NCBI RefSeq assembly: GCF_014137995.1
Contig: NZ_JACGWV010000001.1
Location: forward strand, 2,046,001-2,110,000
Origin: Promicromonospora sukumoe
GTDB taxonomy: Bacteria; Actinomycetota; Actinomycetes; Actinomycetales; Cellulomonadaceae
Direction of reading: 5' to 3'
Length of the DNA stretch: 64,000 nt
This document shows positions 1 to 64,000 of the stretch, piece after piece (within the stretch, counting starts at the first letter, position 1; each line of letters starts with the position of its first letter). A program made the position numbers and the translations under genes. A model generated the notes under the pieces. That model was not told where the DNA came from, did no database searches, and was given only the letters and a program-made list of their open reading frames with translations.

Positions 1-795
1 GACTCCTACCCGCGCGCCCCGTACGGCGGTGGCGGCGACATGTTCTACGACGACAACGAGTGGGTCGCGCTCGCCAAGGTGCAGCAGTACCTGGCGACCG
101 GCGACGAGGCGGCGCTCGGACGTGCCGAGGAGATCTTCGAGCTCGTGGTCTCCGGGTGGGACACCGACCCGTCGCACCCGGCGCCCGGCGGCGTGTTCTG
201 GACCCAGGCCACCTGGAGCACCGACCGCAACACCGTCTCCACGATGCCCGGCGCGCAGCTCGCCACCCGCCTCTACATGATCACCGGGGACCCGAGCTAC
301 CTCGACTGGGCGCAGCGGATGGTGGGGTGGACCGACGAGCACCTGCTCGCGCCGAACGGCCTCTACTGGGACAACATCAAGCTCGACGGGTCGATCGACC
401 GCACGCAGTGGTCGTACAACCAGGGCGTGCCGCTCGGCACCTACACCCTGCTGTACGAGGCGACGGGCGACCAGCGCTACCTGAGGAAGGCGAAGGCGAT
501 CGCGGCGGCGTCGTACCGCTATTACGTCACCGAGGGGCGGCTGGACGGCCAGCCGATGTTCTTCAACTCCATCTGGTTCAAGAACCTCCTGCTGCTGGAG
601 TCCGTGACCGGCGGCACGAAGTACCGGGGCGCCATGGCGGACTACGCCGACCAGCAGTGGCGCACCGAGCGCGAGCCCGCGACCGGCCTGTTCAACGCCG
701 GGGACGAGCACACCGAGCTGCTGGAGCAGGCGGCGATGGTCCAGATCTACGCGACCCTGGCGTGGCCGCGCGGGCAGGCGTCGATCCTGTACTGA
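1..795 (+). CDS. Glycoside hydrolase family 76 protein, 3' part only
   Basis: The reading frame is open from the first base, so the N-terminus and any signal peptide lie outside the window; 264 residues remain. GH76 enzymes are endo-alpha-1,6-mannanases acting on fungal or mycobacterial mannan. The motif FYDDNEWVAL near the start matches the family site that carries the adjacent Asp-Asp catalytic pair. Aromatic-rich repeats such as YLDWAQRM and YLRKAKAI fit the (alpha/alpha)6 barrel. The frame ends with QASILY and a TGA. It is convergent with the flavin oxidoreductase downstream. The family call is firm; the substrate is inferred from the family. Confidence 0.85.
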   Translation, partial: DSYPRAPYGGGGDMFYDDNEWVALAKVQQYLATGDEAALGRAEEIFELVVSGWDTDPSHPAPGGVFWTQATWSTDRNTVSTMPGAQLATRLYMITGDPSYLDWAQRMVGWTDEHLLAPNGLYWDNIKLDGSIDRTQWSYNQGVPLGTYTLLYEATGDQRYLRKAKAIAAASYRYYVTEGRLDGQPMFFNSIWFKNLLLLESVTGGTKYRGAMADYADQQWRTEREPATGLFNAGDEHTELLEQAAMVQIYATLAWPRGQASILY

Positions 796-807
796 GCTCC
801 TGTACTC

Positions 808-868
808 ACGCCTCGGCGGAGGCGTTGCGAACGGCCGGGCCGGGCCCCGAGAGGGATCCGGCCCGGCC
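808..868. terminator. Tandem hairpins between convergent genes
   Basis: Two stem-loops sit between the GH76 stop and the stop of the convergent oxidoreductase. The first pairs ACGCCTC (808-814) with GAGGCGT (819-825) around a 4-nt loop. The second pairs GGCCGGGCC (833-841) with GGCCCGGCC (860-868). There is no T-run, as is usual in GC-rich actinobacteria. It probably terminates both transcripts. Confidence 0.5.
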
Positions 869-891
869 TGCTCCTGCGCGCAGTGCCCGGG

Positions 892-2268
892 TCAGCGGGA
901 GTGCGGCTCGACGGGGTGGTTCCCGCGGATCACGTCGGCGGCGTCGTACCGGTCCTTGACCCGGCGCAGCCGGTCGAGCGCCGCGTCGTCCGCGAAGGGA
1001 GCGCCGCCGCGGCGCTCGGCGAAGTTCAGGTACGAGACGGGCGCCGTCCACGGCCGCAGCGCGTCGCGCAGGCGGTCCAGGACGACGTGCGTCGCCTTGA
1101 CGGTCTGCTCGTCGGGGGTCAGCGCGGCGCTGAAGAGCGCGTAGCGGGCCTCGAAGCCGTTCACGGCACCACCGGTCGACGCGTCCGGGGCGAGGGCTCC
1201 GCCGAGGTGGCGGAGCTCCGTGGAGAGCAAGGGGAAGTCGGCGTCCGGGCCGGCGACCGACAGGAAGGTGTCGAGCGCCTCGGCCGTCAGGTCCGTCAGG
1301 AGGAACCCGTCACCGACGGCGGGAGCGGGCCCGGGCGGGTCCATGTGGATGGTCTCCAGCTCGACCGGGGTGGTCGGGTGCACGGTGTCCATCACCGGAC
1401 CGAGATCGCGCAGCGGCGCGAGCAGGTGGTCCGTCGCGGTCTGTCCGAGGAGGGAGACCACCTCGACCACGGCGAACGACTGGCCGCGGACCGGCTCGGG
1501 GATCTCCAGGACCGGCGGGAAGCGGAGCAGCCGCCCGAGCGACGTGACCTCCGGCGGGACGAGGGCGGTCCACTGCCGCCAGGCCTCCAGCACCTCGGCC
1601 GCGCGGCCGAGGGGGAAGAACAGGGTGCCGCCGTGCAGCTCGGGCACCCGCACCAGGCCGAGCTCCAGCGCGGTGACGACGGCGAAGCTGCCGCCGCCGC
1701 CCCTCAGGGCCCAGAACAGCTCGGGCTCGCTGGTGGCGTCGACGTGCCGCAGCACGCCGTCGGCGGTCACGACGTCGGCCGAGACGACGTGGTTGGCGGC
1801 CAGGCCGTGGGCGCGTCCCAGCCAGGACAGGCCTCCGCCGAGGGTGTAGCCGACGACGCCGACGTCGGCCGCGGTGCCCGCCAGCCCGGCCAGCCCGTGC
1901 GGTGCGACGGCGGCCGTCACGTCGCCCCAGAGCGCACCGGCGCCGACGCGGACGGTGGCAGCCGTGGGGTCCACGGAGATGTCGGTCAGGCCCGTGGTGC
2001 GCAGCAGCACCGTCCCGGCGAGCGGGCCGAGGGGCGCCGCGTTGTGGCCGGTCGACTGCGCCGCGACCCGCAGGCCGGCGGCGCGGGCGGCGTTCACGGT
2101 CGCGATCACGTCGGCGGTGGTGGCCGCGACGACGACGGCGTCGGGCCGCTGGTCGACCGCGAGCTGCCAGGCCTGGCGGGCGTCGTCCCAGCCGGAGTCG
2201 CCCGGCAGGACGAGGCTCCCGTCGAGCTCCGCCCGCAGCGTCGCTGCGTCGAGGGTGTTGGTGGACAT
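892..2268 (-). CDS. FAD-linked oxidoreductase of the berberine-bridge-enzyme type
   Basis: This 458-residue protein has a PCMH-type FAD domain in the N-terminal half and a BBE C-terminal segment ending near YRG/RGNHP. The motif QSTGHNAAP (His about residue 75) matches the histidine that carries the 8-alpha-linked flavin in this family. The glycine-rich GYTLGGGLSWLGR stretch is the pyrophosphate-binding loop. The usual second (cysteinyl) flavin link is not obvious, because DVGVVG stands at that place. Such enzymes oxidise sugars or phenolic and alkaloid-like alcohols with O2; the substrate here is unknown. A GGAG lies upstream of the ATG. It is divergent from the efflux pump at 2550. Confidence 0.85.
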   Translation of the reverse strand: MSTNTLDAATLRAELDGSLVLPGDSGWDDARQAWQLAVDQRPDAVVVAATTADVIATVNAARAAGLRVAAQSTGHNAAPLGPLAGTVLLRTTGLTDISVDPTAATVRVGAGALWGDVTAAVAPHGLAGLAGTAADVGVVGYTLGGGLSWLGRAHGLAANHVVSADVVTADGVLRHVDATSEPELFWALRGGGGSFAVVTALELGLVRVPELHGGTLFFPLGRAAEVLEAWRQWTALVPPEVTSLGRLLRFPPVLEIPEPVRGQSFAVVEVVSLLGQTATDHLLAPLRDLGPVMDTVHPTTPVELETIHMDPPGPAPAVGDGFLLTDLTAEALDTFLSVAGPDADFPLLSTELRHLGGALAPDASTGGAVNGFEARYALFSAALTPDEQTVKATHVVLDRLRDALRPWTAPVSYLNFAERRGGAPFADDAALDRLRRVKDRYDAADVIRGNHPVEPHSR

Positions 2269-2330
2269 AAGTGCTCCAGTTCGGGTCTTCGGGTCGGGTG
2301 GGGCGCCCCCGACGCTAGGGCGCCGAGCCC

Positions 2331-2400
2331 GTGAGCGGTGGAGTTATTACACTTCCGAAAGACTCTCTGACCTGGGCGTTCACCGCTCACGCACCATCAC
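2331..2400. promoter_or_regulatory. Inverted repeat in divergent promoter region
   Basis: GTGAGCGGTG (2331-2340) and CACCGCTCAC (2391-2400) are perfect inverted copies 60 bp apart. They flank an AT-richer stretch containing TTATTACA. The element lies between the divergent oxidoreductase (start 2268) and MFS pump (start 2550). It could be a pair of operator half-sites or looped operators. No regulator gene is adjacent, apart from the HK/RR pair downstream. Confidence 0.45.
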
Positions 2401-2549
2401 TGGCTGTCGAGGTCGGGGGATATCCCCCCTGCCGACGGCGGATCCCTCCCTACCGGGGCCCAGCGGCCGAAACCTACGTTCGTGGGCATGCAGATCAGAC
2501 GAAGCCCCTACGTTTCCGCGTCCCGCGACCGGTCCGGGGAGGCGCCGGC

Positions 2550-3968
2550 ATGACCGTCGTCGCCGACTCCCCGGCCCGCCCCGAGAGGGGGCATCCCGCA
2601 CGCATCTGCAGGCCCGCGATCGGCGCCCTGGGCGTCCTCGCCCTCGCGCTCGGCACGCTGCAGACCGTGGTGGATCCGGCGCGACCGCTGCTGGAGCGCG
2701 AGCTGGGGGTCGACTCGGCCGCCGCGGCCCTGGTCGCGAGCACGCTGCTGATCACCGGCGCGATCGTCGCGCCCATCGCGGGCAAGCTCGGCGACCGCTA
2801 CGGCGGCAAGCGGGTCCTGCTCGCGCTGATGGCGCTCGTCTCGGCGGGAGGTGTGCTCTCCAGCCTCGCGCCCGGCCTGCCGGTGCTCCTGATCGGCCAG
2901 ACGCTCCAGGGCGCCATGGTCGGCGCCCTGCCGCTGTCGTTCATCCTGGTGCGCAAGAACTTCCCGGAGGGGCAGACGCAGGTCGCCGTCGGGGTGGTCA
3001 GCGCGCTGTTCACCGCCGGGGGCATCATCGGGACGCTGGTCGCCGGGCCGCTGGCGGAGGGCCTGTCCTGGCACTGGATCTTCGCGGTGCCGACGATCGT
3101 GATCGTCGCGGCCTCGCTCGGGGTGCTCCGGCTGATGCCGGACGACTCGCCGAGCCGGCAGGACACCGCGATCGACTGGCCGGGCGTGGCCCTGCTCAGC
3201 GCCACCCTCCTGGCGCTCATGCTCGGCCTCCTGGTGGTGACCGGTGGCGGCGTCCCGCCGCTGGCGGTCGGCGGCATCATCCTGGTCGTCGCTGCGCTGG
3301 CCGTGGCGTGGGTGGCCGTCGAACGCCGCGCGGTCTCGCCGATGGTCGAGCTGCGCATGCTCGCGGCGCCCGCCCTGTGGAGCGCGAGCGTGCTCACCGT
3401 CGCCGTCGCGGCCGTCTCCGCGATGCTGCAGACGTTCGTGCCCAAGCTGTTCGGGGTCTCGGGCGACGGCTACGGTCTGGGCCTGGACACCACCGAGATC
3501 GGCCTGTTCCTGATGCCCGCGTCCGTCGCCGGCGTGCTGGCGGGTTCGGTCGGCGGGCTCGCGGTGCGGAGGTACGGGGCGCGTGCGGTGGCGACGGCGG
3601 GCGCCGTCGCGACCGCGGGCGTGCTCGTCGCCGTCGCGGCGCTCCACGACACCGTGTGGCAGCTCGTCGTCGCGCGGACGCTGGTCGCCTTCGTCGGCGG
3701 CCTGATCACCACGGCCCTGCTGGCGAACACCGCCACCGCCGTGGCCGCCGAGGACACCGGGATCGCCACCAGCCTGCTCGTGGTGATCCGCCTGGTCGGC
3801 GCCGTCGCGGGCGGCCAGGTCGCCGGCTCGATCCTCGACGCGGGGCACGACCCGGCGACGGGAGCGCCCGCCGAGTCGGCCTTCGTCACGGGGTTCCTCG
3901 TCGCCGCCCTCGTGATCGCGCTCTCGCTGTTCGCCGCCCGCCACCTGACGAAGGAAGTCCGGTCATGA
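2550..3968 (+). CDS. MFS drug efflux transporter, DHA2-like
   Basis: A 472-residue integral membrane protein with about 14 hydrophobic helices. The motif GKLGDRYGGKRVL after the second helix is the MFS motif A (G-x-L-a-D-r-x-G-r-k-x-x-l). This, with the length, points to the DHA2/EmrB-type proton-coupled drug exporters. The frame is open further upstream, but the ATG at 2550 is chosen because GGGGAGG sits about 8 nt before it and the extra N-terminus would be arginine/proline-rich and atypical. The stop overlaps the next ATG (ATGA), so the flavin monooxygenase is translationally coupled. Export of a compound that the monooxygenase also modifies is an inference. Confidence 0.85.
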   Translation: MTVVADSPARPERGHPARICRPAIGALGVLALALGTLQTVVDPARPLLERELGVDSAAAALVASTLLITGAIVAPIAGKLGDRYGGKRVLLALMALVSAGGVLSSLAPGLPVLLIGQTLQGAMVGALPLSFILVRKNFPEGQTQVAVGVVSALFTAGGIIGTLVAGPLAEGLSWHWIFAVPTIVIVAASLGVLRLMPDDSPSRQDTAIDWPGVALLSATLLALMLGLLVVTGGGVPPLAVGGIILVVAALAVAWVAVERRAVSPMVELRMLAAPALWSASVLTVAVAAVSAMLQTFVPKLFGVSGDGYGLGLDTTEIGLFLMPASVAGVLAGSVGGLAVRRYGARAVATAGAVATAGVLVAVAALHDTVWQLVVARTLVAFVGGLITTALLANTATAVAAEDTGIATSLLVVIRLVGAVAGGQVAGSILDAGHDPATGAPAESAFVTGFLVAALVIALSLFAARHLTKEVRS

Positions 3969-5233
3969 CCTCACGTTCCCGCTCTGCCTCGCACTCCGCC
4001 CCGCACCCTGCCCCGCGCACGGTCCTCGTCGTCGGCGCCAGCATCGCCGGCCCGACGCTCGCGTACTGGCTGCACCGGTCCGGCTTCGCCGTGACCGTCG
4101 TCGAGAAGGCGCACGCCCCGCGCGGAGGCGGCTACCCGATCGACGTGCGTGGCACCGCGCTCGACGTGGTCCGCCGGATGGGTGTGTTGCCGCGGTTGCG
4201 GGCCGCGCACGTCGACACCGGGCGGTTCACCTTCCTCGACGCCGACGGCGGCGAGATCGTCTCCCTGCATCCCTCCGCGGTCGCGCGCAGCGTCGAGGGG
4301 CAGGGCCTCGAGGTGGCGCGCGGGGACCTGACGGCGGCGCTGTACGCCACGGTCCGGGACGACGTCGAGCTCCGGTTCGACGACCACGTCACCGCGCTCG
4401 ACGAGCATCAGCACGGCGTCGACGTCACCTTCCGCAGCGGCGCGCGCCGCACCTTCGACCTGGTGGTCGGCGCGGACGGCGTGCACTCGGGCACCCGGGC
4501 GCTCGCCTTCGGGCCCGAGGACCGGTTCCACCGGTACCTCGGCTACGCGTTCGCGGTGTTCACCATGCCCAACACCCTGGGCCTGACGCACGAGCTCATG
4601 ATGTGGAGCGCCCCGGGCAGGGCCGCGGCCCTGTACGCCACCGGAGGGGCCGACGACGCCGTGCACGCGTTCCTGAACTTCCACCGGCCGGCGCTGCCGT
4701 CCCACGCGCTGCGAGACCCGGACGCACAGCGCGACCTGGTCACGAGCGCCTACGCCGGTGCGGGCCGGCAGGTCGCAGGGATCGTCGATGCCATGCACGA
4801 GGCCGACGACCTGTTCTTCGACACGGCGGGCCAGATCCGCATGCCCCGATGGTCGAGCGGCCGCGTGGCGCTCGTCGGCGACGCCGCGTTCGCGCCGTCG
4901 TTCCTGACGGGACAGGGGTCGAGCCTCGCGCTCGTCGGGGCCTACATGCTCGCCAGGTCCCTGGCGGAGCACCGGAGCCACGTCGCGGCCTTCGCGGCCT
5001 ACGAGCGCGACACTCGCGAGTTCGTGACGAAGAACCAGGCGCTGGTGGCCGACGGTGGCGCGCGGCTCTTCCCGACGACCGCCGAGGCGCTGGAGCGGCG
5101 CAACACCATGCTCCGCGCTCTCGTCGCCATGCCGGGGACGACGCCGGAGCCGGCCCACTCGGAGCTCGTGCTCCCGGAGCCGGCCGCGCCCTGGCCCGGT
5201 CGTGGAGGAAAACCGCACCTCACCCGGAGGTAA
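3965..5233 (+). CDS. FAD-dependent monooxygenase, TetX/PHBH-like
   Basis: A 422-residue group A flavoprotein monooxygenase. The N-terminal VLVVGASIAGPTLAYWL is the Rossmann GxGxxG FAD-binding site. DLVVGADGVHS is the DG motif, and VALVGDAAFAPSFLTGQGSS is the GD motif with the later flavin-ribityl contacts. The GASIAGPTLAYWL start and the SFLTGQGSSLAL end resemble TetX-like oxygenases, which hydroxylate tetracyclines, rifamycins or other aromatics using NADPH. It overlaps the MFS gene by 4 bp. An efflux plus modification pair suggests resistance or a tailoring step; the substrate cannot be read from sequence. Confidence 0.85.
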   Translation: MTSRSRSASHSAPHPAPRTVLVVGASIAGPTLAYWLHRSGFAVTVVEKAHAPRGGGYPIDVRGTALDVVRRMGVLPRLRAAHVDTGRFTFLDADGGEIVSLHPSAVARSVEGQGLEVARGDLTAALYATVRDDVELRFDDHVTALDEHQHGVDVTFRSGARRTFDLVVGADGVHSGTRALAFGPEDRFHRYLGYAFAVFTMPNTLGLTHELMMWSAPGRAAALYATGGADDAVHAFLNFHRPALPSHALRDPDAQRDLVTSAYAGAGRQVAGIVDAMHEADDLFFDTAGQIRMPRWSSGRVALVGDAAFAPSFLTGQGSSLALVGAYMLARSLAEHRSHVAAFAAYERDTREFVTKNQALVADGGARLFPTTAEALERRNTMLRALVAMPGTTPEPAHSELVLPEPAAPWPGRGGKPHLTRR

Positions 5234-5275
5234 ACCCCCTGTCCCGGGCGGGCCGCGCCACGGCACCCTGACAGG

Positions 5276-6658
5276 ATGAAGTTCATGACCTCCGACTCGC
5301 CGGCACACAGGCCCGGACCGAGCTCCCGGACGAAGCGGCTGCTCGGTGCGCCCCGCGCCGCGGCCACATGGCGCTCGTACGGCTACCTGTGGCTCATGCT
5401 GCTCCTGGCTCCGTTCGCTCTCGCCTATGTGCTGGCCACGGTGTTGTTCAGCACCGTGGGCGCGGTGACGGTCGTGGGTCTGTTCGCAGCCGGCGCGCTC
5501 GTGGTGGGCGGCCGGTCGTGGGGCGGCGTCTACCGCGGCCTGGCCGAGCGCCTGCTCGGCGCCCCGGTGGCCGCGCCCCCGGCCCGCCGGCCACGCGACG
5601 GCTTCTGGGCGTGGCTCGGTGGTGCGCTCGGCGACGCGGCGGGCTGGCGGGCACTGCTGTTCATGCTCGCGGCCCTGCCTGTGACGCTCGTGGGGCTCGT
5701 CGCGAGCTCGGTGTTCCTCCTGCTCGGGCTCGGCGGGGTCACGTACTGGTCCTGGTTCTGGTCGCTGCCTGCCGAGCTGGCCATGGACGACCGGTGGCAC
5801 AACCCCGCCGGTCTCGCGGTGGTCGCGGCGGGCGGGGTGGCCGTGCTCGTCCTGTGGCCGCTGGTCGTGTCGGCGTTCGTCGCCCTGCTGACGCTGCTGA
5901 CCCGGGCGCTGCTCGGGCCGACGGCGGCGGGCCTGCGCGTCGCCGAGCTGGAGCGTTCGCGCGCGGGCGCCGTGGAGGACGCCGACGCCCGGCTGCGCCG
6001 GATCGAGCGCGACCTGCACGACGGTACCCAGGCGCGCCTGGTCGCCGTCGGCATGCAGCTCGGGGAGGCGCGCGAGCAGCTCGTCTCTGGTGACACGGGC
6101 GCGGTCGGCGAGCTCCTCGACATCGCGCACGCGTCCACCAAGGACGCCCTCACCGAGCTGCGGGAGCTGGCCCGCGGCATCCACCCGCCGGCCCTCGACA
6201 GCGGCCTCGCGGTCGCCGTCGAGACGCTCGCCGCGCGGGCGCCGCTGCCGGTCACTGCACACGTCGACCCGGCGTTGGAGGAGGGCGGCCGCCTGGCACC
6301 CGCCGTCGAGTCGATCGTCTACTTCTCGATCGTCGAACTGGTGACCAACGCGGCCAAGCACGCCGCCGCGTCCCGGGTCCACGTGCTGGTCGACGCCGAC
6401 TCCGGCACCGGGGGAGCGGGCGGGACCGTGCGCATCCGGGTGCGCGACGACGGGCGCGGTGGCGCCGTCGTCGTCACGCCGGACGGGTCCGGGGTGCGCT
6501 CCGGACTGGCCGGGGTCTCCGAGCGGGTCCGCTCGGTCGACGGCACGTTCGACCTGTCCAGCCCGGCCGGCGGGCCCACCGTCATCAGCCTCGTCATCCC
6601 GGCCCTGCGTGCCGTGGCGCCGGGCGCGCGCCGCACGGCCGCGGGCGGCCGGGCATGA
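5276..6658 (+). CDS. Sensor histidine kinase, NarL/DesK type
   Basis: A 460-residue kinase. Residues 30-220 form an integral-membrane putative sensor domain with about four to six hydrophobic segments. HisKA_3 follows with the phospho-acceptor His248 in IERDLHDGTQARL. The HATPase domain has the N-box ELVTNAAKHA and the G1 motif RDDGRGG. This architecture phosphorylates a NarL-type response regulator. The start is supported by CAGG just before the ATG; a second ATG three codons later is possible. ATGA overlap with the regulator gene makes a two-gene operon. The stimulus is probably membrane or envelope stress, as in related families, but that is inference. Confidence 0.9.
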   Translation: MKFMTSDSPAHRPGPSSRTKRLLGAPRAAATWRSYGYLWLMLLLAPFALAYVLATVLFSTVGAVTVVGLFAAGALVVGGRSWGGVYRGLAERLLGAPVAAPPARRPRDGFWAWLGGALGDAAGWRALLFMLAALPVTLVGLVASSVFLLLGLGGVTYWSWFWSLPAELAMDDRWHNPAGLAVVAAGGVAVLVLWPLVVSAFVALLTLLTRALLGPTAAGLRVAELERSRAGAVEDADARLRRIERDLHDGTQARLVAVGMQLGEAREQLVSGDTGAVGELLDIAHASTKDALTELRELARGIHPPALDSGLAVAVETLAARAPLPVTAHVDPALEEGGRLAPAVESIVYFSIVELVTNAAKHAAASRVHVLVDADSGTGGAGGTVRIRVRDDGRGGAVVVTPDGSGVRSGLAGVSERVRSVDGTFDLSSPAGGPTVISLVIPALRAVAPGARRTAAGGRA

Positions 6659-7341
6659 CCGGGCCGGAGCCCGCACGGGCGGGCGGCCTGCGTGTCGTGC
6701 TCGCCGAGGACACGGGCATCCTGCGTGACGGGCTGGTCTCGCTGCTGGAGCGGCGCGGTCACGAGGTGACGGCGGTGGCGGACGGCGAGAGCCTCGAACG
6801 CGAGGTCGTGCTCCAGGCGGCCGAGTCCCTGCCCGACGTCGTCGTCGCGGACATCCGTATGCCGCCCACCTTCACCGACGAGGGCCTGCGCGCGGTCCTG
6901 GCGCTGCGCGAGAGGTTTCCCGGGCTGCCGGTGCTGCTCTTCTCGCAGTACGTGGAGACGCGGTACGCCGCGGCGCTGCTCCAGGGCGACCCGCGCGGCG
7001 TCGGGTACCTCCTCAAGGACCGCGTGGTCGACGTCGGCGAGTTCGCGCAGGCGCTGGTGCGGGTCGCCGGGGGCGAGACGGTGCTCGACCCGGAGGTCGT
7101 CTCGCAGCTCATGGGCGCCTCCGAGCAGGACGAAGGCCGGGCGCGCTTGTCCGCCAGGGAACGCGAGGTGCTCGACCTCCTGGCGCAGGGCCGTTCGAAC
7201 AGCGCCGTCGCGGAGGCCTTGTTCCTCTCCCTGGGTGCGGTGGAGAAGAACGTCGCGGCGATCTTCCAGAAGCTGGACCTGCCGTACGACGCCGCGGACA
7301 ACCGGAGGGTGCTGGCGGTGCTCCGCTACCTGGGGGTCTGA
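6655..7341 (+). CDS. LuxR/NarL-family response regulator
   Basis: A 228-residue two-domain regulator. The receiver domain has its acidic pocket near the start (LAEDTGILRDGL) and the phospho-acceptor Asp66 in VVADIRMPP. The switch lysine lies in YLLKDRV. The C-terminal LuxR helix-turn-helix reads LSAREREVLDLLAQGRSNSAVAEAL and ends with a VEKNVAAIFQKL recognition helix. It is translated by overlap with the histidine kinase upstream, which is its obvious partner. No target site is obvious in the window. Confidence 0.92.
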   Translation: MTGPEPARAGGLRVVLAEDTGILRDGLVSLLERRGHEVTAVADGESLEREVVLQAAESLPDVVVADIRMPPTFTDEGLRAVLALRERFPGLPVLLFSQYVETRYAAALLQGDPRGVGYLLKDRVVDVGEFAQALVRVAGGETVLDPEVVSQLMGASEQDEGRARLSAREREVLDLLAQGRSNSAVAEALFLSLGAVEKNVAAIFQKLDLPYDAADNRRVLAVLRYLGV

Positions 7342-7372
7342 GCCGAGACCCGTGTCCGAGCCGGGCCGGGGC

Positions 7373-7906
7373 TCAGTGCTGCTTCGCCTTCTCCTCGCTC
7401 ACGGAGCGGCGGTAGTGGCGTGCGGACTTGGTCCGCGCGCCGCACGTTTCCATCGAGTGCCAGCGCCGGCTGCCGTTGCGTGAGGTGTCGTAGAAGTACA
7501 GGACGCAGTCCGGATGGGCGCACTGCCGGATCCGGTCGGGGTGCGTCGCGAGCAGCTCGGTGAAGGCGCGGGCCGCACGCCAGGCCGCACCCCATCCGGG
7601 GTCCGTGGCCGACGTCGTCCCGGGCCGCCCGTCGCTCACCCGCGTGCTCTCGTACCCGTGGGACAGGACGTCGTTCATGCGGGCGTCCGCCTCGGGGCCC
7701 GGGGACTCCAGGAGCGACCGGATTGCGGCCCGCGCGGCCCGCAGGGCCTCGACGTCCTCCGTGGCCGGGTCGAACCCGTACTCGCGGAACCAGAGCTCGG
7801 CCGCACCGTCCGCGGCGAGGAAGTCGACCATCTCGCCGCGGTCGATCCATTCGGTGTTCACGAGGTCGAGCGAGATGGTCTCTCCGACCAGCAGACGTTC
7901 GAGCAT
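7373..7906 (-). CDS. CGNR zinc-finger / ABATE-domain transcription regulator
   Basis: A 177-residue protein with an N-terminal ABATE (ligand-binding-like) domain starting ETISLDLVNTEW, and a C-terminal CGNR zinc finger at about 130-172. The finger shows CAHPDC, then FYDTSRNGSRRWHSMETCGAR. In the usual family pattern the third ligand is Cys (RWCSM) and the signature is CGNR; here they are His (RWHSM) and CGAR, both still compatible with zinc. These are stress-linked DNA-binding regulators. No Shine-Dalgarno is seen, but TAGGAT lies on the coding strand at 7913-7918, 6 nt before the ATG, so a leaderless mRNA is likely. Confidence 0.85.
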   Translation of the reverse strand: MLERLLVGETISLDLVNTEWIDRGEMVDFLAADGAAELWFREYGFDPATEDVEALRAARAAIRSLLESPGPEADARMNDVLSHGYESTRVSDGRPGTTSATDPGWGAAWRAARAFTELLATHPDRIRQCAHPDCVLYFYDTSRNGSRRWHSMETCGARTKSARHYRRSVSEEKAKQH

Positions 7907-7976
7907 CCCGAAATCCTACCAACAAAGCGTGATTGACCGGTTAGACGGCGGTCCCTGCGCCCCGGGCGGCAACGGT

Positions 7977-10025
7977 CTAGTAGTCGAAGCTGACGAGGCT
8001 CACCTGTTCGCCGTCCAGCCACTCCAGGAGCGCCCTCCGCAGTCCCGGCCCGGCGCACACGCCGTACCGCGCGTGTTCCGTCGCCCCGGCGCCCACGACG
8101 TCGTCCTTCCTGATCCTTCGCGTGCGGACGACGGCCCCCAACCGGGCCAGGGTCTCCAGGTCGTCCTGCCCGCTCGCGTCCAGGGTGCCGGTCACGAACA
8201 GGGTCACGTCCAGCTCTGCCTGGCCGGCTCGTTCGAGCAGGTCGACGGCGAGCGGCAGGTCGTCGGCGCGCAGGCTCCACAGGACCGGCAGGCGCCGCCC
8301 GGGCCCGGCCCCCTGCCCGACCTGCGCCATCAGCGGGGTGATCCCGACGCCGCCCGCCACCACGACGAGGTCCTGGTCCGACGCCCGGAGGCCCTCGTCT
8401 CCGCCGAGCTCGAGGACGGGCACCGTCAGCGCCGATCCGGGGTCCCGCCGCGCCAGGAAGCGCGTGACCGGCCCGTGCGTCCGGACCGTGACGTCGAGCT
8501 CGACGCCATCCAGGGCGCCCGCGTGCTCCGTGCCCGCACTGTCCTCGCGCCCGCGTGCCGGTCGCGGCTCGGGCGGTGCGCCCGAGATCGTGAACGACCT
8601 GATGTAGTCGTCGTTGAGCGACGTCGGGTCGTGGTCGCGCATGTGCGACCAGCCCCGGTCGAGGTGGGCCGAGAAGTCGAGCGTGACGTGCTGTCCCGCT
8701 CGCCACGGTCCGAGCGTTGCGAACCGCTCCGCCGCCCGCGGCGACAGGGCGTCGGGGGACAGGCGGAAGGTGTGCCGGTACACCGTGGGCGTGATGCGGG
8801 ACGAGCGGACCAGGGTCGCGGTCGCGATGGCCTCGGGCCCGTCCGCGCCGTCGGCCGCGCCGGAACGGCCGTCCGCCCCGCGGGCCTCCCTGGCGAGCCG
8901 GCGGACGGGCGGGTTGTACGGCGAGGGGGCCAGCGGGCGTCCCCGGAACGGCAGTCCGTCGGCCACGAAGCGGGCCGCCTCGACCGTCACCTTGACCGCG
9001 ACCCTACTGTGCGGCAGCAGAGCCGCTGCGTCGGCGCCGACCAGAATCTCCGCGCGCCCCGAGAGGTACAGGACGTCACCCGTCTCGAAGTCGGGGAAGG
9101 TGATGCCGACGGCCGGGTCGGTCCGGAGGTTGCCCAGGGTCTGGAAGAGCCGGTTGCCCGAGTACTCCGGGTACACCAGGACCACGCCCTCGTCGGCATC
9201 GTTGCTGAAGACCCGGACGAACCCCGGCGCGCCGCCGCGGTTGTTCGTGTCCATGCTCTCGGTGTCGCCGCCGTCGTCGCCATCTCCGCCGTCCCGGTGG
9301 CGGCTGGAGAGGAAGAAGATGTCGGACCGGCCGACGAGGTCCACGGCCGCCTGGGGCAGGGGGAGCGAGTCGCCGACCAGGCGGGGAAATGCCTCGTGGG
9401 TCCGGACGGCCTTGCTGTTCAGGTACTTCGGGCAGTTGCCGAGGGTTTCCTCGACGGCCAGGGCGAGCTGCACGTCCACCCGCGCCGGGTCCGCGGGCCG
9501 GGTCCCGGAGGGCCCTGCCCCGTCTCCCTCTGCGCCGTCTCCCGCGGCGCCCTCTCCCTCGGCCCGGTCGGGCAGGACGACGCCGCGGAACACCCGGCCC
9601 GCGAGCTTGACCCGCGTCCTCTCCTCCAGGTCGATGGCCAGGCCGGCGACGAGCTTTCCTCCGGGGTGGTCGACGACCCTTCCGTCCGAGGGGCCCGAGA
9701 ACAGCGCCTCCAGCACGGGGTCGAGCCCGGTCCAGCCTGGCCCGTCGCCGTCACCCCGAGGGCCGAGGTGCGCGGCCGAGCTCAGGCCCAGCACTCCCTC
9801 GGCGAGCGGCCGGACCACGCCCGCCCTTCCGCCGAGCACCGTCGTCCAGATCCGGTCGTCGCGGTCGACGGTGCCCAGCGCGAGGAGCGGGCTCCGCGTC
9901 ATCCAGAGCGCGTAGGCGCTGGGCAGGCCCGGGATCGTCGGGTTGTCCTGCGGGGGCACCCCGAGCCGGCGGTGCATCTCCGCCTCGCCCGGGTGCCACT
10001 GCTCGTGCCGGTGGAGTGTGTGCAT
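7977..10025 (-). CDS. PNPOx-like flavoprotein fused to ferredoxin-reductase-type module
   Basis: A 682-residue fusion. Residues 1 to about 330 resemble pyridoxamine-phosphate-oxidase-fold FMN proteins, including LLALGTVDRDDRIWTTVLGG and DVLYLSGRAEI. The C-terminal part is an FNR-type reductase: IRSFTISGAPP is the FAD-binding RxYS-like motif, and VVAGGVGITPLMAQV is the NAD(P)-binding loop. No 2Fe-2S ferredoxin domain follows, since the frame ends in SLVSFDY soon after the NAD domain. Electrons would pass from NAD(P)H through FAD to the FMN domain. A GAGGGG is suitably placed before the ATG. The promoter overlaps a 14-bp inverted repeat. Confidence 0.8.
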   Translation of the reverse strand: MHTLHRHEQWHPGEAEMHRRLGVPPQDNPTIPGLPSAYALWMTRSPLLALGTVDRDDRIWTTVLGGRAGVVRPLAEGVLGLSSAAHLGPRGDGDGPGWTGLDPVLEALFSGPSDGRVVDHPGGKLVAGLAIDLEERTRVKLAGRVFRGVVLPDRAEGEGAAGDGAEGDGAGPSGTRPADPARVDVQLALAVEETLGNCPKYLNSKAVRTHEAFPRLVGDSLPLPQAAVDLVGRSDIFFLSSRHRDGGDGDDGGDTESMDTNNRGGAPGFVRVFSNDADEGVVLVYPEYSGNRLFQTLGNLRTDPAVGITFPDFETGDVLYLSGRAEILVGADAAALLPHSRVAVKVTVEAARFVADGLPFRGRPLAPSPYNPPVRRLAREARGADGRSGAADGADGPEAIATATLVRSSRITPTVYRHTFRLSPDALSPRAAERFATLGPWRAGQHVTLDFSAHLDRGWSHMRDHDPTSLNDDYIRSFTISGAPPEPRPARGREDSAGTEHAGALDGVELDVTVRTHGPVTRFLARRDPGSALTVPVLELGGDEGLRASDQDLVVVAGGVGITPLMAQVGQGAGPGRRLPVLWSLRADDLPLAVDLLERAGQAELDVTLFVTGTLDASGQDDLETLARLGAVVRTRRIRKDDVVGAGATEHARYGVCAGPGLRRALLEWLDGEQVSLVSFDY

Positions 10026-10065
10026 GCCCTGCCCCTCGGGGTGACCCCCGCTGCTCGACGACGCG

Positions 10066-10111
10066 TCCCAGTTCTAACCGGTAATATTAGCATTGCTGGT
10101 TAGAACTGGGA
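10066..10111. promoter_or_regulatory. 14-bp perfect inverted repeat around a promoter
   Basis: TCCCAGTTCTAACC (10066-10079) pairs with GGTTAGAACTGGGA (10098-10111) around an 18-nt AT-rich spacer. On the minus strand the spacer carries TAATAT, a good -10 box for the PNPOx-FNR gene starting at 10025. An operator over the promoter is the simplest reading. The heptamer GGTTAGA also occurs at 7939-7945 upstream of the CGNR gene, so the CGNR protein is a candidate ligand. The element could also terminate the lyase operon. Confidence 0.6.
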
Positions 10112-10136
10112 TGGGCGAGGAACTCCGTCCCCGGTC

Positions 10137-10982
10137 CTACGCCCGCCGAGGCACGGCCCGCGGCTCCGGGCCGTCGTATCCGGCCAGGAGCGGGCGGGGG
10201 AGCGGCCCCTTGATCCGGCTGCCGCTGGTCGTCTCCTCCCAGGCGTGGGCCAGGATGCCGACGCTGCGGGACAGCACGAACAGTCCGCGCCCGAGCTCGG
10301 GCGCGAATCCCAGCTCGCTGTAGATGATCGCCGTCGCGCCGTCGATGTTCATCGGTACGGGACGGCTCCGCCCCGCCGCGAGCGCGGCCTCCAGGGCCCG
10401 CCCCGCCCGCAGCGCCCACCCGGTCACCGCCCCGGCGTCGGCCGCTCGCTCGGTGAGCTCGAGGAGCGGGTCGCGGCGCGGGTCGCGGGGGTGGAACCGG
10501 TGCCCGAAGCCCGGGACGTGCTCGCCCCGGGCGCGGTACTCGGCCACGAGCTCGGCCGCCGCCGCGTCGACGTCCCCGCCGTCCCCGGCGCGCTCCTGGA
10601 TCTCGCGGAGCACCTCCATGCACTGCTGGCCGGCCCCGCCGTGGACGTCACCCAGGAGGTTGGTGCCCGTCGCCACGGCGTTGTTGAGGCCGACGCCGCA
10701 GGTCGCGGCCATGCGGGCCGCCGCGATGGAGGGGGCCTGCGGCCCGTGGTCGACGGCGGCCACGAGGGCTGCCTCCAGGAGGCGGCTCTGGTCCGGCGTG
10801 GGCAGCTCGCCCCGCAGCATGAGCCAGATCTGGTCGACGAACGTGATGTTGCCGATCAGCTCCTCGACGGGGTAGCCGCGCAGCAGGATCTCACCGGGCC
10901 GGATGCGGGTGATGCCGGTGCGCCACCAGCCGGTGACCTGGGCCTCGTACTCCTCGACGGTGGGGAATGCCGCGCTGGTCAT
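10137..10982 (-). CDS. Citrate-synthase-fold protein, probable citryl-CoA lyase
   Basis: A 281-residue protein of the citrate synthase superfamily, shorter than housekeeping synthases (about 370-430). The three catalytic positions appear conserved: GDVHGGAGQQ (first His), PGFGHRFHPRDPR (second His), and NIDGATAIIYSELGF (Asp). This short form, joined to a CoA-transferase and a tricarboxylate transporter, fits citryl-CoA lyase, which cleaves citryl-CoA to acetyl-CoA and oxaloacetate; methylcitryl or malyl analogues are possible. The ATG at 10982 overlaps the CoA-transferase stop (ATGA), so it is the third gene of the IclR operon. A long upstream extension of the frame is rejected because it lies inside the transferase gene. 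Confidence 0.8.
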   Translation of the reverse strand: MTSAAFPTVEEYEAQVTGWWRTGITRIRPGEILLRGYPVEELIGNITFVDQIWLMLRGELPTPDQSRLLEAALVAAVDHGPQAPSIAAARMAATCGVGLNNAVATGTNLLGDVHGGAGQQCMEVLREIQERAGDGGDVDAAAAELVAEYRARGEHVPGFGHRFHPRDPRRDPLLELTERAADAGAVTGWALRAGRALEAALAAGRSRPVPMNIDGATAIIYSELGFAPELGRGLFVLSRSVGILAHAWEETTSGSRIKGPLPRPLLAGYDGPEPRAVPRRA

Positions 10983-12199
10983 ACGGTTCCTTCCTCGTGC
11001 AGGGTGGCGATCGTCGCGGCGTCGTAGCCGAGCTCGCGCAGGATCGTGTCGGTGTGTTCGCCGAGCAGGGGCGGCTCGTGCGCGGGCACGGGCGCCGCGC
11101 CGTCGACGTGGACCGGGCTGCCCAGCACCCGCAGGGGGCGGTCTCGTCCGCCGGGAAAGGGCAGGTCGTGCACGAACCGTCGTTCGGCCACCTGGTCCTG
11201 GGCCAGCGCCTCGGGCACGCCGAGCACGCGGGCGGCGGGAACGCCCGCCGCCGCCAGGACCGGCTCCCACTGCTCGGCCGTGCGGGCGGCGAGGGCCTTC
11301 TCCAGCTGTTCGGTGAGCTTGGTCCGGTGCGCCTTGCGGGCGGAGCGTTCCGCGAAGCGCGGGTCCGTGCACAGGTCGGGGCGGTCCAGCACCCGGCACA
11401 GCGCGACGAACTGCCGCTGCTCGTTGGCGGAGATGTTGAGCAGCCCGTGCCCGGTCGCGAAGGTGCCGGACGGCGCGGCCGTGAAGTTGTCGTTGCCCAT
11501 GGGCACCGGGTCCTGGCCCGCGATGAGGTGGTTGGAGACCACCCAGCCCATCGCGGTCATGGCCGACTCCAGCATGGAGACGTCGAGGTGCGAGCCCGTG
11601 CCGGTGCGGTCCCGGTGCACCAGCGCCGAGGCGATCGCGAACGCCGCCGTCATGCCGCCGAGGGTGTCCGCCACCGGGTACCCGGCGCGCAGCGGCCCGG
11701 TGTGCTCGGTGCCGGTCGTGCTCATCATCCCGGAGACGCCCTGCACGATCTGGTCGTAGGCGGGGCGGTCCCGCAGCGGGCCGTCCTGGCCGAAGCCGGA
11801 GATCGCGCAGTAGACGAGCCCGGGGTTGGCCTCCCGGAGGCGGTCCCAGCCGAGGCCGAGGCGGTCCAGGACGCCGGGCCGGAAGTTCTCGACGAGCACG
11901 TCGGTCGACGCGACGGCCCGGAGCAGGACCTCCCTGCCCGCCGCGCTCTTCAGGTTCAGGGTCAGGGAACGCTTGGCGCTGTTCTGCGCGAGGAACGAGG
12001 CGCCGACCCCCGCCTCGTTCAGGTCGTGGTCCGCGCCGAGCCGGCGCGCGAGGTCCCCCGTGCCCGGGATCTCCACCTTGATCACGTCGGCCCCCAGCAG
12101 CGCGAGCTGATAGCTCGCGAACGGTCCGGCGAGCACGTTCGTGAGGTCGAGCACCCGGACGCCGTCGAGGAGCCGGGGTGCGGCGGGCGCCTCGGTCAC
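10979..12199 (-). CDS. Family III (CaiB/BaiF) CoA-transferase
   Basis: A 406-residue class III CoA-transferase. It begins LLDGVRVLDLTNVLAGPFASYQL, the typical N-terminus, and includes DVLVENFRPGVLDRLGLG. The PVADTLGGMTAA segment holds the Asp that forms the acyl-anhydride intermediate. These enzymes move CoA between carboxylic acids. Start is the GTG at 12199, which overlaps the IclR stop (GTGA); its stop overlaps the lyase start. In this setting it probably activates an imported tricarboxylate to its CoA thioester for the lyase. The substrate is inferred from context only. Confidence 0.88.
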   Translation of the reverse strand: MTEAPAAPRLLDGVRVLDLTNVLAGPFASYQLALLGADVIKVEIPGTGDLARRLGADHDLNEAGVGASFLAQNSAKRSLTLNLKSAAGREVLLRAVASTDVLVENFRPGVLDRLGLGWDRLREANPGLVYCAISGFGQDGPLRDRPAYDQIVQGVSGMMSTTGTEHTGPLRAGYPVADTLGGMTAAFAIASALVHRDRTGTGSHLDVSMLESAMTAMGWVVSNHLIAGQDPVPMGNDNFTAAPSGTFATGHGLLNISANEQRQFVALCRVLDRPDLCTDPRFAERSARKAHRTKLTEQLEKALAARTAEQWEPVLAAAGVPAARVLGVPEALAQDQVAERRFVHDLPFPGGRDRPLRVLGSPVHVDGAAPVPAHEPPLLGEHTDTILRELGYDAATIATLHEEGTV

Positions 12200-12963
12200 G
12201 CGATACCTCCGAAGAACGGGATCCGGGCGAGCCGGGCGGCGGCCTCCAGCACGACGGGGCGCCAGGCGTCGAGGTGCTCCGGGGTGAACCTGCTGGTCGG
12301 GCCGCCGAGGCCGACGGCGGCCGCCACCCTGCCCTCCGGTGTGGTCACGGGCGCGGCGATGGCGGAGACTCCTGCCTCGCGCTCGCCGTGGCTGGCCGAC
12401 CACCCGCGCGCGCGGGTCTCCTCGACGGTGCGGGCGAGCCGGGCGGCAGAGTCGGCCCCATGGCCCGCGGCGACGCCGATGCCCTCGACCTGGTCGGGCG
12501 GGAGCCCGGTCAGCAGCACGTGCCCGGTGGCGCCGAGCCAGATCGGCATGGCCTCGCCGACCTGCACGACGTGCCGCAGCTGCTGGGTCCCTTCCTGCTG
12601 GGCGATGCAGACGCGCGCGGTGCCCTGGCGCACGTAGACGCGGCTGGACTCCCCGCCGCAGTCCCGGCCCAGCTGCGTGAGCACCTCCGTGGCCTCGGGC
12701 GGCACGCTCCAGGTGGACTGCGCCAGCCGCGACCAGCGCATCAGCCCGACGCCCGCCGTGATGCGCCCGTCGCCGCGCGTCCAGAGCATCCCGGCGTGCT
12801 CCAGCGTGGTGACGAGCCGCACGACGGTGGACTTGGCGAGCCCGCTGGCCTCGACCAGGTCCCGGATGCTGTGCGAGCTGTGCTGCTCGTCGAAGTGCGC
12901 CAGCAGCTCGAGCGCGCGGTGCACGCTGCGCACCCCGTCGCCGCCGGTCGTCGTCTCTGTCAC
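12196..12963 (-). CDS. IclR-family transcription regulator
   Basis: A 255-residue regulator with an N-terminal winged helix (SIRDLVEASGLAKSTVVRLVTTLEHAGML) and a C-terminal IclR effector domain. Start is GTG at 12963 with GAGGTG about 6 nt upstream; a longer frame adds 23 atypical residues. It is the first gene of an operon with the CoA-transferase and lyase and is divergent from the UspA-TctCBA operon. It therefore very likely controls both arms in response to the transported acid or a CoA derivative. The 12-bp inverted repeat at 13059-13096 is its likely operator. Confidence 0.9.
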   Translation of the reverse strand: MTETTTGGDGVRSVHRALELLAHFDEQHSSHSIRDLVEASGLAKSTVVRLVTTLEHAGMLWTRGDGRITAGVGLMRWSRLAQSTWSVPPEATEVLTQLGRDCGGESSRVYVRQGTARVCIAQQEGTQQLRHVVQVGEAMPIWLGATGHVLLTGLPPDQVEGIGVAAGHGADSAARLARTVEETRARGWSASHGEREAGVSAIAAPVTTPEGRVAAAVGLGGPTSRFTPEHLDAWRPVVLEAAARLARIPFFGGIA

Positions 12964-13058
12964 GTCGTCACCTCGTATGCCGTGGCCGCGCCCCGGTGTC
13001 CAGTTCCGGGGCAGCAGCGCCGTTCTTGCCAAGCGAAGTGCGCTGCCGTAGCCTCACC

Positions 13059-13096
13059 GTACCACCAGGCAGACCAACCGAACCGCCTGGTGGTAC
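13059..13096. promoter_or_regulatory. Perfect 12-bp inverted repeat, likely IclR operator
   Basis: GTACCACCAGGC (13059-13070) and GCCTGGTGGTAC (13085-13096) are exact inverted copies with a 14-nt spacer. They lie midway between the divergent iclR-type gene (start 12963) and the UspA gene (start 13201). No other dyad of this quality is in the 237-bp gap. Control of both operons from one site is inferred. Confidence 0.65.
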
Positions 13097-13200
13097 GCGA
13101 TGCACGAGTCAACGATGACGACGCCAGCCGGTCCCGTACTCGACGTCGAGGTCACGACGCGGCCCGTGCATCGCTCCAGCCCCACGCCTGAGGAGGCACC

Positions 13201-13584
13201 GTGTCCGTACTTGTCGTAGCGAGCGCGACCACTGAAGGTCGTGCCGCCCTGCTCGAAGGGGTCGCCGAGGCGCGCCGTCGCGCGACGACGTTGCAGTGGT
13301 GCAACGTCGGATCCACCCCCGTCGACGGCGCCGCGGAGCTGCTGGCCGGGGTCGAGGCGAGCCAGGTGACCCGCGACCCCCACCAGGACCCGATCGACGC
13401 GGTCCTGGACGTCGTCGCCGCGGGCGACGTCGAGGTGCTCGTGGTCGGCGCCCGGCGGCGCAGCCCGCTCGGCAAGTTGGTGCTCGGGTCGATGGCGCAG
13501 CGGCTGATCCTCGACTCCCCGGTACCGGTGCTCACCGTCAAGCCGGCCGCGGGCGCGGGCGGCGGACGGGGGAGCGGCTCATGA
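13201..13584 (+). CDS. Universal stress protein (UspA) domain protein
   Basis: A 127-residue UspA-fold protein, slightly shorter than the usual 140-150. The ATP-binding signature is visible: VVGARRRSPLGKLVLGSMAQRLI fits G-x-R/x-G-(8-9x)-G-S. It ends DSPVPVLTVKP, as is usual. GTG start preceded by GAGGAGG. It is the first gene of the UspA-TctC-TctB-TctA operon, with ATGA overlap to TctC. UspA genes beside TRAP or TTT transporters are known in other bacteria and may bind ATP to regulate uptake. That role is inferred here. Confidence 0.85.
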   Translation: MSVLVVASATTEGRAALLEGVAEARRRATTLQWCNVGSTPVDGAAELLAGVEASQVTRDPHQDPIDAVLDVVAAGDVEVLVVGARRRSPLGKLVLGSMAQRLILDSPVPVLTVKPAAGAGGGRGSGS

Positions 13585-14561
13585 GGCGCGGCGTGCGGAC
13601 CACCATCGCCCTGCTGGTCTGTGTCCCGCTCGTCGTGGCGGCGGGCATCCAGGCCAACCGCTCGGGCAACGTGCACGGCGCGCGGACCGGGCTGACACTG
13701 CTCGTCCCGGCCGCCCCGGGCGGCGGCTGGGACACCGTGGCGCGCGAGATGCAGTCCGTCATGCGCGAGCGCGGCATCGTCACCAACCCGCGCGTAGTCA
13801 ACGCGGGCGGCGCGGCGGGCACCATCGGCCTGGGACAGCTCATGGAGATGTCCGGCCAGGACGACGTCCTGATGGTCACCGGCACCGTCATGATCGGCGG
13901 CATCGAGGTGAACGACTCGGCGTACCGCCTCGAGGAGACGACGCCGATCGCGCACCTCGCCGACGACTACGAGGCGCTGGTGGTGCCGGCGGACTCGCCC
14001 TACGCCACCGTCGACGACTTCGTCGAGGCGTTCGAGAAGAACCCGGGCCAGGTGTCGATCGGCGGCGGCTCGATCGGCGGCACCGACCACCTGACCGCGG
14101 GCCTGCTCGCCGAGGAGGTCGGCGTGGACCCGGCGGACGTCAACTACATCCCGTTCGCGGGCGGCGGCGAGGCCGTCAACGCGCTGCTCTCGCACAGCGT
14201 CGCGGCCGGGATGAGCGGCTACAACGAGTTCGCCGACCAGATCGAGGCCGGCAAGCTGCGCATCCTGGCGCTCTCGGCCCCCGAGCCCGTCGCGGACATC
14301 GACGCGCCCACCTTCATCGAGGCGGGCTACGACCTCTACCTGCCCAACTTCCGCGGCGTCGTCGCGCCTCCCGGCATCGCGCCCGAGGACGCGGCGGAGC
14401 TCCAGGCGATCGTCGAGGAGACCGTCGCCACGCCCGAGTGGTCGGACGCCGTGGAGCGCAACAAGTGGGTCGCCAACCTGCAGACCGGCGAGGAGTTCGG
14501 CGACTTCCTCGACGGCGAGATCGGCCGCATCCAGGACGTCGTCAAGGAGCTCGGACTATGA
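13581..14561 (+). CDS. tctC: Tripartite tricarboxylate transporter substrate-binding protein TctC
   Basis: A 326-residue extracytoplasmic binding protein of the Bug/TctC family. An N-terminal hydrophobic segment (TTIALLVCVPLVVAAGI) serves as signal or anchor; there is no clear lipobox. The family core follows: LTLLVPAAPGGGWDTVARE near the start, GGAAGTIGL, and IGGGSIGGTDHLTAGLLAEE in the ligand region. It captures tri- or dicarboxylates and hands them to the TctAB membrane pair. ATGA overlaps on both sides tie it to UspA and TctB. Confidence 0.93.
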   Translation: MRRGVRTTIALLVCVPLVVAAGIQANRSGNVHGARTGLTLLVPAAPGGGWDTVAREMQSVMRERGIVTNPRVVNAGGAAGTIGLGQLMEMSGQDDVLMVTGTVMIGGIEVNDSAYRLEETTPIAHLADDYEALVVPADSPYATVDDFVEAFEKNPGQVSIGGGSIGGTDHLTAGLLAEEVGVDPADVNYIPFAGGGEAVNALLSHSVAAGMSGYNEFADQIEAGKLRILALSAPEPVADIDAPTFIEAGYDLYLPNFRGVVAPPGIAPEDAAELQAIVEETVATPEWSDAVERNKWVANLQTGEEFGDFLDGEIGRIQDVVKELGL

Positions 14562-15148
14562 CCAGCAACGACCATCCCGTCTCGACGGCGCACACCCCGG
14601 CCGCGGCGGCCGCGCAGCAGAACCAGGGCTCCGTCCCGCTCGCCGTGGTCGTCCTGGTGGTCGCCGCGTACCTGGCCTACGGCACCGCGACCATGGAGGT
14701 CTCGGACAGCGCGGCCCCTCCCGGGCCCCAGTTCTTCCCCGTGATCGTCACGGTGGTGGCCTCCGTGGTGGGCCTCCTGCTCCTGGCGCAGGGAATCCGC
14801 GGCAGGCTGCGACCGGCGGCCCGGCAGGGTGCCGGTTCCGGCGGCAGCGGGCCCGACGCCGCGGCCGACACGGGCCCGGCGCCCGCGAGCGGCGATGCCG
14901 GCGAGCGGATCGACTGGCGCCAGGTCGCGATCGTGGCCGGCACGTTCGGCGCCTTCATCCTGATCCTCGAGCCGGTCGGCTGGCTCGTCAGCGGCGCGCT
15001 GCTGTTCGCGGGCGTGTCGTACGGGCTCGGCTCGGCCAAGCACCTCGTCAACATCGGCGCGGGGCTCGCGCTCTCCTCCGTCATCCAGCTGGCCTTCGCC
15101 GGGGGCCTCGGCCTCCCGCTGCCGTCCGGCATCCTGGCAGGGATCTGA
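14558..15148 (+). CDS. tctB: Tripartite tricarboxylate transporter small membrane protein TctB
   Basis: A 196-residue protein with four hydrophobic helices in two pairs, at about 25-45 and 58-78, then about 125-145 and 150-190. The hydrophilic linker between them is rich in Ala, Gly and Pro. The PGPQFFPVIVTVVASVVGLLLL segment is typical of TctB. It is the small, poorly conserved membrane partner of TctA. The ATG overlaps the TctC stop, and TctA starts 3 nt after its own stop. Confidence 0.9.
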   Translation: MTSNDHPVSTAHTPAAAAAQQNQGSVPLAVVVLVVAAYLAYGTATMEVSDSAAPPGPQFFPVIVTVVASVVGLLLLAQGIRGRLRPAARQGAGSGGSGPDAAADTGPAPASGDAGERIDWRQVAIVAGTFGAFILILEPVGWLVSGALLFAGVSYGLGSAKHLVNIGAGLALSSVIQLAFAGGLGLPLPSGILAGI

Positions 15149-15151
15149 CCC

Positions 15152-16657
15152 ATGGATACCTTCACTCATCTGCTCGAGGGCTTCTCGACCGCCCTGTCTC
15201 CCATCAACCTGCTCTGGGTCACGATCGGCGCCGTGCTCGGCACCGCCGTCGGCGTGCTGCCGGGCCTGGGCTCGGCCATGGCCGTGGCCCTGCTGCTGCC
15301 CATCACGTTCAGCCTCGACCCCACGGGCGCGTTCATCATGTTCGCCGGCGTCTACTACGGCGGGCTGTTCGGCGACTCGATCTCCGGCATCCTGCTCAAC
15401 ACCCCCGGCAACTCCTCGGCGATCGCCTCCACGTTCGAGGGCCACAAGATGGCGCTCGACGGGCGAGCGCCCCAGGCGCTGGCGACCGCGGCGATCGGCG
15501 CGGTCATCGGCGGGCTCATCGCCACCACCCTGGTGGCGTTCGGCGCGCCCTACATGGCGCAGCTCGCCACCAACTTCGGGTCGGCCGAGTTCTTCGCGCT
15601 GGCGGTGTTCGCCTTCGTGGCGACGTCGGCGGTCGTGGCCGACTCGGTGCTCAAGGGCCTGGCGGCCCTCGTCATCGGGCTGGCGGTCGCGATGATCGGC
15701 ATCGAGCCGCAGTCGGGCGCCTCCCGGTTCACGATGGGCATCCCCGAGCTGTTCGACGGCGTCAGCATCATCACCGTGACCGTCGGCCTCCTCGCTCTGG
15801 GCGAGGTGCTCCGGGTCGCGTCGACCGCGCGCCGCAAGGGCCCGGAGACCAGCATCAACTCCAAGGGGCGGCCCTTCCTGTCCCGCGCCGAGTTCCGCAA
15901 GGCGCTGCCCGCCTGGCTGCGCGGCACGGGCTTCGGGCTCCCGTTCGGCGTGATCCCCGTGGGCGGCTCCGAGATCCCCACGTTCCTGGCCTACGGCAAC
16001 GAGCGGCGTCTCGACCGCAAGCGGCGCAACCCCGAGTTCGGGCGCGGCGCCATCCGCGGCGTGGCGGCCCCGGAGGCGGCGGGCAACGCCACCTCCGGCA
16101 CCGCGATGGGCGCCCTGCTCACGCTCGGCCTGCCCACCTCCGCGACGGCGGCCATCATGCTCGCGGCCTTCCAGCAGTACGGCATGCAGCCAGGCCCGCT
16201 CATGTTCGACCGCAACGGCGACCTGGCGTGGGCGCTCATCGCCTCGCTCTTCGTCGGGCTGGTCGTGCTGGTCATCCTGAACATGCCGTTCGCGTCCATC
16301 TGGGCCCGGCTGCTGCTCATCCCGCGCCCGTACCTGTACGCGGGGATCGCGACGTTCTGCGCGTTCGGCGTGTACGCCAACTCCACCAGCCTGGTGGACC
16401 TCGGCCTGCTGCTCGCGTTCGGCCTGCTCGGCCTGCTCATGCGGCGCTACGAGGTGCCGGTGGCGCCCGTCCTGATCGCGGCGATCCTCGGCCCGATGGC
16501 CGAGACCGAGCTGACCCGCACCCTTGCGGTGAGCGAGGGCAGCCTGACGGCGCTGGCCGCCAGCCCGATCACGATCACCATCTACCTCGCGTTGTTCGCC
16601 ACGATCGGTGGTGTGCTGATCAGCCGCCTGCGGGCACGGCGCTCCGTCGACGTGTGA
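15152..16657 (+). CDS. tctA: Tripartite tricarboxylate transporter large permease TctA
   Basis: A 501-residue permease with about 12 helices. Family motifs are clear: TAVGVLPGLGSAMAVALLLP, YYGGLFGDSISGILLNTPG, and GLPTSATAAIMLAAFQQYG in the second half. These duplicated PGLG/GLP loops line the substrate path. With TctB and TctC it makes an ion-coupled, binding-protein-dependent carboxylate importer. The divergent CoA-transferase and lyase suggest that the cargo is citrate or a close analogue. Confidence 0.95.
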   Translation: MDTFTHLLEGFSTALSPINLLWVTIGAVLGTAVGVLPGLGSAMAVALLLPITFSLDPTGAFIMFAGVYYGGLFGDSISGILLNTPGNSSAIASTFEGHKMALDGRAPQALATAAIGAVIGGLIATTLVAFGAPYMAQLATNFGSAEFFALAVFAFVATSAVVADSVLKGLAALVIGLAVAMIGIEPQSGASRFTMGIPELFDGVSIITVTVGLLALGEVLRVASTARRKGPETSINSKGRPFLSRAEFRKALPAWLRGTGFGLPFGVIPVGGSEIPTFLAYGNERRLDRKRRNPEFGRGAIRGVAAPEAAGNATSGTAMGALLTLGLPTSATAAIMLAAFQQYGMQPGPLMFDRNGDLAWALIASLFVGLVVLVILNMPFASIWARLLLIPRPYLYAGIATFCAFGVYANSTSLVDLGLLLAFGLLGLLMRRYEVPVAPVLIAAILGPMAETELTRTLAVSEGSLTALAASPITITIYLALFATIGGVLISRLRARRSVDV

Positions 16658-16678
16658 CGCGTGTGTCCCGGCGGGTGC

Positions 16679-16807
16679 CTACCCGAGCGGGAAGTCGCTC
16701 CACGTGACGTCGTCGGACGGCCGGCCGGTGCGGACGAGGTCGATCACGATCTCGCGCGCTCCGGCCGGCGTCAGGGTCACCGTGTCCGGCGCCGCCCCAG
16801 CGCGAGG
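16679..16807 (-). pseudogene. In-frame coding remnant after the binding-protein stop
   Basis: Directly after the TGA of the binding protein (16808-16810) the same frame stays open for 42 codons before TAG at 16679. The peptide contains DTVTLTPAGAREIVI and, near its end, VTWSDFPLG, and its codons have strong GC3 like a real gene. I do not recognise the family. It looks like the 3' end of a gene whose remainder was deleted, or the binding protein's former C-terminus now cut off by a stop. There is no start codon or ribosome site, so it is not an independent gene. Confidence 0.35.
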
Positions 16808-18157
16808 TCACGACCCGGAGACGGTGAACCCCTGCTCGTTGCCGTACTTGACGATCGACTCCTGCCAGGCGCCCAGCCCGTCGGACAGCGGCGTCGAGCC
16901 CGTGTAGGCCTGGCCGACGGTGTCGGGGAACTTGCTGTTCGCGTAGACCTGGTACGGCAGGTACTGCCAGCCGGGGAGCACACCGGTCGCGGACGCGGAG
17001 AGCACCTCGTTGATCTTCTGCCCGCCGAAGTACTCCGGCTCCCTGGCCAGGAACTCGGGGCTGGTGAGGTCCGCGGTCGTGGCCGGGAAGTTGCCGTGGT
17101 CGAGCCGCACCTGCACGCCGTCGCCGGCGTTCGCGTACTGGAGGAACCCGTAGGCCAGGGCCTTCTGGGTGCTGGCCTCGGTGATCGACAGCGCGGAGCC
17201 GCCGTTCTCGGCCGTCGCGGTGCCGCCCTTCGTCCACTGCGGCATCGGCGCCACGCGCCAGTCGCCCGCGGCCCCCGGAGCGCCCGACTCCAGGTTCGCG
17301 GGCATCCAGGCGCCCGTCACCAGCGCGGCGATCGTCCCGTCGCCGAGCCGCTGGAACCACTCGTCCGACCACTCCGGGACCTTCGCCACGAGGTCGTCGT
17401 CGAGCAGCTGCTGCCACATCTGGGCGAACCGGGCCGAGCCCTTGTCGGCGAGGTCGACGGTCACGGTGGTCCCGTCGACGGCGAACGGCGTCCCGCCGGC
17501 CTGCCAGATCATCGACGTCGCGAACCCGGCGTTGCCGTCGTCCGCGATGAGGTGGGTCCCGTCGTCGTGCGCGTGGATCTTGCGTGCGGCCTCGACGAAC
17601 TCGTCCCACGTGGCCGGCACCTCGACGCCGGCCTCCTTGAACGTCCTCGCGTTGTAGAACAGGGCCATGGGGCCGGAGTCGATCGGCAGGCCGTACACCG
17701 CGTCGCCGTCGGTCACCGACCCCCAGGTCCCCGGGGAGTAGGTGCCGTCGAGCTCGCTCGCGCCCAGCGGCGCGAGGTCGGCGAGGGACCCCGCGATCGA
17801 GAACTGCGGCAGGGCGTAGTACTCGACCTGCGCGACGTCGGGCACGCCCGAGCCCGCGCGGATCGCGTTCTGCAGCACCACGTAGTGGTCGTTGCCCGTG
17901 CCGACGTTCGCCAGCTCCACGTCCACGTTCGGGTACTCGGCCTCGAAGTCCTCGACGACGTGCTCCAGCGTGGGCTCCCACGCCCAGACCAGCAGGTCGC
18001 CGCCCTCCTGGAGCGCGGAAGAGACGTCCTCGGGGGACAGGTCTGCCGCGACGCCGGCGCCGGGCGAGACCGCGCACCCGGCCAGTACTGCCATCGCGAG
18101 CCCCGTCACGGCGAGCACCGCTCCGGTGCGGCGGGGGATGCCGGTGCCTCGTGCCAC
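16808..18157 (-). CDS. ABC-type extracellular solute-binding lipoprotein (family 1)
   Basis: A 449-residue sugar-type binding lipoprotein. The signal peptide ends in the lipobox LAGC (MAVLAGCAVSPG). The mature part has the family 1 pattern: GDLLVWAWEPTLEHVVEDF, GVPDVAQVEYYALPQF, and LPIDSGPMALFYNARTF. Start is the GTG at 18157 with GGAG close upstream. No permease or ATPase gene is next to it, so it must work with components elsewhere. A coding remnant follows its stop. Ligand unknown, probably an oligosaccharide. Confidence 0.85.
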   Translation of the reverse strand: MARGTGIPRRTGAVLAVTGLAMAVLAGCAVSPGAGVAADLSPEDVSSALQEGGDLLVWAWEPTLEHVVEDFEAEYPNVDVELANVGTGNDHYVVLQNAIRAGSGVPDVAQVEYYALPQFSIAGSLADLAPLGASELDGTYSPGTWGSVTDGDAVYGLPIDSGPMALFYNARTFKEAGVEVPATWDEFVEAARKIHAHDDGTHLIADDGNAGFATSMIWQAGGTPFAVDGTTVTVDLADKGSARFAQMWQQLLDDDLVAKVPEWSDEWFQRLGDGTIAALVTGAWMPANLESGAPGAAGDWRVAPMPQWTKGGTATAENGGSALSITEASTQKALAYGFLQYANAGDGVQVRLDHGNFPATTADLTSPEFLAREPEYFGGQKINEVLSASATGVLPGWQYLPYQVYANSKFPDTVGQAYTGSTPLSDGLGAWQESIVKYGNEQGFTVSGS

Positions 18158-18491
18158 AGCTGCTCCGTTCCATTCGTCGTCGACGCCTGCCGGGCAGGCA
18201 CCCGTACCGTAGCGCCGCACGGGGCGATCCGGGGAGCGGCGCGCGAGGGTCGGACGCTCCCTGTCGAGGCGCCGGACAGGTGGAGCGGAGAGCGCGGTCG
18301 CGATCGATAGACAAGTCCTCTCGTCGAGCGTCCGGAGAAGTCTTGGACACTCTCGGAGCGGCCGCCATAGCGTCGTGGCTCGGCCTGCCCGCCCCGCCCG
18401 CGGCTTGAGTCTGTCCCTGGGACACGGTGTCTACTCGCAGCCGCGACGACCTGGGGTGTCGGCCGCACGGCAACCGAGAGAAGGAGACTGG
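18158..18491. other. Divergent intergenic region, 334 bp
   Basis: This gap separates the binding lipoprotein from the T7SS-like gene. I see no gene in it. A plausible promoter for the rightward operon is TTGGAC (18343-18348) with CATAGC about 17 nt later (18366-18371). GAAGGAG lies about 7 nt before the ATG at 18492. No strong palindrome was found. Confidence 0.35.
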
Positions 18492-19868
18492 ATGAGCGCC
18501 GCGCGCGTGGGTGAGTGGCAGCTGCTGGACTACGACGACGACCCCGTGCCGGCCGAGCCGTCCGGGCTCGACGCGGTGATCCGGCACTACAAGAAGATCG
18601 CCGAGACCATGACCACGCAGGCGGCGCTCCTCAAGCGGATCGGCGACGGTGACGAGACCCTGCTCAAGGGCGAGGCCGCGGGCGCGATGCGCAAGCGTGC
18701 GCAGGAGAGCCACGAGGCGCTGGGCAAGGCGGCCGACCGCTACGAGGACGTGCACGCCGCGCTGGTCGAGTACCAGCCGGCGCTGGAGACGGCACGGTCG
18801 AAGACCGGTGAGGCGCTGGACGACGCCGAGAAGGCGGCGCGCGCCCTGGCGACCGCCGAGGACATGAGCGACCCGGTGAACGAGGACCGCGGCGAGGACG
18901 CCGAGCCGCTGACCGACACGGAGAAGCAGGCGTCCGAGGACCGCGCGACCGCGATCTCCGGGGCGAAGGGCACGATCGAGGCGGCCAAGACCGTGGCGCG
19001 CAACGCCATGACGGCGCTCGACGTCGCCGCCGAGGCCGCCGCGACCAAGATCAAGGAGAACTGGGGCGACGACGGGCTGAACCACAGCTGGCAGGACGCG
19101 CTCCGGGCCCGGTTCATGAAGTTCCTCAAGGGGCTCGTCGAGGTGCTCGGCTGGATCGGCATGGCCCTGGCGGTGCTGGCGATGATCATCCCCGGCCTCA
19201 ACGCGCTCGCCTGGGTCGCGTTCGGCGTGGCGGTGGCCGGCCTGATCGGCTCCATCGTGCTGGCCGCCACCGGTGAGGAGAGCTGGATGGGCGTGATCTG
19301 GGGCGTCATCGGTGTGCTCACGGCCGGCATCGGTCTCAGGGTGGCCAGCAAGATCAGCAACGCCGTCAAGGCGTCGAGGGCCGCCTCGCAGTCGGCAGTC
19401 ACCGTCCGGCTGGACGACCTCGGCCGGCTCGCGGAACGGATGGCCGTGTTCCGGAACAACATCGACGGCCCGTTCAGCGCCTTCGCGCTCAACCGGGTGC
19501 TGTCCGGCGGGCTCCGGATCAGCGAGAACCTGACGAGCCTCAGCAGGTTGCAGACGCTGCTCCGGATCAACCCGAACGCCTGGCGTATCCCGTCGTTCAC
19601 CGGCGCCATCGGCATCGGCGGGATCAAGCAGCTCAACGCGCTCAACGCGGCCCTCGACGGCCTGAAGATCACCGGGATCACCGGCGGGTTCGTCAAGCCG
19701 TGGGTCTACGTCCTGGGCTCGGCCTCCTGGCTGACCGGCCTCGTCACCGGCGCGTGGAGCACGGCCGTGCCCGCGTCCTCGTTCGGTGACGACGGCCGTG
19801 AGGGCTACGACGGCACGACCGACTGGGAGCTCAACCACATCACCAAGGACGCCGGGGAGCCGATCTAG
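18492..19868 (+). CDS. Putative T7SS-type secreted/membrane protein
   Basis: A 458-residue protein. Its N-terminal 140 residues are helical and coiled-coil-like, beginning with VGEWQLLDYDDDPVPAEPSG and continuing through KGEAAGAMRKRAQESHEAL. This resembles the WXG-like T7SS signal domain found at the N-terminus of polymorphic toxins and ESX substrates. Two to three hydrophobic helices occupy about 215-280 (IGMALAVLAMIIPGLNALAW). The last 170 residues match no toxin or enzyme that I recognise. A good GAAGGAG site marks the start. Its stop abuts the next ATG (TAGATG), so it is coupled to the subtilase. No ESX core genes are in the window. Confidence 0.6.
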   Translation: MSAARVGEWQLLDYDDDPVPAEPSGLDAVIRHYKKIAETMTTQAALLKRIGDGDETLLKGEAAGAMRKRAQESHEALGKAADRYEDVHAALVEYQPALETARSKTGEALDDAEKAARALATAEDMSDPVNEDRGEDAEPLTDTEKQASEDRATAISGAKGTIEAAKTVARNAMTALDVAAEAAATKIKENWGDDGLNHSWQDALRARFMKFLKGLVEVLGWIGMALAVLAMIIPGLNALAWVAFGVAVAGLIGSIVLAATGEESWMGVIWGVIGVLTAGIGLRVASKISNAVKASRAASQSAVTVRLDDLGRLAERMAVFRNNIDGPFSAFALNRVLSGGLRISENLTSLSRLQTLLRINPNAWRIPSFTGAIGIGGIKQLNALNAALDGLKITGITGGFVKPWVYVLGSASWLTGLVTGAWSTAVPASSFGDDGREGYDGTTDWELNHITKDAGEPI

Positions 19869-22800
19869 ATGCGCACCAGAACTCTTGTCGCCGCGGGGAT
19901 CGCCGGGGCGCTCGCCGTGTCGGTCGCGACGGGCGGAGCGGCGGCGACCCCGCCGGACGACCCGGCCGCGGCCCCGGTCCCGGCGGCCCCCGAGCCGGTC
20001 ACGGTCACCCTGCTGACCGGCGACCGCGTCACCGTGACGACCACGGCCGACGGCCACCGGTCCACCGCGGTCCACCCCGCCGAGGGCCGGGAGGGCGTCG
20101 CCTTCCTGCGGCGCACCGACGGGGAGCGCACGTTCGTGATCCCGTCCGACGTCGCGCCGATGGTGGGGGAGCGGCTGGACGAGGCGCTGTTCGACGTCGC
20201 CGGGCTCGCCGCGACGGGCGTGGACCGGGAGACGGTCCCGGTGATCGTGCAGCAGCCTGAGGGGACGACGGCCCGTTCGACGGCGTCGTCGTCGGAGTGG
20301 CGGGCCGCAGGCCTGACGCCCGACCGCCGGCTGGATTCGGTCGGCGCCGTGGCCGACGACGTCGGCCCCGCGCAGGGCGCCCGGCTGCTCGACACGCTGC
20401 GCTCACAGGACGGGCGCGCGCAGGACGGCGACCCCGGCGCGAACGCGACGGGCACGCCCGCGATCGAGCGGGTCTGGCTGGACGCCCCCGCGGAGGCGCT
20501 CGACGCGGACTCCGCGCCGCAGATCGGGGCCCCGCAGGCGTGGGAGTCCGGCGCGACCGGCAAGGGGGTCACGATCGCCGTCCTGGACACGGGCGTCGAC
20601 GCGACGCACCCCGACCTCGACGAGGCCGTCGTGGGCGCCAAGGACTTCTCCGGCACGGGCACGGTCGCCGACCGGAACGGCCACGGCACCCACGTGGCCT
20701 CCATCGCCGCGGGCTCGGGCCAGGCCTCCGGGGGCGAGAACCGGGGCATGGCGCCCGACGCCGACCTGCTGGTGGGCAAGGTGCTGGACGACGAGGGAGT
20801 CTCGACGATGTCGGTGGTCATCGAGGGCATGGAGTGGGCTGTCGACCAGGGCGCCGACGTCGTGAACCTGTCGCTCGGCTTCCCCAACGCCTCGGACGGC
20901 ACCGACCCGGCGTCGGTCGCCGTGGACGAGCTGACGAAGCGGCACGGCGCGCTGTTCGTCGTCGCCTCGGGGAACGACGGCGGCGACGCGTCGATCGGCT
21001 CGCCCGCCGCGGCGTCGTCGGCCCTGACGGTCGGTGCCGTCGACGATTCCGACACCGTCACGGGCTTCTCCAACCGGGGGCCGCGGCTGGACGGCGCGAT
21101 CAAGCCGGACATCGCGGCGCCGGGCGAGGGCATCGTCGCGGCCCGCGCGGAGGGGACGTCGTCCGGCGAGGTCGTGGACGCGGAGCACGTGGCGCTGACC
21201 GGTACCTCCATGGCGGCGCCGCACGTCGCCGGGGCCGCGGCCGCGCTGCTGCAGGCGCGGCCGAAGCTGACGTCGGCGCAGGTGCGCTCGGCGCTCATGG
21301 GCTCGGCCGACACCACGGGCGCCACCGTGTGGGAGGAGGGCGCCGGCCGCGTCTTCATCCCGAGCGCGCTGGGCCAGAAGGTGCTGGCGAGCCCGGCGTC
21401 GGTGTCGTTCGGGCAGTTCGAGCCGCCGTACACGAAGCCGCTGTCGAAGAAGGTCACCTACCGGAACACCGGCCGGTCCGCGGTCGTCCTCGACCTGGAG
21501 GTCTCCGCGACCGGTCCGGACGGCGAGCCGGTCGAGGCCGCCTCGCTCTCCAGGGACCGGCTCAAGGTCCCGGCGCGCGGGACGGCGGCGGTGACCGTCG
21601 CCGTGGACAAGGCCGCGGGCGACCTCGGTCGGTACAGCGGCACCGTGGTCGCGACCGGTCCCGGTGGTACGTCGGTGCGCACGCCGGTCGGCTGGGAGAA
21701 GCAGCCGGAGATGTTCGACCTGACGGTCCGGCAGACCGGGCGGGACGGCGAGGCGTTCGACGGGCTCTCGCAGCTCACCGTCGTGGACGCGGCGGACCAC
21801 GCCCGGTTCCAGCAGTCCTTCGCCCTGGAGGGCACGGAGGCGGCCGGCCGGACCTTCGAGGTCCCCGCCGGCACCTACGTCGTGAGCTCCCTGATGATGC
21901 GGGGGGCGACCGACCTCGACGTCACGGAGCTGGTCGAGTCGGACGCCCCGCAGGTCGCGGTGACCGAGGACACGACCCTGACGCTCGACGCCCGGGACGC
22001 CGAGAAGGTCACGTTCGACGTGCCACGGGCGGCCGACCGGACCGCCCTCGTGCTGGACGGGATGCACGTCGACGAGCAGGGCAGCAGCTTCTCGACGGGC
22101 CTGTCCGTCGACGCCGGCGCGGACGCCTATGTCACGCCGACCGACCCGGTCACGGTCGGCGCGTTCGACCACGTCACCGGCGCGCAGCTCAGCGAGCCCG
22201 TGGCGGACGACGCGTCGCCGTCGTACACCTACGACCTCACCCTCCGGCAGTCGCCGGTGACGACGGGCGCGTTCGTGATCGGGGCCGAGGACCTCGCCAC
22301 CGTCACCACGACGTACGCCGAGCCGGCGCGCGACGTGCGGACGTCGGTCTTCTGGTCGGGGGTGCCGGTGGGGCGCGACTGGATCTCCTCGCCCTCCCGG
22401 CCGGTCACGCCGGGGACCCGGACCGAGTACCTGAACGCCGAGGACGTGTCCTGGAGCAGGAGCGTGCTCTACGAGTCCCCGGACGCCACCGTGGGCCAGC
22501 TCGGCACCGGGCAGCTCGCCCTCGCCCCCGGGTCCGAGACCTCCGTGACGGTGGGCGGCGCCCCGTACTCGCCGGCGGGCTCCCGCGGGCTCTTCGAGGA
22601 CCAGCTCGACGTCACCACCGACTGGTCGGACGCGGCGGGGAACCTCTTCTTCGAGTCCGGCGAGGACGACGTGCGCCTGGTGGTGCGGCAGGACGGCGAG
22701 GTCGTCGCGGACGAGCCCTCGGGCTGGGCCACGGTCACCGTCCCCGCGGGCGGGGCCGAGTACCAGGTGGCGTTCGACGGCGCCCGCGGCTCGGACCGCT

Positions 22801-23159
22801 GGTACACCGGGGCCGTGGTCTCCGGCGAGTGGACGTTCCGGGCCGAGCCCGGGGTGGAGCCGGCGACGCGCGGCCTGCTGGACGTGCGCTACGACGTGGC
22901 CGGGATCGGGCCGCGGGGACATGCCCCGCGCAGCACCGAGGTCGCGGTCTCGGCCGTGGGCGGCGACGGCGCGTCGGTGACCGGGCTGTCGTGGTCCGCC
23001 GACGGCGGTGAGACCTGGACGGAGGCCGAGCTGACCGGCGGCGTCGCCGTGGTCGAGGCCCCGGCGGGCACGTCGATGGTCTCCCTGCGTGCCGAGGCGT
23101 CCGACGCCGCCGGCGAGACCGTCGTCGAGACGGTGCTGGAGGCCTACCGGGTGGAGTAG
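19869..23159 (+). CDS. Secreted S8 (subtilisin-like) serine peptidase
   Basis: A 1096-residue subtilase. Signal peptide at 1-27 (AGIAGALAVSVATGGAAA), then a pro-region to about 215. The catalytic triad is complete: Asp240 in AVLDTGVDATHPD, His272 in NGHGTHVAS, Ser447 in GTSMAAPHVAG; the oxyanion Asn is in ASGNDG. Some 590 residues of beta-rich C-terminal domains follow, with no membrane anchor, so the enzyme is probably released or cell-wall-associated. It starts immediately after the stop of the T7SS-like protein. Mycosins are the subtilases of ESX systems, but those are shorter and membrane-anchored, so a similar role is only a suggestion. Confidence 0.92.
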   Translation: MRTRTLVAAGIAGALAVSVATGGAAATPPDDPAAAPVPAAPEPVTVTLLTGDRVTVTTTADGHRSTAVHPAEGREGVAFLRRTDGERTFVIPSDVAPMVGERLDEALFDVAGLAATGVDRETVPVIVQQPEGTTARSTASSSEWRAAGLTPDRRLDSVGAVADDVGPAQGARLLDTLRSQDGRAQDGDPGANATGTPAIERVWLDAPAEALDADSAPQIGAPQAWESGATGKGVTIAVLDTGVDATHPDLDEAVVGAKDFSGTGTVADRNGHGTHVASIAAGSGQASGGENRGMAPDADLLVGKVLDDEGVSTMSVVIEGMEWAVDQGADVVNLSLGFPNASDGTDPASVAVDELTKRHGALFVVASGNDGGDASIGSPAAASSALTVGAVDDSDTVTGFSNRGPRLDGAIKPDIAAPGEGIVAARAEGTSSGEVVDAEHVALTGTSMAAPHVAGAAAALLQARPKLTSAQVRSALMGSADTTGATVWEEGAGRVFIPSALGQKVLASPASVSFGQFEPPYTKPLSKKVTYRNTGRSAVVLDLEVSATGPDGEPVEAASLSRDRLKVPARGTAAVTVAVDKAAGDLGRYSGTVVATGPGGTSVRTPVGWEKQPEMFDLTVRQTGRDGEAFDGLSQLTVVDAADHARFQQSFALEGTEAAGRTFEVPAGTYVVSSLMMRGATDLDVTELVESDAPQVAVTEDTTLTLDARDAEKVTFDVPRAADRTALVLDGMHVDEQGSSFSTGLSVDAGADAYVTPTDPVTVGAFDHVTGAQLSEPVADDASPSYTYDLTLRQSPVTTGAFVIGAEDLATVTTTYAEPARDVRTSVFWSGVPVGRDWISSPSRPVTPGTRTEYLNAEDVSWSRSVLYESPDATVGQLGTGQLALAPGSETSVTVGGAPYSPAGSRGLFEDQLDVTTDWSDAAGNLFFESGEDDVRLVVRQDGEVVADEPSGWATVTVPAGGAEYQVAFDGARGSDRWYTGAVVSGEWTFRAEPGVEPATRGLLDVRYDVAGIGPRGHAPRSTEVAVSAVGGDGASVTGLSWSADGGETWTEAELTGGVAVVEAPAGTSMVSLRAEASDAAGETVVETVLEAYRVE

Positions 23160-23175
23160 TCCCAGGGTTCGGGCG

Positions 23176-23203
23176 GCCCGCCGCGGACGGTGACGCGGCG
23201 GGC
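23176..23203. terminator. GC-rich hairpin after the subtilase gene
   Basis: GCCCGCCGCG (23176-23185) pairs perfectly with CGCGGCGGGC (23194-23203) around an 8-nt loop, just after the subtilase stop. It lies before the MerR gene at 23267 and probably ends the two-gene transcript. Confidence 0.6.
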
Positions 23204-23266
23204 GCCCTTCTGGCAGGCTGTGACCGCCCGGTCAGGAGCGGCCGCCCGGCCAGGAAAGGACTCGTC

Positions 23267-24019
23267 ATGGCGTGGAGCACCCGTGAGCTCGCCGACCTGG
23301 CGGGCACCACGGTCAAGGCCATCCGGCTCTACCACGAGCGGGGGCTGCTCGATGAGCCCCTGCGACGGTCCAACGGGTACAAGCAGTACGAGGTCAGCCA
23401 CCTCGTCAGCCTGCTGCGCATCCGGCGGCTCACGGAGCTGGGGTTCCCGCTCTCGGCGATCGACGCGGTCCGCGGCGGGGGCGACGCCTCGCCCGCCGCG
23501 CTCCGTGAGCTCGACGCCGAGCTCGCGGCGAGCATCGAGCGCCAGCTCAAGGCCCGGTCGGCCATCGCGGCCATCCTGCGCGACGGCACCGCCGCGGACG
23601 CGCCGGTGGGGTTCGAGTCCCTCGGGCCCCGGCTGTCGGACGCCGACAGCTCGCTCATCCACATCTACACCCAGCTCTACACGCAGGAGGCGATGACGGA
23701 CCTGCGGAAGATGGTGGAGGCGGAGGACCCTGGGGCCGCCGGCGCCGAGTTCGACGCCCTGCCCGCCGACGCGGACGAGGAGACGCGGCAGCGGGTCGCG
23801 GAGCAGCTCGCGCCGGACATCGCGCGGCACCTGACGGACCACCCCTGGCTCACCAGCCCGGGTGACCGCCTCGCCCGCAGCGAGGAGGTCACCCGGCAGA
23901 TGTTCTCGGACGCGATCGTCGAGCTCTACAACCCGGCCCAGCTCGACGTGATCCGGCGGGCGAGCCTGGCCGCGCTGGCGATGCTGGACCAGGCGCCCGC
24001 GGCTGACACCCCGGACTGA
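23267..24019 (+). CDS. MerR-family transcription regulator (copy 1)
   Basis: A 250-residue regulator. The N-terminal MerR winged helix reads MAWSTRELADLAGTTVKAIR and continues with YHERGLLDEPLRRSNGYKQY. A coiled-coil linker and a 130-residue C-terminal domain follow, unlike the short metal-binding tails of classical MerR. It is clearly paralogous to the MerR at 34515-35282, which shares the first 16 residues exactly. AGGAAAGGA lies upstream of the ATG. It is convergent with a CPBP protease gene, with only 8 nt between the stops. Confidence 0.9.
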   Translation: MAWSTRELADLAGTTVKAIRLYHERGLLDEPLRRSNGYKQYEVSHLVSLLRIRRLTELGFPLSAIDAVRGGGDASPAALRELDAELAASIERQLKARSAIAAILRDGTAADAPVGFESLGPRLSDADSSLIHIYTQLYTQEAMTDLRKMVEAEDPGAAGAEFDALPADADEETRQRVAEQLAPDIARHLTDHPWLTSPGDRLARSEEVTRQMFSDAIVELYNPAQLDVIRRASLAALAMLDQAPAADTPD

Positions 24020-24027
24020 CCCGTCGC

Positions 24028-24759
24028 TCAGGCGGTGGGGCCGGTCGTCCCGGTGATCAGCACGAGCAGCGGCAGGCCCACGTTGTTGACGGCGTGCACG
24101 ATCACGGCGGGCCAGATGGACCCGCTGCGGCGCATGACCTCGGCCGCGATGAGGCCCACCACGAGGGCCGAGGGGAGCGCCATGTTGATCCCGTGCACGA
24201 GGGCGAAGAAGACCGAGCTGGACACGACACCGATCACCGGGCCGTACCGCAGCAGGGCGTTGGTCACGACGCCGCGGAAGAAGAACTCCTCGCCGATCGG
24301 GGTGAGGATCGACAGGAAGAGGAAGGTCAGGATCAGCGGCAGCACGCCACCGCCCGCGGCGTCGTAGTAGTCGCCCTGGGGGTCGGCGTCGAACCCGGTC
24401 ACGGTGATGACGCCCAGGTTGACCAGCCCCTTGAGCAGGAGCGCGACGACGCCGGCGGCCACGCCGACGAGCACCCAGCGCCAGCTCGTGCGGCGCACGC
24501 TGAAGGCGCCCCAGGACCGGATCCGGATCAGCGCGGCGACGGCGAAGGCGATCAGGCCGATGACGCCGGACCACGCGGTCAGGATCAGCCCGTAGACCAC
24601 GGGGTCCTCGTCCAGGCCGATGGCGCCGAACAGCCGGATCGCGAGCATGGCGACGAGCGCCGCGAGCGAGCCGACGACGATCTCGGGCCAGCCCGGCCGG
24701 TCCGGTGCCACGGTGCCGGTCGGGGCAGGCTTCGGGCGGGTGGCATCACTGGTCGACAT
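24028..24759 (-). CDS. CPBP-family intramembrane metalloprotease (copy 1)
   Basis: A 243-residue membrane protein with about seven helices. The CPBP (ABI/Rce1-like) motifs are present: GEEFFFRG (EExxxR), FFALVHG (His), and HAVNNVG (HxxxN/B). Bacterial members cleave or protect membrane peptides and act in bacteriocin immunity or envelope processes. The start ATG at 24759 has GGAG 10 nt upstream; an in-frame ATG five codons earlier is possible. It is the first of three CPBP genes in the window. Confidence 0.85.
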   Translation of the reverse strand: MSTSDATRPKPAPTGTVAPDRPGWPEIVVGSLAALVAMLAIRLFGAIGLDEDPVVYGLILTAWSGVIGLIAFAVAALIRIRSWGAFSVRRTSWRWVLVGVAAGVVALLLKGLVNLGVITVTGFDADPQGDYYDAAGGGVLPLILTFLFLSILTPIGEEFFFRGVVTNALLRYGPVIGVVSSSVFFALVHGINMALPSALVVGLIAAEVMRRSGSIWPAVIVHAVNNVGLPLLVLITGTTGPTA

Positions 24760-24863
24760 AGCGGTTCGCTCCATGGTTCTGTTCGTCTGGCGGTGCAGTA
24801 CGAGCATTGGATTCCGTGCCCATGGGGCAGGGTCAAAGAGCGGCCGACGGCGCGACCGTGGCG

Positions 24864-25748
24864 TTAGCCGGACCGGCTCTCGTGCCGGAGCTCCTCGGCG
24901 CGGGTGGTCGCCGCCCACGTGGCGAGCAGGGCGAGCGAGTCGGCGCTCGGCGAACCAGGGGCCGGTGAGTACGCGACCATCACCAGGCCGGGGTCGGCGG
25001 GGAGGTCGAAGCTCTCGAAGCTGAGCTCGAGCTCGCCCACGACGGGATGGTGCAGGCGCTTGACGCCCGTCCGGTGCAGGAGGACGTCGTGCGTGGCCCA
25101 GCGCACCCGGAAGTCCTCGCTCCGGGTGGACAGCTCGCCGATCAGGTTGATCAGGGCGGGGTCGTCCGGGTTGCGCCCGGCCTCCTGCCGTAGCGCCGCC
25201 GCGGTGTCCGCGGCGTTCTTCTCCCAGTCGAGCAGGAACTGCCGGGCCGCCGGGTCCAGGAACGTGAAGCGCGCCGCGTTGGCCGGGCGCTGCGGGGTCG
25301 CGAGCACCGGCTGGTACAGGGCCCGTCCGAGCTCGTTCATGGCGAGGATGTCCTGCCGGCCGTTGCGGATCCAGGCCGGTGCGTCGGTGATGGCCTCCAG
25401 GATCCGCTGGACGACCGGGCGGACCTGCTGCGGGGCGGGCCGCCGACGCCGGGGCTCGCGCCGGGGCGCCGCACGGGCGAGGTCGAAGAGGTGGGCGTGC
25501 TCCGCCTCGTCGAGCTGCAGCGCGCGAGCCACCGCCTCGAGCACCGCGTCCGAGACGTTGCTCAGGTTCCCACGCTCCATCCGGGCGTAGTACTCGACGC
25601 TCACCCCGGCGAGCAGGGCGACCTCCTCCCGGCGGAGCCCGGGGACACGCCGGGTCGACCCGAAGCTCGGCAGGCCGCTCTCCTCCGGGCGCACGCGCGC
25701 CCGGCGTGAGGTGAGGAAGTCCCGCACGTCCTGGCGCTGGTCGGTCAT
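24864..25748 (-). CDS. XRE-family regulator with MmyB-like ligand domain (copy 1)
   Basis: A 294-residue protein. The helix-turn-helix at about 10-75 contains GLRREEVALLAGVSVEYYARMERG, the hallmark of this family. The remaining 200 residues are the MmyB-like PAS-fold domain that binds fatty acids or other hydrophobic ligands in known members (WIRNGRQDILAMNELGRAL). No Shine-Dalgarno: TACCAT lies on the coding strand at 25756-25761, 7 nt before the ATG, suggesting a leaderless transcript. It is divergent from an aldo/keto reductase, with a perfect 10-bp inverted repeat between them. Confidence 0.88.
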   Translation of the reverse strand: MTDQRQDVRDFLTSRRARVRPEESGLPSFGSTRRVPGLRREEVALLAGVSVEYYARMERGNLSNVSDAVLEAVARALQLDEAEHAHLFDLARAAPRREPRRRRPAPQQVRPVVQRILEAITDAPAWIRNGRQDILAMNELGRALYQPVLATPQRPANAARFTFLDPAARQFLLDWEKNAADTAAALRQEAGRNPDDPALINLIGELSTRSEDFRVRWATHDVLLHRTGVKRLHHPVVGELELSFESFDLPADPGLVMVAYSPAPGSPSADSLALLATWAATTRAEELRHESRSG

Positions 25749-25783
25749 GGTCTCGATGGTAGGTCGGGGGCCGCGGCGCAGGG

Positions 25784-25815
25784 AGGAACTGCCAGTGCAC
25801 CTCACGGCAGTTCCT
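25784..25815. promoter_or_regulatory. Perfect 10-bp inverted repeat, likely XRE operator
   Basis: AGGAACTGCC (25784-25793) and GGCAGTTCCT (25806-25815) are exact inverted copies with a 12-nt spacer (22 bp centre to centre, two helical turns). The site lies between the XRE gene (start 25748) and the aldo/keto reductase (start 25850), next to the inferred XRE -10 box. Confidence 0.6.
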
Positions 25816-25849
25816 TCCGGGGCGACCCGCGGACGCGTTCACTGGCCGC

Positions 25850-26743
25850 ATGAACGAGATCACCCTGAACAACGGCGTCGTCATGCCCGCCCTGGGCTTC
25901 GGCGTCTTCCAGAGCGGACCGCGCGAGACCGCCGACGCCGTGGAGGTCGCGCTGGCGACCGGCTACCGGCTCGTCGACACCGCCGCCGTGTACTTCAACG
26001 AGGGGGAGGTGGGGGAGGGCATCCGGCGCTCGGGCCTCGCCCGGGACGAGGTGTTCGTCGAGACCAAGGTGTGGGTCTCGGACTACGGCTACGACGAGAC
26101 CTTCCACGCGTTCGAGAAGTCGGCGGGCAAGCTCGGGTACGACACGATCGACCTGCTGCTCCTGCACCAGCCGGCGCCCGACCGGTTCGGCTCGACGGTG
26201 GCCGGGTACCGGGCGCTGGAGAAGCTGCTCGCGGACGGCCGCGTGCGTGCCATCGGCGTGAGCAACTTCCTGCCGGACCACCTGGACCGGCTGATCGCCG
26301 AGACGGACGTGGTCCCCGCGGTGAACCAGATCGAGCTGCATCCCTACAGCACGCAGCCGGCGGTGCAGCGGGCGAACGCGGCGCACGGCATCGTCAGCCA
26401 GGCGTGGTCACCGATCGGCGGGATCACCTTCTACCCGGGCTACGGCGGCGGGCGCAGCAGCGTGCTGGACGACCCCGGCCTCCAGGCGGTCGCGCGAGCC
26501 CACGGCAGGTCGGCCGCGCAGGTCATGCTCCGGTGGCACCTGCAGCGTGGCAGGTCGGCCATCCCCAAGTCGGTGACGCCCTCGCGCATCGCCGAGAACT
26601 TCGACGTCTTCGACTTCGACCTCACCGCGGACGAGCTCGCGCTGATCGAGACGCTGGACCGGGGCGTCCTGAACGGCCCCGACCCGGAGGACCCGGAGAC
26701 GCCGCGCCGCTTCAACTTCGACCGACCCATCCCGGAGGCGTAG
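25850..26743 (+). CDS. Aldo/keto reductase (AKR5-like)
   Basis: A 297-residue NADPH-dependent carbonyl reductase. The catalytic tetrad is visible: Asp and Tyr in LVDTAAVYFNE, Lys in FVETKVWV, His in LLLLHQP. AIPKSVTPSRIAENF near the C-terminus is the cofactor-phosphate-binding signature. It is related to 2,5-diketo-gluconate and methylglyoxal reductases. It is divergent from the XRE/MmyB regulator and probably controlled by it. No clear Shine-Dalgarno precedes the ATG. Confidence 0.92.
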   Translation: MNEITLNNGVVMPALGFGVFQSGPRETADAVEVALATGYRLVDTAAVYFNEGEVGEGIRRSGLARDEVFVETKVWVSDYGYDETFHAFEKSAGKLGYDTIDLLLLHQPAPDRFGSTVAGYRALEKLLADGRVRAIGVSNFLPDHLDRLIAETDVVPAVNQIELHPYSTQPAVQRANAAHGIVSQAWSPIGGITFYPGYGGGRSSVLDDPGLQAVARAHGRSAAQVMLRWHLQRGRSAIPKSVTPSRIAENFDVFDFDLTADELALIETLDRGVLNGPDPEDPETPRRFNFDRPIPEA

Positions 26744-26781
26744 CCGGTGGGCGCGAGGCAGGGCTGAGATCGGGGCGCGAG

Positions 26782-27618
26782 CTAGTCGCCGCGACCCGCG
26801 CCGTGGCCGGCCTGCACGCCGGCGACGACCCCGCCGTCGACCAGCAGGTCCGTGCCGGTGACGTACCCCGCACCCGGCCCGGTGAGGAACTCGACGGCCG
26901 CGGCGACGTCGCTCGCGGTGCCCGGTGCGCCCGCCGCGGAGCCGGCCAGCAGCGCGCGGATCTGGGCGCCCGCCTCGGTCGCGAGCTCCTGCTGGCCCAT
27001 CGGCGTGGAGATCAGTCCCGGGCTCACGCTGTTGATCCGCGCACCCCGCTCGCCCCAGACCCGTGCGGCGGCCTGCACCCGCACCTGGTTGGCGCGCTTG
27101 GCCAGCCCGTAGGCCGCCCCGGGGCTCGCGAAGGCGGGGTCCGTCAGGAACGGGAGCGCGAGCAGGTGCTCCGTCGGCGTGGTCGCCAGGGCGGCCTCGA
27201 CCTCGGCCGGAAGCCGCGCCGCCGTCATCGTCCCGGCCATGCTCGCGATGACGACGCCGGAGCCGCCCGGCGCGACGACCGTCGAGAACGCCTCGAGGAA
27301 GTGCGCGACGCCGAGCAGGTCCACCCGCAGGATCGCCTCGGAGGTGGCTTGCGCGGGGGACAGGCCGGCGGTGTGCACCGCGGTGAGCACCTCGCCCAGA
27401 TCCGCGGCGGCTTCCGCCGTCGCGGTCATCGAGGCCTGGTCGGACACGTCCACCCGCCGGGTGCTGACGTCGAAGCCGTCGCCGGAGAGCTGACCGTGCA
27501 GGCGGTCGAGCAACGCCTCGTCGATGTCCGCCAGGAGCACCCGGCGTCCGGAGCCGATCCGGCGGACGACCGCCTCGCCCATGCCGCCGGCCCCGATCAC
27601 GACCAGTACCTTCTTCAT
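26782..27618 (-). CDS. SDR-family oxidoreductase (copy A)
   Basis: A 278-residue short-chain dehydrogenase. The cofactor loop is VVIGAGGMGEAVVRRI, a variant of TGxxxGIG. The catalytic residues are Ser in VVIASMAG and Tyr/Lys in AAYGLAKRANQV. INSVSPGLISTPM and VDGG near the end are standard. GAGGAG lies just before the ATG. It follows another SDR gene on the same strand after 26 bp, so the two may form an operon. Substrate unknown. Confidence 0.9.
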   Translation of the reverse strand: MKKVLVVIGAGGMGEAVVRRIGSGRRVLLADIDEALLDRLHGQLSGDGFDVSTRRVDVSDQASMTATAEAAADLGEVLTAVHTAGLSPAQATSEAILRVDLLGVAHFLEAFSTVVAPGGSGVVIASMAGTMTAARLPAEVEAALATTPTEHLLALPFLTDPAFASPGAAYGLAKRANQVRVQAAARVWGERGARINSVSPGLISTPMGQQELATEAGAQIRALLAGSAAGAPGTASDVAAAVEFLTGPGAGYVTGTDLLVDGGVVAGVQAGHGAGRGD

Positions 27619-27644
27619 GCTCTGCTCCTCGTTCGTCCAGGTGG

Positions 27645-28421
27645 TCAGGTGTGCAGGTACGAGGCGCCGTTGACGTCGAGCACGGCCCCGGAGGACCAGC
27701 GGGCCTCGGGCGACGCCAGGTACACGACGGCGGCGGCGACCTCCTCGGCGGTGCCCACCCGCCCGAACGGGCTCTGCGCGCGCAGACCGTCGCCCTGCTC
27801 GCCCGCGAGCTTGGCGGCCTGCCGGTCGGTCGCCACGAAGCCGGGCGCCACCGAGGCCACGGCGATGTCGTGCGGAGCCAGCGCCAGGGCCAGCGACTGG
27901 CCGAGCGCGTGCACCCCGGCCTTCGTCGCGCCGTACGCCGGGTAGTCGGGCTCCCCGCGGAGCGCCCCACGGGAGCCGACGTTGACGATCGCACCGCCCG
28001 TTCCTGACGCGACCAGGTGCCGGGCCGCCGCCCAGCTCACGTGGGCCGTGCCGAGCAGGTTGACGCGCACCATCGTGTCCCACGCGGCGGCCCAGTCCTC
28101 GAAGGAGGTGTCCTGGACCCGGTGGACGTTGCCCGGGTCGGGCGCCGCCCCGGCGTTGTTGACCAGCACGGAGATCCCGCCCAGCCCCGCGACCGCCTCG
28201 TCCACCAGTGCGGTCGCCGCCGCCGGGTCGCCCAGGTCGCCCTGCACCAGGACGTGGCCGGAGCCGGGCAGCGCGGCGAGGGTCTGCGCGGCGTCGTCCC
28301 GGCCGTGGGCGTAGTGCACGGCGACGCGGTCGCCTCGTTCGGCGAAGGCCAGCGCCGTGGCGCGGCCGATGCCCCGGGACGCCCCCGTGACCAGGACGCC
28401 GCGGGACCCGGCGGCCGTCAC
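27645..28421 (-). CDS. SDR-family oxidoreductase (copy B)
   Basis: A 258-residue classical SDR: VLVTGASRGIGRATA (NADP-binding), LVNNAGAAP, IVNVGSRG (Ser), YPAYGATKAG (Tyr/Lys), SVAPGFVATD. The Rossmann core begins soon after the GTG at 28421, which is taken as the start; the frame is open to 28553, but that extension is His/Pro-rich and has no ribosome site. A better ribosome site (AGGAG) precedes a GTG at 28501 in another frame. That GTG opens a 27-codon ORF whose TGA overlaps this GTG, so it may be a coupled leader or a relic of a frameshift. Confidence 0.85.
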   Translation of the reverse strand: MTAAGSRGVLVTGASRGIGRATALAFAERGDRVAVHYAHGRDDAAQTLAALPGSGHVLVQGDLGDPAAATALVDEAVAGLGGISVLVNNAGAAPDPGNVHRVQDTSFEDWAAAWDTMVRVNLLGTAHVSWAAARHLVASGTGGAIVNVGSRGALRGEPDYPAYGATKAGVHALGQSLALALAPHDIAVASVAPGFVATDRQAAKLAGEQGDGLRAQSPFGRVGTAEEVAAAVVYLASPEARWSSGAVLDVNGASYLHT

Positions 28422-28674
28422 CGGACCGCCCCCGGCAGGACTGTTCGCGGCAGGGCTGTCCCCGGCAGGACGGGGTGGCTGGACGCGCTGGTCGTGTGCA
28501 CGAGTTTCTCCTGACGATCCGGGCGGCTGCTCGTGGTGCTCAGTGTGCCGCACGCCCAGGACGCCTGAGACGGGCCGCTGCGCCGGGCGCGGGCCGTCCC
28601 GTCATGGTGAGGTGTTCCGCAGGGACGACGCAGAGATGACGTGGTGTCACTGACGGGCGGGCAGGACCGATGTC

Positions 28675-28696
28675 AAAATATCCATCTGGATATTTT
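28675..28696. promoter_or_regulatory. AT-rich 22-bp palindrome upstream of the esterase
   Basis: AAAATATCCA (28675-28684) and TGGATATTTT (28687-28696) are perfect inverted arms around a 2-bp centre, 34 bp before the GTG of the carboxylesterase. Such AT-rich symmetry is exceptional in this DNA and strongly suggests a repressor operator. No regulator gene is directly adjacent on the same module. Confidence 0.7.
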
Positions 28697-28729
28697 GGCT
28701 GTCCTGGACGTCGAGAGGAAAGACAGATC

Positions 28730-30598
28730 GTGGAGATCACTGAGCAGGCGACCTCGCGCCGGGCTCGGGGCGCCGGCTCCCGGCGCTCCGCCTGGTTCTG
28801 GGTGCCCCTCGCGCTGCTGGTCGTGCTCGTGGCGGTGCTCGGCTGGTTGAACCAGACGCCTTGGTGGGGCTGGGGCCTGGTCGCGCTGCTGCTGGTCGGG
28901 CTGGTGCTGTCCGCCAGATGGTGGCTGCGGCGCGGCGTGCTGCTCCGGGTGGGGGCGTGGCTGGTCGCGACCGCCGTCGTCGCCGGGACCGTGGTGCTCG
29001 CCCATCCCGGGCCGCAGTACCGGGTCGCCGGCGGCGCGGAGCGCGCGGCGACGGAGCCGGTCGAGACGCGCGAGGGCCCCGTGACGGGCGTCCGCAATGA
29101 CAGCGGCACGGTCGAGATCTTCGCCGGCGTCCCGTACGCCGCGCCCCCGGTCGGCGAGCTGCGCTGGCAGGCGCCGCGGCCGCCCGAGCCGCGTTCCGAG
29201 GTGCTGGTGGCCGACCGCTTCTCGGCGGCGCCCGTCCAGGGCACCACGACGTTCACGACCAGGGCGCTGGCACGGTCCCTGGAGATCCCCCTGGAGGACA
29301 CGTTCCTCAACCCGTACCCGGTCAGCGAGGACAGCCTCTACCTGAACATCTGGCGGCCCACCGGGGCGGCGTCGGCCGACCTGCCGGTGATCGTCTACGT
29401 GCCCGGCGGCGGCTTCGCCACCGGCTCGGGCGCGCTGCCGCTGTACGACGGCGAGGCGCTCGCCGCCACCGGCGAGGCGGTCGTGGTCACGATCAACTAC
29501 CGGCTCGGCGTGCTCGGCTTCCTGTCGCACCCGGAGCTGGCGGCGGAGTCCGGGTACGACGCGTCCGGCAACTACGGGATCCTGGACCAGGTCGCCGCCC
29601 TGGACTGGGTGCGGCAGAACGTCGCGGCCTTCGGCGGCGACCCGGACCGGGTCACCGTGGCGGGGGAGTCGGCCGGCGGGGAGAGCGTGTGCATCCTGGG
29701 TGCCACGCCCCTGACCGAGGGTCTCGTGGACGGCATCATCGGCAGCAGCGGGGCCTGCATGGGCACCGAGGGCGACACCGAGGACGGCGACCAGAGCGAC
29801 TCCCGGGCCGTCGCGGAGGACGCCGGCGAGCGCCTCGCCCAGGAGCTGGGCGTGGCGACGGTGGCGGAGCTGCGGGACCTGCCCGTGGACCGGATCACCG
29901 AGGCCGCGGCGGCCGTCGGCCCGCACTGGCGGCCGTCCGTCGACGGCCACGTGCTCGACCGCAGCCCGGCGGAGATCTACGCGGCGGGCGACCAGCTCGA
30001 CGTGCCGACCATGGTGGGCAGCAACGCGGACGAGCTCTCCATCGCCGCGGCCTTCCCGTCCGAGCCGATGACGCCCGCGGAGTACCGCGCGACGGTCCAG
30101 GAGGCACACGGCGACGACACCGCGGCGTTCCTCGACCTGTACCCCGGGGAGACCGAGGAGCAGGTGGCCGACTCGATGCTGGCGGCGCCGGCCGACCGGG
30201 TCTTCACCCGCGCGATGTACCGGTGGGCGCACCTGCAGTCGCGGAGCGGCGAGGCGCCCGCCTACCTCTACTTCTTCACGCACACCCCGCCCGACGAGGC
30301 CCTCCTGGAGTACGGGGCGTACCACGGCGCGGAGGTGATGTACGCCTTCCGCAACCTCGGTGCGGACGACGACGCGGACTACGGCGAGGCCGACCACCTG
30401 CTGCGCGACCAGCTCAGCGGCTACTGGCTGAGCTTCGCGGCGACCGGCGACCCGAACGGGACCGGGCTGCCCGCCTGGCCGACGTTCGCCGAGGCGCCGG
30501 AGCAGGTCATGGAGCTCGGTACGCCGAGCGGCATGACGGACCGGCCCCGGCCCGAGGCCGTCGACTTCTGGATGAGCTACCAGGGACCGGTCGCATGA
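28730..30598 (+). CDS. Membrane-anchored type B carboxylesterase
   Basis: A 622-residue protein. Residues 20-105 hold about three hydrophobic helices (WFWVPLALLVVLVAVLGWL and two more). An esterase-lipase domain of about 500 residues follows. The nucleophile Ser is in VAGESAGGES, the oxyanion loop in VYVPGGGFATGSG, and a candidate His in AYHGAEVMYAF. GTG at 28730 is preferred, with AGAGGA about 10 nt upstream; the frame extends further up but through the palindrome. The three-helix anchor is unusual for this normally soluble or secreted family. The stop overlaps the DUF998 start. Confidence 0.88.
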   Translation: MEITEQATSRRARGAGSRRSAWFWVPLALLVVLVAVLGWLNQTPWWGWGLVALLLVGLVLSARWWLRRGVLLRVGAWLVATAVVAGTVVLAHPGPQYRVAGGAERAATEPVETREGPVTGVRNDSGTVEIFAGVPYAAPPVGELRWQAPRPPEPRSEVLVADRFSAAPVQGTTTFTTRALARSLEIPLEDTFLNPYPVSEDSLYLNIWRPTGAASADLPVIVYVPGGGFATGSGALPLYDGEALAATGEAVVVTINYRLGVLGFLSHPELAAESGYDASGNYGILDQVAALDWVRQNVAAFGGDPDRVTVAGESAGGESVCILGATPLTEGLVDGIIGSSGACMGTEGDTEDGDQSDSRAVAEDAGERLAQELGVATVAELRDLPVDRITEAAAAVGPHWRPSVDGHVLDRSPAEIYAAGDQLDVPTMVGSNADELSIAAAFPSEPMTPAEYRATVQEAHGDDTAAFLDLYPGETEEQVADSMLAAPADRVFTRAMYRWAHLQSRSGEAPAYLYFFTHTPPDEALLEYGAYHGAEVMYAFRNLGADDDADYGEADHLLRDQLSGYWLSFAATGDPNGTGLPAWPTFAEAPEQVMELGTPSGMTDRPRPEAVDFWMSYQGPVA

Positions 30599-31284
30599 GG
30601 CCCGCCGAGACGTCCCGCGCCCTGACGCGGCTGGCCGCCGTACTCGCCTTCCTGGGCCCGGTCGCCTTCCTGGTGGCCGAGGCGGTGTCCGCGGTGGCCT
30701 GGACGGCGGGTGCCTACGACTACGGCGTGAACTTCATCAGCGACCTCGGCACCACCGTCTGCGGCGCGGAGTACGGCGGGCGGGTGATGTGCTCCCCGCT
30801 GCACGCCGTGATGAACGCCGGGTTCGTGACGATGGGGCTGAGCATGGGCGGGCTGTTCACGGTGCTGGCGCTGCGCAGGCGTGGTGCCGTGGGCGTCCTG
30901 GTCGCCGTCGCGGGCTGGTCCGTCACGCTCGACATGTTCCTGGTCGCACTCTTCCCCGGAGGTGCCGAGTCCGTCGGTGACGGGACGATCGCCCTGCACG
31001 TGCTCGGGGCCGCGGTCGCGATCCTGTTCGCCAACGCGCTGTTCGTGGTGGTCGGGGCGGGGGCCCGCCGCTTCGGCCTGCCCGCCTGGTCGGCGGCGAC
31101 CGTCGTCCTCGGCGTCGTCGGGCTGGTCGGTCTGGTGCTGACCCTCGCGCCGCAGGAGCTGGCCGAGCCCGCCGTCTTCGAACGGGTCGCGGTCTACTCG
31201 ATCTTCGCCGCGTGCGGCGTCACCGGCGCCGCGCTCCTCGCCGCGTCGCGGCGGAGCCTCGGGGAGGCGCGGCCGACCAGGTGA
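30595..31284 (+). CDS. DUF998 membrane protein
   Basis: A 229-residue protein with six hydrophobic helices. The family signature is present: NFISDLGTTVCG, then CSPLHAVMNAGFV, and a late AVYSIFAACGV. The function of DUF998 is unknown. It is translationally coupled (ATGA) to the membrane-anchored esterase, suggesting a shared membrane-lipid or lipophilic-ester role. The transcript ends at the strong hairpin just downstream. Confidence 0.85.
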   Translation: MRPAETSRALTRLAAVLAFLGPVAFLVAEAVSAVAWTAGAYDYGVNFISDLGTTVCGAEYGGRVMCSPLHAVMNAGFVTMGLSMGGLFTVLALRRRGAVGVLVAVAGWSVTLDMFLVALFPGGAESVGDGTIALHVLGAAVAILFANALFVVVGAGARRFGLPAWSAATVVLGVVGLVGLVLTLAPQELAEPAVFERVAVYSIFAACGVTGAALLAASRRSLGEARPTR

Positions 31285-31291
31285 GGTGACC

Positions 31292-31320
31292 GTCCCCGAG
31301 GGGTGTCACCCCTCGGGGAC
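31292..31320. terminator. Strong bidirectional hairpin
   Basis: GTCCCCGAGGGGTG (31292-31305) and CACCCCTCGGGGAC (31307-31320) are perfect arms around one base. In RNA this gives about a 12-bp stem. It follows the DUF998 stop by 7 nt and includes the last codons of the convergent MarR gene, so it can end both transcripts. Confidence 0.75.
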
Positions 31321-31863
31321 GTCGCCCTCGCCGTCGCCGTCGTCCCCAGCCCCGGCCTGGGCCGACGGCGCGGCCGGTCGTCCGCCGTCGACGGCGTCGG
31401 CGACGGCCGTGCCGATGCGCTGCAGGGCCTTCAGGTCCGCCGGCTCGAGGTTGTCGATCAGGTACTCGCGCACCGCCGCGACATGCCCGGGCGCGGCCGC
31501 CACGACGACGTCGTTCCCGGCGTCGGTCAGGGTCGTGTTGGTGCGCCGTCCGGCCCCGGGTATCCGGGACCGGGTGACCAGCCCGCGCTTCTCCAGCCGG
31601 GCGACCACGTGCGACAGCCGGGACAGCGACGCCGCCGTCCGCGCGGCCAGCCGGCTCATCTGCATGGTCCGGTCCGGCTCCTCGGAGAGCACGGAGAGCA
31701 CCATGTACTCGAAGAAGGTCATCTGGGACTCGCGCTGCATCCGGGCGTCCAGGGCGGCCGGCAGGCTGATCATGATCGCGGAGTTGGCCAGCCACGCCGC
31801 CATCTCGTCCTCGTTCAGCCAGAGCGGCCGGTCCTGTCGTCGCGCGTCCACCGTCTTCGCCAT
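31306..31863 (-). CDS. MarR-family transcription regulator
   Basis: A 185-residue winged-helix regulator. The DNA-binding region is MSRLAARTAASLSRLSHVVARLEKRGLV, with a wing containing RSRIPGAGRRTNTTLTDAG. The C-terminal 25 residues are Ala/Gly/Asp-rich and reach into the terminator. There is no Shine-Dalgarno; TAGGGT on the coding strand (31870-31875) lies 6 nt before the ATG, fitting leaderless expression. It is divergent from an aldo/keto reductase, with several TTGA-type dyads between them. Confidence 0.88.
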   Translation of the reverse strand: MAKTVDARRQDRPLWLNEDEMAAWLANSAIMISLPAALDARMQRESQMTFFEYMVLSVLSEEPDRTMQMSRLAARTAASLSRLSHVVARLEKRGLVTRSRIPGAGRRTNTTLTDAGNDVVVAAAPGHVAAVREYLIDNLEPADLKALQRIGTAVADAVDGGRPAAPSAQAGAGDDGDGEGDVPEG

Positions 31864-31886
31864 GCGGCCACCCTAGGCCCCGGGTT

Positions 31887-32979
<1,093 letters not shown>

Positions 32980-33049
32980 CGCCCAGGCTCGGTCGCACCC
33001 GCCGGCCGGGCTTGACCGTGTCGCGAGAACACAGTTCAGCATCGGGGGC

Positions 33050-33808
33050 ATGAACTTGTCAGACGTCACGTCGCGGGCGCCGCGCGTCCGCCCCCGCATC
33101 TGGATCGGTGTCGCCGTCTACCTGGCCTATCTCGCCGTGTTCTACGCGATCTGGATCGTCAACGGCATCGACTACGCCCGCGTCGGCGAGAGCGCGGAGA
33201 CGCTGCTGAAGTGGTACGTCGCCCCGCTCGCCGGCGGCCTCGTCGTCATCACCGTCCTGGTGACGGTGCTCGGGTGGTGGCGCCCCTCGACGACCGGGCG
33301 GCGGAGCGCGCCCCGCTGGGTCTGGGCGGTCCCCGTCGTGATGGCCGTGGTGGCGGTCGTCAATATGATCTTCGGCGACTTCACCACCGTCACGCCGACT
33401 ATGTGGCTCTACCTCGTGGCCGGCAGCCTCCTGGTCGGGTTCAACGAGGAGCTGGTGACCCGAGGTCAGCTCATGGTCGCCGTCGGCAGCCGCTTCGGTG
33501 AGACGGGCGTCTGGCTGCTCACCACGGTGCTGTTCGCGCTGCTGCACCTGCCGAACTACTTCTTCGGGATCGGCTCGCTCGCGTTCCTCCAGGTGTTCAT
33601 CCAGTTCGGCCTGGGCTCCGTGTACTACCTGGCCCGCCGGATGACCGGGTCGATCGTGCCCGCCATGCTGCTGCACGGGCTGTGGGACTTCTCGACGTTC
33701 TCCGCCAACGTGCCGTGGGCCGGACTCATGGCGCCGTTCCTCGGCATCGCCGGCGTGATCGTCGTCGTGGTGCTCCTGAGGCGCCGGCGGGGAGTTGTGC
33801 AAGCCTGA
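33050..33808 (+). CDS. CPBP-family intramembrane metalloprotease (copy 2)
   Basis: A 252-residue protein with seven or eight helices. CPBP motifs: NEELVTRG (EExxxR), LFALLHLPN (His), and [15 protein letters not shown] site precedes the ATG. TTGACC at 33012-33017 may be its -35 box. A DUF1345-like membrane protein follows within 5 nt, and a MerR regulator lies beyond, giving a second MerR/CPBP neighbourhood. Confidence 0.85.
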
Positions 33809-33812
33809 ACGC

Positions 33813-34514
33813 GTGGCCGTCAGATATGTGAGCGACCTTGCGCGGGCGAACTGGAGCTCGCTGGCTTCCAGCGTCGCGGGGTTCGCCGCCATCTGGTTCT
33901 TCCTGACCAGTCGCGAGGAGCCGGGCCAGCGCGAGGTGCTGATGGCGTTCTACCTCGCCGCCTGGCCCGCGTTCGTGCTGATGTACCTGGTGTGGACCCA
34001 TGTCGTCTACACCGACCGGGACGCGCAGTCCCTCGTCAGGGCCGCCGTCCGGGAGGCCCGGTCCCTGCAGCGCCCGCTGGTGAAGATCCTCGGGTACGGC
34101 GGGGCCTCCAACTGGACCCTGATCGGCGCCGTGGTCGCCGTCGTGCTCACCATCGTCGTCGCGCAGAACCCCGCCTTCCGCGACGACTGGACCTTCATCG
34201 CCCTCGGGCTGCTCTCCGTGGCGAGCTCGTGGGCGCTGATGGTCTACTCCTTCGCCCTCGCGTACCTGCGGCTCGCGTCGGTGCACGACGAGGGCGAGGC
34301 GCCCATCGACGTTCACGTCGACGGCGACCCGATCTTCTCCGACTACCTGACGCTCGCCGTCCTGCTCTCCACGATGGCGGCCACCGTGTCGGCGACCATC
34401 CGTACGCGCCGCGCCTGGACCCTCGTCCGGGTCAACATCCTGTTCGCGTTCACGTTCAACACCGTGATCGTCGCGATGATGGTGTCCCTGCTGTTCGGCG
34501 GCCTGCTCACCTGA
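33813..34514 (+). CDS. DUF1345-like membrane protein
   Basis: A membrane protein of about 233 residues with five to six helices. The C-terminal half shows the DUF1345 layout: an [13 protein letters not shown] segment, [19 protein letters not shown], and a final [19 protein letters not shown]. The start is uncertain: GTG at 33813 is used, but TTG at 33795, overlapping the CPBP stop, is possible. It is co-directional with CPBP copy 2. Its stop touches the stop of the convergent MerR gene with no gap. Function unknown. Confidence 0.7.
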
Positions 34515-35282
34515 TCAGGCGTCGCCTGGTCGGTCCTCGGTGCCCTCGTCCCCGGCGCTCTCGCCCATGCGGGCACGGGCGAGCCTCGTGGCACGCTCCA
34601 GGACGTCGAGCTGCGCGGGGTTGTAGATCGCGCGCATGGTCTCGGCCATGGCGACGGCCGTCGACCGCACCGACTGCCGCAGATGCGTCTCCGGCGCGTC
34701 GATCCACGGGTAGCTCCGCAGGGCCTTCGCGATCGTCCCCGAGAACTCCTCGGCCAGGCGCTCGCGGGCCGGCTCGTCGGCGTCGGCGGGGAGCGACTCG
34801 AACTTCGCCGTCGCGGGGTCCGGGTCGGTGTCGAGCATCTGGCGGACGTCGTCCATCACGCCCGGCTCGTAGAGCTGCGCGTAGATGAGCGTGAGGGACC
34901 GCTCGGACGCGGACAGCCGCGGGGCGACACCGGCGAACCCGGTCGCCACGTCCGTGACCGAGCCGTGCTCCATCATGTCGGCGATCTCGGCGCGGGCCCG
35001 CTCGCTGCGCTCGATCGTCTCGGCGAGGTCGGCGTCGATGGCGGACAGCACCTCCGGGGAGGTCCCGACCCCGGAGTCCAGCCGCACGATCTCCGCGATC
35101 GGCACGCCGATGTCGCGCAGGCGCCGGATCTGCAGCAGGCGGACGAGATGGGGCACGCCGTACTGCTTGTACCCGTTCGACCGGCGGTCGGGCTGGTCGA
35201 GCAGCCCACGCTGGTGGTAGTGGCGGACCGCGTTGACGGTCGTGCCCGCAAGATCGGCCAGCTCGCGGGTGCTCCACGCCAT
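34515..35282 (-). CDS. MerR-family transcription regulator (copy 2)
   Basis: A 255-residue MerR regulator. The N-terminus MAWSTRELADLAGTTVNAVR, then HYHQRGLLDQPDRRSNGYKQY, is near-identical to copy 1 at 23267. A 180-residue C-terminal part (TLIYAQLYEPGVMDDVRQML) is shared in layout with copy 1. GGAGGCAGG precedes the ATG. It is divergent from a small efflux-type gene whose promoter has a MerR-style dyad between its -35 and -10 boxes. Confidence 0.9.
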   Translation of the reverse strand: MAWSTRELADLAGTTVNAVRHYHQRGLLDQPDRRSNGYKQYGVPHLVRLLQIRRLRDIGVPIAEIVRLDSGVGTSPEVLSAIDADLAETIERSERARAEIADMMEHGSVTDVATGFAGVAPRLSASERSLTLIYAQLYEPGVMDDVRQMLDTDPDPATAKFESLPADADEPARERLAEEFSGTIAKALRSYPWIDAPETHLRQSVRSTAVAMAETMRAIYNPAQLDVLERATRLARARMGESAGDEGTEDRPGDA

Positions 35283-35398
35283 GGTCCTGCCTCCGGTCGA
35301 GTCCGTGCCCGGAGCTCGTTCCCGGACGAAGCAGAAGTGTTCCGGAAGATCCAGGGGCGGGCTAGTCGTGGCCGGCCGGATCAAGCGGTATCCAGCAC

Positions 35399-35423
35399 TT
35401 GACCCTGTTCCAGGAACATGGTC
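35399..35423 (+). promoter_or_regulatory. MerR-type promoter with dyad in the spacer
   Basis: TTGACC (35399-35404) is a clear -35 box. The following 19 nt hold the dyad TGTTCC-A-GGAACA (35406-35418), extended by GACC and GGTC to 35401-35423. A candidate -10 (TCCACT) follows at 35424. A dyad in a long 19-nt spacer is the hallmark of MerR-activated promoters. It drives the small efflux gene and faces MerR copy 2. Confidence 0.6.
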
Positions 35424-35437
35424 TCCACTGGGAGCGA

Positions 35438-35453
35438 GCCGAGACGTCTCGGC
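35438..35453. promoter_or_regulatory. 16-bp perfect palindrome
   Basis: GCCGAGACGTCTCGGC is a perfect palindrome 31 nt before the ATG of the small efflux gene and downstream of the MerR-type promoter. It may be a second operator, or a leader hairpin. Confidence 0.5.
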
Positions 35454-35483
35454 AGCACAGCCAGCACTCACAAGGAACTCATC

Positions 35484-36023
35484 ATGAACCCCGTCGAGCA
35501 GCTCGTCTCGAACTTCCAAGAATTCGTGGGCCAGGTCCCCGAGATCATCCGGCCTCTCGTCGTGATGCTCGCCGGCGCCGTCCCGTTCCTCGAGGGCGAG
35601 GTGGCCTCGATGATCGGCGTCCTCGGCGGTCTGAACCCCGTGGTGGCGGGCCTCGCGGCGGCCGCGGGCAACTTCCTGTGCGTGTTCGTGGTCGTGGTTC
35701 TCACGTCGAGGGCGCGCGTCGCCGTCACCGGCTACCGCGCCAGGACCGCCGAAGCGGGTGCCGAGACGCAGGAGCCCGCGCCGGCCAAGCCCGAGTCGAA
35801 GGGCCGCCTGCGCTTCAAGAAGTGGCTCGTCCGGTTCGGTGTTCCCGGTGCGAGCATCCTCGGCCCGCTGGCCATCCCGACCCAGTTCACGTCCGCGATC
35901 CTCGTCGCGGGCGGGACGCCGCGGGCGTGGGTGCTGCTCTGGCAGGCGGTGGCGATCGTCCTGTGGACGACCCTGGCGACCGTCTCGACCACGCTCGCAC
36001 TCCACTTCGTCATCCCCGGCTGA
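35484..36023 (+). CDS. Small multidrug efflux-type membrane protein
   Basis: A 179-residue protein with about four helices and a cytoplasmic loop of about 45 residues (RARTAEAGAETQEPAPAKPE). LVVMLAGAVPFLEGEVASMIGVLGG and the later FGVPGASILGPLAIPTQFTSA resemble the proteins named small multidrug export. That name is historical and the substrate is not proven. AAGGA precedes the ATG. It is the likely target of MerR copy 2. Confidence 0.75.
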   Translation: MNPVEQLVSNFQEFVGQVPEIIRPLVVMLAGAVPFLEGEVASMIGVLGGLNPVVAGLAAAAGNFLCVFVVVVLTSRARVAVTGYRARTAEAGAETQEPAPAKPESKGRLRFKKWLVRFGVPGASILGPLAIPTQFTSAILVAGGTPRAWVLLWQAVAIVLWTTLATVSTTLALHFVIPG

Positions 36024-36043
36024 GCCATCCCCGGCTGAACGGC

Positions 36044-37024
36044 TCAGCCGCTCGCGCGGGGCACGAGCCGGGGCCTGAGCACCTCGTGCCGGTCCTCGGC
36101 ACGCCCGCCCAGCCGCTCGCGCAGCAGCTCCGCCGCGAGCTCGCCCATGCGCTCGCGCGGCTGGTGCACGCTGGTCAGCCGCGGGCGGGCGCGCAGGGCC
36201 AGCGCCGAGTCGTCGTAGCCGACCACCGCGAGGTCGTCCGGGACGTCGAGCCCGTGGTCCCACGCGTGGTCGAGCACGTCGAACGCCTCGACGTCGTTGC
36301 GGGCGAAGACGGCGGTGGAGCCTTCCGCCGTCGCCTCGCGGAGCAGGCCGGTGGCCGCCTCGCCGGGGTGGCGCCGCAGCACGCGGGTGTACGCCTCCAG
36401 GCCGTGCTCGGCCATCGCCGTGCGGTAGCCGCGCTCGCGGGCCAGCCCGGCGGGCCGCCGCGACGACGTCAGGTGGGCGATGCGCTCGTGCCCGGCGGCG
36501 ACGAGGTGGCGCACCACGAGCGCCGCGCCCAGCTCGTCGTCGTTGTTCACCGAGTCGATCCCCGCCACGGGTTCGAGCGAGCGGCCCACCATGATGACCG
36601 GGGCCCGCCGGGCGGCGGACTGCAGGGTGCCGGGGTCGGCCCACGAGGACACGACGATGAGTCCCGCGACGTTCAGGTCGAGCAGCGAGTTCATGCGGTC
36701 GGCCAGGCGGCCCTGGTCCCGGGCCCCGTGGGCCAGGAGCACCGACAGGCCGTCGGCCTGGGCGGCCTGCTCCACCGACTCCACGACCTGCGTGTGGTAC
36801 GGGTTGTCGAGGCTGGAGACCACGACGCCGAGCAGGGTGCTGCGGCGCTGGCGCAGCCCCTGGGCCAGGGTGTTGGACCGGTAGCCCAGCTCGTCGGCGA
36901 CCCGCAGGATGCGCTCGCGGGTCGCGGCCCCGACCCCGGGGGCGTCGCGCAGGGCGAGCGAGACGAGGGACTTCGAGACGCCGGCGTGCGTCGCCACGTC
37001 GATGATGGTCGGCCTCGGGGCCAT
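36044..37024 (-). CDS. LacI-family transcription regulator
   Basis: A 326-residue repressor. The helix-turn-helix and hinge are PTIIDVATHAGVSKSLVSLAL and VADELGYRSNTLAQGLRQRRS. A periplasmic-binding-protein-like effector domain follows (VVSSLDNPYHTQVVESVEQ). GAGGAGAG precedes the ATG. It is divergent from the HAD-HAD/ECF operon, with a perfect LacI-type operator in the gap. A sugar or phosphosugar ligand is typical of the family; the true effector is unknown. Confidence 0.93.
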   Translation of the reverse strand: MAPRPTIIDVATHAGVSKSLVSLALRDAPGVGAATRERILRVADELGYRSNTLAQGLRQRRSTLLGVVVSSLDNPYHTQVVESVEQAAQADGLSVLLAHGARDQGRLADRMNSLLDLNVAGLIVVSSWADPGTLQSAARRAPVIMVGRSLEPVAGIDSVNNDDELGAALVVRHLVAAGHERIAHLTSSRRPAGLARERGYRTAMAEHGLEAYTRVLRRHPGEAATGLLREATAEGSTAVFARNDVEAFDVLDHAWDHGLDVPDDLAVVGYDDSALALRARPRLTSVHQPRERMGELAAELLRERLGGRAEDRHEVLRPRLVPRASG

Positions 37025-37148
37025 GCGCTCTCCTCTCGCGGGCCACCCGGGTCGGGCTGGTCACCCGGGTGCCGCGTCGTCCTGGTGCTCCCACGCCCGT
37101 TTCTACCCGATGCCGGGAGGGTCGCGCGCCGGGTGCGGCGGGGGTGAA

Positions 37149-37162
37149 CTGGAACGTTCCAG
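37149..37162. promoter_or_regulatory. LacI-type operator palindrome
   Basis: CTGGAACGTTCCAG is a perfect 14-bp palindrome with the central CG expected for LacI/PurR-type sites. It lies 125 bp from the LacI start and 77 bp before the GTG of the HAD-HAD gene. Confidence 0.75.
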
Positions 37163-37238
37163 AAATTGGACGTCCGTTCACCTTCGGTCCAGGTGCCCGA
37201 CGCCGGGGCGTCGCCGCCCGTACCTAGCGTCACCGACC

Positions 37239-39059
37239 GTGACCGACACCTCCGCCGCCGGCGCCCCGAGCGCCCCCAGTGCCCTTGCCGCCAGCTCCCT
37301 TGCCGTGAGCGCCCTCGCCGTCCGACCCGAAGCCCTGCTGCTCGACTTCGGCGGCGTGATCTTCCAGACGCGCAAGCGGCCCGAGGAGTGGCCCGGGGTG
37401 GCCGCGTACGTCGCGGAGCACCTGGCCCGCGCGGGCCACCGCATCGCGACGGAGGACCTGGAGTCGGTGCTGCGCGGCGGCAACACGGCCCTGAAGAGCT
37501 GGAAGAACGCACAGTCCCGGCGCCTGGAGCCCACCGAGCTGACGCACCGCGAGATCTGGCGGGACTTCTACGGCTCACCGCTGCCCGCGGCGGCGCGCGA
37601 GGTGCTGGCCGGGAGCGCCGGCCTGCTCCAGCACCACCTCACGGCGACGCTCGCCGAGCACACCGTGCGCCCCGGCATCCCCGAGCTGCTGGACCTCGCC
37701 CGCGACCTGGGCGTCCCGCTCGGCATCGTCTCCAACGCCCACTCGGGCCGGGCGCACCGCGCTCTGCTCGACGAGCACGGGCTCGGCGACGCCTTCGCCG
37801 TGCAGGTGTACTCGGACGAGGTGGGCATCCGCAAGCCGCACCCCGGCATGATCGAGCTCGCCGCCGCGGCCCTCGGGACCGCGCCCGAGCGCTGCTGGTA
37901 CGTGGGGGACACCTACGACCGGGACGTCGTGGCCGGACGGCGCGCGGGCGTCGGCGCCGTGGTGCTCACCCGGCACCACCACACCGACAACCCGCCGTTC
38001 CCCGTGGCGGAGCGGGCGGACGCCGTGCTCGACACCCCGAAGGGCCTGGTCGAGCTGCTCCGCGCGGCGGAACCGGTGGCGCCGTCGTCGGCCCCGCCCA
38101 TGGCGCCGTCGGCGACCCCCTCCCTGGCCGTGCCCGAAAACGGGCCGGCTCCCACCTCTCCTTCGAGCCCGAAGTTTCTTGGCTCCGGGCCCGCCCAAAG
38201 CGAAGAAACTTCGGGCTCGAAGGAGAGGCTCCCCAGCGCCCTGCTGCTCGACCACGGCGGCGTGCTGCACGTGTCGGTGCCCGACGACGCCGTCCGGCTC
38301 GCGTTCGCGGCCGGGCTGGCGGACCGGCTCACCCGCGCGGGCTACCCGCTGACGGCGGACCAGGTGTCCGACGCCATGCCCGAGGTCCGCGCGGCGCACA
38401 AGGACTGGAAGAACCGCTCCGAGGCCGACGCCGCCGGGGCGGACGTGCCCGAGATCGACGCCCGGACCTTCTGGACCCAGCTCGCGCTCGACCCGCTCGC
38501 CCGCCGGGTCGGCGGCGCCGTCGCCGAGGATCCGAGCGGCCTGCGCGCTTGGCTGCGCGCCGAGGCCCACGACCTCATGGCGCGGTACGCCCGCGCCAAG
38601 TCGGTCCCCACGCTGCGCCCCGGCGTGCGCGACCTGCTGGAGGCGGCGCACGCGCACGGCGTCCCGGTCGCCGTCGTCTCGAACACGGTGAACGGCCGCG
38701 CCGTCCGCGAGGAGCTGGACGCCGACGGCATCGGGCACCTCGTGGGCGCCCACGTCTACTCCGACGAGCTCGGCCACCGCAAGCCCGACCGGCTCATGCC
38801 GGCCACGGCGCTGCGCGCGCTCGGCGCCGACCCTGCCACCGCCGTCTTCGTCGGGGACAAGCCGCAGCGCGACGTGCTCGCCGCCCGCGCCGCGGGCGTC
38901 GGCGTCACGGTGCTCGTCCGGGGCGGCTCCACGCCCGACGACGTCCTCGACGCCCTGCACGCCGACGTCGGGCACCCCGCCCGCCCCGACCACGTGATCG
39001 ACGAGATGGGCGACCTGCTCGGCCTGCTGCTGCCGGCCGCGCCGTCCGCCGTCCCCTGA
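37239..39059 (+). CDS. Fused tandem HAD-superfamily hydrolase
   Basis: A 606-residue protein made of two HAD-IA units. Unit 1 (about 28-285): motif I LLLDFGGVIF, motif II IVSNAH, motif III RKPHPG, motif IV YVGDTYDRDV. Unit 2 (about 330-595): LLLDHGGVLH, VVSNTV, RKPDRL, FVGDKPQRDV. In both, Gly replaces the usual second Asp of DxD, as in YihX-like phosphatases. The Ala/Pro-rich linker contains a 26-bp perfect DNA inverted repeat. Start GTG has no Shine-Dalgarno; TAGCGT lies 8 nt upstream, suggesting a leaderless mRNA. Phosphatase activity on a compound moved by the downstream ECF transporter is inferred. Confidence 0.85.
   Translation: MTDTSAAGAPSAPSALAASSLAVSALAVRPEALLLDFGGVIFQTRKRPEEWPGVAAYVAEHLARAGHRIATEDLESVLRGGNTALKSWKNAQSRRLEPTELTHREIWRDFYGSPLPAAAREVLAGSAGLLQHHLTATLAEHTVRPGIPELLDLARDLGVPLGIVSNAHSGRAHRALLDEHGLGDAFAVQVYSDEVGIRKPHPGMIELAAAALGTAPERCWYVGDTYDRDVVAGRRAGVGAVVLTRHHHTDNPPFPVAERADAVLDTPKGLVELLRAAEPVAPSSAPPMAPSATPSLAVPENGPAPTSPSSPKFLGSGPAQSEETSGSKERLPSALLLDHGGVLHVSVPDDAVRLAFAAGLADRLTRAGYPLTADQVSDAMPEVRAAHKDWKNRSEADAAGADVPEIDARTFWTQLALDPLARRVGGAVAEDPSGLRAWLRAEAHDLMARYARAKSVPTLRPGVRDLLEAAHAHGVPVAVVSNTVNGRAVREELDADGIGHLVGAHVYSDELGHRKPDRLMPATALRALGADPATAVFVGDKPQRDVLAARAAGVGVTVLVRGGSTPDDVLDALHADVGHPARPDHVIDEMGDLLGLLLPAAPSAVP
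38155..38228. repeat. 26-bp perfect inverted repeat inside the HAD linker
   Basis: The arms are 38155-38180 and 38203-38228, exact inverted copies with a 22-nt spacer. Each arm contains CTTCGAGCCCGAAGTTTCTT or its complement. The AT content of the arm tips (AGTTTCTT) is foreign to the surrounding coding style. The element falls exactly in the low-complexity linker between the two HAD units and keeps the frame open. It looks like a small palindromic mobile or repeat unit tolerated in a linker, or a strong mRNA hairpin. Confidence 0.7.
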
Positions 39060-39107
39060 CCCGACCGTTCCGACCTACCCGACACCCCCCCCAGAGAGAG
39101 GCCCACC

Positions 39108-40121
39108 ATGTCCGTGCCCGAGCTGGTCGACGACTTCCGCGACCGGATGCGCACCACCGACACCCTGTCGGGTGCGCAGAAGCTGATGATCCTCGTGCTG
39201 TCCATGACCCTGTACGGCGTGGGCGACATCGTCGCCAACATCGTGCCCGACCTCCAGGCCGGTCCCGTCGAGATCGGCGTCTCCTACTTCTCCTTCATCG
39301 CCGTGGTGCTGGCCGCCCTGCTCAACCCGCTCTGGGTCGCCCTGGGCGCGCCGCTCGGCGAGCTGGTCTTCTCCGACATGCTGCTGGGTGACTTCGGCGG
39401 CTTCAGCGAGGTCGAGGGCTGGCTGGAGACGGCGCTCGCGATCTACATCGCCGGCTGCCTCGTGCGCAACCCGCGCAGCGTGCGCCAGCTCTTCTGGGCG
39501 CCGATCGTCATGGTGCTCGTCGACAAGGTCACCGGCGGCATCATCGACATCGCCAAGGTCGCCGTCGGCATCGACCCCGAGGCGCTGGAGGAGAACGACG
39601 GCCTGTTCTCTGCGTTCCTGGTCGCCGAGGGCATCGACCTCACCCTCACCATCGTGATCTCCGGCATCCTGTTCGGCGCCCTGCCGGCCATGTGGCTCGC
39701 CCCACGCCTGTACGGGAAGATCGAGCCGATCATGGGCCTGCGCCCACGCGACCCCGCCCACCCGCCGCGCATGCGCGGTCCGTGGGGCACCTCCATCTGG
39801 GCCGTCGGCGGGCTCGCCTTCGTCGCGGCGGCCGCCGTGGCGCTCGTCGCCGCGTGGGAGGAGACCGCCGGCCGCGACGGCATCTCGACCTTCGCGGCCT
39901 TCGACCCTGACTACGTGGACCGGTTCGGCGACGCCTACCTCTGGATCGCCGCCTCGGTCGCCCTCGTGCTCGGCTTCGGCGTCTTCTTCCTGATCCGCGC
40001 CCTGCGGGCCCGGACGGCGAAGGCTGTTGACACGTCGAGCGAGGCCGCACCGAGCCCGGCCGCGCCGAGCGAGGCCGCAACGGAGCCCACGGACACCACC
40101 AGCACCGGCACGGACGCCTGA
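39108..40121 (+). CDS. ECF transporter S-component-like membrane protein
   Basis: A 337-residue protein with about seven helices. The first 200 residues (KLMILVLSMTLYGVGDIVANI, ALLNPLWVALGAPLGELVF, WAPIVMVLVDKVTGG) have S-component character. The longer length and two extra C-terminal helices are unusual against the typical 170-220 residues. A GAGAGAGG precedes the ATG, 48 bp after the HAD stop. The stop overlaps the ATPase start (TGATG). In an ECF transporter this subunit selects the ligand; the ligand is unknown. Confidence 0.7.
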   Translation: MSVPELVDDFRDRMRTTDTLSGAQKLMILVLSMTLYGVGDIVANIVPDLQAGPVEIGVSYFSFIAVVLAALLNPLWVALGAPLGELVFSDMLLGDFGGFSEVEGWLETALAIYIAGCLVRNPRSVRQLFWAPIVMVLVDKVTGGIIDIAKVAVGIDPEALEENDGLFSAFLVAEGIDLTLTIVISGILFGALPAMWLAPRLYGKIEPIMGLRPRDPAHPPRMRGPWGTSIWAVGGLAFVAAAAVALVAAWEETAGRDGISTFAAFDPDYVDRFGDAYLWIAASVALVLGFGVFFLIRALRARTAKAVDTSSEAAPSPAAPSEAATEPTDTTSTGTDA

Positions 40122-41920
40122 TGGCCGCCCCGACCACGGCCGCGCGGCCGCTTCCGGACGGTTCGCCCGAGGGCTCGGCAGTCGGCAGCGCCGACGGCGG
40201 CACCCCGGCGATCGAGGTCCGCGGGCTCACGTTCCGCTACCCCGGCGCCGAGCGCGACTCCCTGCGCGGCGTCGACCTGCGGATCGAGCGCGGCGACTTC
40301 GTGGCCGTGGTCGGGGGCAACGGCTCCGGCAAGACCACGCTCTGCAAGGCGTTCAACGGGCTGGTGCCGCACTTCTGGAACGGCGACATCTCCGGTGCGG
40401 TCCGCGTCAACGGCCGCACCACCGCCGACCGCACCGTGGGCGAGATCGCCCACGAGGTCGGGTACGTCTTCCAGGACTTCGGCAACCAGCTCGTCCGCCC
40501 CACCGTGCGCGACGACGTCTCCTTCGCCCCCCTCAACTTCGGCCACGCCGACTGGGCCACCCGCACCGACGGGGCCCTGGCCGCCCTCGGCCTGGAGCCC
40601 ATCGCCGACACCTACACCTGGCAGCTCTCCGGCGGCCAGCAGCACCTGACGGCGCTCGCGGGCGCCCTGGCCCTCGCCCCGGACGTGCTCGTGGTCGACG
40701 AGCCCGCCGCCGAGGTGGACCCCGAGCGGGCCGGCGCCGTCTACGAGCACCTCGCGCGGCTCAACCGCGACCTCGGCGTCACCGTCGTCGTGATCGAGCA
40801 CCACGCCGAGCTCGTGGCCCGCTACGCGCGGTCGGTGGTGCTCATGGCCGACGGCGTCGTGCGCTGGCACCTGCCCGTGGCCGAGGCGCTGTCGCGCACC
40901 GCTGACCTGGAGGAGGCGCAGATCCCGGCGCCCCAGATCGTGGCGGCCGCGCGGGCGCTGGTCCCCGAGGTGGCCTCGGGGGAGCGCCGTGTGCCGCTCA
41001 CGGTCGAGGACGCCGCGGACCTGCTCCGGCCGCTCGCGGACGCGGCCACGGCGGTGCCTCGCACCCCGACCGAGCCGGCGTCGTCCGAGGACGGGCCCGA
41101 CGAGCCCGTCGCCACCATGTCCGGCGTCCGCTTCGGGTACCAGCGCATCGGCGGCTCCGGCCGCAGCACCGTGCTCGACGGCCTGGACGTCGAGCTGCGT
41201 GCGGGGGAGCGGGTCGCGCTGGTGGGCTCCAACGGCGCGGGCAAGTCCACGCTGCTCAGCGTCCTGTCGGGCCTGGCGATACCGCAGGAGGGCACGGTCG
41301 TGGTCGACGGGCGCGACACCCGCGCCGTCAGCGCCGCCGACCTCGCCGGGACGGTCTGCTACCTGGTGCAGCGCCCCGAGGAGATGTTCCTGCAGGACTC
41401 GGTCCGGGCCGACGTCGCGATGTACCCGCGGGGCCGCGCCCTGCCCGACGCCGACGAGCTGGTCGAACGCGTGCTGGACCGCACGGCGCTGACCGCGCTG
41501 TCCGACCGCGACGGCCGGCTCCTGTCGGGCGGGCAGCAGCGCCGCGCGACCATCGCCATCGGCCTGGCCATGCGGCCCCGCCTGCTGCTGCTCGACGAGC
41601 CCACCTCCAGCCTCGACCTGCGCTCGCGCGACGACGTGATCTCCATGCTGGCCTCCCTGGCCGAGCACATCCGCTGCTCGGTGATCGCCACGCACGACAT
41701 GCACCTGGTGGCCGAGTGGGCCACCCGGGTGCTGGTCCTCGACCAGGGCCGGGTGCTCGCCGACGTCGATCCCGCCACCCTGTTCGCCTCCCCGGACGTG
41801 CTGCGGCAGGCCCGGCTGGTGCCGCCGCAGGTCGCGCAGCTCGGCACCGCGCTGGGCCTGGACCCCGTGCCGCTCGACGTCGGCTCCCTGATCGCCCGGC
41901 TCGGAAAGGCCCCGTCATGA
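40121..41920 (+). CDS. Fused double ATPase of an ECF transporter (EcfA-EcfA')
   Basis: A 599-residue protein with two ABC domains. Domain 1: Walker A VVGGNGSGKTTL, signature LSGGQQHL, Walker B VLVVDEPAAEVD. Domain 2: Walker A LVGSNGAGKSTLL, signature LSGGQQRR, Walker B LLLLDEPTSSLD. Both are of the CbiO/EcfA type and appear fully active. Fusion of EcfA and EcfA' is common in actinobacteria. It overlaps both neighbours by 1-4 bp, so S, A and T are made together. Confidence 0.92.
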   Translation: MAAPTTAARPLPDGSPEGSAVGSADGGTPAIEVRGLTFRYPGAERDSLRGVDLRIERGDFVAVVGGNGSGKTTLCKAFNGLVPHFWNGDISGAVRVNGRTTADRTVGEIAHEVGYVFQDFGNQLVRPTVRDDVSFAPLNFGHADWATRTDGALAALGLEPIADTYTWQLSGGQQHLTALAGALALAPDVLVVDEPAAEVDPERAGAVYEHLARLNRDLGVTVVVIEHHAELVARYARSVVLMADGVVRWHLPVAEALSRTADLEEAQIPAPQIVAAARALVPEVASGERRVPLTVEDAADLLRPLADAATAVPRTPTEPASSEDGPDEPVATMSGVRFGYQRIGGSGRSTVLDGLDVELRAGERVALVGSNGAGKSTLLSVLSGLAIPQEGTVVVDGRDTRAVSAADLAGTVCYLVQRPEEMFLQDSVRADVAMYPRGRALPDADELVERVLDRTALTALSDRDGRLLSGGQQRRATIAIGLAMRPRLLLLDEPTSSLDLRSRDDVISMLASLAEHIRCSVIATHDMHLVAEWATRVLVLDQGRVLADVDPATLFASPDVLRQARLVPPQVAQLGTALGLDPVPLDVGSLIARLGKAPS

Positions 41921-42813
41921 GCACCCCCGCCACCACCGCGCCCGGCCCCGCCAGCCCTGCCGCCGCCGGCTCCGCCACCGCCAGCCCCAGCACCGCGAAA
42001 GCCCGCAGCGGCCTCGACCGGGCCTCGGTCGAGTGGGTCAAGCTGGAGCTGATGCGCGTGGCCTACGCGACGCGCGGCGGCTTCCTGGCCCGCCGCGACC
42101 CGCGCGCGGTGATCTTCTGGTACGTCCTGTGCGCGCTCGCGCCCTGGTTCACCTACGACACGACCGTGCTCGCGATCCTGTTCGCCGGCGCCCTGGCCTG
42201 CGCGCTCGCGGCCCGCATCGGCCCGCTCCTGCTGGTCCTGTTCACGGTCGGGCTGGTGGGGCAGGGGCTCTACCTGCTGGTCATCGCCCTGGTGCTCGGC
42301 GGCGATCCCGGCGCGGTCGACGGCCTGCTGCAGATCACGCTCAAGCTGGGCACGCTGTCCCTGGCGAGCATGGCGGCGTTCGTGTCGCTGGACCCCGAGA
42401 AGCTCTCCGACGGCCTGCTGGCCCTGCGCGCGCCGGCCGTCGTCGGGTTCGGCGTCTCGTACGGGTACCGGATGGTTCCGCTCCTGGTCGACGAGTTCCA
42501 GACGATCGTGGACGGCCACCGGCTGCGCGGTGCGCCCCACCAGGGGCACGGGTTCCTCGGCTACCGCACCGCCGCGCGGATCGGCACCATCGCCGTCCAG
42601 TCCTTCTACCCGCTCATGCTCAACACGGCCAAGCGCACCCGCACCACCGTGGAGGCGCTGGAGACGCGCGGCTTCACCGTGACGGGCAGCGCCAGCACGG
42701 CGGGGCGCAGCCTCCGGCTCGCCCACCTGCGCCTGACCTGGGCCGACGGCGCGCTGCTGCTCGTCACGGCGGTGGTGATCGTGGCGGCCTACTGGGCGGG
42801 CGCCCTTCTCTGA
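41917..42813 (+). CDS. ECF transporter transmembrane subunit EcfT
   Basis: A 298-residue CbiQ/EcfT-type protein with about five helices after an Ala/Ser/Thr/Pro-rich N-terminus of 30 residues. The coupling helices are recognisable: GYRMVPLLVDEFQTIVDGHRLRG, and later TTVEALETRGFT, in place of the two Ala-Arg-Gly motifs that contact the ATPases. ATGA overlap with the ATPase. It ends the LacI-controlled operon; an imperfect dyad (42835-42870) follows and could help termination. Confidence 0.88.
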   Translation: MSTPATTAPGPASPAAAGSATASPSTAKARSGLDRASVEWVKLELMRVAYATRGGFLARRDPRAVIFWYVLCALAPWFTYDTTVLAILFAGALACALAARIGPLLLVLFTVGLVGQGLYLLVIALVLGGDPGAVDGLLQITLKLGTLSLASMAAFVSLDPEKLSDGLLALRAPAVVGFGVSYGYRMVPLLVDEFQTIVDGHRLRGAPHQGHGFLGYRTAARIGTIAVQSFYPLMLNTAKRTRTTVEALETRGFTVTGSASTAGRSLRLAHLRLTWADGALLLVTAVVIVAAYWAGALL

Positions 42814-42968
42814 CGGTCACACCGACCACGTCAGGGTGTTCGATCTCATGCTCGATCATGGGATCTCACCCGCCGGTTCTTCCTGCGCGCCTTGGTTTTC
42901 CCAGGCTGGCGGTGCACAGTTCTGCTGAACCACGCAGCGCGCACCGCTGCCTGATCGATAGGAACGCC

Positions 42969-43640
42969 TTGAACGACTCCCAGCCGTCGCCGAACACCGT
43001 CGAGGCCGCCCTGGCCCCGGGCCAGGAAGCCCCTGTCGGCCGGTACCGGCTCGAACTGAGCACGGGCCGGTGGGCCTGGTCGGACGAGGTCTTCGTGATG
43101 CACGGCTTCCAGCCCGGTGAGGTGGTGCCGACCACCGAGCTGGTGCTCGCCCACAAGCACCCGGAGGACCGGGAACGGGTGGACCACGTGATGCGCAAGG
43201 CCAACGCGACGGGCCGCCCGTTCAGCTCCGTGCACCGCATCCAGGACGCCCAGGGCACGACCCGCACGCTCACGGTCACCGGTCAGGCCACGCGTGACCC
43301 GAAGACCGGCGAGGTCACCGAGATCCGTGGGTACTTCATCGACGTCACCGAGGCCAGCCGGGAGGACGCCGCGCAGCAGGCGACCTCCTTCATCAAGGCG
43401 TCGTCGGAGAGCAGGGCGTCGATCGAGCAGGCCAAGGGCGTCCTCATGGTGGCGTTCGGCATCGAGGACTCCGCGGCGTTCGACCGCCTGCGGACGGCGT
43501 CCAACGACCTCAACATCCCGGTCCGGGACCTCGCCGGCTGGCTGATGAGCTGGTTCACCGACTCGTCGAACACCGAGATGCCGACGGCGGACGAGGTGGC
43601 CGACTTCCTCACCGCGCCGGTGCCGTCCGCGGGCGACTGA
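42969..43640 (+). CDS. PAS-ANTAR putative RNA-binding antiterminator (copy 1)
   Basis: A 223-residue protein. The PAS_3 fold spans about 20-135 (WAWSDEVFVMHGFQPGEV; HPEDRERVDHVM). A three-helix ANTAR domain follows at about 150-205 (SRASIEQAKGVLMVAFGIED). ANTAR proteins bind paired hairpins in nascent RNA to block termination. Here the sensor is PAS rather than a kinase-coupled receiver. Start is taken as TTG at 42969 with AGGAA 4-5 nt upstream, because no ATG or GTG fits the PAS boundary. It is paralogous to 45848-46612. Confidence 0.82.
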   Translation: MNDSQPSPNTVEAALAPGQEAPVGRYRLELSTGRWAWSDEVFVMHGFQPGEVVPTTELVLAHKHPEDRERVDHVMRKANATGRPFSSVHRIQDAQGTTRTLTVTGQATRDPKTGEVTEIRGYFIDVTEASREDAAQQATSFIKASSESRASIEQAKGVLMVAFGIEDSAAFDRLRTASNDLNIPVRDLAGWLMSWFTDSSNTEMPTADEVADFLTAPVPSAGD

Positions 43641-43679
43641 GCGCCGGCGGGGTGGCGTCCGGCGCCGTCCGGGGCGCGG

Positions 43680-43693
43680 ATGACAATTGTCAT
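43680..43693. promoter_or_regulatory. AT-rich 14-bp palindrome
   Basis: ATGACAATTGTCAT is a perfect palindrome between the PAS-ANTAR stop and the CPBP copy 3 gene, 82 bp before its ATG. It stands out in this GC-rich DNA and is probably an operator. A TACCGT at 43751-43756 could be the -10 box. Confidence 0.55.
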
Positions 43694-43774
43694 GGCCGGA
43701 CGGACGCCATCGACGGGTAGCCGGTGACACTTCGGCACTTCTGGCGCACCTACCGTGGCGCGCATGCTCACTGC

Positions 43775-44785
43775 ATGAACCAGATCAGGGAACGTCCAGG
43801 TCAGGACGCAGTTCAGCGCCCAGGTCAGCACCCGGGGGGCGACGCCCCGGGCGGCGTCCCGTACCACCTGGTGCTCAGGGGGAAGGAGCGCCGGATCTGG
43901 CGCGGCATCCTCGCCATCGTCCTGCTCAACGCGGGCCTCGTGGGGTTCGGTGCCCTGTTCGCCCAGATCGGCGGTCAGATCGACCTCCTGCTCGGGCGGA
44001 ACAGCATCGTGACCGGGGGTACCGAGTTCACCACGGTCACGCTGGCCAGCACCTTCGCTTCCAGCGCTCTGCTCATCCCGTGGAGCACGCTGATCCAGCG
44101 CTGGCTGTACGGGGTCAAGGGACGCACGCTGCACTCCGTGGCCGGCGTGTTCCGCATGGCCGTGCTCGGCCGGGCGGCCCTCGTGCTGGTGCCGGTCTGG
44201 GCGGTCTACCTGGCGGTGCTCACCGCCCTGGAGCCCTCCGCGGCGGTCGAGTGGTCGCTCGGCGACATGCTCTTCATGTTCGTGGTGACGCTCGTGGTGG
44301 TCCCGCTGCAGACCGCGGGTGAGGAGTACGGGTACCGCGGGCTGATCTTCCGGGTCACCGCGGGCTGGGCGCGCGGTGCGCGCTCCGCGCTGGTTCTCGG
44401 CGTCGGCGTCTCCGCCGTGCTGTTCACCGTGATCCACGTGTCCACCGACCTGTGGCTGAACATCCAGTTCCTGGCGGTGGGCATCGCCTTCGCGCTCATC
44501 ACGTGGCGGACCGGCGGCATCGAGACGACGGTCGTGCTGCACGCCGCGAACAACGTGCTCGGGCTGATGCTGGCGCTGGTCCTGCACGCCGATCTCTCCG
44601 CGGCGCCGGACCGTTCCTCGGGTGTCGGCTCGGTGGCCTACCTGATCCCCGTGGTGCTGCTGGCGATCATCACCGCGGTGATCTGGTACCGCACCCGGCG
44701 GACCGGCCCCCCGCTCACCCCGGTCGGCGAGAGCCCGGACGAGAGCCCGGTGGAGAGCGTGGACGAGAAGGCGCAGACGGCCTGA
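43775..44785 (+). CDS. CPBP-family intramembrane metalloprotease (copy 3)
   Basis: A 336-residue membrane protein, larger than copies 1 and 2, with about eight helices. Motifs: GEEYGYRGLIFR (EExxxR), LFTVIHVSTD (His), VLHAANNVLG. The N-terminal 30 residues (RERPGQDAVQRPGQ) and C-terminal 30 residues are hydrophilic. The ATG at 43775 is used; its ribosome site is weak. It lies alone between the two PAS-ANTAR genes and a DUF2071 gene. Confidence 0.85.
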   Translation: MNQIRERPGQDAVQRPGQHPGGDAPGGVPYHLVLRGKERRIWRGILAIVLLNAGLVGFGALFAQIGGQIDLLLGRNSIVTGGTEFTTVTLASTFASSALLIPWSTLIQRWLYGVKGRTLHSVAGVFRMAVLGRAALVLVPVWAVYLAVLTALEPSAAVEWSLGDMLFMFVVTLVVVPLQTAGEEYGYRGLIFRVTAGWARGARSALVLGVGVSAVLFTVIHVSTDLWLNIQFLAVGIAFALITWRTGGIETTVVLHAANNVLGLMLALVLHADLSAAPDRSSGVGSVAYLIPVVLLAIITAVIWYRTRRTGPPLTPVGESPDESPVESVDEKAQTA

Positions 44786-44810
44786 CCCGTACGCACTCCC
44801 TCGGCAGCGG

Positions 44811-45581
44811 TCAGGCGGCGTCCGCGCCGAGGGAGGCGCCCCGCCGGACGACGACGGGCGAGCCGTCCGCGACGAAGGCGGAGAACGGCTCCCCGGCCAG
44901 GCTCTCGACGAAGGGCCGGCCGTACACCTGCTCGACGTCGCACTCCAGGGCAGGGTCTCGGGCCTGCCGGACCTGCCAGCTCGGGTGCTCCACGCGGTAC
45001 TCGACGGTGCCGCCGCCGCGCTGCGCCGCGTAGCCCCAGTAGTGCTCGGTGACGAACTCCTCCTGGGAGCCCGGCACGAGCGGCTGCGCAGGGCCCTCGG
45101 TCGTGGCGCGCAGGTGGTGCCAGGCCCTGGCGTCGTGCCAGGAGTACTCGACCAGGCCGCCCGGCGTGACCTCGCCGTCGTGCAGGTCGATCCGGTGCCG
45201 CATGGGCCGCGCGACGTAGTTCTCGCCGTAGACGACGCGCGCGACCGTAGCCAGGGCCCACCGGGGCACGATCTCCCGGACGAAGACGACGCCGCGCCGC
45301 CAGCCGTCGTCGGCCCGGCGGCGGACGTAGAACCGCAGGTTGATCTCGTCGAAGTCGCGGTGGAACGGGACGGGGACGCCGAGCAGGCGGGTGTCGAGGA
45401 ACTGGAAGCCGACCATGCTCACGAGGTGCCGGCCGTCCCAGGTGTCGAGCTCGACCCCTGGCGGCACGAGCGGCCGCAGCACGTCGGGGTCGATCTCGTA
45501 GCTGAGCATCACCAGCCGCCGCCACTCGGCCGAGAGGAACAGGCCGGTCTGCCCCGCCGGGCGCGCATCTGCCGTGGTCAC
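44811..45581 (-). CDS. DUF2071 (YqjF-like) protein
   Basis: A 256-residue protein resembling acetoacetate-decarboxylase-fold YqjF proteins. LSAEWRRLVMLSYEIDPDVLRPLVPPGVELD near the start and INLRFYVRR are diagnostic. YqjF-type proteins have no firmly known reaction. Start is the GTG at 45581: TACGTT (45589-45594, coding strand) ends 7 nt before it and no Shine-Dalgarno exists, so a leaderless message is likely. Confidence 0.8.
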   Translation of the reverse strand: MTTADARPAGQTGLFLSAEWRRLVMLSYEIDPDVLRPLVPPGVELDTWDGRHLVSMVGFQFLDTRLLGVPVPFHRDFDEINLRFYVRRRADDGWRRGVVFVREIVPRWALATVARVVYGENYVARPMRHRIDLHDGEVTPGGLVEYSWHDARAWHHLRATTEGPAQPLVPGSQEEFVTEHYWGYAAQRGGGTVEYRVEHPSWQVRQARDPALECDVEQVYGRPFVESLAGEPFSAFVADGSPVVVRRGASLGADAA

Positions 45582-45644
45582 GCCCACGAACGTACCAACC
45601 ACTCGCGCCCCTCGCGGCTGGTGGGCTGCCGCGGCTGGTGCGGG

Positions 45645-45708
45645 TGGTCGGTAGAAGGTCAGGTGGTCGGCAGCTCGAACAACCGATCACCTGACCTTCT
45701 ACCGACCA
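45645..45708. repeat. Long intergenic palindrome, 21-bp stem
   Basis: TGGTCGGTAGAAGGTCAGGTG (a 21-base arm, 45645-45665) is exactly inverted at 45688-45708, leaving a 22-nt spacer. Beyond one mismatch the stem gains 4 more pairs (TCGG/CCGA). It lies between the divergent DUF2071 and PAS-ANTAR copy 2 genes. Spacer length matches that of the palindrome at 38155, but the sequences differ. It is not followed by a T-run. Confidence 0.7.
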
Positions 45709-45847
45709 TCTGACGTACTGCCGATCACGCGCGCTCAGCCTCTCCTGTCCTGGTCGCTCCTGGGCGGGCGAAATTCATGGGGAGGTATACGCTCGGTAAG
45801 CCGGGGTCATGAAGTGGCTCCAGGTCCGGTTGGATCTGGAGGTCAGC

Positions 45848-46612
45848 ATGCGTCCAGGCAGTAAATCCCCCCTCGCCCTCGCCGAGAAGGCCGCGGACGG
45901 TTCACGGTTGCCGTCGCTCTCGCTGGCCGAGGTGGCCGGTTCCCTCGGTCTCGGCACCAGCCTGCTGGTCGGCCGTTTCCGCGTGGGCGTCGCCTCGGGG
46001 TGCTGGTGGTGGTCCGACGAGGTCTACGCCATGCACGACTGGAAGCCGCACGAGGTGCAGCCGAGCCTGGACGCGCTCCGGTCCCGCAAGCACCCCGACG
46101 ACCGGGCCCGCGTGGTCCGGACCGTGACCGACGCCCTGCGCGCCGGGCGGCCCTTCGCGTGCGCGCACCGCATCGTCGACACGAGCTCCCGCACCCGTTC
46201 GGTCGTGGTGATCGGTCAGGGGCGGCGGTGCGTCGAGGACGGCTCCCTGGAGGTGGCCGGCTACGTGCTGGACGTGACTCCGGTCCAAGAGGAGGCCCTG
46301 CACCGCCGGACCCAGGGGAGCGTGGACCGGGCGTTCGTCAGCCAGGCCGTCATCGAGCAGGCCAAGGGGATCGTCGTCGCCGTCCGCGGTGTGGCGGACG
46401 ACGTCGCCGAGCGCGCCCTGCGCGACGTCGCGACCGCGACGGGGATCTCGCTGCAGGCCGCGGCCGAGCAGGTGGTGGAGGCGCTCCGGACGGACACCGG
46501 GACGCCGGGCGTCTCGGGCGCCGCCCTGACGCGGGTGCTCGACGCCGTCGTGCCGGTCGGGCGGCCCCGCCGGCACGACGCGCTCCTGACCCGGCGCACG
46601 ATGGCGAGCTGA
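45848..46612 (+). CDS. PAS-ANTAR putative RNA-binding antiterminator (copy 2)
   Basis: A 254-residue paralogue of copy 1. PAS: CWWWSDEVYAMHDWKPHEV and HPDDRARVVRTV. ANTAR: SQAVIEQAKGIVVAVRGVADD. A 45-residue N-terminal extension precedes the PAS domain, and the C-terminus (RRHDALLTRRTMAS) is basic. CTGGAGG lies 6 nt before the ATG at 45848. GGTATACGCT around 45785 may be its promoter. RNA targets are unknown. Confidence 0.82.
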   Translation: MRPGSKSPLALAEKAADGSRLPSLSLAEVAGSLGLGTSLLVGRFRVGVASGCWWWSDEVYAMHDWKPHEVQPSLDALRSRKHPDDRARVVRTVTDALRAGRPFACAHRIVDTSSRTRSVVVIGQGRRCVEDGSLEVAGYVLDVTPVQEEALHRRTQGSVDRAFVSQAVIEQAKGIVVAVRGVADDVAERALRDVATATGISLQAAAEQVVEALRTDTGTPGVSGAALTRVLDAVVPVGRPRRHDALLTRRTMAS

Positions 46613-46635
46613 GTCGCCGCCGGCGCCGGGTCAGG

Positions 46636-48093
46636 TCAGCCGATGCCGATCGAGCCGACCGCGATCCCGACCACGAGCATGACCAGCGACACCACGACGG
46701 CCCGCCACAGGACCTTCTTGTGGTGGTCGCCCAGGTTCACGCCAGCGAGCGAGATGAGCAGCAGGATCGCGGGCACCAGCGGGCTCTGCATGTGCACGAC
46801 CTGACCGGTGATCGACGCGCGCGCCATGTCGACCGGGTCGATGCCGAAGGCCGCCGCGCTCTCCGCGAGCACCGGGAGGATGCCGAAGTAGAAGGCGTCG
46901 TTCGACAGGAAGAACGTCATCGGGATGCTCAGCAGCCCCGTGATCACCGCCGAGAACGCGCCGAGCTGGTCGGGGATGCTGCCCGACACCCACGCGGCCA
47001 TGGCGTCGACCATGCCCGTGCCCTCCAGGACGCCGATCAGCACGCCCGCCGTGAGCACCATCGACACCACGCCGACGATCGAGGGGGCGTGGGCCACGAT
47101 GCGCTGCGCCTGGTCGGAGACCCGGGGGAAGTTCGCGATGACCGCGACGGCGCTGCCGGCCATGAAGACGTACGCCAGCGGCAGCACGTCCGCGACGAGC
47201 AGCACCATCACGACGGTCGTCAGCGCGAGGTTGAACCAGAACATCTTCGGGCGCAGGGTCGAGCGCTGCGGGTCGAGCATGCTGTCCGCCATGGCGGTGT
47301 CGTCCGGCTTCACGAGCGTCTGGATGGCGACGGTCGAGATGCGCTCCACCTGGGTGACGGTCCCGCCGCCGTGCCCGCCGTCGTGCGCGCCGCCCGAACC
47401 CGAACCCGAACCCGAACCCGAACCGAGGCCGGAACCGCCGGCCTCGCCTGCGCGCATGCCCTCCCCGGGCAGGTCGATCGTGCCGAGACGGCGCCGCTCC
47501 AGCAGGCCGAGGTGCCACGAGAACGCGAAGATGACGACCAGCCCGGCCAGCAACGAGGGCACCATCGGCACGAACACGTCGCTCGGCGACAGGTCGAGGG
47601 CCGCGGCGGCGCGGGCGGTCGGACCGCCCCAGGGCAGGATGTTCATGGCGCCGTTCGCCAGGCCCGCGACGCAGGTGAGCACCACGGGGCTCAGGCCGAG
47701 GCGCAGGTAGATCGGCAGCATGGCGCTGGTGACCACGATGAAGGTCGTGGAGCCGTCGCCGTCGAGCGAGATCACCGCCGCCAGGAGGGCGGTACCCACG
47801 ACGACCTTGACCGGGTCGTGGCCCACCAGGCGCAGGATGACGCGCACGAGCGGGTCGAACAGCCCGACGTCGATCATCAGGCCGAAGTAGATGATGGCGA
47901 ACATCAGCAGGGCGGCGGTGGGGGCGAGGCCCCCGATGGCGTCCAGCGCCATGTCACCGATCCCGAGGCCGGCGCCGGCGAACAGGCCGAAGACCGTGGG
48001 GACGATGATGAGCGCGAGGACCGGGGTCATGCGCTTGGTCATGATCAGCACCATGAAGGTGGCGACCATTCCGAATCCGAGCAGAACAAGCAC
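46636..48093 (-). CDS. CitMHS-family citrate-metal/H+ symporter
   Basis: A 485-residue permease with about 12 helices. LIMTKRMTPVLALIIVPTVFGL and AIISLDGDGSTTFIVVTSA (near 105-125) and NILPWGGPTARAA are typical of CitMHS proteins, which import citrate complexed with divalent metal. The central loop contains GSGLGSGSGSGSGSGG, encoded by a hexanucleotide repeat. It is divergent from a CitA/CitB-type two-component system that very likely controls it. Confidence 0.9.
   Translation of the reverse strand: MLVLLGFGMVATFMVLIMTKRMTPVLALIIVPTVFGLFAGAGLGIGDMALDAIGGLAPTAALLMFAIIYFGLMIDVGLFDPLVRVILRLVGHDPVKVVVGTALLAAVISLDGDGSTTFIVVTSAMLPIYLRLGLSPVVLTCVAGLANGAMNILPWGGPTARAAAALDLSPSDVFVPMVPSLLAGLVVIFAFSWHLGLLERRRLGTIDLPGEGMRAGEAGGSGLGSGSGSGSGSGGAHDGGHGGGTVTQVERISTVAIQTLVKPDDTAMADSMLDPQRSTLRPKMFWFNLALTTVVMVLLVADVLPLAYVFMAGSAVAVIANFPRVSDQAQRIVAHAPSIVGVVSMVLTAGVLIGVLEGTGMVDAMAAWVSGSIPDQLGAFSAVITGLLSIPMTFFLSNDAFYFGILPVLAESAAAFGIDPVDMARASITGQVVHMQSPLVPAILLLISLAGVNLGDHHKKVLWRAVVVSLVMLVVGIAVGSIGIG
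47393..47424. repeat. Hexanucleotide microsatellite in the transporter loop
   Basis: About five copies of the unit CGAACC run from 47393 to 47424. On the coding strand they encode Gly-Ser repeats in a cytoplasmic loop. Slippage would add or remove two residues per unit without shifting frame. Confidence 0.8.
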
Positions 48094-48181
48094 GGGAGAC
48101 TCCTTCGTCTGGCCGGCTGGGGGGCGGCGGGTGCGATAACCCGGTCACCCTAGGAACGGGTCGCCCGTCGCCGCGCGCTAC

Positions 48182-48228
48182 TGCGCGTTCTGGCGGAATA
48201 CCGCACAGAACTCGTTGTGCGCGTTCTG
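48182..48228. promoter_or_regulatory. Repeated GTTCTG sites, candidate CitB operators
   Basis: TGCGCGTTCTG occurs at 48182-48192 and again at 48218-48228, 36 bp apart. An inverted CAGAAC lies between them at 48206-48211. They sit in the gap between the CitMHS gene and the CitA-like kinase. Direct repeats of this spacing suit dimeric response-regulator binding. Confidence 0.45.
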
Positions 48229-48270
48229 CTCACGGGTGGTCGCGGCCGTCCGCGTGGTTAGCATGCGAGC

Positions 48271-50061
48271 ATGCCGACGACGCACCCCCGGGGAACGCCG
48301 CCCGGGGGACGCCCGGCCACCCCGCGCACCACCTCGCTCGCCACTCCGCCAACCATCCCGTTCACCACCCAGGTCAACCGGTCGATCGTGGCCGCGATGA
48401 TCGTGGTGTCCCTCATCACGCTCGGCCTGTTCGCGGTCACCGGGTTCAACCGGCTCGTGCAGCAGACCCAGGAGTCCGCGCTGCGCATCGCCCAGACCGT
48501 GGCGCAGACCCCCGAGGTTCGGGCCGGCGCCGAGGACGAGTCGGAGCGGCAGCCGCCGTCGACCGACGCCGAGCTCGTCGCCGGCACCCTCGACGACTAC
48601 GCCCGAGAGGTCGAGGGCCGCACCGGCGCCCTGTTCGTGGTGATCACCGACGACACCGGGCGGCGCCTCGCGCATCCCGTCCCCGGCGAGATCGGCGACC
48701 CCGTCTCCACCAGCCCCGACGCCGCGCTGCGCGGCGAGGAGACGGTGAGCTGGGAGCGCGGCACCCTCGGCGTCTCGGCGCGGGCCAAGGTCCCCGTCTA
48801 CGGGCTCGACAGCCCCGACACGGTGGTGGGAGAGGTGAGCGTCGGGCTGCCGCCCACCGAGGTGTGGTCCACCGTGCTGGCCGACGCCGTCCCGGTGGTG
48901 CTCTCGACGGCGCTCGCGCTCGGGGTCGGCGGGCTGCTCGCCCGGTTCATCACGCGCCGGCTGCGCGAGAAGACCCTCGGCCTCCAGCCCGAGGAGCTGC
49001 TCGCGCTGGTCCACGACCAGCAGGCCGTGCTGCAGGGGGTCGACGACGGCGTGGTCGGGCTCTCGGCCGACGACGTCGTCACCGTGTGCAACGACCGCGC
49101 CGCGGCCCTCCTGGGCCTGGACGACCCGGTGGGGCGCCGGGTCGAGGAGGCGGTCGGGCACGCGGGCGTCGTCGAGCGGATCAAGGGTGCCCGGTCGTTA
49201 GGGCCGACGACGGCGGACGATCCCGACGTCGGACACGACGCCCCGCCGGCCCCGCCGCTCGTCGTGTACGGGCGACTCGTCTACGTCGACGTGCACGACG
49301 TGCGGCGCGAGGGCCGGCTGCTCGGGCGCGTGGTGATCGTGCGCGACGTGACGGCGGTCGAGGACCTGACCCGCCGCCTGACCGCCGTCGGCACGCTGGC
49401 CGGAGCGCTCCGGGAGCAGCGGCACGAGTTCGCCAACCGCATCCACGTGGTGACCGGCCTGGTGCGCGCCGGGGACACGACCGAGGCCCTCGACTACCTG
49501 GACCGCATCGGCGAGCACGGCCCGGTGCGCTTCCCCGTCGCCAACGCGGGCCTCGTCCGGGAGCCCTACCTGCAGGCGTTCCTCGGCGCGAAGGCGCTGG
49601 AGGCAGAGCGCCAGGGGGTGACGCTCCGCATCGGCCCCGACGCCGACGTGAGCGGTTCGCTGCTGCACCCCGAGGACGTCACCACCGTGCTCGGCAACCT
49701 CGTGGACAACGGCATCGCGGCGGCCGTGGCCTCGGAGCGCGCTCCCCGCTGGGTCGAGGTGGAGGCCCTCCGGCACGGCGACGAGCTGCATCTGTCGGTC
49801 ATGGACTCCGGCGACGGCGCGGCGGCCGACCCGTTCGCGCCGGAGCCCCGACCTGCGGAGCCAGAGCCGGGGGAGCCAGGCCCGGGGGAGGCCGGCGCCG
49901 CCGGCCCGGCGCACGGCCACGGCATCGGGCTGCGCCTCTCGGCCGACGTCGCGCGACGGCACGGCGGCGAGCTGCGGCTCGCGATGGGCCGCACCGAGCG
50001 GCACGGCGCGGTCTTCGTGGCTCGCCTGGACCACCAGTTCGAACAGGAGGACGGCCGATGA
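48271..50061 (+). CDS. CitA/DcuS-family sensor histidine kinase
   Basis: A 596-residue kinase. TM1 at about 38-60, an extracytoplasmic PAS-like (Cache) domain to about 205, TM2 at about 208-230, a cytoplasmic PAS (LQGVDDGVVGLSADD), then the SPOB-type DHp helix with His385 in REQRHEFANRIHVV. The ATPase has NLVDNGIAAAV (N-box), DSGDGA and GHGIGL. The family senses citrate or C4-dicarboxylates. TAGCAT (48259-48264) lies 6 nt before the ATG without a Shine-Dalgarno, so the mRNA is probably leaderless. A Pro/Glu-rich insert separates the ATP-lid motifs. Confidence 0.92.
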   Translation: MPTTHPRGTPPGGRPATPRTTSLATPPTIPFTTQVNRSIVAAMIVVSLITLGLFAVTGFNRLVQQTQESALRIAQTVAQTPEVRAGAEDESERQPPSTDAELVAGTLDDYAREVEGRTGALFVVITDDTGRRLAHPVPGEIGDPVSTSPDAALRGEETVSWERGTLGVSARAKVPVYGLDSPDTVVGEVSVGLPPTEVWSTVLADAVPVVLSTALALGVGGLLARFITRRLREKTLGLQPEELLALVHDQQAVLQGVDDGVVGLSADDVVTVCNDRAAALLGLDDPVGRRVEEAVGHAGVVERIKGARSLGPTTADDPDVGHDAPPAPPLVVYGRLVYVDVHDVRREGRLLGRVVIVRDVTAVEDLTRRLTAVGTLAGALREQRHEFANRIHVVTGLVRAGDTTEALDYLDRIGEHGPVRFPVANAGLVREPYLQAFLGAKALEAERQGVTLRIGPDADVSGSLLHPEDVTTVLGNLVDNGIAAAVASERAPRWVEVEALRHGDELHLSVMDSGDGAAADPFAPEPRPAEPEPGEPGPGEAGAAGPAHGHGIGLRLSADVARRHGGELRLAMGRTERHGAVFVARLDHQFEQEDGR

Positions 50062-50750
50062 GCACGTCGAAGGACACCGGTCCCGCGGTGCGGTTCCGCG
50101 TCGTCGTGGTCGACGACGACTTCCACGTCGCCCGGCTGCACACCCGCATCGTCGAGTCGGTCGAGGGCTTCGGGGTGGTCGCGACCGCGGGTACGGCGGC
50201 GCAGGCCGCCGCGGCGATCGAGGCCGAGCGCCCCGACCTCGTGCTGGCCGACATCTACCTGCCCGACGGTTCCGGGCTCGACCTCATCGCCGGGCGCGAC
50301 GTCGACGCCATCGTGCTCTCGGCCGCCGTCGCCACCGCCGCCGTGCGCAAGGCCCTGCAGCGCGGGGCGTTCGGCTACCTCATCAAACCCTTCGCCGACG
50401 ACGACCTCACCGAGCTGCTGCGCGCCTACGGCCGCTACCGCAACCTGGTCGACTCCCAGGCCGAGCTCGACCAGGAGGCCGTCGACCGCGCGCGCCGGGT
50501 GCTGCACGGCGCGGGTGCCCGCGACGGCGCCTCGCGCCGGTCGCCCACCGAGACCGCGGTGCTGGGCGCGCTCGCCGAGGCCGGGGCCGCGCTCTCGGCC
50601 CCGATGGTCGCCGACCGGGTCGGGGTCTCGCGGGCGACGGCCCAGCGCTACCTCTCGGCGCTCGCCCACCAGGGCCACCTCGTGGTCGAGCTCCGGTACG
50701 GCTCGACGGGCCGCCCCGAGCACCGGTACCGCACGGCCGGGCGCACCTAG
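50058..50750 (+). CDS. CitB/DcuR-family response regulator
   Basis: A 230-residue regulator. Receiver: VVVDDDFHVARLH, phospho-Asp65 in VLADIYLPDGSG, and switch Lys in GYLIKPFADDDL. The C-terminal helix-turn-helix (LSAPMVADRVGVSRATAQRYL) is CitB-like. ATGA overlap with the kinase. Its obvious target is the divergent CitMHS transporter; control of the tct module at 10-16 kb is possible but unsupported. Confidence 0.92.
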   Translation: MSTSKDTGPAVRFRVVVVDDDFHVARLHTRIVESVEGFGVVATAGTAAQAAAAIEAERPDLVLADIYLPDGSGLDLIAGRDVDAIVLSAAVATAAVRKALQRGAFGYLIKPFADDDLTELLRAYGRYRNLVDSQAELDQEAVDRARRVLHGAGARDGASRRSPTETAVLGALAEAGAALSAPMVADRVGVSRATAQRYLSALAHQGHLVVELRYGSTGRPEHRYRTAGRT

Positions 50751-50752
50751 GT

Positions 50753-50837
50753 CGGGGGTCGCGCACACCCGCCCGCGCCCAGCCGCCTGCGCGCGGCACG
50801 GCAAGGGGGCCGCGCGCCTCGTCGCGCGCGACCCCCG
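50753..50837. terminator. Nested hairpins between convergent genes
   Basis: CGGGGGTCGCGC (50753-50764) pairs with GCGCGACCCCCG (50826-50837). Inside, GCGCGCGGC (50789-50797) pairs with GCCGCGCGC (50809-50817). The structure lies between the CitB and SGNH esterase stops and is a likely bidirectional terminator. Confidence 0.6.
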
Positions 50838-50855
50838 GTCAGTGCCCGGTGCCGG

Positions 50856-51878
50856 TCACCGGGTCTGGGCCCACCAGGTGTCGAAGTCGACGCCCCTCTC
50901 CTTCGCGAGCCGTTCCAGCCGGGCCTTGGTCGGGGGCTGGAAGAGCTTCGGCTCGATCGAGCGGTCCGCGGCGGCGTACTTCTGCTGGAGCTTCGCCTGC
51001 GCCGCCGCGCCGTCCCGGGCCTCGGCGAGCACAGCGGGGGTCGCCGCGACGCTCGCGCCGGTCAGCACGCCGCTGACCAGCGGCAGGTAGCCGTTGGAGT
51101 GGCCGAGGCGGTTGGGGTGGTAGGACTCCTGGACGGGGCTCGAGAAGCCGTTGATCCACTCGGTCGAGTCGCACACGGCGTGGCCGGTGAACCGGCTGAC
51201 CGGGTCGACGAACGTGAACCCCCGGGCGGAGGCGGCGCTCCGGGTGACCGAGTTGATGAGCACGACGGCGTCGTTGAGCGCCGCCTCGTCCTCCGGGCTG
51301 AAGAAGGTCGCCACGTTGCAGTCCTCGCCCATGAAGATCTTCGGGTAGCCGACGACGACCACCTTCGCGTTCGGCGCCCTCGTCCGGATGGACGCGTAGA
51401 GGGTGCTGAGCCGGCCGGGAAGGGCGCTGGAGATGAACGACCGTGCCCCGGCGACCGCCCCGGCGCAGTCGCTGGCCCATGCCGGGAGGGCGCACTCGGT
51501 CAGCACGTCGGCGAACCCGGCGTCGTTGCCGCCCACCGAGATCGTGACGTACGTCGTGGTCGAGGTCAGGGCGCTGAGCTGGCTGCTCGTCACGTCGGAC
51601 ACGACCGCACCCGAGCAGGCCCGGAAGTTGAGGCTGTAGCCCTTGGCGGCCGCCGTCAGGCTGGCGTAGGCGTAGGTCGAGCGCAGGCACTCGGTGCCGT
51701 CGGCGATGTAGCTCCGGGTGCCGGTGCCCGAGGAGTAGGAGTCGCCCAGGGCGACGTAGGACCCGGCGGCGGCGGACTGGGCGGCGGACGAGGGCGGGGC
51801 CGGCGTCGTGACCAGCCCGACGGTGACGAGGCTCGTCGCCGCGACGGCGGCGAGGACGCGGAACAGGCGTTGCTTCAT
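50856..51878 (-). CDS. Secreted SGNH/GDSL-type esterase
   Basis: A 340-residue protein. Signal peptide at 1-33 (VLAAVAATSLVTVGLVTTPAPPSSAA). Block I is YVALGDSYSSGTGT (Ser), block III ISVGGNDAGF (Asn), and the C-terminal block QESYHPNRLGH holds His. Six Cys residues in the mature part suit disulfides, as in Streptomyces lipases of this type. GGGAG precedes the ATG. The upstream 51900-52010 stretch is unusually AT-rich and probably holds the promoter. Substrate: a lipid or acetyl ester. Confidence 0.9.
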   Translation of the reverse strand: MKQRLFRVLAAVAATSLVTVGLVTTPAPPSSAAQSAAAGSYVALGDSYSSGTGTRSYIADGTECLRSTYAYASLTAAAKGYSLNFRACSGAVVSDVTSSQLSALTSTTTYVTISVGGNDAGFADVLTECALPAWASDCAGAVAGARSFISSALPGRLSTLYASIRTRAPNAKVVVVGYPKIFMGEDCNVATFFSPEDEAALNDAVVLINSVTRSAASARGFTFVDPVSRFTGHAVCDSTEWINGFSSPVQESYHPNRLGHSNGYLPLVSGVLTGASVAATPAVLAEARDGAAAQAKLQQKYAAADRSIEPKLFQPPTKARLERLAKERGVDFDTWWAQTR

Positions 51879-52048
51879 GAGGCAGCTCCCTGATGGTCCG
51901 TCGGGCCACGGCAGTTGTGTCCCGATCGCTCCATTTATAGGATATTTCACCCTCGCTACACAATGGCTGGCGCATGAATAATTCAAGACTTCGTCAGTTG
52001 TGCGCCATTTCTTGGTGGGCGCCCGGTCCGCTGTCCGTCCCCCGGGGG

Positions 52049-52723
52049 CTAGGGCCTCGGGGGGCGAGCGAACGGTCCGTCCAGCACCGCCCACTGCAGG
52101 AGCAGGATGGTCTTGCCGTCGACGATGCGGCCGTCGCGAACCATGGCGAGGGCCTCCGCGAACGGGACCTCCAGCACCTCGATGTCCTCGCCGTCCTTCT
52201 CGAGGCCGCCGCCGGCCCCCGTCCGGTCGGCCGGCGTGTAGGGGGCGGCGTAGAAATGGAGGCGCTCGGTCACGGAGCCCGGGCTCATGTACGCGTCGAG
52301 GACGTGGGTGAGCTCCCCGAGCGTGACGCCCAGCTCCTCGGTGCTCTCGCGGCGGATCGCCGTAATCGGGTCGTCGGCGTCGAGCAGCCCGGCGGCGGCC
52401 TCGACGAGCATGCCGTCGGGGTGCTCGTTGACGTAGGCCGGATAGCGGAACTGGCGGGTCAGTAGCACGCGGCCGCGGCCGACGTCGTAGGGCAGCACGA
52501 CGGCGCCGTCGCCCCGGTCGTAGGTCTCGCGCTGCTGCGTCTCCCACCGCCCGTCGCGCCGCCGGTGGTCGAACGTCGTGCGCCGCAGAACATGCCAGCC
52601 CTGCGAGGTGAGCTCGACGTCGCGCACCACGACGGCGGGGTTGCGGTCCAGACCCCGCCCCGCTTGGTCGAGGCCCGTGCGTCCGCGGTGGTCCGGCACG
52701 TCGATACCGGGGCGGCCCGTCAT
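52049..52723 (-). CDS. NUDIX hydrolase, NudK/ADP-ribose-pyrophosphatase-like
   Basis: A 224-residue protein. The Nudix box is AAGLLDADDPITAIRREST, followed by EELGV, with Asp in place of the first Glu, as in NudK-type sugar-nucleotide pyrophosphatases. VVLPYDVGRGRVLLTRQFRYP is the strand before the box. It would hydrolyse an NDP-sugar or ADP-ribose to NMP plus sugar phosphate. The ATG overlaps the stop of the DUF4406 gene (ATGA). Confidence 0.88.
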   Translation of the reverse strand: MTGRPGIDVPDHRGRTGLDQAGRGLDRNPAVVVRDVELTSQGWHVLRRTTFDHRRRDGRWETQQRETYDRGDGAVVLPYDVGRGRVLLTRQFRYPAYVNEHPDGMLVEAAAGLLDADDPITAIRRESTEELGVTLGELTHVLDAYMSPGSVTERLHFYAAPYTPADRTGAGGGLEKDGEDIEVLEVPFAEALAMVRDGRIVDGKTILLLQWAVLDGPFARPPRP

Positions 52724-53103
52724 GCGATCCCCTGCGGGGTGAGGCGGGGGATCTCGGCCACGTCGTGGTAGACGGGCAGGCCGCGCCGCCGGGCGATCGC
52801 GACGTCCTGGTCGGCCCCGGCGGACTCGCCGGGCAGCCGCAGCACCGCGTCGCAGCGGGCGAGCAGGCGTTCGGCGGCCGGGTACAGGACGTCGTCGGCC
52901 AGGGGGTCGGTGGCGCCGGCGCCGGCGGAGCGCAGCACGGGCAGGGCCACCCACTCGCCGATCATCGGGAGGTGGCCGGCGGCGAACACCGGCCACGCGG
53001 CGGCCTCCAGCCGGGCGAGGTTGGACGCCATGGCCCGGGGGTCGTTGCCGGTGCCGGAGCGGTAGGGGCCGGCGATGAGGATGAGCAGGGGCTTGTCGGT
53101 CAC
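52720..53103 (-). CDS. DUF4406 / nucleoside-deoxyribosyltransferase-like small protein
   Basis: A 127-residue protein. ILIAGPYRSGTGNDPRAMASNL and DAVLRLPGESAGADQDVAIARRRGLPVY fit the small NDT-like Rossmann-type fold of DUF4406. Starts at GTG 53103. TACGGT (coding strand, 53111-53116) ends 7 nt before it and no Shine-Dalgarno is present, so it is likely leaderless. It is coupled to the NUDIX gene and divergent from a DeoR regulator, suggesting a nucleotide-sugar salvage step. Confidence 0.7.
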   Translation of the reverse strand: MTDKPLLILIAGPYRSGTGNDPRAMASNLARLEAAAWPVFAAGHLPMIGEWVALPVLRSAGAGATDPLADDVLYPAAERLLARCDAVLRLPGESAGADQDVAIARRRGLPVYHDVAEIPRLTPQGIA

Positions 53104-53118
53104 GGGTGCTACCGTACA

Positions 53119-53138
53119 TGCAGAAACGTGCAACAACG
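53119..53138. promoter_or_regulatory. Tandem direct repeat, candidate DeoR site
   Basis: TGCAGAAACG (53119-53128) is followed at once by TGCAACAACG (53129-53138), 8 of 10 bases alike. It lies between the DUF4406 and DeoR starts. DeoR-family proteins often bind short direct repeats. Confidence 0.4.
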
Positions 53139-53153
53139 AGAAAGAGTGTGGAC

Positions 53154-53912
53154 ATGCTGGCTGCTGAACGACGGGAGCACCTGCTCGGGCTGCTGGCCCG
53201 CGAGGGCAAGATCGTCGCCAAGGACGTGGCCGCCGACCTGGGCATATCCGAGGACAGCGTGCGGCGCGACCTGCGCGACCTCGCCGCCGACGGGCTGGTC
53301 CAGCGCGTCTACGGCGGCGCACTCCCGGTCTCGCCGGCGGTGGTCGACTACGCGGCGCGGCAGACCGTGGCCCCCGACGGCAAGCGTGCGGTCGCCTCGG
53401 TCGCCGCCGGGCTGGTACGTCCCGGCGGGGCGGTGATCCTCGACGGCGGCACCACCGCCCTCGCGGTCGCCCGGGCACTCCCGCCGGACCTGGGGTGCAC
53501 CGTGATCACGCACAGCCCGACCATCGCCGTCGCGCTGCTCGACCACCCGGCCGCGGAGGTCTTCCTGCTGGGCGGCCGGGTCTTCAAGCACTCGGCGGTC
53601 GCCTACGGCGCCGCCGCGGTCGAGGCGGCGCAGAACGTCTCCGCCGACCTCTGCCTGCTCGGCGTCACCGGCGTGCACCCCGAGGCCGGCCTGACCACCG
53701 GCGACGCGGAGGAGGCCGCGATGAAGCGGGCCCTGTCGGCACGGGCCGCCGAGACCTACGTCCTCGCGTCGTCGGAGAAGATCGGGACGGCGTCGCGGTT
53801 CCGGGTGCTGCCCTGGGAGAAGGTCAGCGGGGTGATCACCGACGCCGACCCGAGCGACCCCGTCGTCAAGGAGATCCGGGCGTTGGGCGTGGAGGTCCTT
53901 GCCGCGGGCTGA
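53154..53912 (+). CDS. DeoR-family transcription regulator
   Basis: A 252-residue regulator. Helix-turn-helix: LAREGKIVAKDVAADLGISEDSVRRDL and LAADGLVQRVYGGAL. The DeoR sugar-phosphate-sensor domain follows, with ILDGGTTALAVARAL and VFLLGGRVFKHSAVAYG. ATG at 53154 is preferred, with GAGAAAGAG upstream; an in-frame ATG at 53118 would run through the direct repeat. It is divergent from DUF4406/NUDIX, which it probably represses. Confidence 0.9.
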   Translation: MLAAERREHLLGLLAREGKIVAKDVAADLGISEDSVRRDLRDLAADGLVQRVYGGALPVSPAVVDYAARQTVAPDGKRAVASVAAGLVRPGGAVILDGGTTALAVARALPPDLGCTVITHSPTIAVALLDHPAAEVFLLGGRVFKHSAVAYGAAAVEAAQNVSADLCLLGVTGVHPEAGLTTGDAEEAAMKRALSARAAETYVLASSEKIGTASRFRVLPWEKVSGVITDADPSDPVVKEIRALGVEVLAAG

Positions 53913-53924
53913 TGTCGTGGGTCG

Positions 53925-54890
53925 TCAGAGCCGGGCGGCCCGTCGTGGGGGCGTCGTCGTCCGATCGTGGGCGTTCGGCGCCGAGACGCTCGCCAGGAGG
54001 GCGAGCGCGTCCGCGGACGGCTCGTCGGCGGGCGTGTAGACCTCGAGCCGGTGGTCGGGGCTGTCGGCCTGGAGCCAGATCTGGTAGTCGACGCGCAGCT
54101 CACCGACCAGGGGGTGCCGCATGCGCTTCGTCCCGGACGTGCACTCCCCGACGTGCCCGCCGGCCCAGAGCGCGGCGAAGTCGGCGTCCCGCATGCACAG
54201 CTCGCCCACGAGCTCCGCGAGCCGCTTGTCGCCCGGGTACTTGCCGCTGATGAGACGCAGGTAGGCGATGTAGGTCCGGGCCTCTGCCCGCCAGTCGGGG
54301 TAGAGGCCCCTGACCTGTGGGTCGAGGAACAGCAGCCGCGGCAGTGACGGGTACGTGCCCGGGTTCTCGGTGCTGTCGAACGGTACGTGCGAGGCCAGCA
54401 GAGCGTGTCCCAGGGGCGTCCACGCCAGCACGTCGTTGCGGCGTCCCAGGAGGACGGCGGGGTGGTCCGACAGCGCGTCGAGCATGGCGAGGGAGCGCGG
54501 GTCCGGCCGCTCCGGGCGGCTGCGCGGGGCGGCCCGGCCGGGCCGGGGCTGCGCCAGGTCCATCAGGTGCTCGGTCTCGACGTCGTTCAGCGCCAGCGCC
54601 CTGGCCAACGCCAGGAGCACCTCGTTCGAGGCGTTCCGCGCCGCGCCCTGCTCCAGCCGCACGTAGTAGGCGGCGCTCACCCCGGCGAGCTGGGCCACCT
54701 CCTCGCGGCGGAGCCCGGGGACACGACGCCGCTTGCCCCAGCTCCGCACTCCCGCGGCCTCGGGGTCCAGCGCGGCGCGGCGGGACCGCAGGAACTCGCC
54801 CAGGCTCCCGGAGCCGTGCGCATCGTTCGTGCCTGCGGCGGATACACCCCCGGCGGCCATACCCCCGGCAGTCACGTCTCCGACAGTCAT
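53925..54890 (-). CDS. XRE-family regulator with MmyB-like ligand domain (copy 2)
   Basis: A 321-residue paralogue of the XRE at 24864. HTH: GLRREEVAQLAGVSAAYYVRLEQG. MmyB-like domain: VLLGRRNDVLAWTPLGHALL and HPLVGELRVDYQIW. It has an Ala/Gly/Thr-rich N-terminal tail of about 30 residues. TACTGT (coding strand, 54898-54903) lies 7 nt before the ATG without a Shine-Dalgarno, again suggesting leaderless expression. It is divergent from an MFS pump, with a 9-bp inverted repeat between them. Confidence 0.88.
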   Translation of the reverse strand: MTVGDVTAGGMAAGGVSAAGTNDAHGSGSLGEFLRSRRAALDPEAAGVRSWGKRRRVPGLRREEVAQLAGVSAAYYVRLEQGAARNASNEVLLALARALALNDVETEHLMDLAQPRPGRAAPRSRPERPDPRSLAMLDALSDHPAVLLGRRNDVLAWTPLGHALLASHVPFDSTENPGTYPSLPRLLFLDPQVRGLYPDWRAEARTYIAYLRLISGKYPGDKRLAELVGELCMRDADFAALWAGGHVGECTSGTKRMRHPLVGELRVDYQIWLQADSPDHRLEVYTPADEPSADALALLASVSAPNAHDRTTTPPRRAARL

Positions 54891-54930
54891 GCCGTCGACA
54901 GTAGGCCACCACGCCCCGGCGCAGCCTGTC

Positions 54931-54969
54931 CCTGTCGGTGGTAGGACCCCGGTGCGCACGACCGACAGG
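54931..54969. promoter_or_regulatory. 9-bp inverted repeat between XRE copy 2 and MFS pump
   Basis: CCTGTCGGT (54931-54939) and ACCGACAGG (54961-54969) are perfect inverted copies, 30 bp centre to centre. The position mirrors the dyad next to XRE copy 1, but the sequence differs. Confidence 0.5.
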
Positions 54970-55009
54970 CATCTGGCTGCACCACCAGGGTGCGCCGCAC
55001 GGTGGGGCC

Positions 55010-56257
55010 ATGTCAGTCTCGCGTCCGCACCAGGACCCACCAGCCCGCTCCTACCCGCCCGCGCTCGTGCTGCTCACCCTCGCCGCCGGGGCGTTCGGCA
55101 TCGGCACCACCGAGTTCGCCGTCTCCGGCCTGCTGCCGGGCATCGCCGCCGAGTTCGACGTGTCGTTCTCGACCGCCGGATGGGCGGCGACCCTCTATGC
55201 CCTCGGGGTGTTCGTGGGCGCCCCGCTGCTCATCGTCGTGGGCAGGCGGTTCGAGCAGAGACGGTTCCTCCTCGTGCTGATGGCCCTCTTCGTCGTCGGC
55301 AACCTCGCCACCGCCCTCGGGTCCACGTTCGGCCTGGTCCTGGCCGGGCGGGTCGTGACCGCGCTGGCGCACGGGGCGTTCCTGGGGACCGGCTCGATCC
55401 TGGCCTCCCGCGTGGTGCCGGCCCACCGGAGGACCCGGGCGATCGCCTTCATGTTCACGGGCCTGACGCTGGCGACGCTCGTCGGCGCGCCGATCGCCAC
55501 CTGGGTGTCGACCACCTGGTCCTGGCGCGTCTCGTTCCTCGGCATCGGCGCGATCGGAGTCGTCACCCTCGCCTGCATCCTGCTCTGCATCCCCCGCGGC
55601 ACGGCCGGCGAGCCGCTCCGCCTCGGCGCCGAGCTGCGCGCGCTGCGGAACCCGCAGCTCCTGCTCGCCATGCTCGTCACGATCCTCGGCCCGGCCGGGT
55701 TCTTCACGTCGATCACCTACATCGCCCCGATCACGCTCGACGTGACCGGCACCCCCGAGAGCTGGATCACGCTCTACCTGACGGTGTTCGGGCTCGGGCT
55801 GTTCATCGGCAACATCGTCGGCGGCAGGCTCGCGGACATCAACCTCATGGGCCTCCTGACGGGAAGCCTGGCGATGCTCACGGCGGTGCTGCTCCTGTTC
55901 TGGCTCGCCGCGGGCAGCGTGGTGGTCACCCTGGTCGCCGTCTTCCTGATGGCCGCCACCGGGTTCGCCACCGTCTCGCCCATCCAGCGGCTCGTGATGG
56001 AGCGTGCCGAACGCGCCGGGGCGCCCAACCTCGCGGCCTCGATGAACATCGGCATGTTCAACCTCGGCAACGCGATCGGCGCGTGGCTGGGTGGCGTCGT
56101 CATCGACGCGGGCCTCGGCAGCGCGAGCCCCAACCTCGCGGGAGCCGCGCTCGCCGGCGCCGCCCTCGTCGTCGCCCTGCTCATCGCACGCCGGGCTCGG
56201 AACGACAGCGCCCGCGACATCACGCACGACGACCCGGCGGCCGCGACGACCGTGTGA
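55010..56257 (+). CDS. MFS transporter, AraJ/DHA1-like
   Basis: A 415-residue permease with 12 helices. FGIGTTEFAVSGLLPGIAAEF near the start and WAATLYALGVFVGAPLL are diagnostic for the AraJ/NepI/PbuE-type DHA1 exporters. The frame is open further up; ATG at 55010 is chosen because GGTGGGG precedes it and residues after it begin the usual N-terminus. Likely regulated by the divergent XRE. Substrate may be an arabinose-like sugar, purine or drug. Confidence 0.88.
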   Translation: MSVSRPHQDPPARSYPPALVLLTLAAGAFGIGTTEFAVSGLLPGIAAEFDVSFSTAGWAATLYALGVFVGAPLLIVVGRRFEQRRFLLVLMALFVVGNLATALGSTFGLVLAGRVVTALAHGAFLGTGSILASRVVPAHRRTRAIAFMFTGLTLATLVGAPIATWVSTTWSWRVSFLGIGAIGVVTLACILLCIPRGTAGEPLRLGAELRALRNPQLLLAMLVTILGPAGFFTSITYIAPITLDVTGTPESWITLYLTVFGLGLFIGNIVGGRLADINLMGLLTGSLAMLTAVLLLFWLAAGSVVVTLVAVFLMAATGFATVSPIQRLVMERAERAGAPNLAASMNIGMFNLGNAIGAWLGGVVIDAGLGSASPNLAGAALAGAALVVALLIARRARNDSARDITHDDPAAATTV

Positions 56258-56289
56258 CGGGTGCGGGCCTCCGGCGCCGGGACGGTAGG

Positions 56290-56308
56290 TTAGGTTCGCC
56301 TTACTCAC
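56290..56308 (+). promoter_or_regulatory. IdeR/DtxR-like iron box
   Basis: TTAGGTTCGCCTTACTCAC matches the actinobacterial 19-bp iron-box consensus (TTAGGTTAGGCTAACCTAA) at 13 of 19 positions, and a further GTTAGG precedes it. It lies 21 nt before the inferred start of the ABC exporter pair. Repression under iron sufficiency is expected. Confidence 0.6.
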
Positions 56309-56328
56309 TACCGCCGTCGGAGGTCATC

Positions 56329-57984
56329 ATTCGTACCAGGGCCCGCAGGGAACCGCTCCGGCGCCGGACCCTCCGCCGGCAGCGCGGCCGTGTCGCCGGG
56401 TCGGCGCTCTTCCTCATGGGGCACCAGTCGTGCGAGGCCCTCGTGCCCGTGGCCGTCGGCATCGCCATCGACGCCGCCGTGGTCAGCGGCAGCGTGCCAC
56501 GCCTGCTCCTGAGCCTGGCCGGCCTCACCCTGCTGTTCACGCTGCTCTTCACCTGCTACCGCTGGTTCTCGCGGCTCGGCGACGGGGCCGTGATCGACGA
56601 GAGCCACGCGCTGCGGGCCGAGCTCGCCACCCGCGTCCTGACGCCCGGCGCCGCCCGCCGGCGCCAGCACGGCGAGCTGCTCACGATCGCCTCCTCCGAC
56701 GCCGACCAGGCCGCGCGCAGCATCATCTGGTTCGCCGGGCTGTTCGGCGCGGGCGCGGCGCTCGCGGTCAGCTGCGCGGTGCTGCTGAGCATCGACCTGC
56801 TGCTGGGCGCGGTGCTGATCGGCACCGCCGTCGTCGTCACCCTCGGGCTCAACGCGCTCTCCCCGCTGATCTCGCGCCGGATCACCGACCAGCAGCAGAC
56901 GCTCGCCGGTGCCTCCGCCCTGGCGACCGACCTCGTCGCGGGCCTGCGGGTGCTGCACGGCCTGGGCGCGCAGGAGCCCGCCGCCGCCCGCTACCGCACC
57001 GCCAGCCGTGCCGCCGAGGAGGCGGGCGTCCGCGCGGGGTCGGCCAAGGCGCTCCAGCAGGGCGCGACGGTGCTGGCCGCGACCGTCGTGCTCGCCGTCT
57101 CCGTGGGGTTCGCCGGGCTGCTGGCGCTCGACGGCACGATCACCGTCGGCGCCTTCGTCTCCGCGGTGGGCGTCGCGCAGTTCATCGCCGAGCCGCTGAC
57201 CGGCGTCGGCTTCTACCTGCAGGTCGGCGCCGCCGCCAAGGCCAGCGCGCGCCGGGTGCGGTCCGCGCTGGGCGACGCGCTCGCCGGGCCGCAACCCGCC
57301 GAGGAGAAGCCCGCCGCGACCGTGCACCCGCTCGATGTTTCCGCCGGCGAGTTCGTCGGCATCGTGGCCGGGCCCGACGACGTCGAGCGAGTTACCAGCG
57401 CTCTCCGGCTGCCGGCCGGGGCCACGGTGCACGTCGAGCCGCACCACCCCGACCTGTTCGCCGGCTCGATCGGCGAGAACCTCGCGCTGGGCCGCGCGGG
57501 CGACGGGGCCGGACTGGCCGCCGATACCAGCCCGGCCGGGAAGATCAACGCCCAGCCCACCGCGTCCATCGATACGGCGATCAACGCGGCGATCGACGCC
57601 GCCGGCGCCCGCGACTTCGTCGACGCCCAGCCCGGCGGCCTCGACGCGAGGGTGTACGACCGCGGGCTCTCCCTGTCGGGCGGCCAGCGCCAGCGGCTCG
57701 TCCTCGCGCGGGCGCTGCACACCGACGCGGACGTCCTGGTGCTCGTCGAGCCCACGACCGCCGTCGACTCGGTGACCGAGGAGGCCGTCGCCGACGGCAT
57801 CCGCTCGCTGCGCCACCACCGCGACGGCCCCGTCCGCACCACGGTCGTGGTCACGAGCAGCCCGGTGCTGCTCGCCCGCGCCGACCGGGTGGTCCTCGTC
57901 GACGACGGGACGCCCCACACCGTCGGCACCCACCGGGAGCTGCTCGACGGCAACACCATCTACCGCGAGCGGGTGCTGCGATGA
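56329..57984 (+). CDS. ABC exporter subunit A (iron-regulated, degenerate ATP site)
   Basis: About 551 residues: six helices to about 310, then an ATPase domain. It lacks a Walker A lysine (GIVAGPDDVERVTSAL stands there) and has VEP instead of DEP in Walker B (VLVLVEPTTAVD), but keeps a perfect signature LSGGQRQR. No ATG/GTG/TTG fits the conserved N-terminus; GGAGG (56319-56323) is followed 5 nt later by ATT (56329), the best start, giving IRTRARREPLRRRTL. The family resembles siderophore ABC pairs such as IrtAB. It overlaps subunit B by ATGA. Confidence 0.75.
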   Translation: MRTRARREPLRRRTLRRQRGRVAGSALFLMGHQSCEALVPVAVGIAIDAAVVSGSVPRLLLSLAGLTLLFTLLFTCYRWFSRLGDGAVIDESHALRAELATRVLTPGAARRRQHGELLTIASSDADQAARSIIWFAGLFGAGAALAVSCAVLLSIDLLLGAVLIGTAVVVTLGLNALSPLISRRITDQQQTLAGASALATDLVAGLRVLHGLGAQEPAAARYRTASRAAEEAGVRAGSAKALQQGATVLAATVVLAVSVGFAGLLALDGTITVGAFVSAVGVAQFIAEPLTGVGFYLQVGAAAKASARRVRSALGDALAGPQPAEEKPAATVHPLDVSAGEFVGIVAGPDDVERVTSALRLPAGATVHVEPHHPDLFAGSIGENLALGRAGDGAGLAADTSPAGKINAQPTASIDTAINAAIDAAGARDFVDAQPGGLDARVYDRGLSLSGGQRQRLVLARALHTDADVLVLVEPTTAVDSVTEEAVADGIRSLRHHRDGPVRTTVVVTSSPVLLARADRVVLVDDGTPHTVGTHRELLDGNTIYRERVLR

Positions 57985-59825
57985 CGGGAAACTCGATGTC
58001 GGAAACCTCGATGACGGACAGTTCCCCGGGCGTCGAGCGCCTTCCCCTGGCCTCCGCGCGCGGCGTCTGGGGGTCCGTGCGCCGCTACGTCCGTCCGCAC
58101 CGGACACTGACCGCCACCACGATCTTCCTGGCGGCCCTCGCCGCGCTGTCGGGTCTCGTCGCCCCCTGGGCCATCGGCGTCCTGGTCGACACCGTCCTGG
58201 CGGGCGGCGAGGTGCGCGACGTCGTCGTGGTCGCGGCCTCGGTCGCCGCGGCCGGCGTGCTCGCCGCCGGGCTCACCGCGGCGAGCGGCGCGCTGGTCTC
58301 CCGGATCGGCCAGCGGGTCCTCGCGCGCATGCGTGAGGACGTCGTCGCCACCGCGCTGCGGCTCCCGTCCGGGCGGGTCGAGCGGACCGGGCGCGGGGAC
58401 CTCCTCAGCCGGGTCGGGGACGACGTCGCCGTCGTCAGCGAGCTGGTCGCCGGGCTGCTGGCGCCCTGGGTCGGCGCGGTGCTCACGGTCGCGCTGACGC
58501 TCGTGGGCCTGTTCGCGCTGGACCCGTGGCTCGCCGTCGCCGGCCTCACCGCGATCCCGGTCTACGTGCTGGCGCTGCGCTGGTACCTGCCGCGGGCGGC
58601 GCCGCGCTACGCCGCGGAGCGCGCCGCTTTCGGCGACCGGGCGGAGGCGCTCGTCTCCTCGCTGGAGGGGCTGCCCACGGTGCACGCCTACCACGTGGAG
58701 GAGGTGCACGCCGCCGGCATCACGCGGTCCTCGGACCGGGCGCGGAAGATCTCCCGGGACGTGCTGTGGTTCAGCACGGGCTGGGGCAAGTGGCTCAACA
58801 TCGCCGAGCTCGTCGGGGTCGCGTCGATCATCACCGTGGGGTTCGTCCTCGTGTCGCGCGAGGCGGCGACGATCGGCGCGGTGACCGCGGCCGCGCTGTA
58901 CTTCCTGCGGCTCTTCAACCCGGTCGGCCTCATCATCTTCACGTTCGACGGCGTCCTGTCGGCGGTCGCGAGCCTGCAGCGGATCGTCGGCGTGATCGAG
59001 GCCGGCGCGGACCTCGACGCGGCCTCCCCGGCGCCCGGCCGCCCGGCCGGTGCGGTCTCCGGACAGGGGATCACCCACCGGTACGGCGAGCACGAGGTGC
59101 TCCACGACGTGTCCGTCGACCTGGCTCCCGGCGAGCAGGTCGCGCTGGTCGGGGCCAGCGGCGCGGGCAAGTCCACGCTCGCGGTGGTCCTGGCCGGGCT
59201 GACGGAGCCGACCGAGGGCACCGTGCGCGTCGACGGCGACCCGGTGTCGGACCTGGCCCGCAGGCACCCCCGCCCCGTCGTCCTCGTGACCCAGGAGGCG
59301 CACGTCTTCGCCGGTTCGCTCGCCGACGACCTGCGCCTGGCCCGGGCCGACGCGACCGACGACGACGTCAGCGCCGCGCTGGCGCTCGTCGGCGCCACGG
59401 GCTGGGTGACGGGCCTGCCCGAGGGCATCGACACCGTCGTCGGGGAGCTCGGCCACAAGCTCGCCCCCGACCAGGTCGCGCAGGTCGCCCTGGCCCGGGC
59501 GGCGCTGGCCGACCCCGCGGTCGTGATCCTGGACGAGGCCACGGCGGAGTCGGGCAGCCGCAGCGCGCGACGGCTCGAGGACGCCGCGTCCGCGGTGCTC
59601 GCCGGACGGACCGGACTGGTCGTGGCCCATCGCCTGAGGCAGGCGCAGTCCGCGGACCGGGTGCTCGTGATGGCGGACGGGCGCGTCGTCGAGCAGGGCA
59701 CCCACGAGGAGCTGATGACCGCCGACGGGCTCTACGCGCGGCTGTGGGCGGCGTACGACGGCGGCGGGGGAGCCCACGGCGACCGTCCCTCGAACCTGTC
59801 GGCCTCGCCGACGTACGCCACGTAG
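57981..59825 (+). CDS. ABC exporter subunit B (iron-regulated)
   Basis: A 614-residue half-transporter. Six helices lie between about 45 and 330. Walker A is canonical (LVGASGAGKSTLA) and Walker B canonical (VVILDEATAES), but the signature is KLAPDQVAQ instead of LSGGQ. With subunit A it forms one complete composite ATP site (B's Walker A/B with A's LSGGQ) and one dead site. It probably handles a siderophore or ferric siderophore. The last 94 bp overlap the convergent monooxygenase gene. Confidence 0.88.
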   Translation: MTGNSMSETSMTDSSPGVERLPLASARGVWGSVRRYVRPHRTLTATTIFLAALAALSGLVAPWAIGVLVDTVLAGGEVRDVVVVAASVAAAGVLAAGLTAASGALVSRIGQRVLARMREDVVATALRLPSGRVERTGRGDLLSRVGDDVAVVSELVAGLLAPWVGAVLTVALTLVGLFALDPWLAVAGLTAIPVYVLALRWYLPRAAPRYAAERAAFGDRAEALVSSLEGLPTVHAYHVEEVHAAGITRSSDRARKISRDVLWFSTGWGKWLNIAELVGVASIITVGFVLVSREAATIGAVTAAALYFLRLFNPVGLIIFTFDGVLSAVASLQRIVGVIEAGADLDAASPAPGRPAGAVSGQGITHRYGEHEVLHDVSVDLAPGEQVALVGASGAGKSTLAVVLAGLTEPTEGTVRVDGDPVSDLARRHPRPVVLVTQEAHVFAGSLADDLRLARADATDDDVSAALALVGATGWVTGLPEGIDTVVGELGHKLAPDQVAQVALARAALADPAVVILDEATAESGSRSARRLEDAASAVLAGRTGLVVAHRLRQAQSADRVLVMADGRVVEQGTHEELMTADGLYARLWAAYDGGGGAHGDRPSNLSASPTYAT

Positions 59826-61279
59826 CCGTCAGGGCGGACCAGGACGAGGGCGGGGCCGGTGACCCCGATCCTGGCCGCGTCCCGACCGGGGACGGCAACC
59901 GTCCGCAGCGGGGCGCCGACGTCCGGCCAGGCGATCTCGGGCAGATCGCCGACTGCTGGCTCGCCGACTGCTGGCCCGCCGACGGCCAGCAGCGTGAAGT
60001 GCGGCCCGCGGAGGTGGTCGAAGAGGCGCTGCGGCCCGTCCTGGGGGTCGGTCCACCGCAGGTCGGGCACGCGGTCCCCGGCGGCGAGCCCGCTGGTGCC
60101 GACAGCGCCGGCAGCGGCGGCGTCGGCGGCGGGAGCAGCGTCGGCGAGCGGCCCGCCGCGGTAGCTGAGAGTGAGCTGTCGCTCCTCGTCGCCCCGGGCG
60201 GTGGCGGCGAGCGGCCGGCCCTTGGTATCGGCGTAGAGCTTGCCGGCCAGGCCGAGCACCCGTGCGGCGACGGGGCGGCGTTCCGCCTCGTAGGTGTCGA
60301 GCAGGCTGTCGGGAGCGCCGGCGAGCACCTGGCCCAGCTTCCAGCCGAGGTTGTAGGCGTCCTGCACGCCGGTGTTCAGGCCCTGCGCGCCGGTGGGCGG
60401 GTGGACGTGCGCGGCGTCGCCGACGAGGAGCACCCGTCCCTCCCGGTAGCGCTCGGCGAGCCGGGTGTTGGGGCGCCAGACCGAGTGCCAGCGCACGGCG
60501 TCCACGCTGATGCGGCGCGTGCCGGGGTAGGCGTGGATGCGGCGCTCGACGGCGTCCCGGCCGGTGTCGGCGTCGCCGTCCGGGGTCAGCTTGACCATGA
60601 GCTGGAAGAGGCGCTCGTCGGCGCCGGGCAGGGGGCACAGCGCGAGGAAGCGCCGGGCCGGCCAGATGTGCCAGCGGTCCCTGGAGAGCCCTCGGATCAG
60701 CAGGTCGGCGACGATCATGCGGTCACTGTCGTCGGTCGTGCCCTCGAACGCGATGCCGCAGGCCCGCCGGACCGCGCTTCCGCCGCCGTCCGCGCCGACG
60801 AGGTAGCGGGCACGGATGTGCCCGGTGCCCGTCGGGGTGTCGACCGTTGCCGTCACCCCGTCGTCGTCCTGGTCCAAAGCGGTCAGCCGGGTGCTGAGCT
60901 CGACCCGGCCGCCGAGCGCCTCGACCCGTCGTCGCAGGGCGGCGTCGGTGTCGTGCTGCGCGACCAGCAGCGTGTTCGGGTAGGGCACCGCCTCGCCGGG
61001 TTCGTGCAGCGCGAACATGGTGCGGGGCAGCACGACCGGCCCGAGGTGGACGCCGAGCCTCGGGTAGGTGGTGCCGTGGCGGGCGACGTCGTCCAGGACG
61101 CCGAGGTCGTCGAGGACCTCCAGGGTCCGTGGCTGGACCCCCTTGGCCCGGGAGCCCGCGAAGGCGTCGTCGGCGGCGCTGATGACGCGAACGCTCACGC
61201 CGCGGCGCAGCAGGTCCGCGGCCAGGGTGAGCCCGGCGGGGCCTGCTCCGACGACCAGGACGTCGGCCGGCCCGGTCAC
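59732..61279 (-). CDS. FAD-dependent aromatic hydroxylase (PheA/TfdB-like)
   Basis: A 515-residue class A monooxygenase with a C-terminal thioredoxin-like extension. FAD motif DVLVVGAGPAGLTLAADL; DG motif RYLVGADGGGSAVRR; GD motif VLLVGDAAHVHPPTGAQGLN. The C-terminal 120 residues (FTLLAVGGP, LVLVRPDGYVAYVG) match the phenol-hydroxylase dimerisation domain. Start GTG at 61279 overlaps the TetR stop (GTGA). A 15-nt tandem repeat at 59948-59977 encodes a short AVGEP-type repeat. Rifampicin monooxygenase-like or polyketide hydroxylase activity is possible. Confidence 0.9.
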   Translation of the reverse strand: MTGPADVLVVGAGPAGLTLAADLLRRGVSVRVISAADDAFAGSRAKGVQPRTLEVLDDLGVLDDVARHGTTYPRLGVHLGPVVLPRTMFALHEPGEAVPYPNTLLVAQHDTDAALRRRVEALGGRVELSTRLTALDQDDDGVTATVDTPTGTGHIRARYLVGADGGGSAVRRACGIAFEGTTDDSDRMIVADLLIRGLSRDRWHIWPARRFLALCPLPGADERLFQLMVKLTPDGDADTGRDAVERRIHAYPGTRRISVDAVRWHSVWRPNTRLAERYREGRVLLVGDAAHVHPPTGAQGLNTGVQDAYNLGWKLGQVLAGAPDSLLDTYEAERRPVAARVLGLAGKLYADTKGRPLAATARGDEERQLTLSYRGGPLADAAPAADAAAAGAVGTSGLAAGDRVPDLRWTDPQDGPQRLFDHLRGPHFTLLAVGGPAVGEPAVGDLPEIAWPDVGAPLRTVAVPGRDAARIGVTGPALVLVRPDGYVAYVGEADRFEGRSPWAPPPPSYAAHSRA

Positions 61280-62004
61280 GCCGCGCCGCCCTTGGCGTCG
61301 TCGCCGAGCACGCGGGCCTGGAGCCCGTCGAGGACGACGTCGAGCCCGTCGTCGAAGCGGTCGGCGATGAGCTGCTCCCGCAGGCCGGCCATCGAACGGA
61401 TGCCGTCGAGCCCGTTGCTCACCACCATGTCGCGCAGGTACCGGTCGGCGTCGGGGTACCGGGCGTACGGGGTCAGCACGCCGTGCGCCGGATTCAGGGC
61501 GTAGCCGAGCACGAAGTTCTTCACGGTGCCGACGGCAAGCGTCACGCGTTCCGGCGCGAGCGGCGGCGCGAGGCCCGGGTCGGTCAGGGCGCGCACGTGC
61601 TCGTCCCAGTGGCCGAGCTGGCCCGGCCCGGGCAGCGTTCCCGGCCGTCCCAGGGCGTGGGGGAACCAGGGGTGGGCGCGGTAGCACTCCAGCGTGCCGG
61701 TGCCGATCGAGCGCAGCAGGGCCCGCCAGGTGTCGCCGACCGGAGCGTCCTGCTCCGCGAAGACCCGGTCGACCATGAGCTCGACGAGCTGTTCCTTCGT
61801 GTCGACGTACCAGTAGAGCGACATCGCCGTGATGCCCAGCTCGCGCGCGACCCGGCGCATCGAGACGTCGTCCAACCCGTCCTGGTCGGCGACCGCGATC
61901 GCGGTGCTCGCCAGATCCTCCCTGGAGAACGCCTGCCCCCGTGCGGCCCGTGGCGTGCGCGCGGGCCGTAGCCACACGGACTCGGGGGTGTGGTCACCGG
62001 ACAT
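61276..62004 (-). CDS. TetR-family repressor (TetR_C class)
   Basis: A 242-residue regulator. HTH: STAIAVADQDGLDDVSMRRVAREL, then GITAMSLYWYVDTKEQLVEL, the subclass close to true TetR. The C-terminal domain is TetR_C-like. GAGG precedes the ATG at 62004; a much longer open frame upstream crosses the operators and is rejected. It forms an operon with the hydroxylase and is divergent from a TMEM175-like channel. Two matching operators lie in the gap. Confidence 0.9.
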   Translation of the reverse strand: MSGDHTPESVWLRPARTPRAARGQAFSREDLASTAIAVADQDGLDDVSMRRVARELGITAMSLYWYVDTKEQLVELMVDRVFAEQDAPVGDTWRALLRSIGTGTLECYRAHPWFPHALGRPGTLPGPGQLGHWDEHVRALTDPGLAPPLAPERVTLAVGTVKNFVLGYALNPAHGVLTPYARYPDADRYLRDMVVSNGLDGIRSMAGLREQLIADRFDDGLDVVLDGLQARVLGDDAKGGAA

Positions 62005-62051
62005 CGTCCCAGTTCCTCGGTTCTTCGATCGGTTGTACTCGTACGGGGTTC

Positions 62052-62108
62052 TCATACGGTGTATGACTAATCTACCGCGCAACGCTACAGTTAGCCATAC
62101 GCTGTATA
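62052..62108. promoter_or_regulatory. Pair of TetR operators
   Basis: Operator 1 is TCATACGGTGTATGA (62052-62066), with perfect arms around GGT. Operator 2 is CCATACGCTGTATAGG (62095-62110), sharing CATAC-N3-GTAT. Their centres are 43 bp apart, four helical turns. They lie between the TetR gene and the divergent channel gene and probably control both. Confidence 0.7.
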
Positions 62109-62140
62109 GGAAGTATTTCCACCGAGCCGAGGACGTGTCC

Positions 62141-62788
62141 ATGAGCGAGTCCGCCCCGCCGCTTCGCGCCGACCGCGTGAAGCTGTTCAGCGACGCCGTC
62201 GCGGCGATCGCGCTGACGCTGCTGATCCTGCCGCTGGTCGACCTGGTCCCCGAGGCCGTCGAGAGCGGCGAGTCCGCGGGTGAGGTGATCGGCAACAACC
62301 TGGTGCCGTTCGGCAGCTTCCTGCTCAGCTTCTTCGTGATCTGGCGGATCTGGACGGTGCACCACCGGCTGTTCGACCGGGTCGAGGTGGTCGACGCGGC
62401 CGTGCTCCGGATCAACTCGCTCTGGCTGCTGTGCGTGGTCGTCCTGCCGTTCCCGGCCGAGCTCGTCGGCGCCTACGGCGAGGACCGGGTGGTCATCGCG
62501 CTCTACATCGGCGTCCTCCTGGCCTGCAGCCTGACGCTCACGGCGATGGCGATCAGGCTGCGCCGGACGAACCCGCCGGGTGCCGCACCGGACCGGGCGG
62601 CGCTGGAGCAGCTGCTCGGCAACGCCGTGTGCCTGGCGCTGGCCCTGCTGCTCGCGGTCACCGTCACCGGGGCGGGCTACTGGCCGTTGCTGCTGCTCCT
62701 GGTCGACGGTCCGGTGCTGGCGCTGGTCCGCCGGAGGGCGCGGTCGCGGTCGCGAAGCGCTGCCGGCTCCGGCGGCGCTGCCCGCTGA
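62141..62788 (+). CDS. TMEM175/DUF1211-family potassium-channel-like protein
   Basis: A 215-residue protein with six helices. The family motif is near the start: RVKLFSDAVAAIALTLLIL (FSD box). FVIWRIWTVHHRLFDRV is the usual third-helix motif. Bacterial TMEM175 proteins are tetrameric K+-permeable channels. GAGGA precedes the ATG. It is divergent from TetR and shares its operators. Confidence 0.85.
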   Translation: MSESAPPLRADRVKLFSDAVAAIALTLLILPLVDLVPEAVESGESAGEVIGNNLVPFGSFLLSFFVIWRIWTVHHRLFDRVEVVDAAVLRINSLWLLCVVVLPFPAELVGAYGEDRVVIALYIGVLLACSLTLTAMAIRLRRTNPPGAAPDRAALEQLLGNAVCLALALLLAVTVTGAGYWPLLLLLVDGPVLALVRRRARSRSRSAAGSGGAAR

Positions 62789-62797
62789 CGACAGGTC

Positions 62798-63979
62798 CTA
62801 CCCGCTAACGACAGCCAGCGCCAGGGCGGCCAGGCCCACCGTGGGGACCGCGGCGACCAGGCCCCAGGCGGCGAAGCGCCCCCAGGGGACGTCGACGCCG
62901 AGCGCGACCACCCGCTGGTGCCACAGCAGCGTCGCCAGCGACGCCCACGGCGTGACCAGCGGGCCCAGGTTCACGCCGATCAGGAGCGCCATCAGCACGA
63001 CGGGGTCGCCCGCGGCGATCGGCTCCAGCACCAGGTAGGCGGGCAGGTTGTTGATGCCGTTGGCGGTCAGGGCGCCGAGCCCCGCGACGCGCAGCAGCTC
63101 GCCCGCGCCCTGGCCGCTGCCGGTCACCGCGCCGAGCAGGCTGGTGAGGCCGTGGGCGTGCGCCGTCTCGACCAGGACGAACAGCGACCCGGCGATCCCG
63201 AGGGCCTGCCACGGCACCAGCGCGGGCCGCAGCGCCTCGCGCCGTCGGGCGAGGAACAGGGCGGTGAGCACGACGGCGGCGGCTGTCGCCGGGATCCACA
63301 CGTGCGGCGTGAGCGCGAGCAGCGGCAGCAGCACGAGGAGCACCAGGCCCGCGCCCCAGAACAGCACGGGGTCCGCGGGCACGCGCTGCGGCGGGACCTC
63401 GTAGGTCGAGAACAGCACGCGCCGGTACCGGACCGTCAGGATCGCGACGGGCACCACGACGCCGACCACGGCCGGCGCCCAGCTCAGCGCGAGGAACGCG
63501 GACGGGTGGTCGCCCATCGCCGGTGCGGCGAGCAGGTTGGTCAGGTTGGAGACCGGCAGCAGCAGCGAGGCCGTGTTCGCCAGCCAGATGGTGGCCAGCG
63601 CGAACGGCAGGGGCGGGACCCGGATGCTCTGCGCGAGCAGCACGACGAGCGGCGTCAGGATGACGGCGGTGGTGTCGAGCGAGAGGAAGACGGTGCTGAC
63701 CACCGCCAGGAGCACCACCCACACCCACAGCACGATCATCCGGCGGCGGCCCCAGCGGCCGAGGAGCTGCGCGAGCACCTCGAACACCGAGGCGTCGCGC
63801 GCGAGCTCGGCGACGATCGTGATGGCGACCACGAAACCGAGCACGGGGACGGTGCGCTCCGCGACGGCGCGGGCGTCCGGGGCGGGCAGCAGTCCGCTCA
63901 GCACGCAGGCGGCCGCGAGGACCACCATCGCCAGGACGACCCACGTGCTCGGTCGCACTCTGTCGCGGATGCCGTTCAC
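62798..63979 (-). CDS. ArsB/SLC13-type anion permease
   Basis: A 393-residue permease with about 11 helices. STVFLSLDTTAVILTPLVVLL and LANTASLLLPVSNLTNLL, and the repeat ANGINNLPAYL, match the ArsB/CitM (ion transporter) superfamily. Arsenite efflux or another anion or Na+ exchange is possible; no ars gene is near. GTG start at 63979 has TATGCT (coding strand, 63986-63991) 6 nt upstream and no Shine-Dalgarno. It is convergent with the channel gene, 9 nt apart. Confidence 0.82.
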   Translation of the reverse strand: MNGIRDRVRPSTWVVLAMVVLAAACVLSGLLPAPDARAVAERTVPVLGFVVAITIVAELARDASVFEVLAQLLGRWGRRRMIVLWVWVVLLAVVSTVFLSLDTTAVILTPLVVLLAQSIRVPPLPFALATIWLANTASLLLPVSNLTNLLAAPAMGDHPSAFLALSWAPAVVGVVVPVAILTVRYRRVLFSTYEVPPQRVPADPVLFWGAGLVLLVLLPLLALTPHVWIPATAAAVVLTALFLARRREALRPALVPWQALGIAGSLFVLVETAHAHGLTSLLGAVTGSGQGAGELLRVAGLGALTANGINNLPAYLVLEPIAAGDPVVLMALLIGVNLGPLVTPWASLATLLWHQRVVALGVDVPWGRFAAWGLVAAVPTVGLAALALAVVSG

Positions 63980-64000
63980 GCGCTGAGCATACGGACCGCG

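Follow-up and report, generated by a model that had tools for sequence, protein, structure and literature searches.

A DUF8171 ECF transporter cassette with a LacI-family repressor and a tandem HAD hydrolase in Promicromonospora sukumoe

What is imported by an ECF transporter whose genes share an operon with a fused pair of HAD hydrolases, next to a divergent repressor gene of the LacI family? The question is raised by a locus of Promicromonospora sukumoe (NCBI RefSeq assembly GCF_014137995.1, contig NZ_JACGWV010000001.1). The locus lies in a stretch of 64,000 nucleotides (positions 2,046,001 to 2,110,000 of the forward strand), which was analysed as a whole and is called the window here. An original prediction had read at this locus a LacI gene, an operator, a double HAD hydrolase, an S-like membrane protein, a double ATPase and EcfT, and gene calls, domain searches and a motif scan confirmed every one of them (Table 1). 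The transporter genes overlap as had been described, S and AA' by 1 nt and AA' and T by 4 nt from their coordinates. The start of HAD-HAD is probably best placed at the GTG at 37239; the longer form of the open reading frame list runs into the LacI gene.

Table 1. Features of the cassette, in positions of the window
Feature	Positions	Strand	Evidence and remarks
LacI-family repressor	36044..37024	-	Pfam LacI 46.8 bits, Peripla_BP_3 124 bits; divergent to operon
Predicted LacI operator, perfect palindrome CTGGAACGTTCCAG	37149..37162		motif scan, conservation upstream of HAD-HAD
Fused HAD-HAD hydrolase	37239..39059	+	GTG start, 606 aa, two class I (helical cap) HAD units
Palindromic repeat element in HAD-HAD linker	38155..38228		inverted repeat, 36+36 nt
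Predicted S component, DUF8171/PF26509	39108..40121	+	337 aa; six-helix S fold plus C-terminal two-helix hairpin in the model
EcfA-EcfA' fused ATPases	40121..41920	+	TIGR04520/TIGR04521 above cut-off; motifs
EcfT (CbiQ family) scaffold subunit	41917..42813	+	PF02361 46.6 bits, cut-off 25

The S protein gave no match in local Pfam and NCBIfam at the thresholds used, including the curated S families of known cargo (vitamin or metal), and matched PDB profiles only at E values of 0.08-0.16. The domain PF26509 is borne by all 112 S homologues retrieved, and the DUF8171 family comprises 3030 of 8000 scored candidates at E ≤ 0.001. The members listed are named hypothetical protein, DUF8171 or cell division protein FtsQ. 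The family is named but uncharacterised, and the objection that would have overturned the original prediction, an S of a known characterised family, does not apply. FtsQ, the public-record name for S, was rejected, as Pfam and NCBIfam gave no FtsQ/POTRA match and the model has a polytopic S fold instead. The AF2 model (mean pLDDT 82) contains a six-helix S-component fold and two additional helices, residues 230-254 and 276-312, which form a C-terminal hairpin and bear out the extra helices claimed for this long subunit. When the model was compared with known structures, the 19 best rows were all S components (Z up to 13.5) and the next row scored 6.5, which shows that S as modelled has the ECF S-component fold. 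The conserved polar residues of S are mainly acidic; on the presumed outer side they comprise E101, E103, D147, E161 and E174 together with one lysine, Lys150. No conserved histidine or cysteine was found in S, and for this reason its cargo is probably not a metal. An AXXXA docking motif in helix 1 is described as relatively conserved among S components in an excerpt of PMC11109136. Read from sequence, helix 1 of S has no literal AXXXA; it has GDIVA at 39-43, which is not conserved, and small residues at 32, 34, 37 and 39.

The other subunits are those of an ECF module. EcfA-EcfA' consists of two ABC_tran units, each with Walker A, LSGGQ and Walker B motifs, as in ECF ATPases, and EcfT matches the CbiQ family over its cut-off. 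For the Ala-Arg-Gly motifs of EcfT, the sequence offers two R-G candidates that begin with a different residue (LRG, TRG). S, AA' and T are consecutive in 54 canonical loci, in the split locus L096 and in 10 loci of a second form described below. The claim of a complete ECF transporter is thus upheld by the subunit domains and the structure comparison, and on fold, subunits and operon the cassette is predicted to encode a dedicated (group I) ECF importer. Among the closest known systems is YkoEDC, a group I ECF transporter for thiamine or a precursor, which according to an excerpt of PMC5037267 has an S gene, a fused two-ATPase gene and a T gene in one operon, as in the cassette. The cassette differs from YkoEDC in that its S belongs to a different family by Pfam and NCBIfam (no match) and has two extra helices in the model, no riboswitch was found, control is assigned to LacI, and a HAD-HAD gene stands in the operon. 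Compared with the solved S components FolT, ThiT, RibU, PanT, BioY and NikM2, S is 8-16% identical and, unlike them, ends in a further hairpin whose loop is conserved. By alignment and modelling, S is a new predicted S-component family, and the importer has a hydrolase tied to it and a repressor of its own; the placement of the orphan DUF8171 as an ECF S component beside a conserved enzyme and regulator would yield a testable uptake pathway.

S is present in 20/101 genomes of the family, 42/396 of the order, 11/296 of the class and 10/396 of the phylum; these sets overlap, and the order, class and phylum counts include weak matches (G153, G388, G1006 and G610) whose neighbourhoods show something other than this cassette. 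It is absent from all seven other same-genus genomes among those listed, a further 61 negatives being not itemised. Neighbourhoods were compared by tblastn at 70 loci, namely all S-positives and two further loci. In 54 of the 55 distinct Actinomycetia loci (window included) a LacI relative lies divergent to HAD-HAD, which is followed in one direction by S, AA' and T. The exception, L096, has S-AA'-T convergent to HAD-HAD and no LacI within about 8 kb. The remaining 15 loci are the 10 of the second form, four weak matches that are other systems (L123, L155-L157) and one duplicate (L009, which overlaps L068 in range on a contig of the same length and is counted with it as one locus). Searched at E ≤ 1e-40, HAD-HAD occurs in exactly the same 20/101 family genomes as S, which bears out the expected co-occurrence of the two; the conservation of gene order and co-occurrence far exceeds what chance would give. 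These observations support the link of the ECF transporter with HAD-HAD and with a LacI of its own. Apart from the cassette genes, every recurring gene cluster was confined to at most 8/62 loci. Over the 54 loci, pairwise distances were correlated for LacI-HAD (0.88), S-T (0.85), AA'-T (0.85), HAD-AA' (0.81), LacI-AA' (0.81), HAD-T (0.71), LacI-T (0.70) and S-AA' (0.69), and more weakly for HAD-S (0.57) and LacI-S (0.44), the proteins being cut from tblastn ranges and reduced to the longest stop-free piece where a range held a stop. Co-evolution of the cassette genes is good but not uniform, and some lineages may have swapped S relative to the LacI-HAD part. Short S-like proteins (188 aa in L123, 7995-8561) lie beside their own fused ATPases and EcfT in L123 and L155 and are remote relatives of DUF8171. 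An orphan second HAD-HAD copy (L158, G060:C5:91527-93119) has an apparently degenerate N-terminal half and no ECF gene recognised alongside.

The repressor consists of a LacI helix-turn-helix and a Peripla_BP_3 domain. Its residues R196, N243, D271 and Q288, conserved in more than 90% of the alignment rows with a letter, fit RbsR better than CcpA in the alignments and presumably correspond to the sugar-contact positions of E. coli LacI. The 14-nt CTGGAACGTTCCAG is the sole match in the window within two mismatches; shuffled sequence gave a mean of 0.22 matches, and at least one in 20 of 100 shuffles, so that its significance rests on conservation across loci and not on the window scan alone. 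The gaps upstream of HAD-HAD number 56 if the duplicate locus L009/L068 and the region before the HAD gene of L096 are included. With at most one mismatch allowed, 46 of them contain the 12-nt core TGGAACGTTCCA, perfectly in 31 and with a single mismatch in 15; the control gave 19 of 1120 random windows from the same loci, which could themselves contain a true site. The perfect core was found once in the 6.5 Mb genome of the window, and exact TGGAACGYTCCA was found in 38 of the 46 cassette genomes scanned, in all 38 near the cassette. L096 has two perfect sites before the HAD gene and an imperfect one before the S operon. The helix-turn-helix, the sugar-binding-type domain and the promoter palindrome show LacI as a predicted dedicated local repressor, whose conserved predicted operator sits in the shared promoter. 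In G039 and G017, both of one genus, the core TGGAACGYTCCA is over-represented, with 11 and 15 sites that lie mostly within open reading frames.

A second predicted operator type, CTGAA-N4-TTCAG, was spotted by eye first and counted afterwards: it occurs in 8 of the 10 gaps that are without the core, each time as the sole copy in its locus, and in none of the 46 gaps with the TGGAACGTTCCA core, against 25 of 2000 control windows, which could likewise contain a true site. The gaps of L105 and L114 hold neither element. The LacI proteins of this clade (L099, L101-L104, L108, L110 and L119) are without the stretch that holds the hinge helix, and their operator is without the central CG. At positions 18-20 of the recognition helix most LacI proteins read mostly K-S-L, whereas the clade reads S/P, mostly A, and A/T/S (7 clade proteins against 47 others, with L102, the eighth of that type, counted among the others). 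Judged from these alignments, the clade is a natural switch of predicted LacI operator type inside one orthologous cassette.

The second form occurs in Coriobacteriia, a class label taken from Olsenella-named close S homologues and their taxonomy. In the class of G488, 10 of 197 genomes gave a match to S, and at each of these loci S is followed in the same direction by AA', T, PHP and RpiR; neither HAD-HAD nor LacI was found in any of these tblastn neighbourhoods. The linkage of HAD and ECF genes that had been expected in relatives therefore stood in 55/55 Actinomycetia loci (one split) and failed in 10/10 loci of Coriobacteriia. The enzyme here is a PHP-type metallohydrolase (PHP_C above cut-off, PHP just below), with the PHP metal motifs in all four copies checked, and the regulator carries an RpiR helix-turn-helix and a SIS domain. 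The enzyme resembles the CehA/McbA-type PHP metallohydrolases in the metal motifs and in an NCBIfam domain match (E 2e-16), and differs from them in that this match lies under the curated cut-off (60 of 80 bits) and in its link to an ECF operon. Searched for at E ≤ 1e-30 among the 197 genomes, PHP occurs in all 10 that have S and in an eleventh, G1143. The locus of G1143 (L159) retains T, PHP, RpiR and the rear portion of AA', but neither S nor the front portion was found there; decay, rearrangement or an assembly fault would explain it. A single transporter family thus works beside either of two hydrolases and either of two regulators, unrelated in both cases. This swap is the strongest clue that the enzyme would act on the cargo or its product, and HAD/PHP and LacI/RpiR give two independent handles on the cargo.

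The two halves of HAD-HAD share 36% identity. In a model of mean pLDDT 89, structure comparison places each half among the class I HADs. Among the best 120 of 395 homologues, the nucleophile is conserved as D36 (117/120, 3 gaps) and D338 (120/120), motif II as S165 (120/120) and S481 (119/120), and motif III (K199, K515) and motif IV (D224, D540, D229, D545) in 120/120, so that the catalytic residues of the helical-cap class I superfamily are present in both halves. The Asp+2 of canonical DxD phosphatases is absent from both, and the same 120 homologues have Gly at 38 (117/120, 3 gaps) and at 340 (120/120). Such a Gly would be consistent with substrates whose leaving group hardly needs protonation, for example anomeric phosphates. 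HAD-HAD shares its fold and most catalytic motifs with YihX/HAD4, the phosphatase domain of MtlD, AlnB and CbbY, which are class I HAD phosphatases of sugar-like phosphates. It differs from them in being a fused tandem with Gly at Asp+2 in both halves, its sequence match to YihX is weak (E 5e-6 to profile), and its fold scores are tied with many other HADs. Because dehalogenases are among the tied structural neighbours of the halves, HAD-HAD is a likely phosphatase, and the lack of Asp+2 in both halves leaves the dephosphorylation by the HAD pair a prediction. YihX also has Gly at Asp+2. The alpha-glucose-1-phosphatase activity of YihX is described in an excerpt of PMC4251788.

The preferred reading, held with middling confidence, is a self-contained and self-regulated nutrient-salvage cassette, the cargo being most likely a sugar-, polyol- or nucleoside-like accessory nutrient. 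Without ligand, LacI would keep the divergent promoter closed. S would capture a small hydroxylated, neutral or cationic molecule, as is suggested by its mainly acidic conserved polar residues and Lys150, and would then topple onto EcfT-AA' and release the cargo inside. HAD-HAD, or PHP in the case of Coriobacteriia, would then hydrolyse the cargo or its phosphorylated form; the bond cleaved would probably be a phosphate ester whose leaving group departs readily. The product would enter core metabolism, as no other cluster recurs beyond the 8/62 loci given above, and the cargo or product would lift LacI (RpiR/SIS in Coriobacteriia). LacI and RpiR/SIS regulator families usually sense sugars or sugar phosphates.

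The original prediction had favoured a vitamin precursor, and an importer of a vitamin or cofactor precursor (e.g. phosphorylated or nucleoside-like), whose phosphate is removed by HAD-HAD, is the rival that survives best, although we consider it unlikely. ECF importers are described as micronutrient importers in excerpts of the literature, the group I YkoEDC has the same set of S, fused A-A' and T genes (excerpt of PMC5037267), and some HAD phosphatases act on cofactor phosphates such as pyridoxal phosphate (weak matches). A sugar- or polyol-like cargo is favoured over a vitamin or its precursor, which the analysis itself did not support, because the regulators are of sugar type, the distribution is accessory and patchy (20/101 family genomes; 0/7 of the same genus listed), and no riboswitch was found in 35400-43000. 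The flanks also argue against a vitamin in that no cluster recurs among them beyond 8/62 loci, but with the flanking genes of the relatives unannotated, a link to a vitamin gene may exist in single lineages. Quite improbable is the import of an already phosphorylated compound (a sugar phosphate or similar) as a source of phosphorus and carbon: HAD and PHP, two unrelated superfamilies rich in phosphoesterases, do serve one transporter family, but an anionic cargo ought to call for Arg or Lys, and the conserved outer-side residues of S are mostly acidic with one Lys. That HAD-HAD performs another HAD or damage-control reaction (dehalogenase-like, side-product clean-up) is equally improbable in view of the intact acidic residues of motif IV, the Gly that YihX shares and the PHP-type counterpart of the second class.

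If the sugar-like cargo is true, ECF transport would be extended beyond vitamins and metals. Only tentatively can DUF8171 be proposed as the first ECF importers for a carbohydrate- or polyol-like carbon source, with induction as in a sugar operon, swappable HAD-HAD/PHP and LacI/RpiR-SIS parts, and an eight-helix S whose outer hairpin loop would help to close the pocket.

The palindromic repeat in the inter-domain linker of HAD-HAD spans 74 nt, with 36-nt arms that are 92% complementary; it is in frame and translated. Within two mismatches its arms have 45 matches at about 31 places in the genome of the window, and matches were found in 6 of the 19 genomes searched, that genome included, all of the same genus. 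Among the named homologues of HAD-HAD, the closest belong to Promicromonospora sukumoe, with identities of up to 96%, and a similar linker peptide is kept in three homologues of that name. Downstream of the cassette, PAS-ANTAR proteins are encoded at 42969-43640 and 45809-46612, with a CPBP/Rce1-like protease and a DUF2071 gene between them. At 46636-50061 a gene of the CitMHS citrate-transporter family lies divergent to a Cache-domain sensor histidine kinase gene, which looks like an ordinary citrate-type pair.
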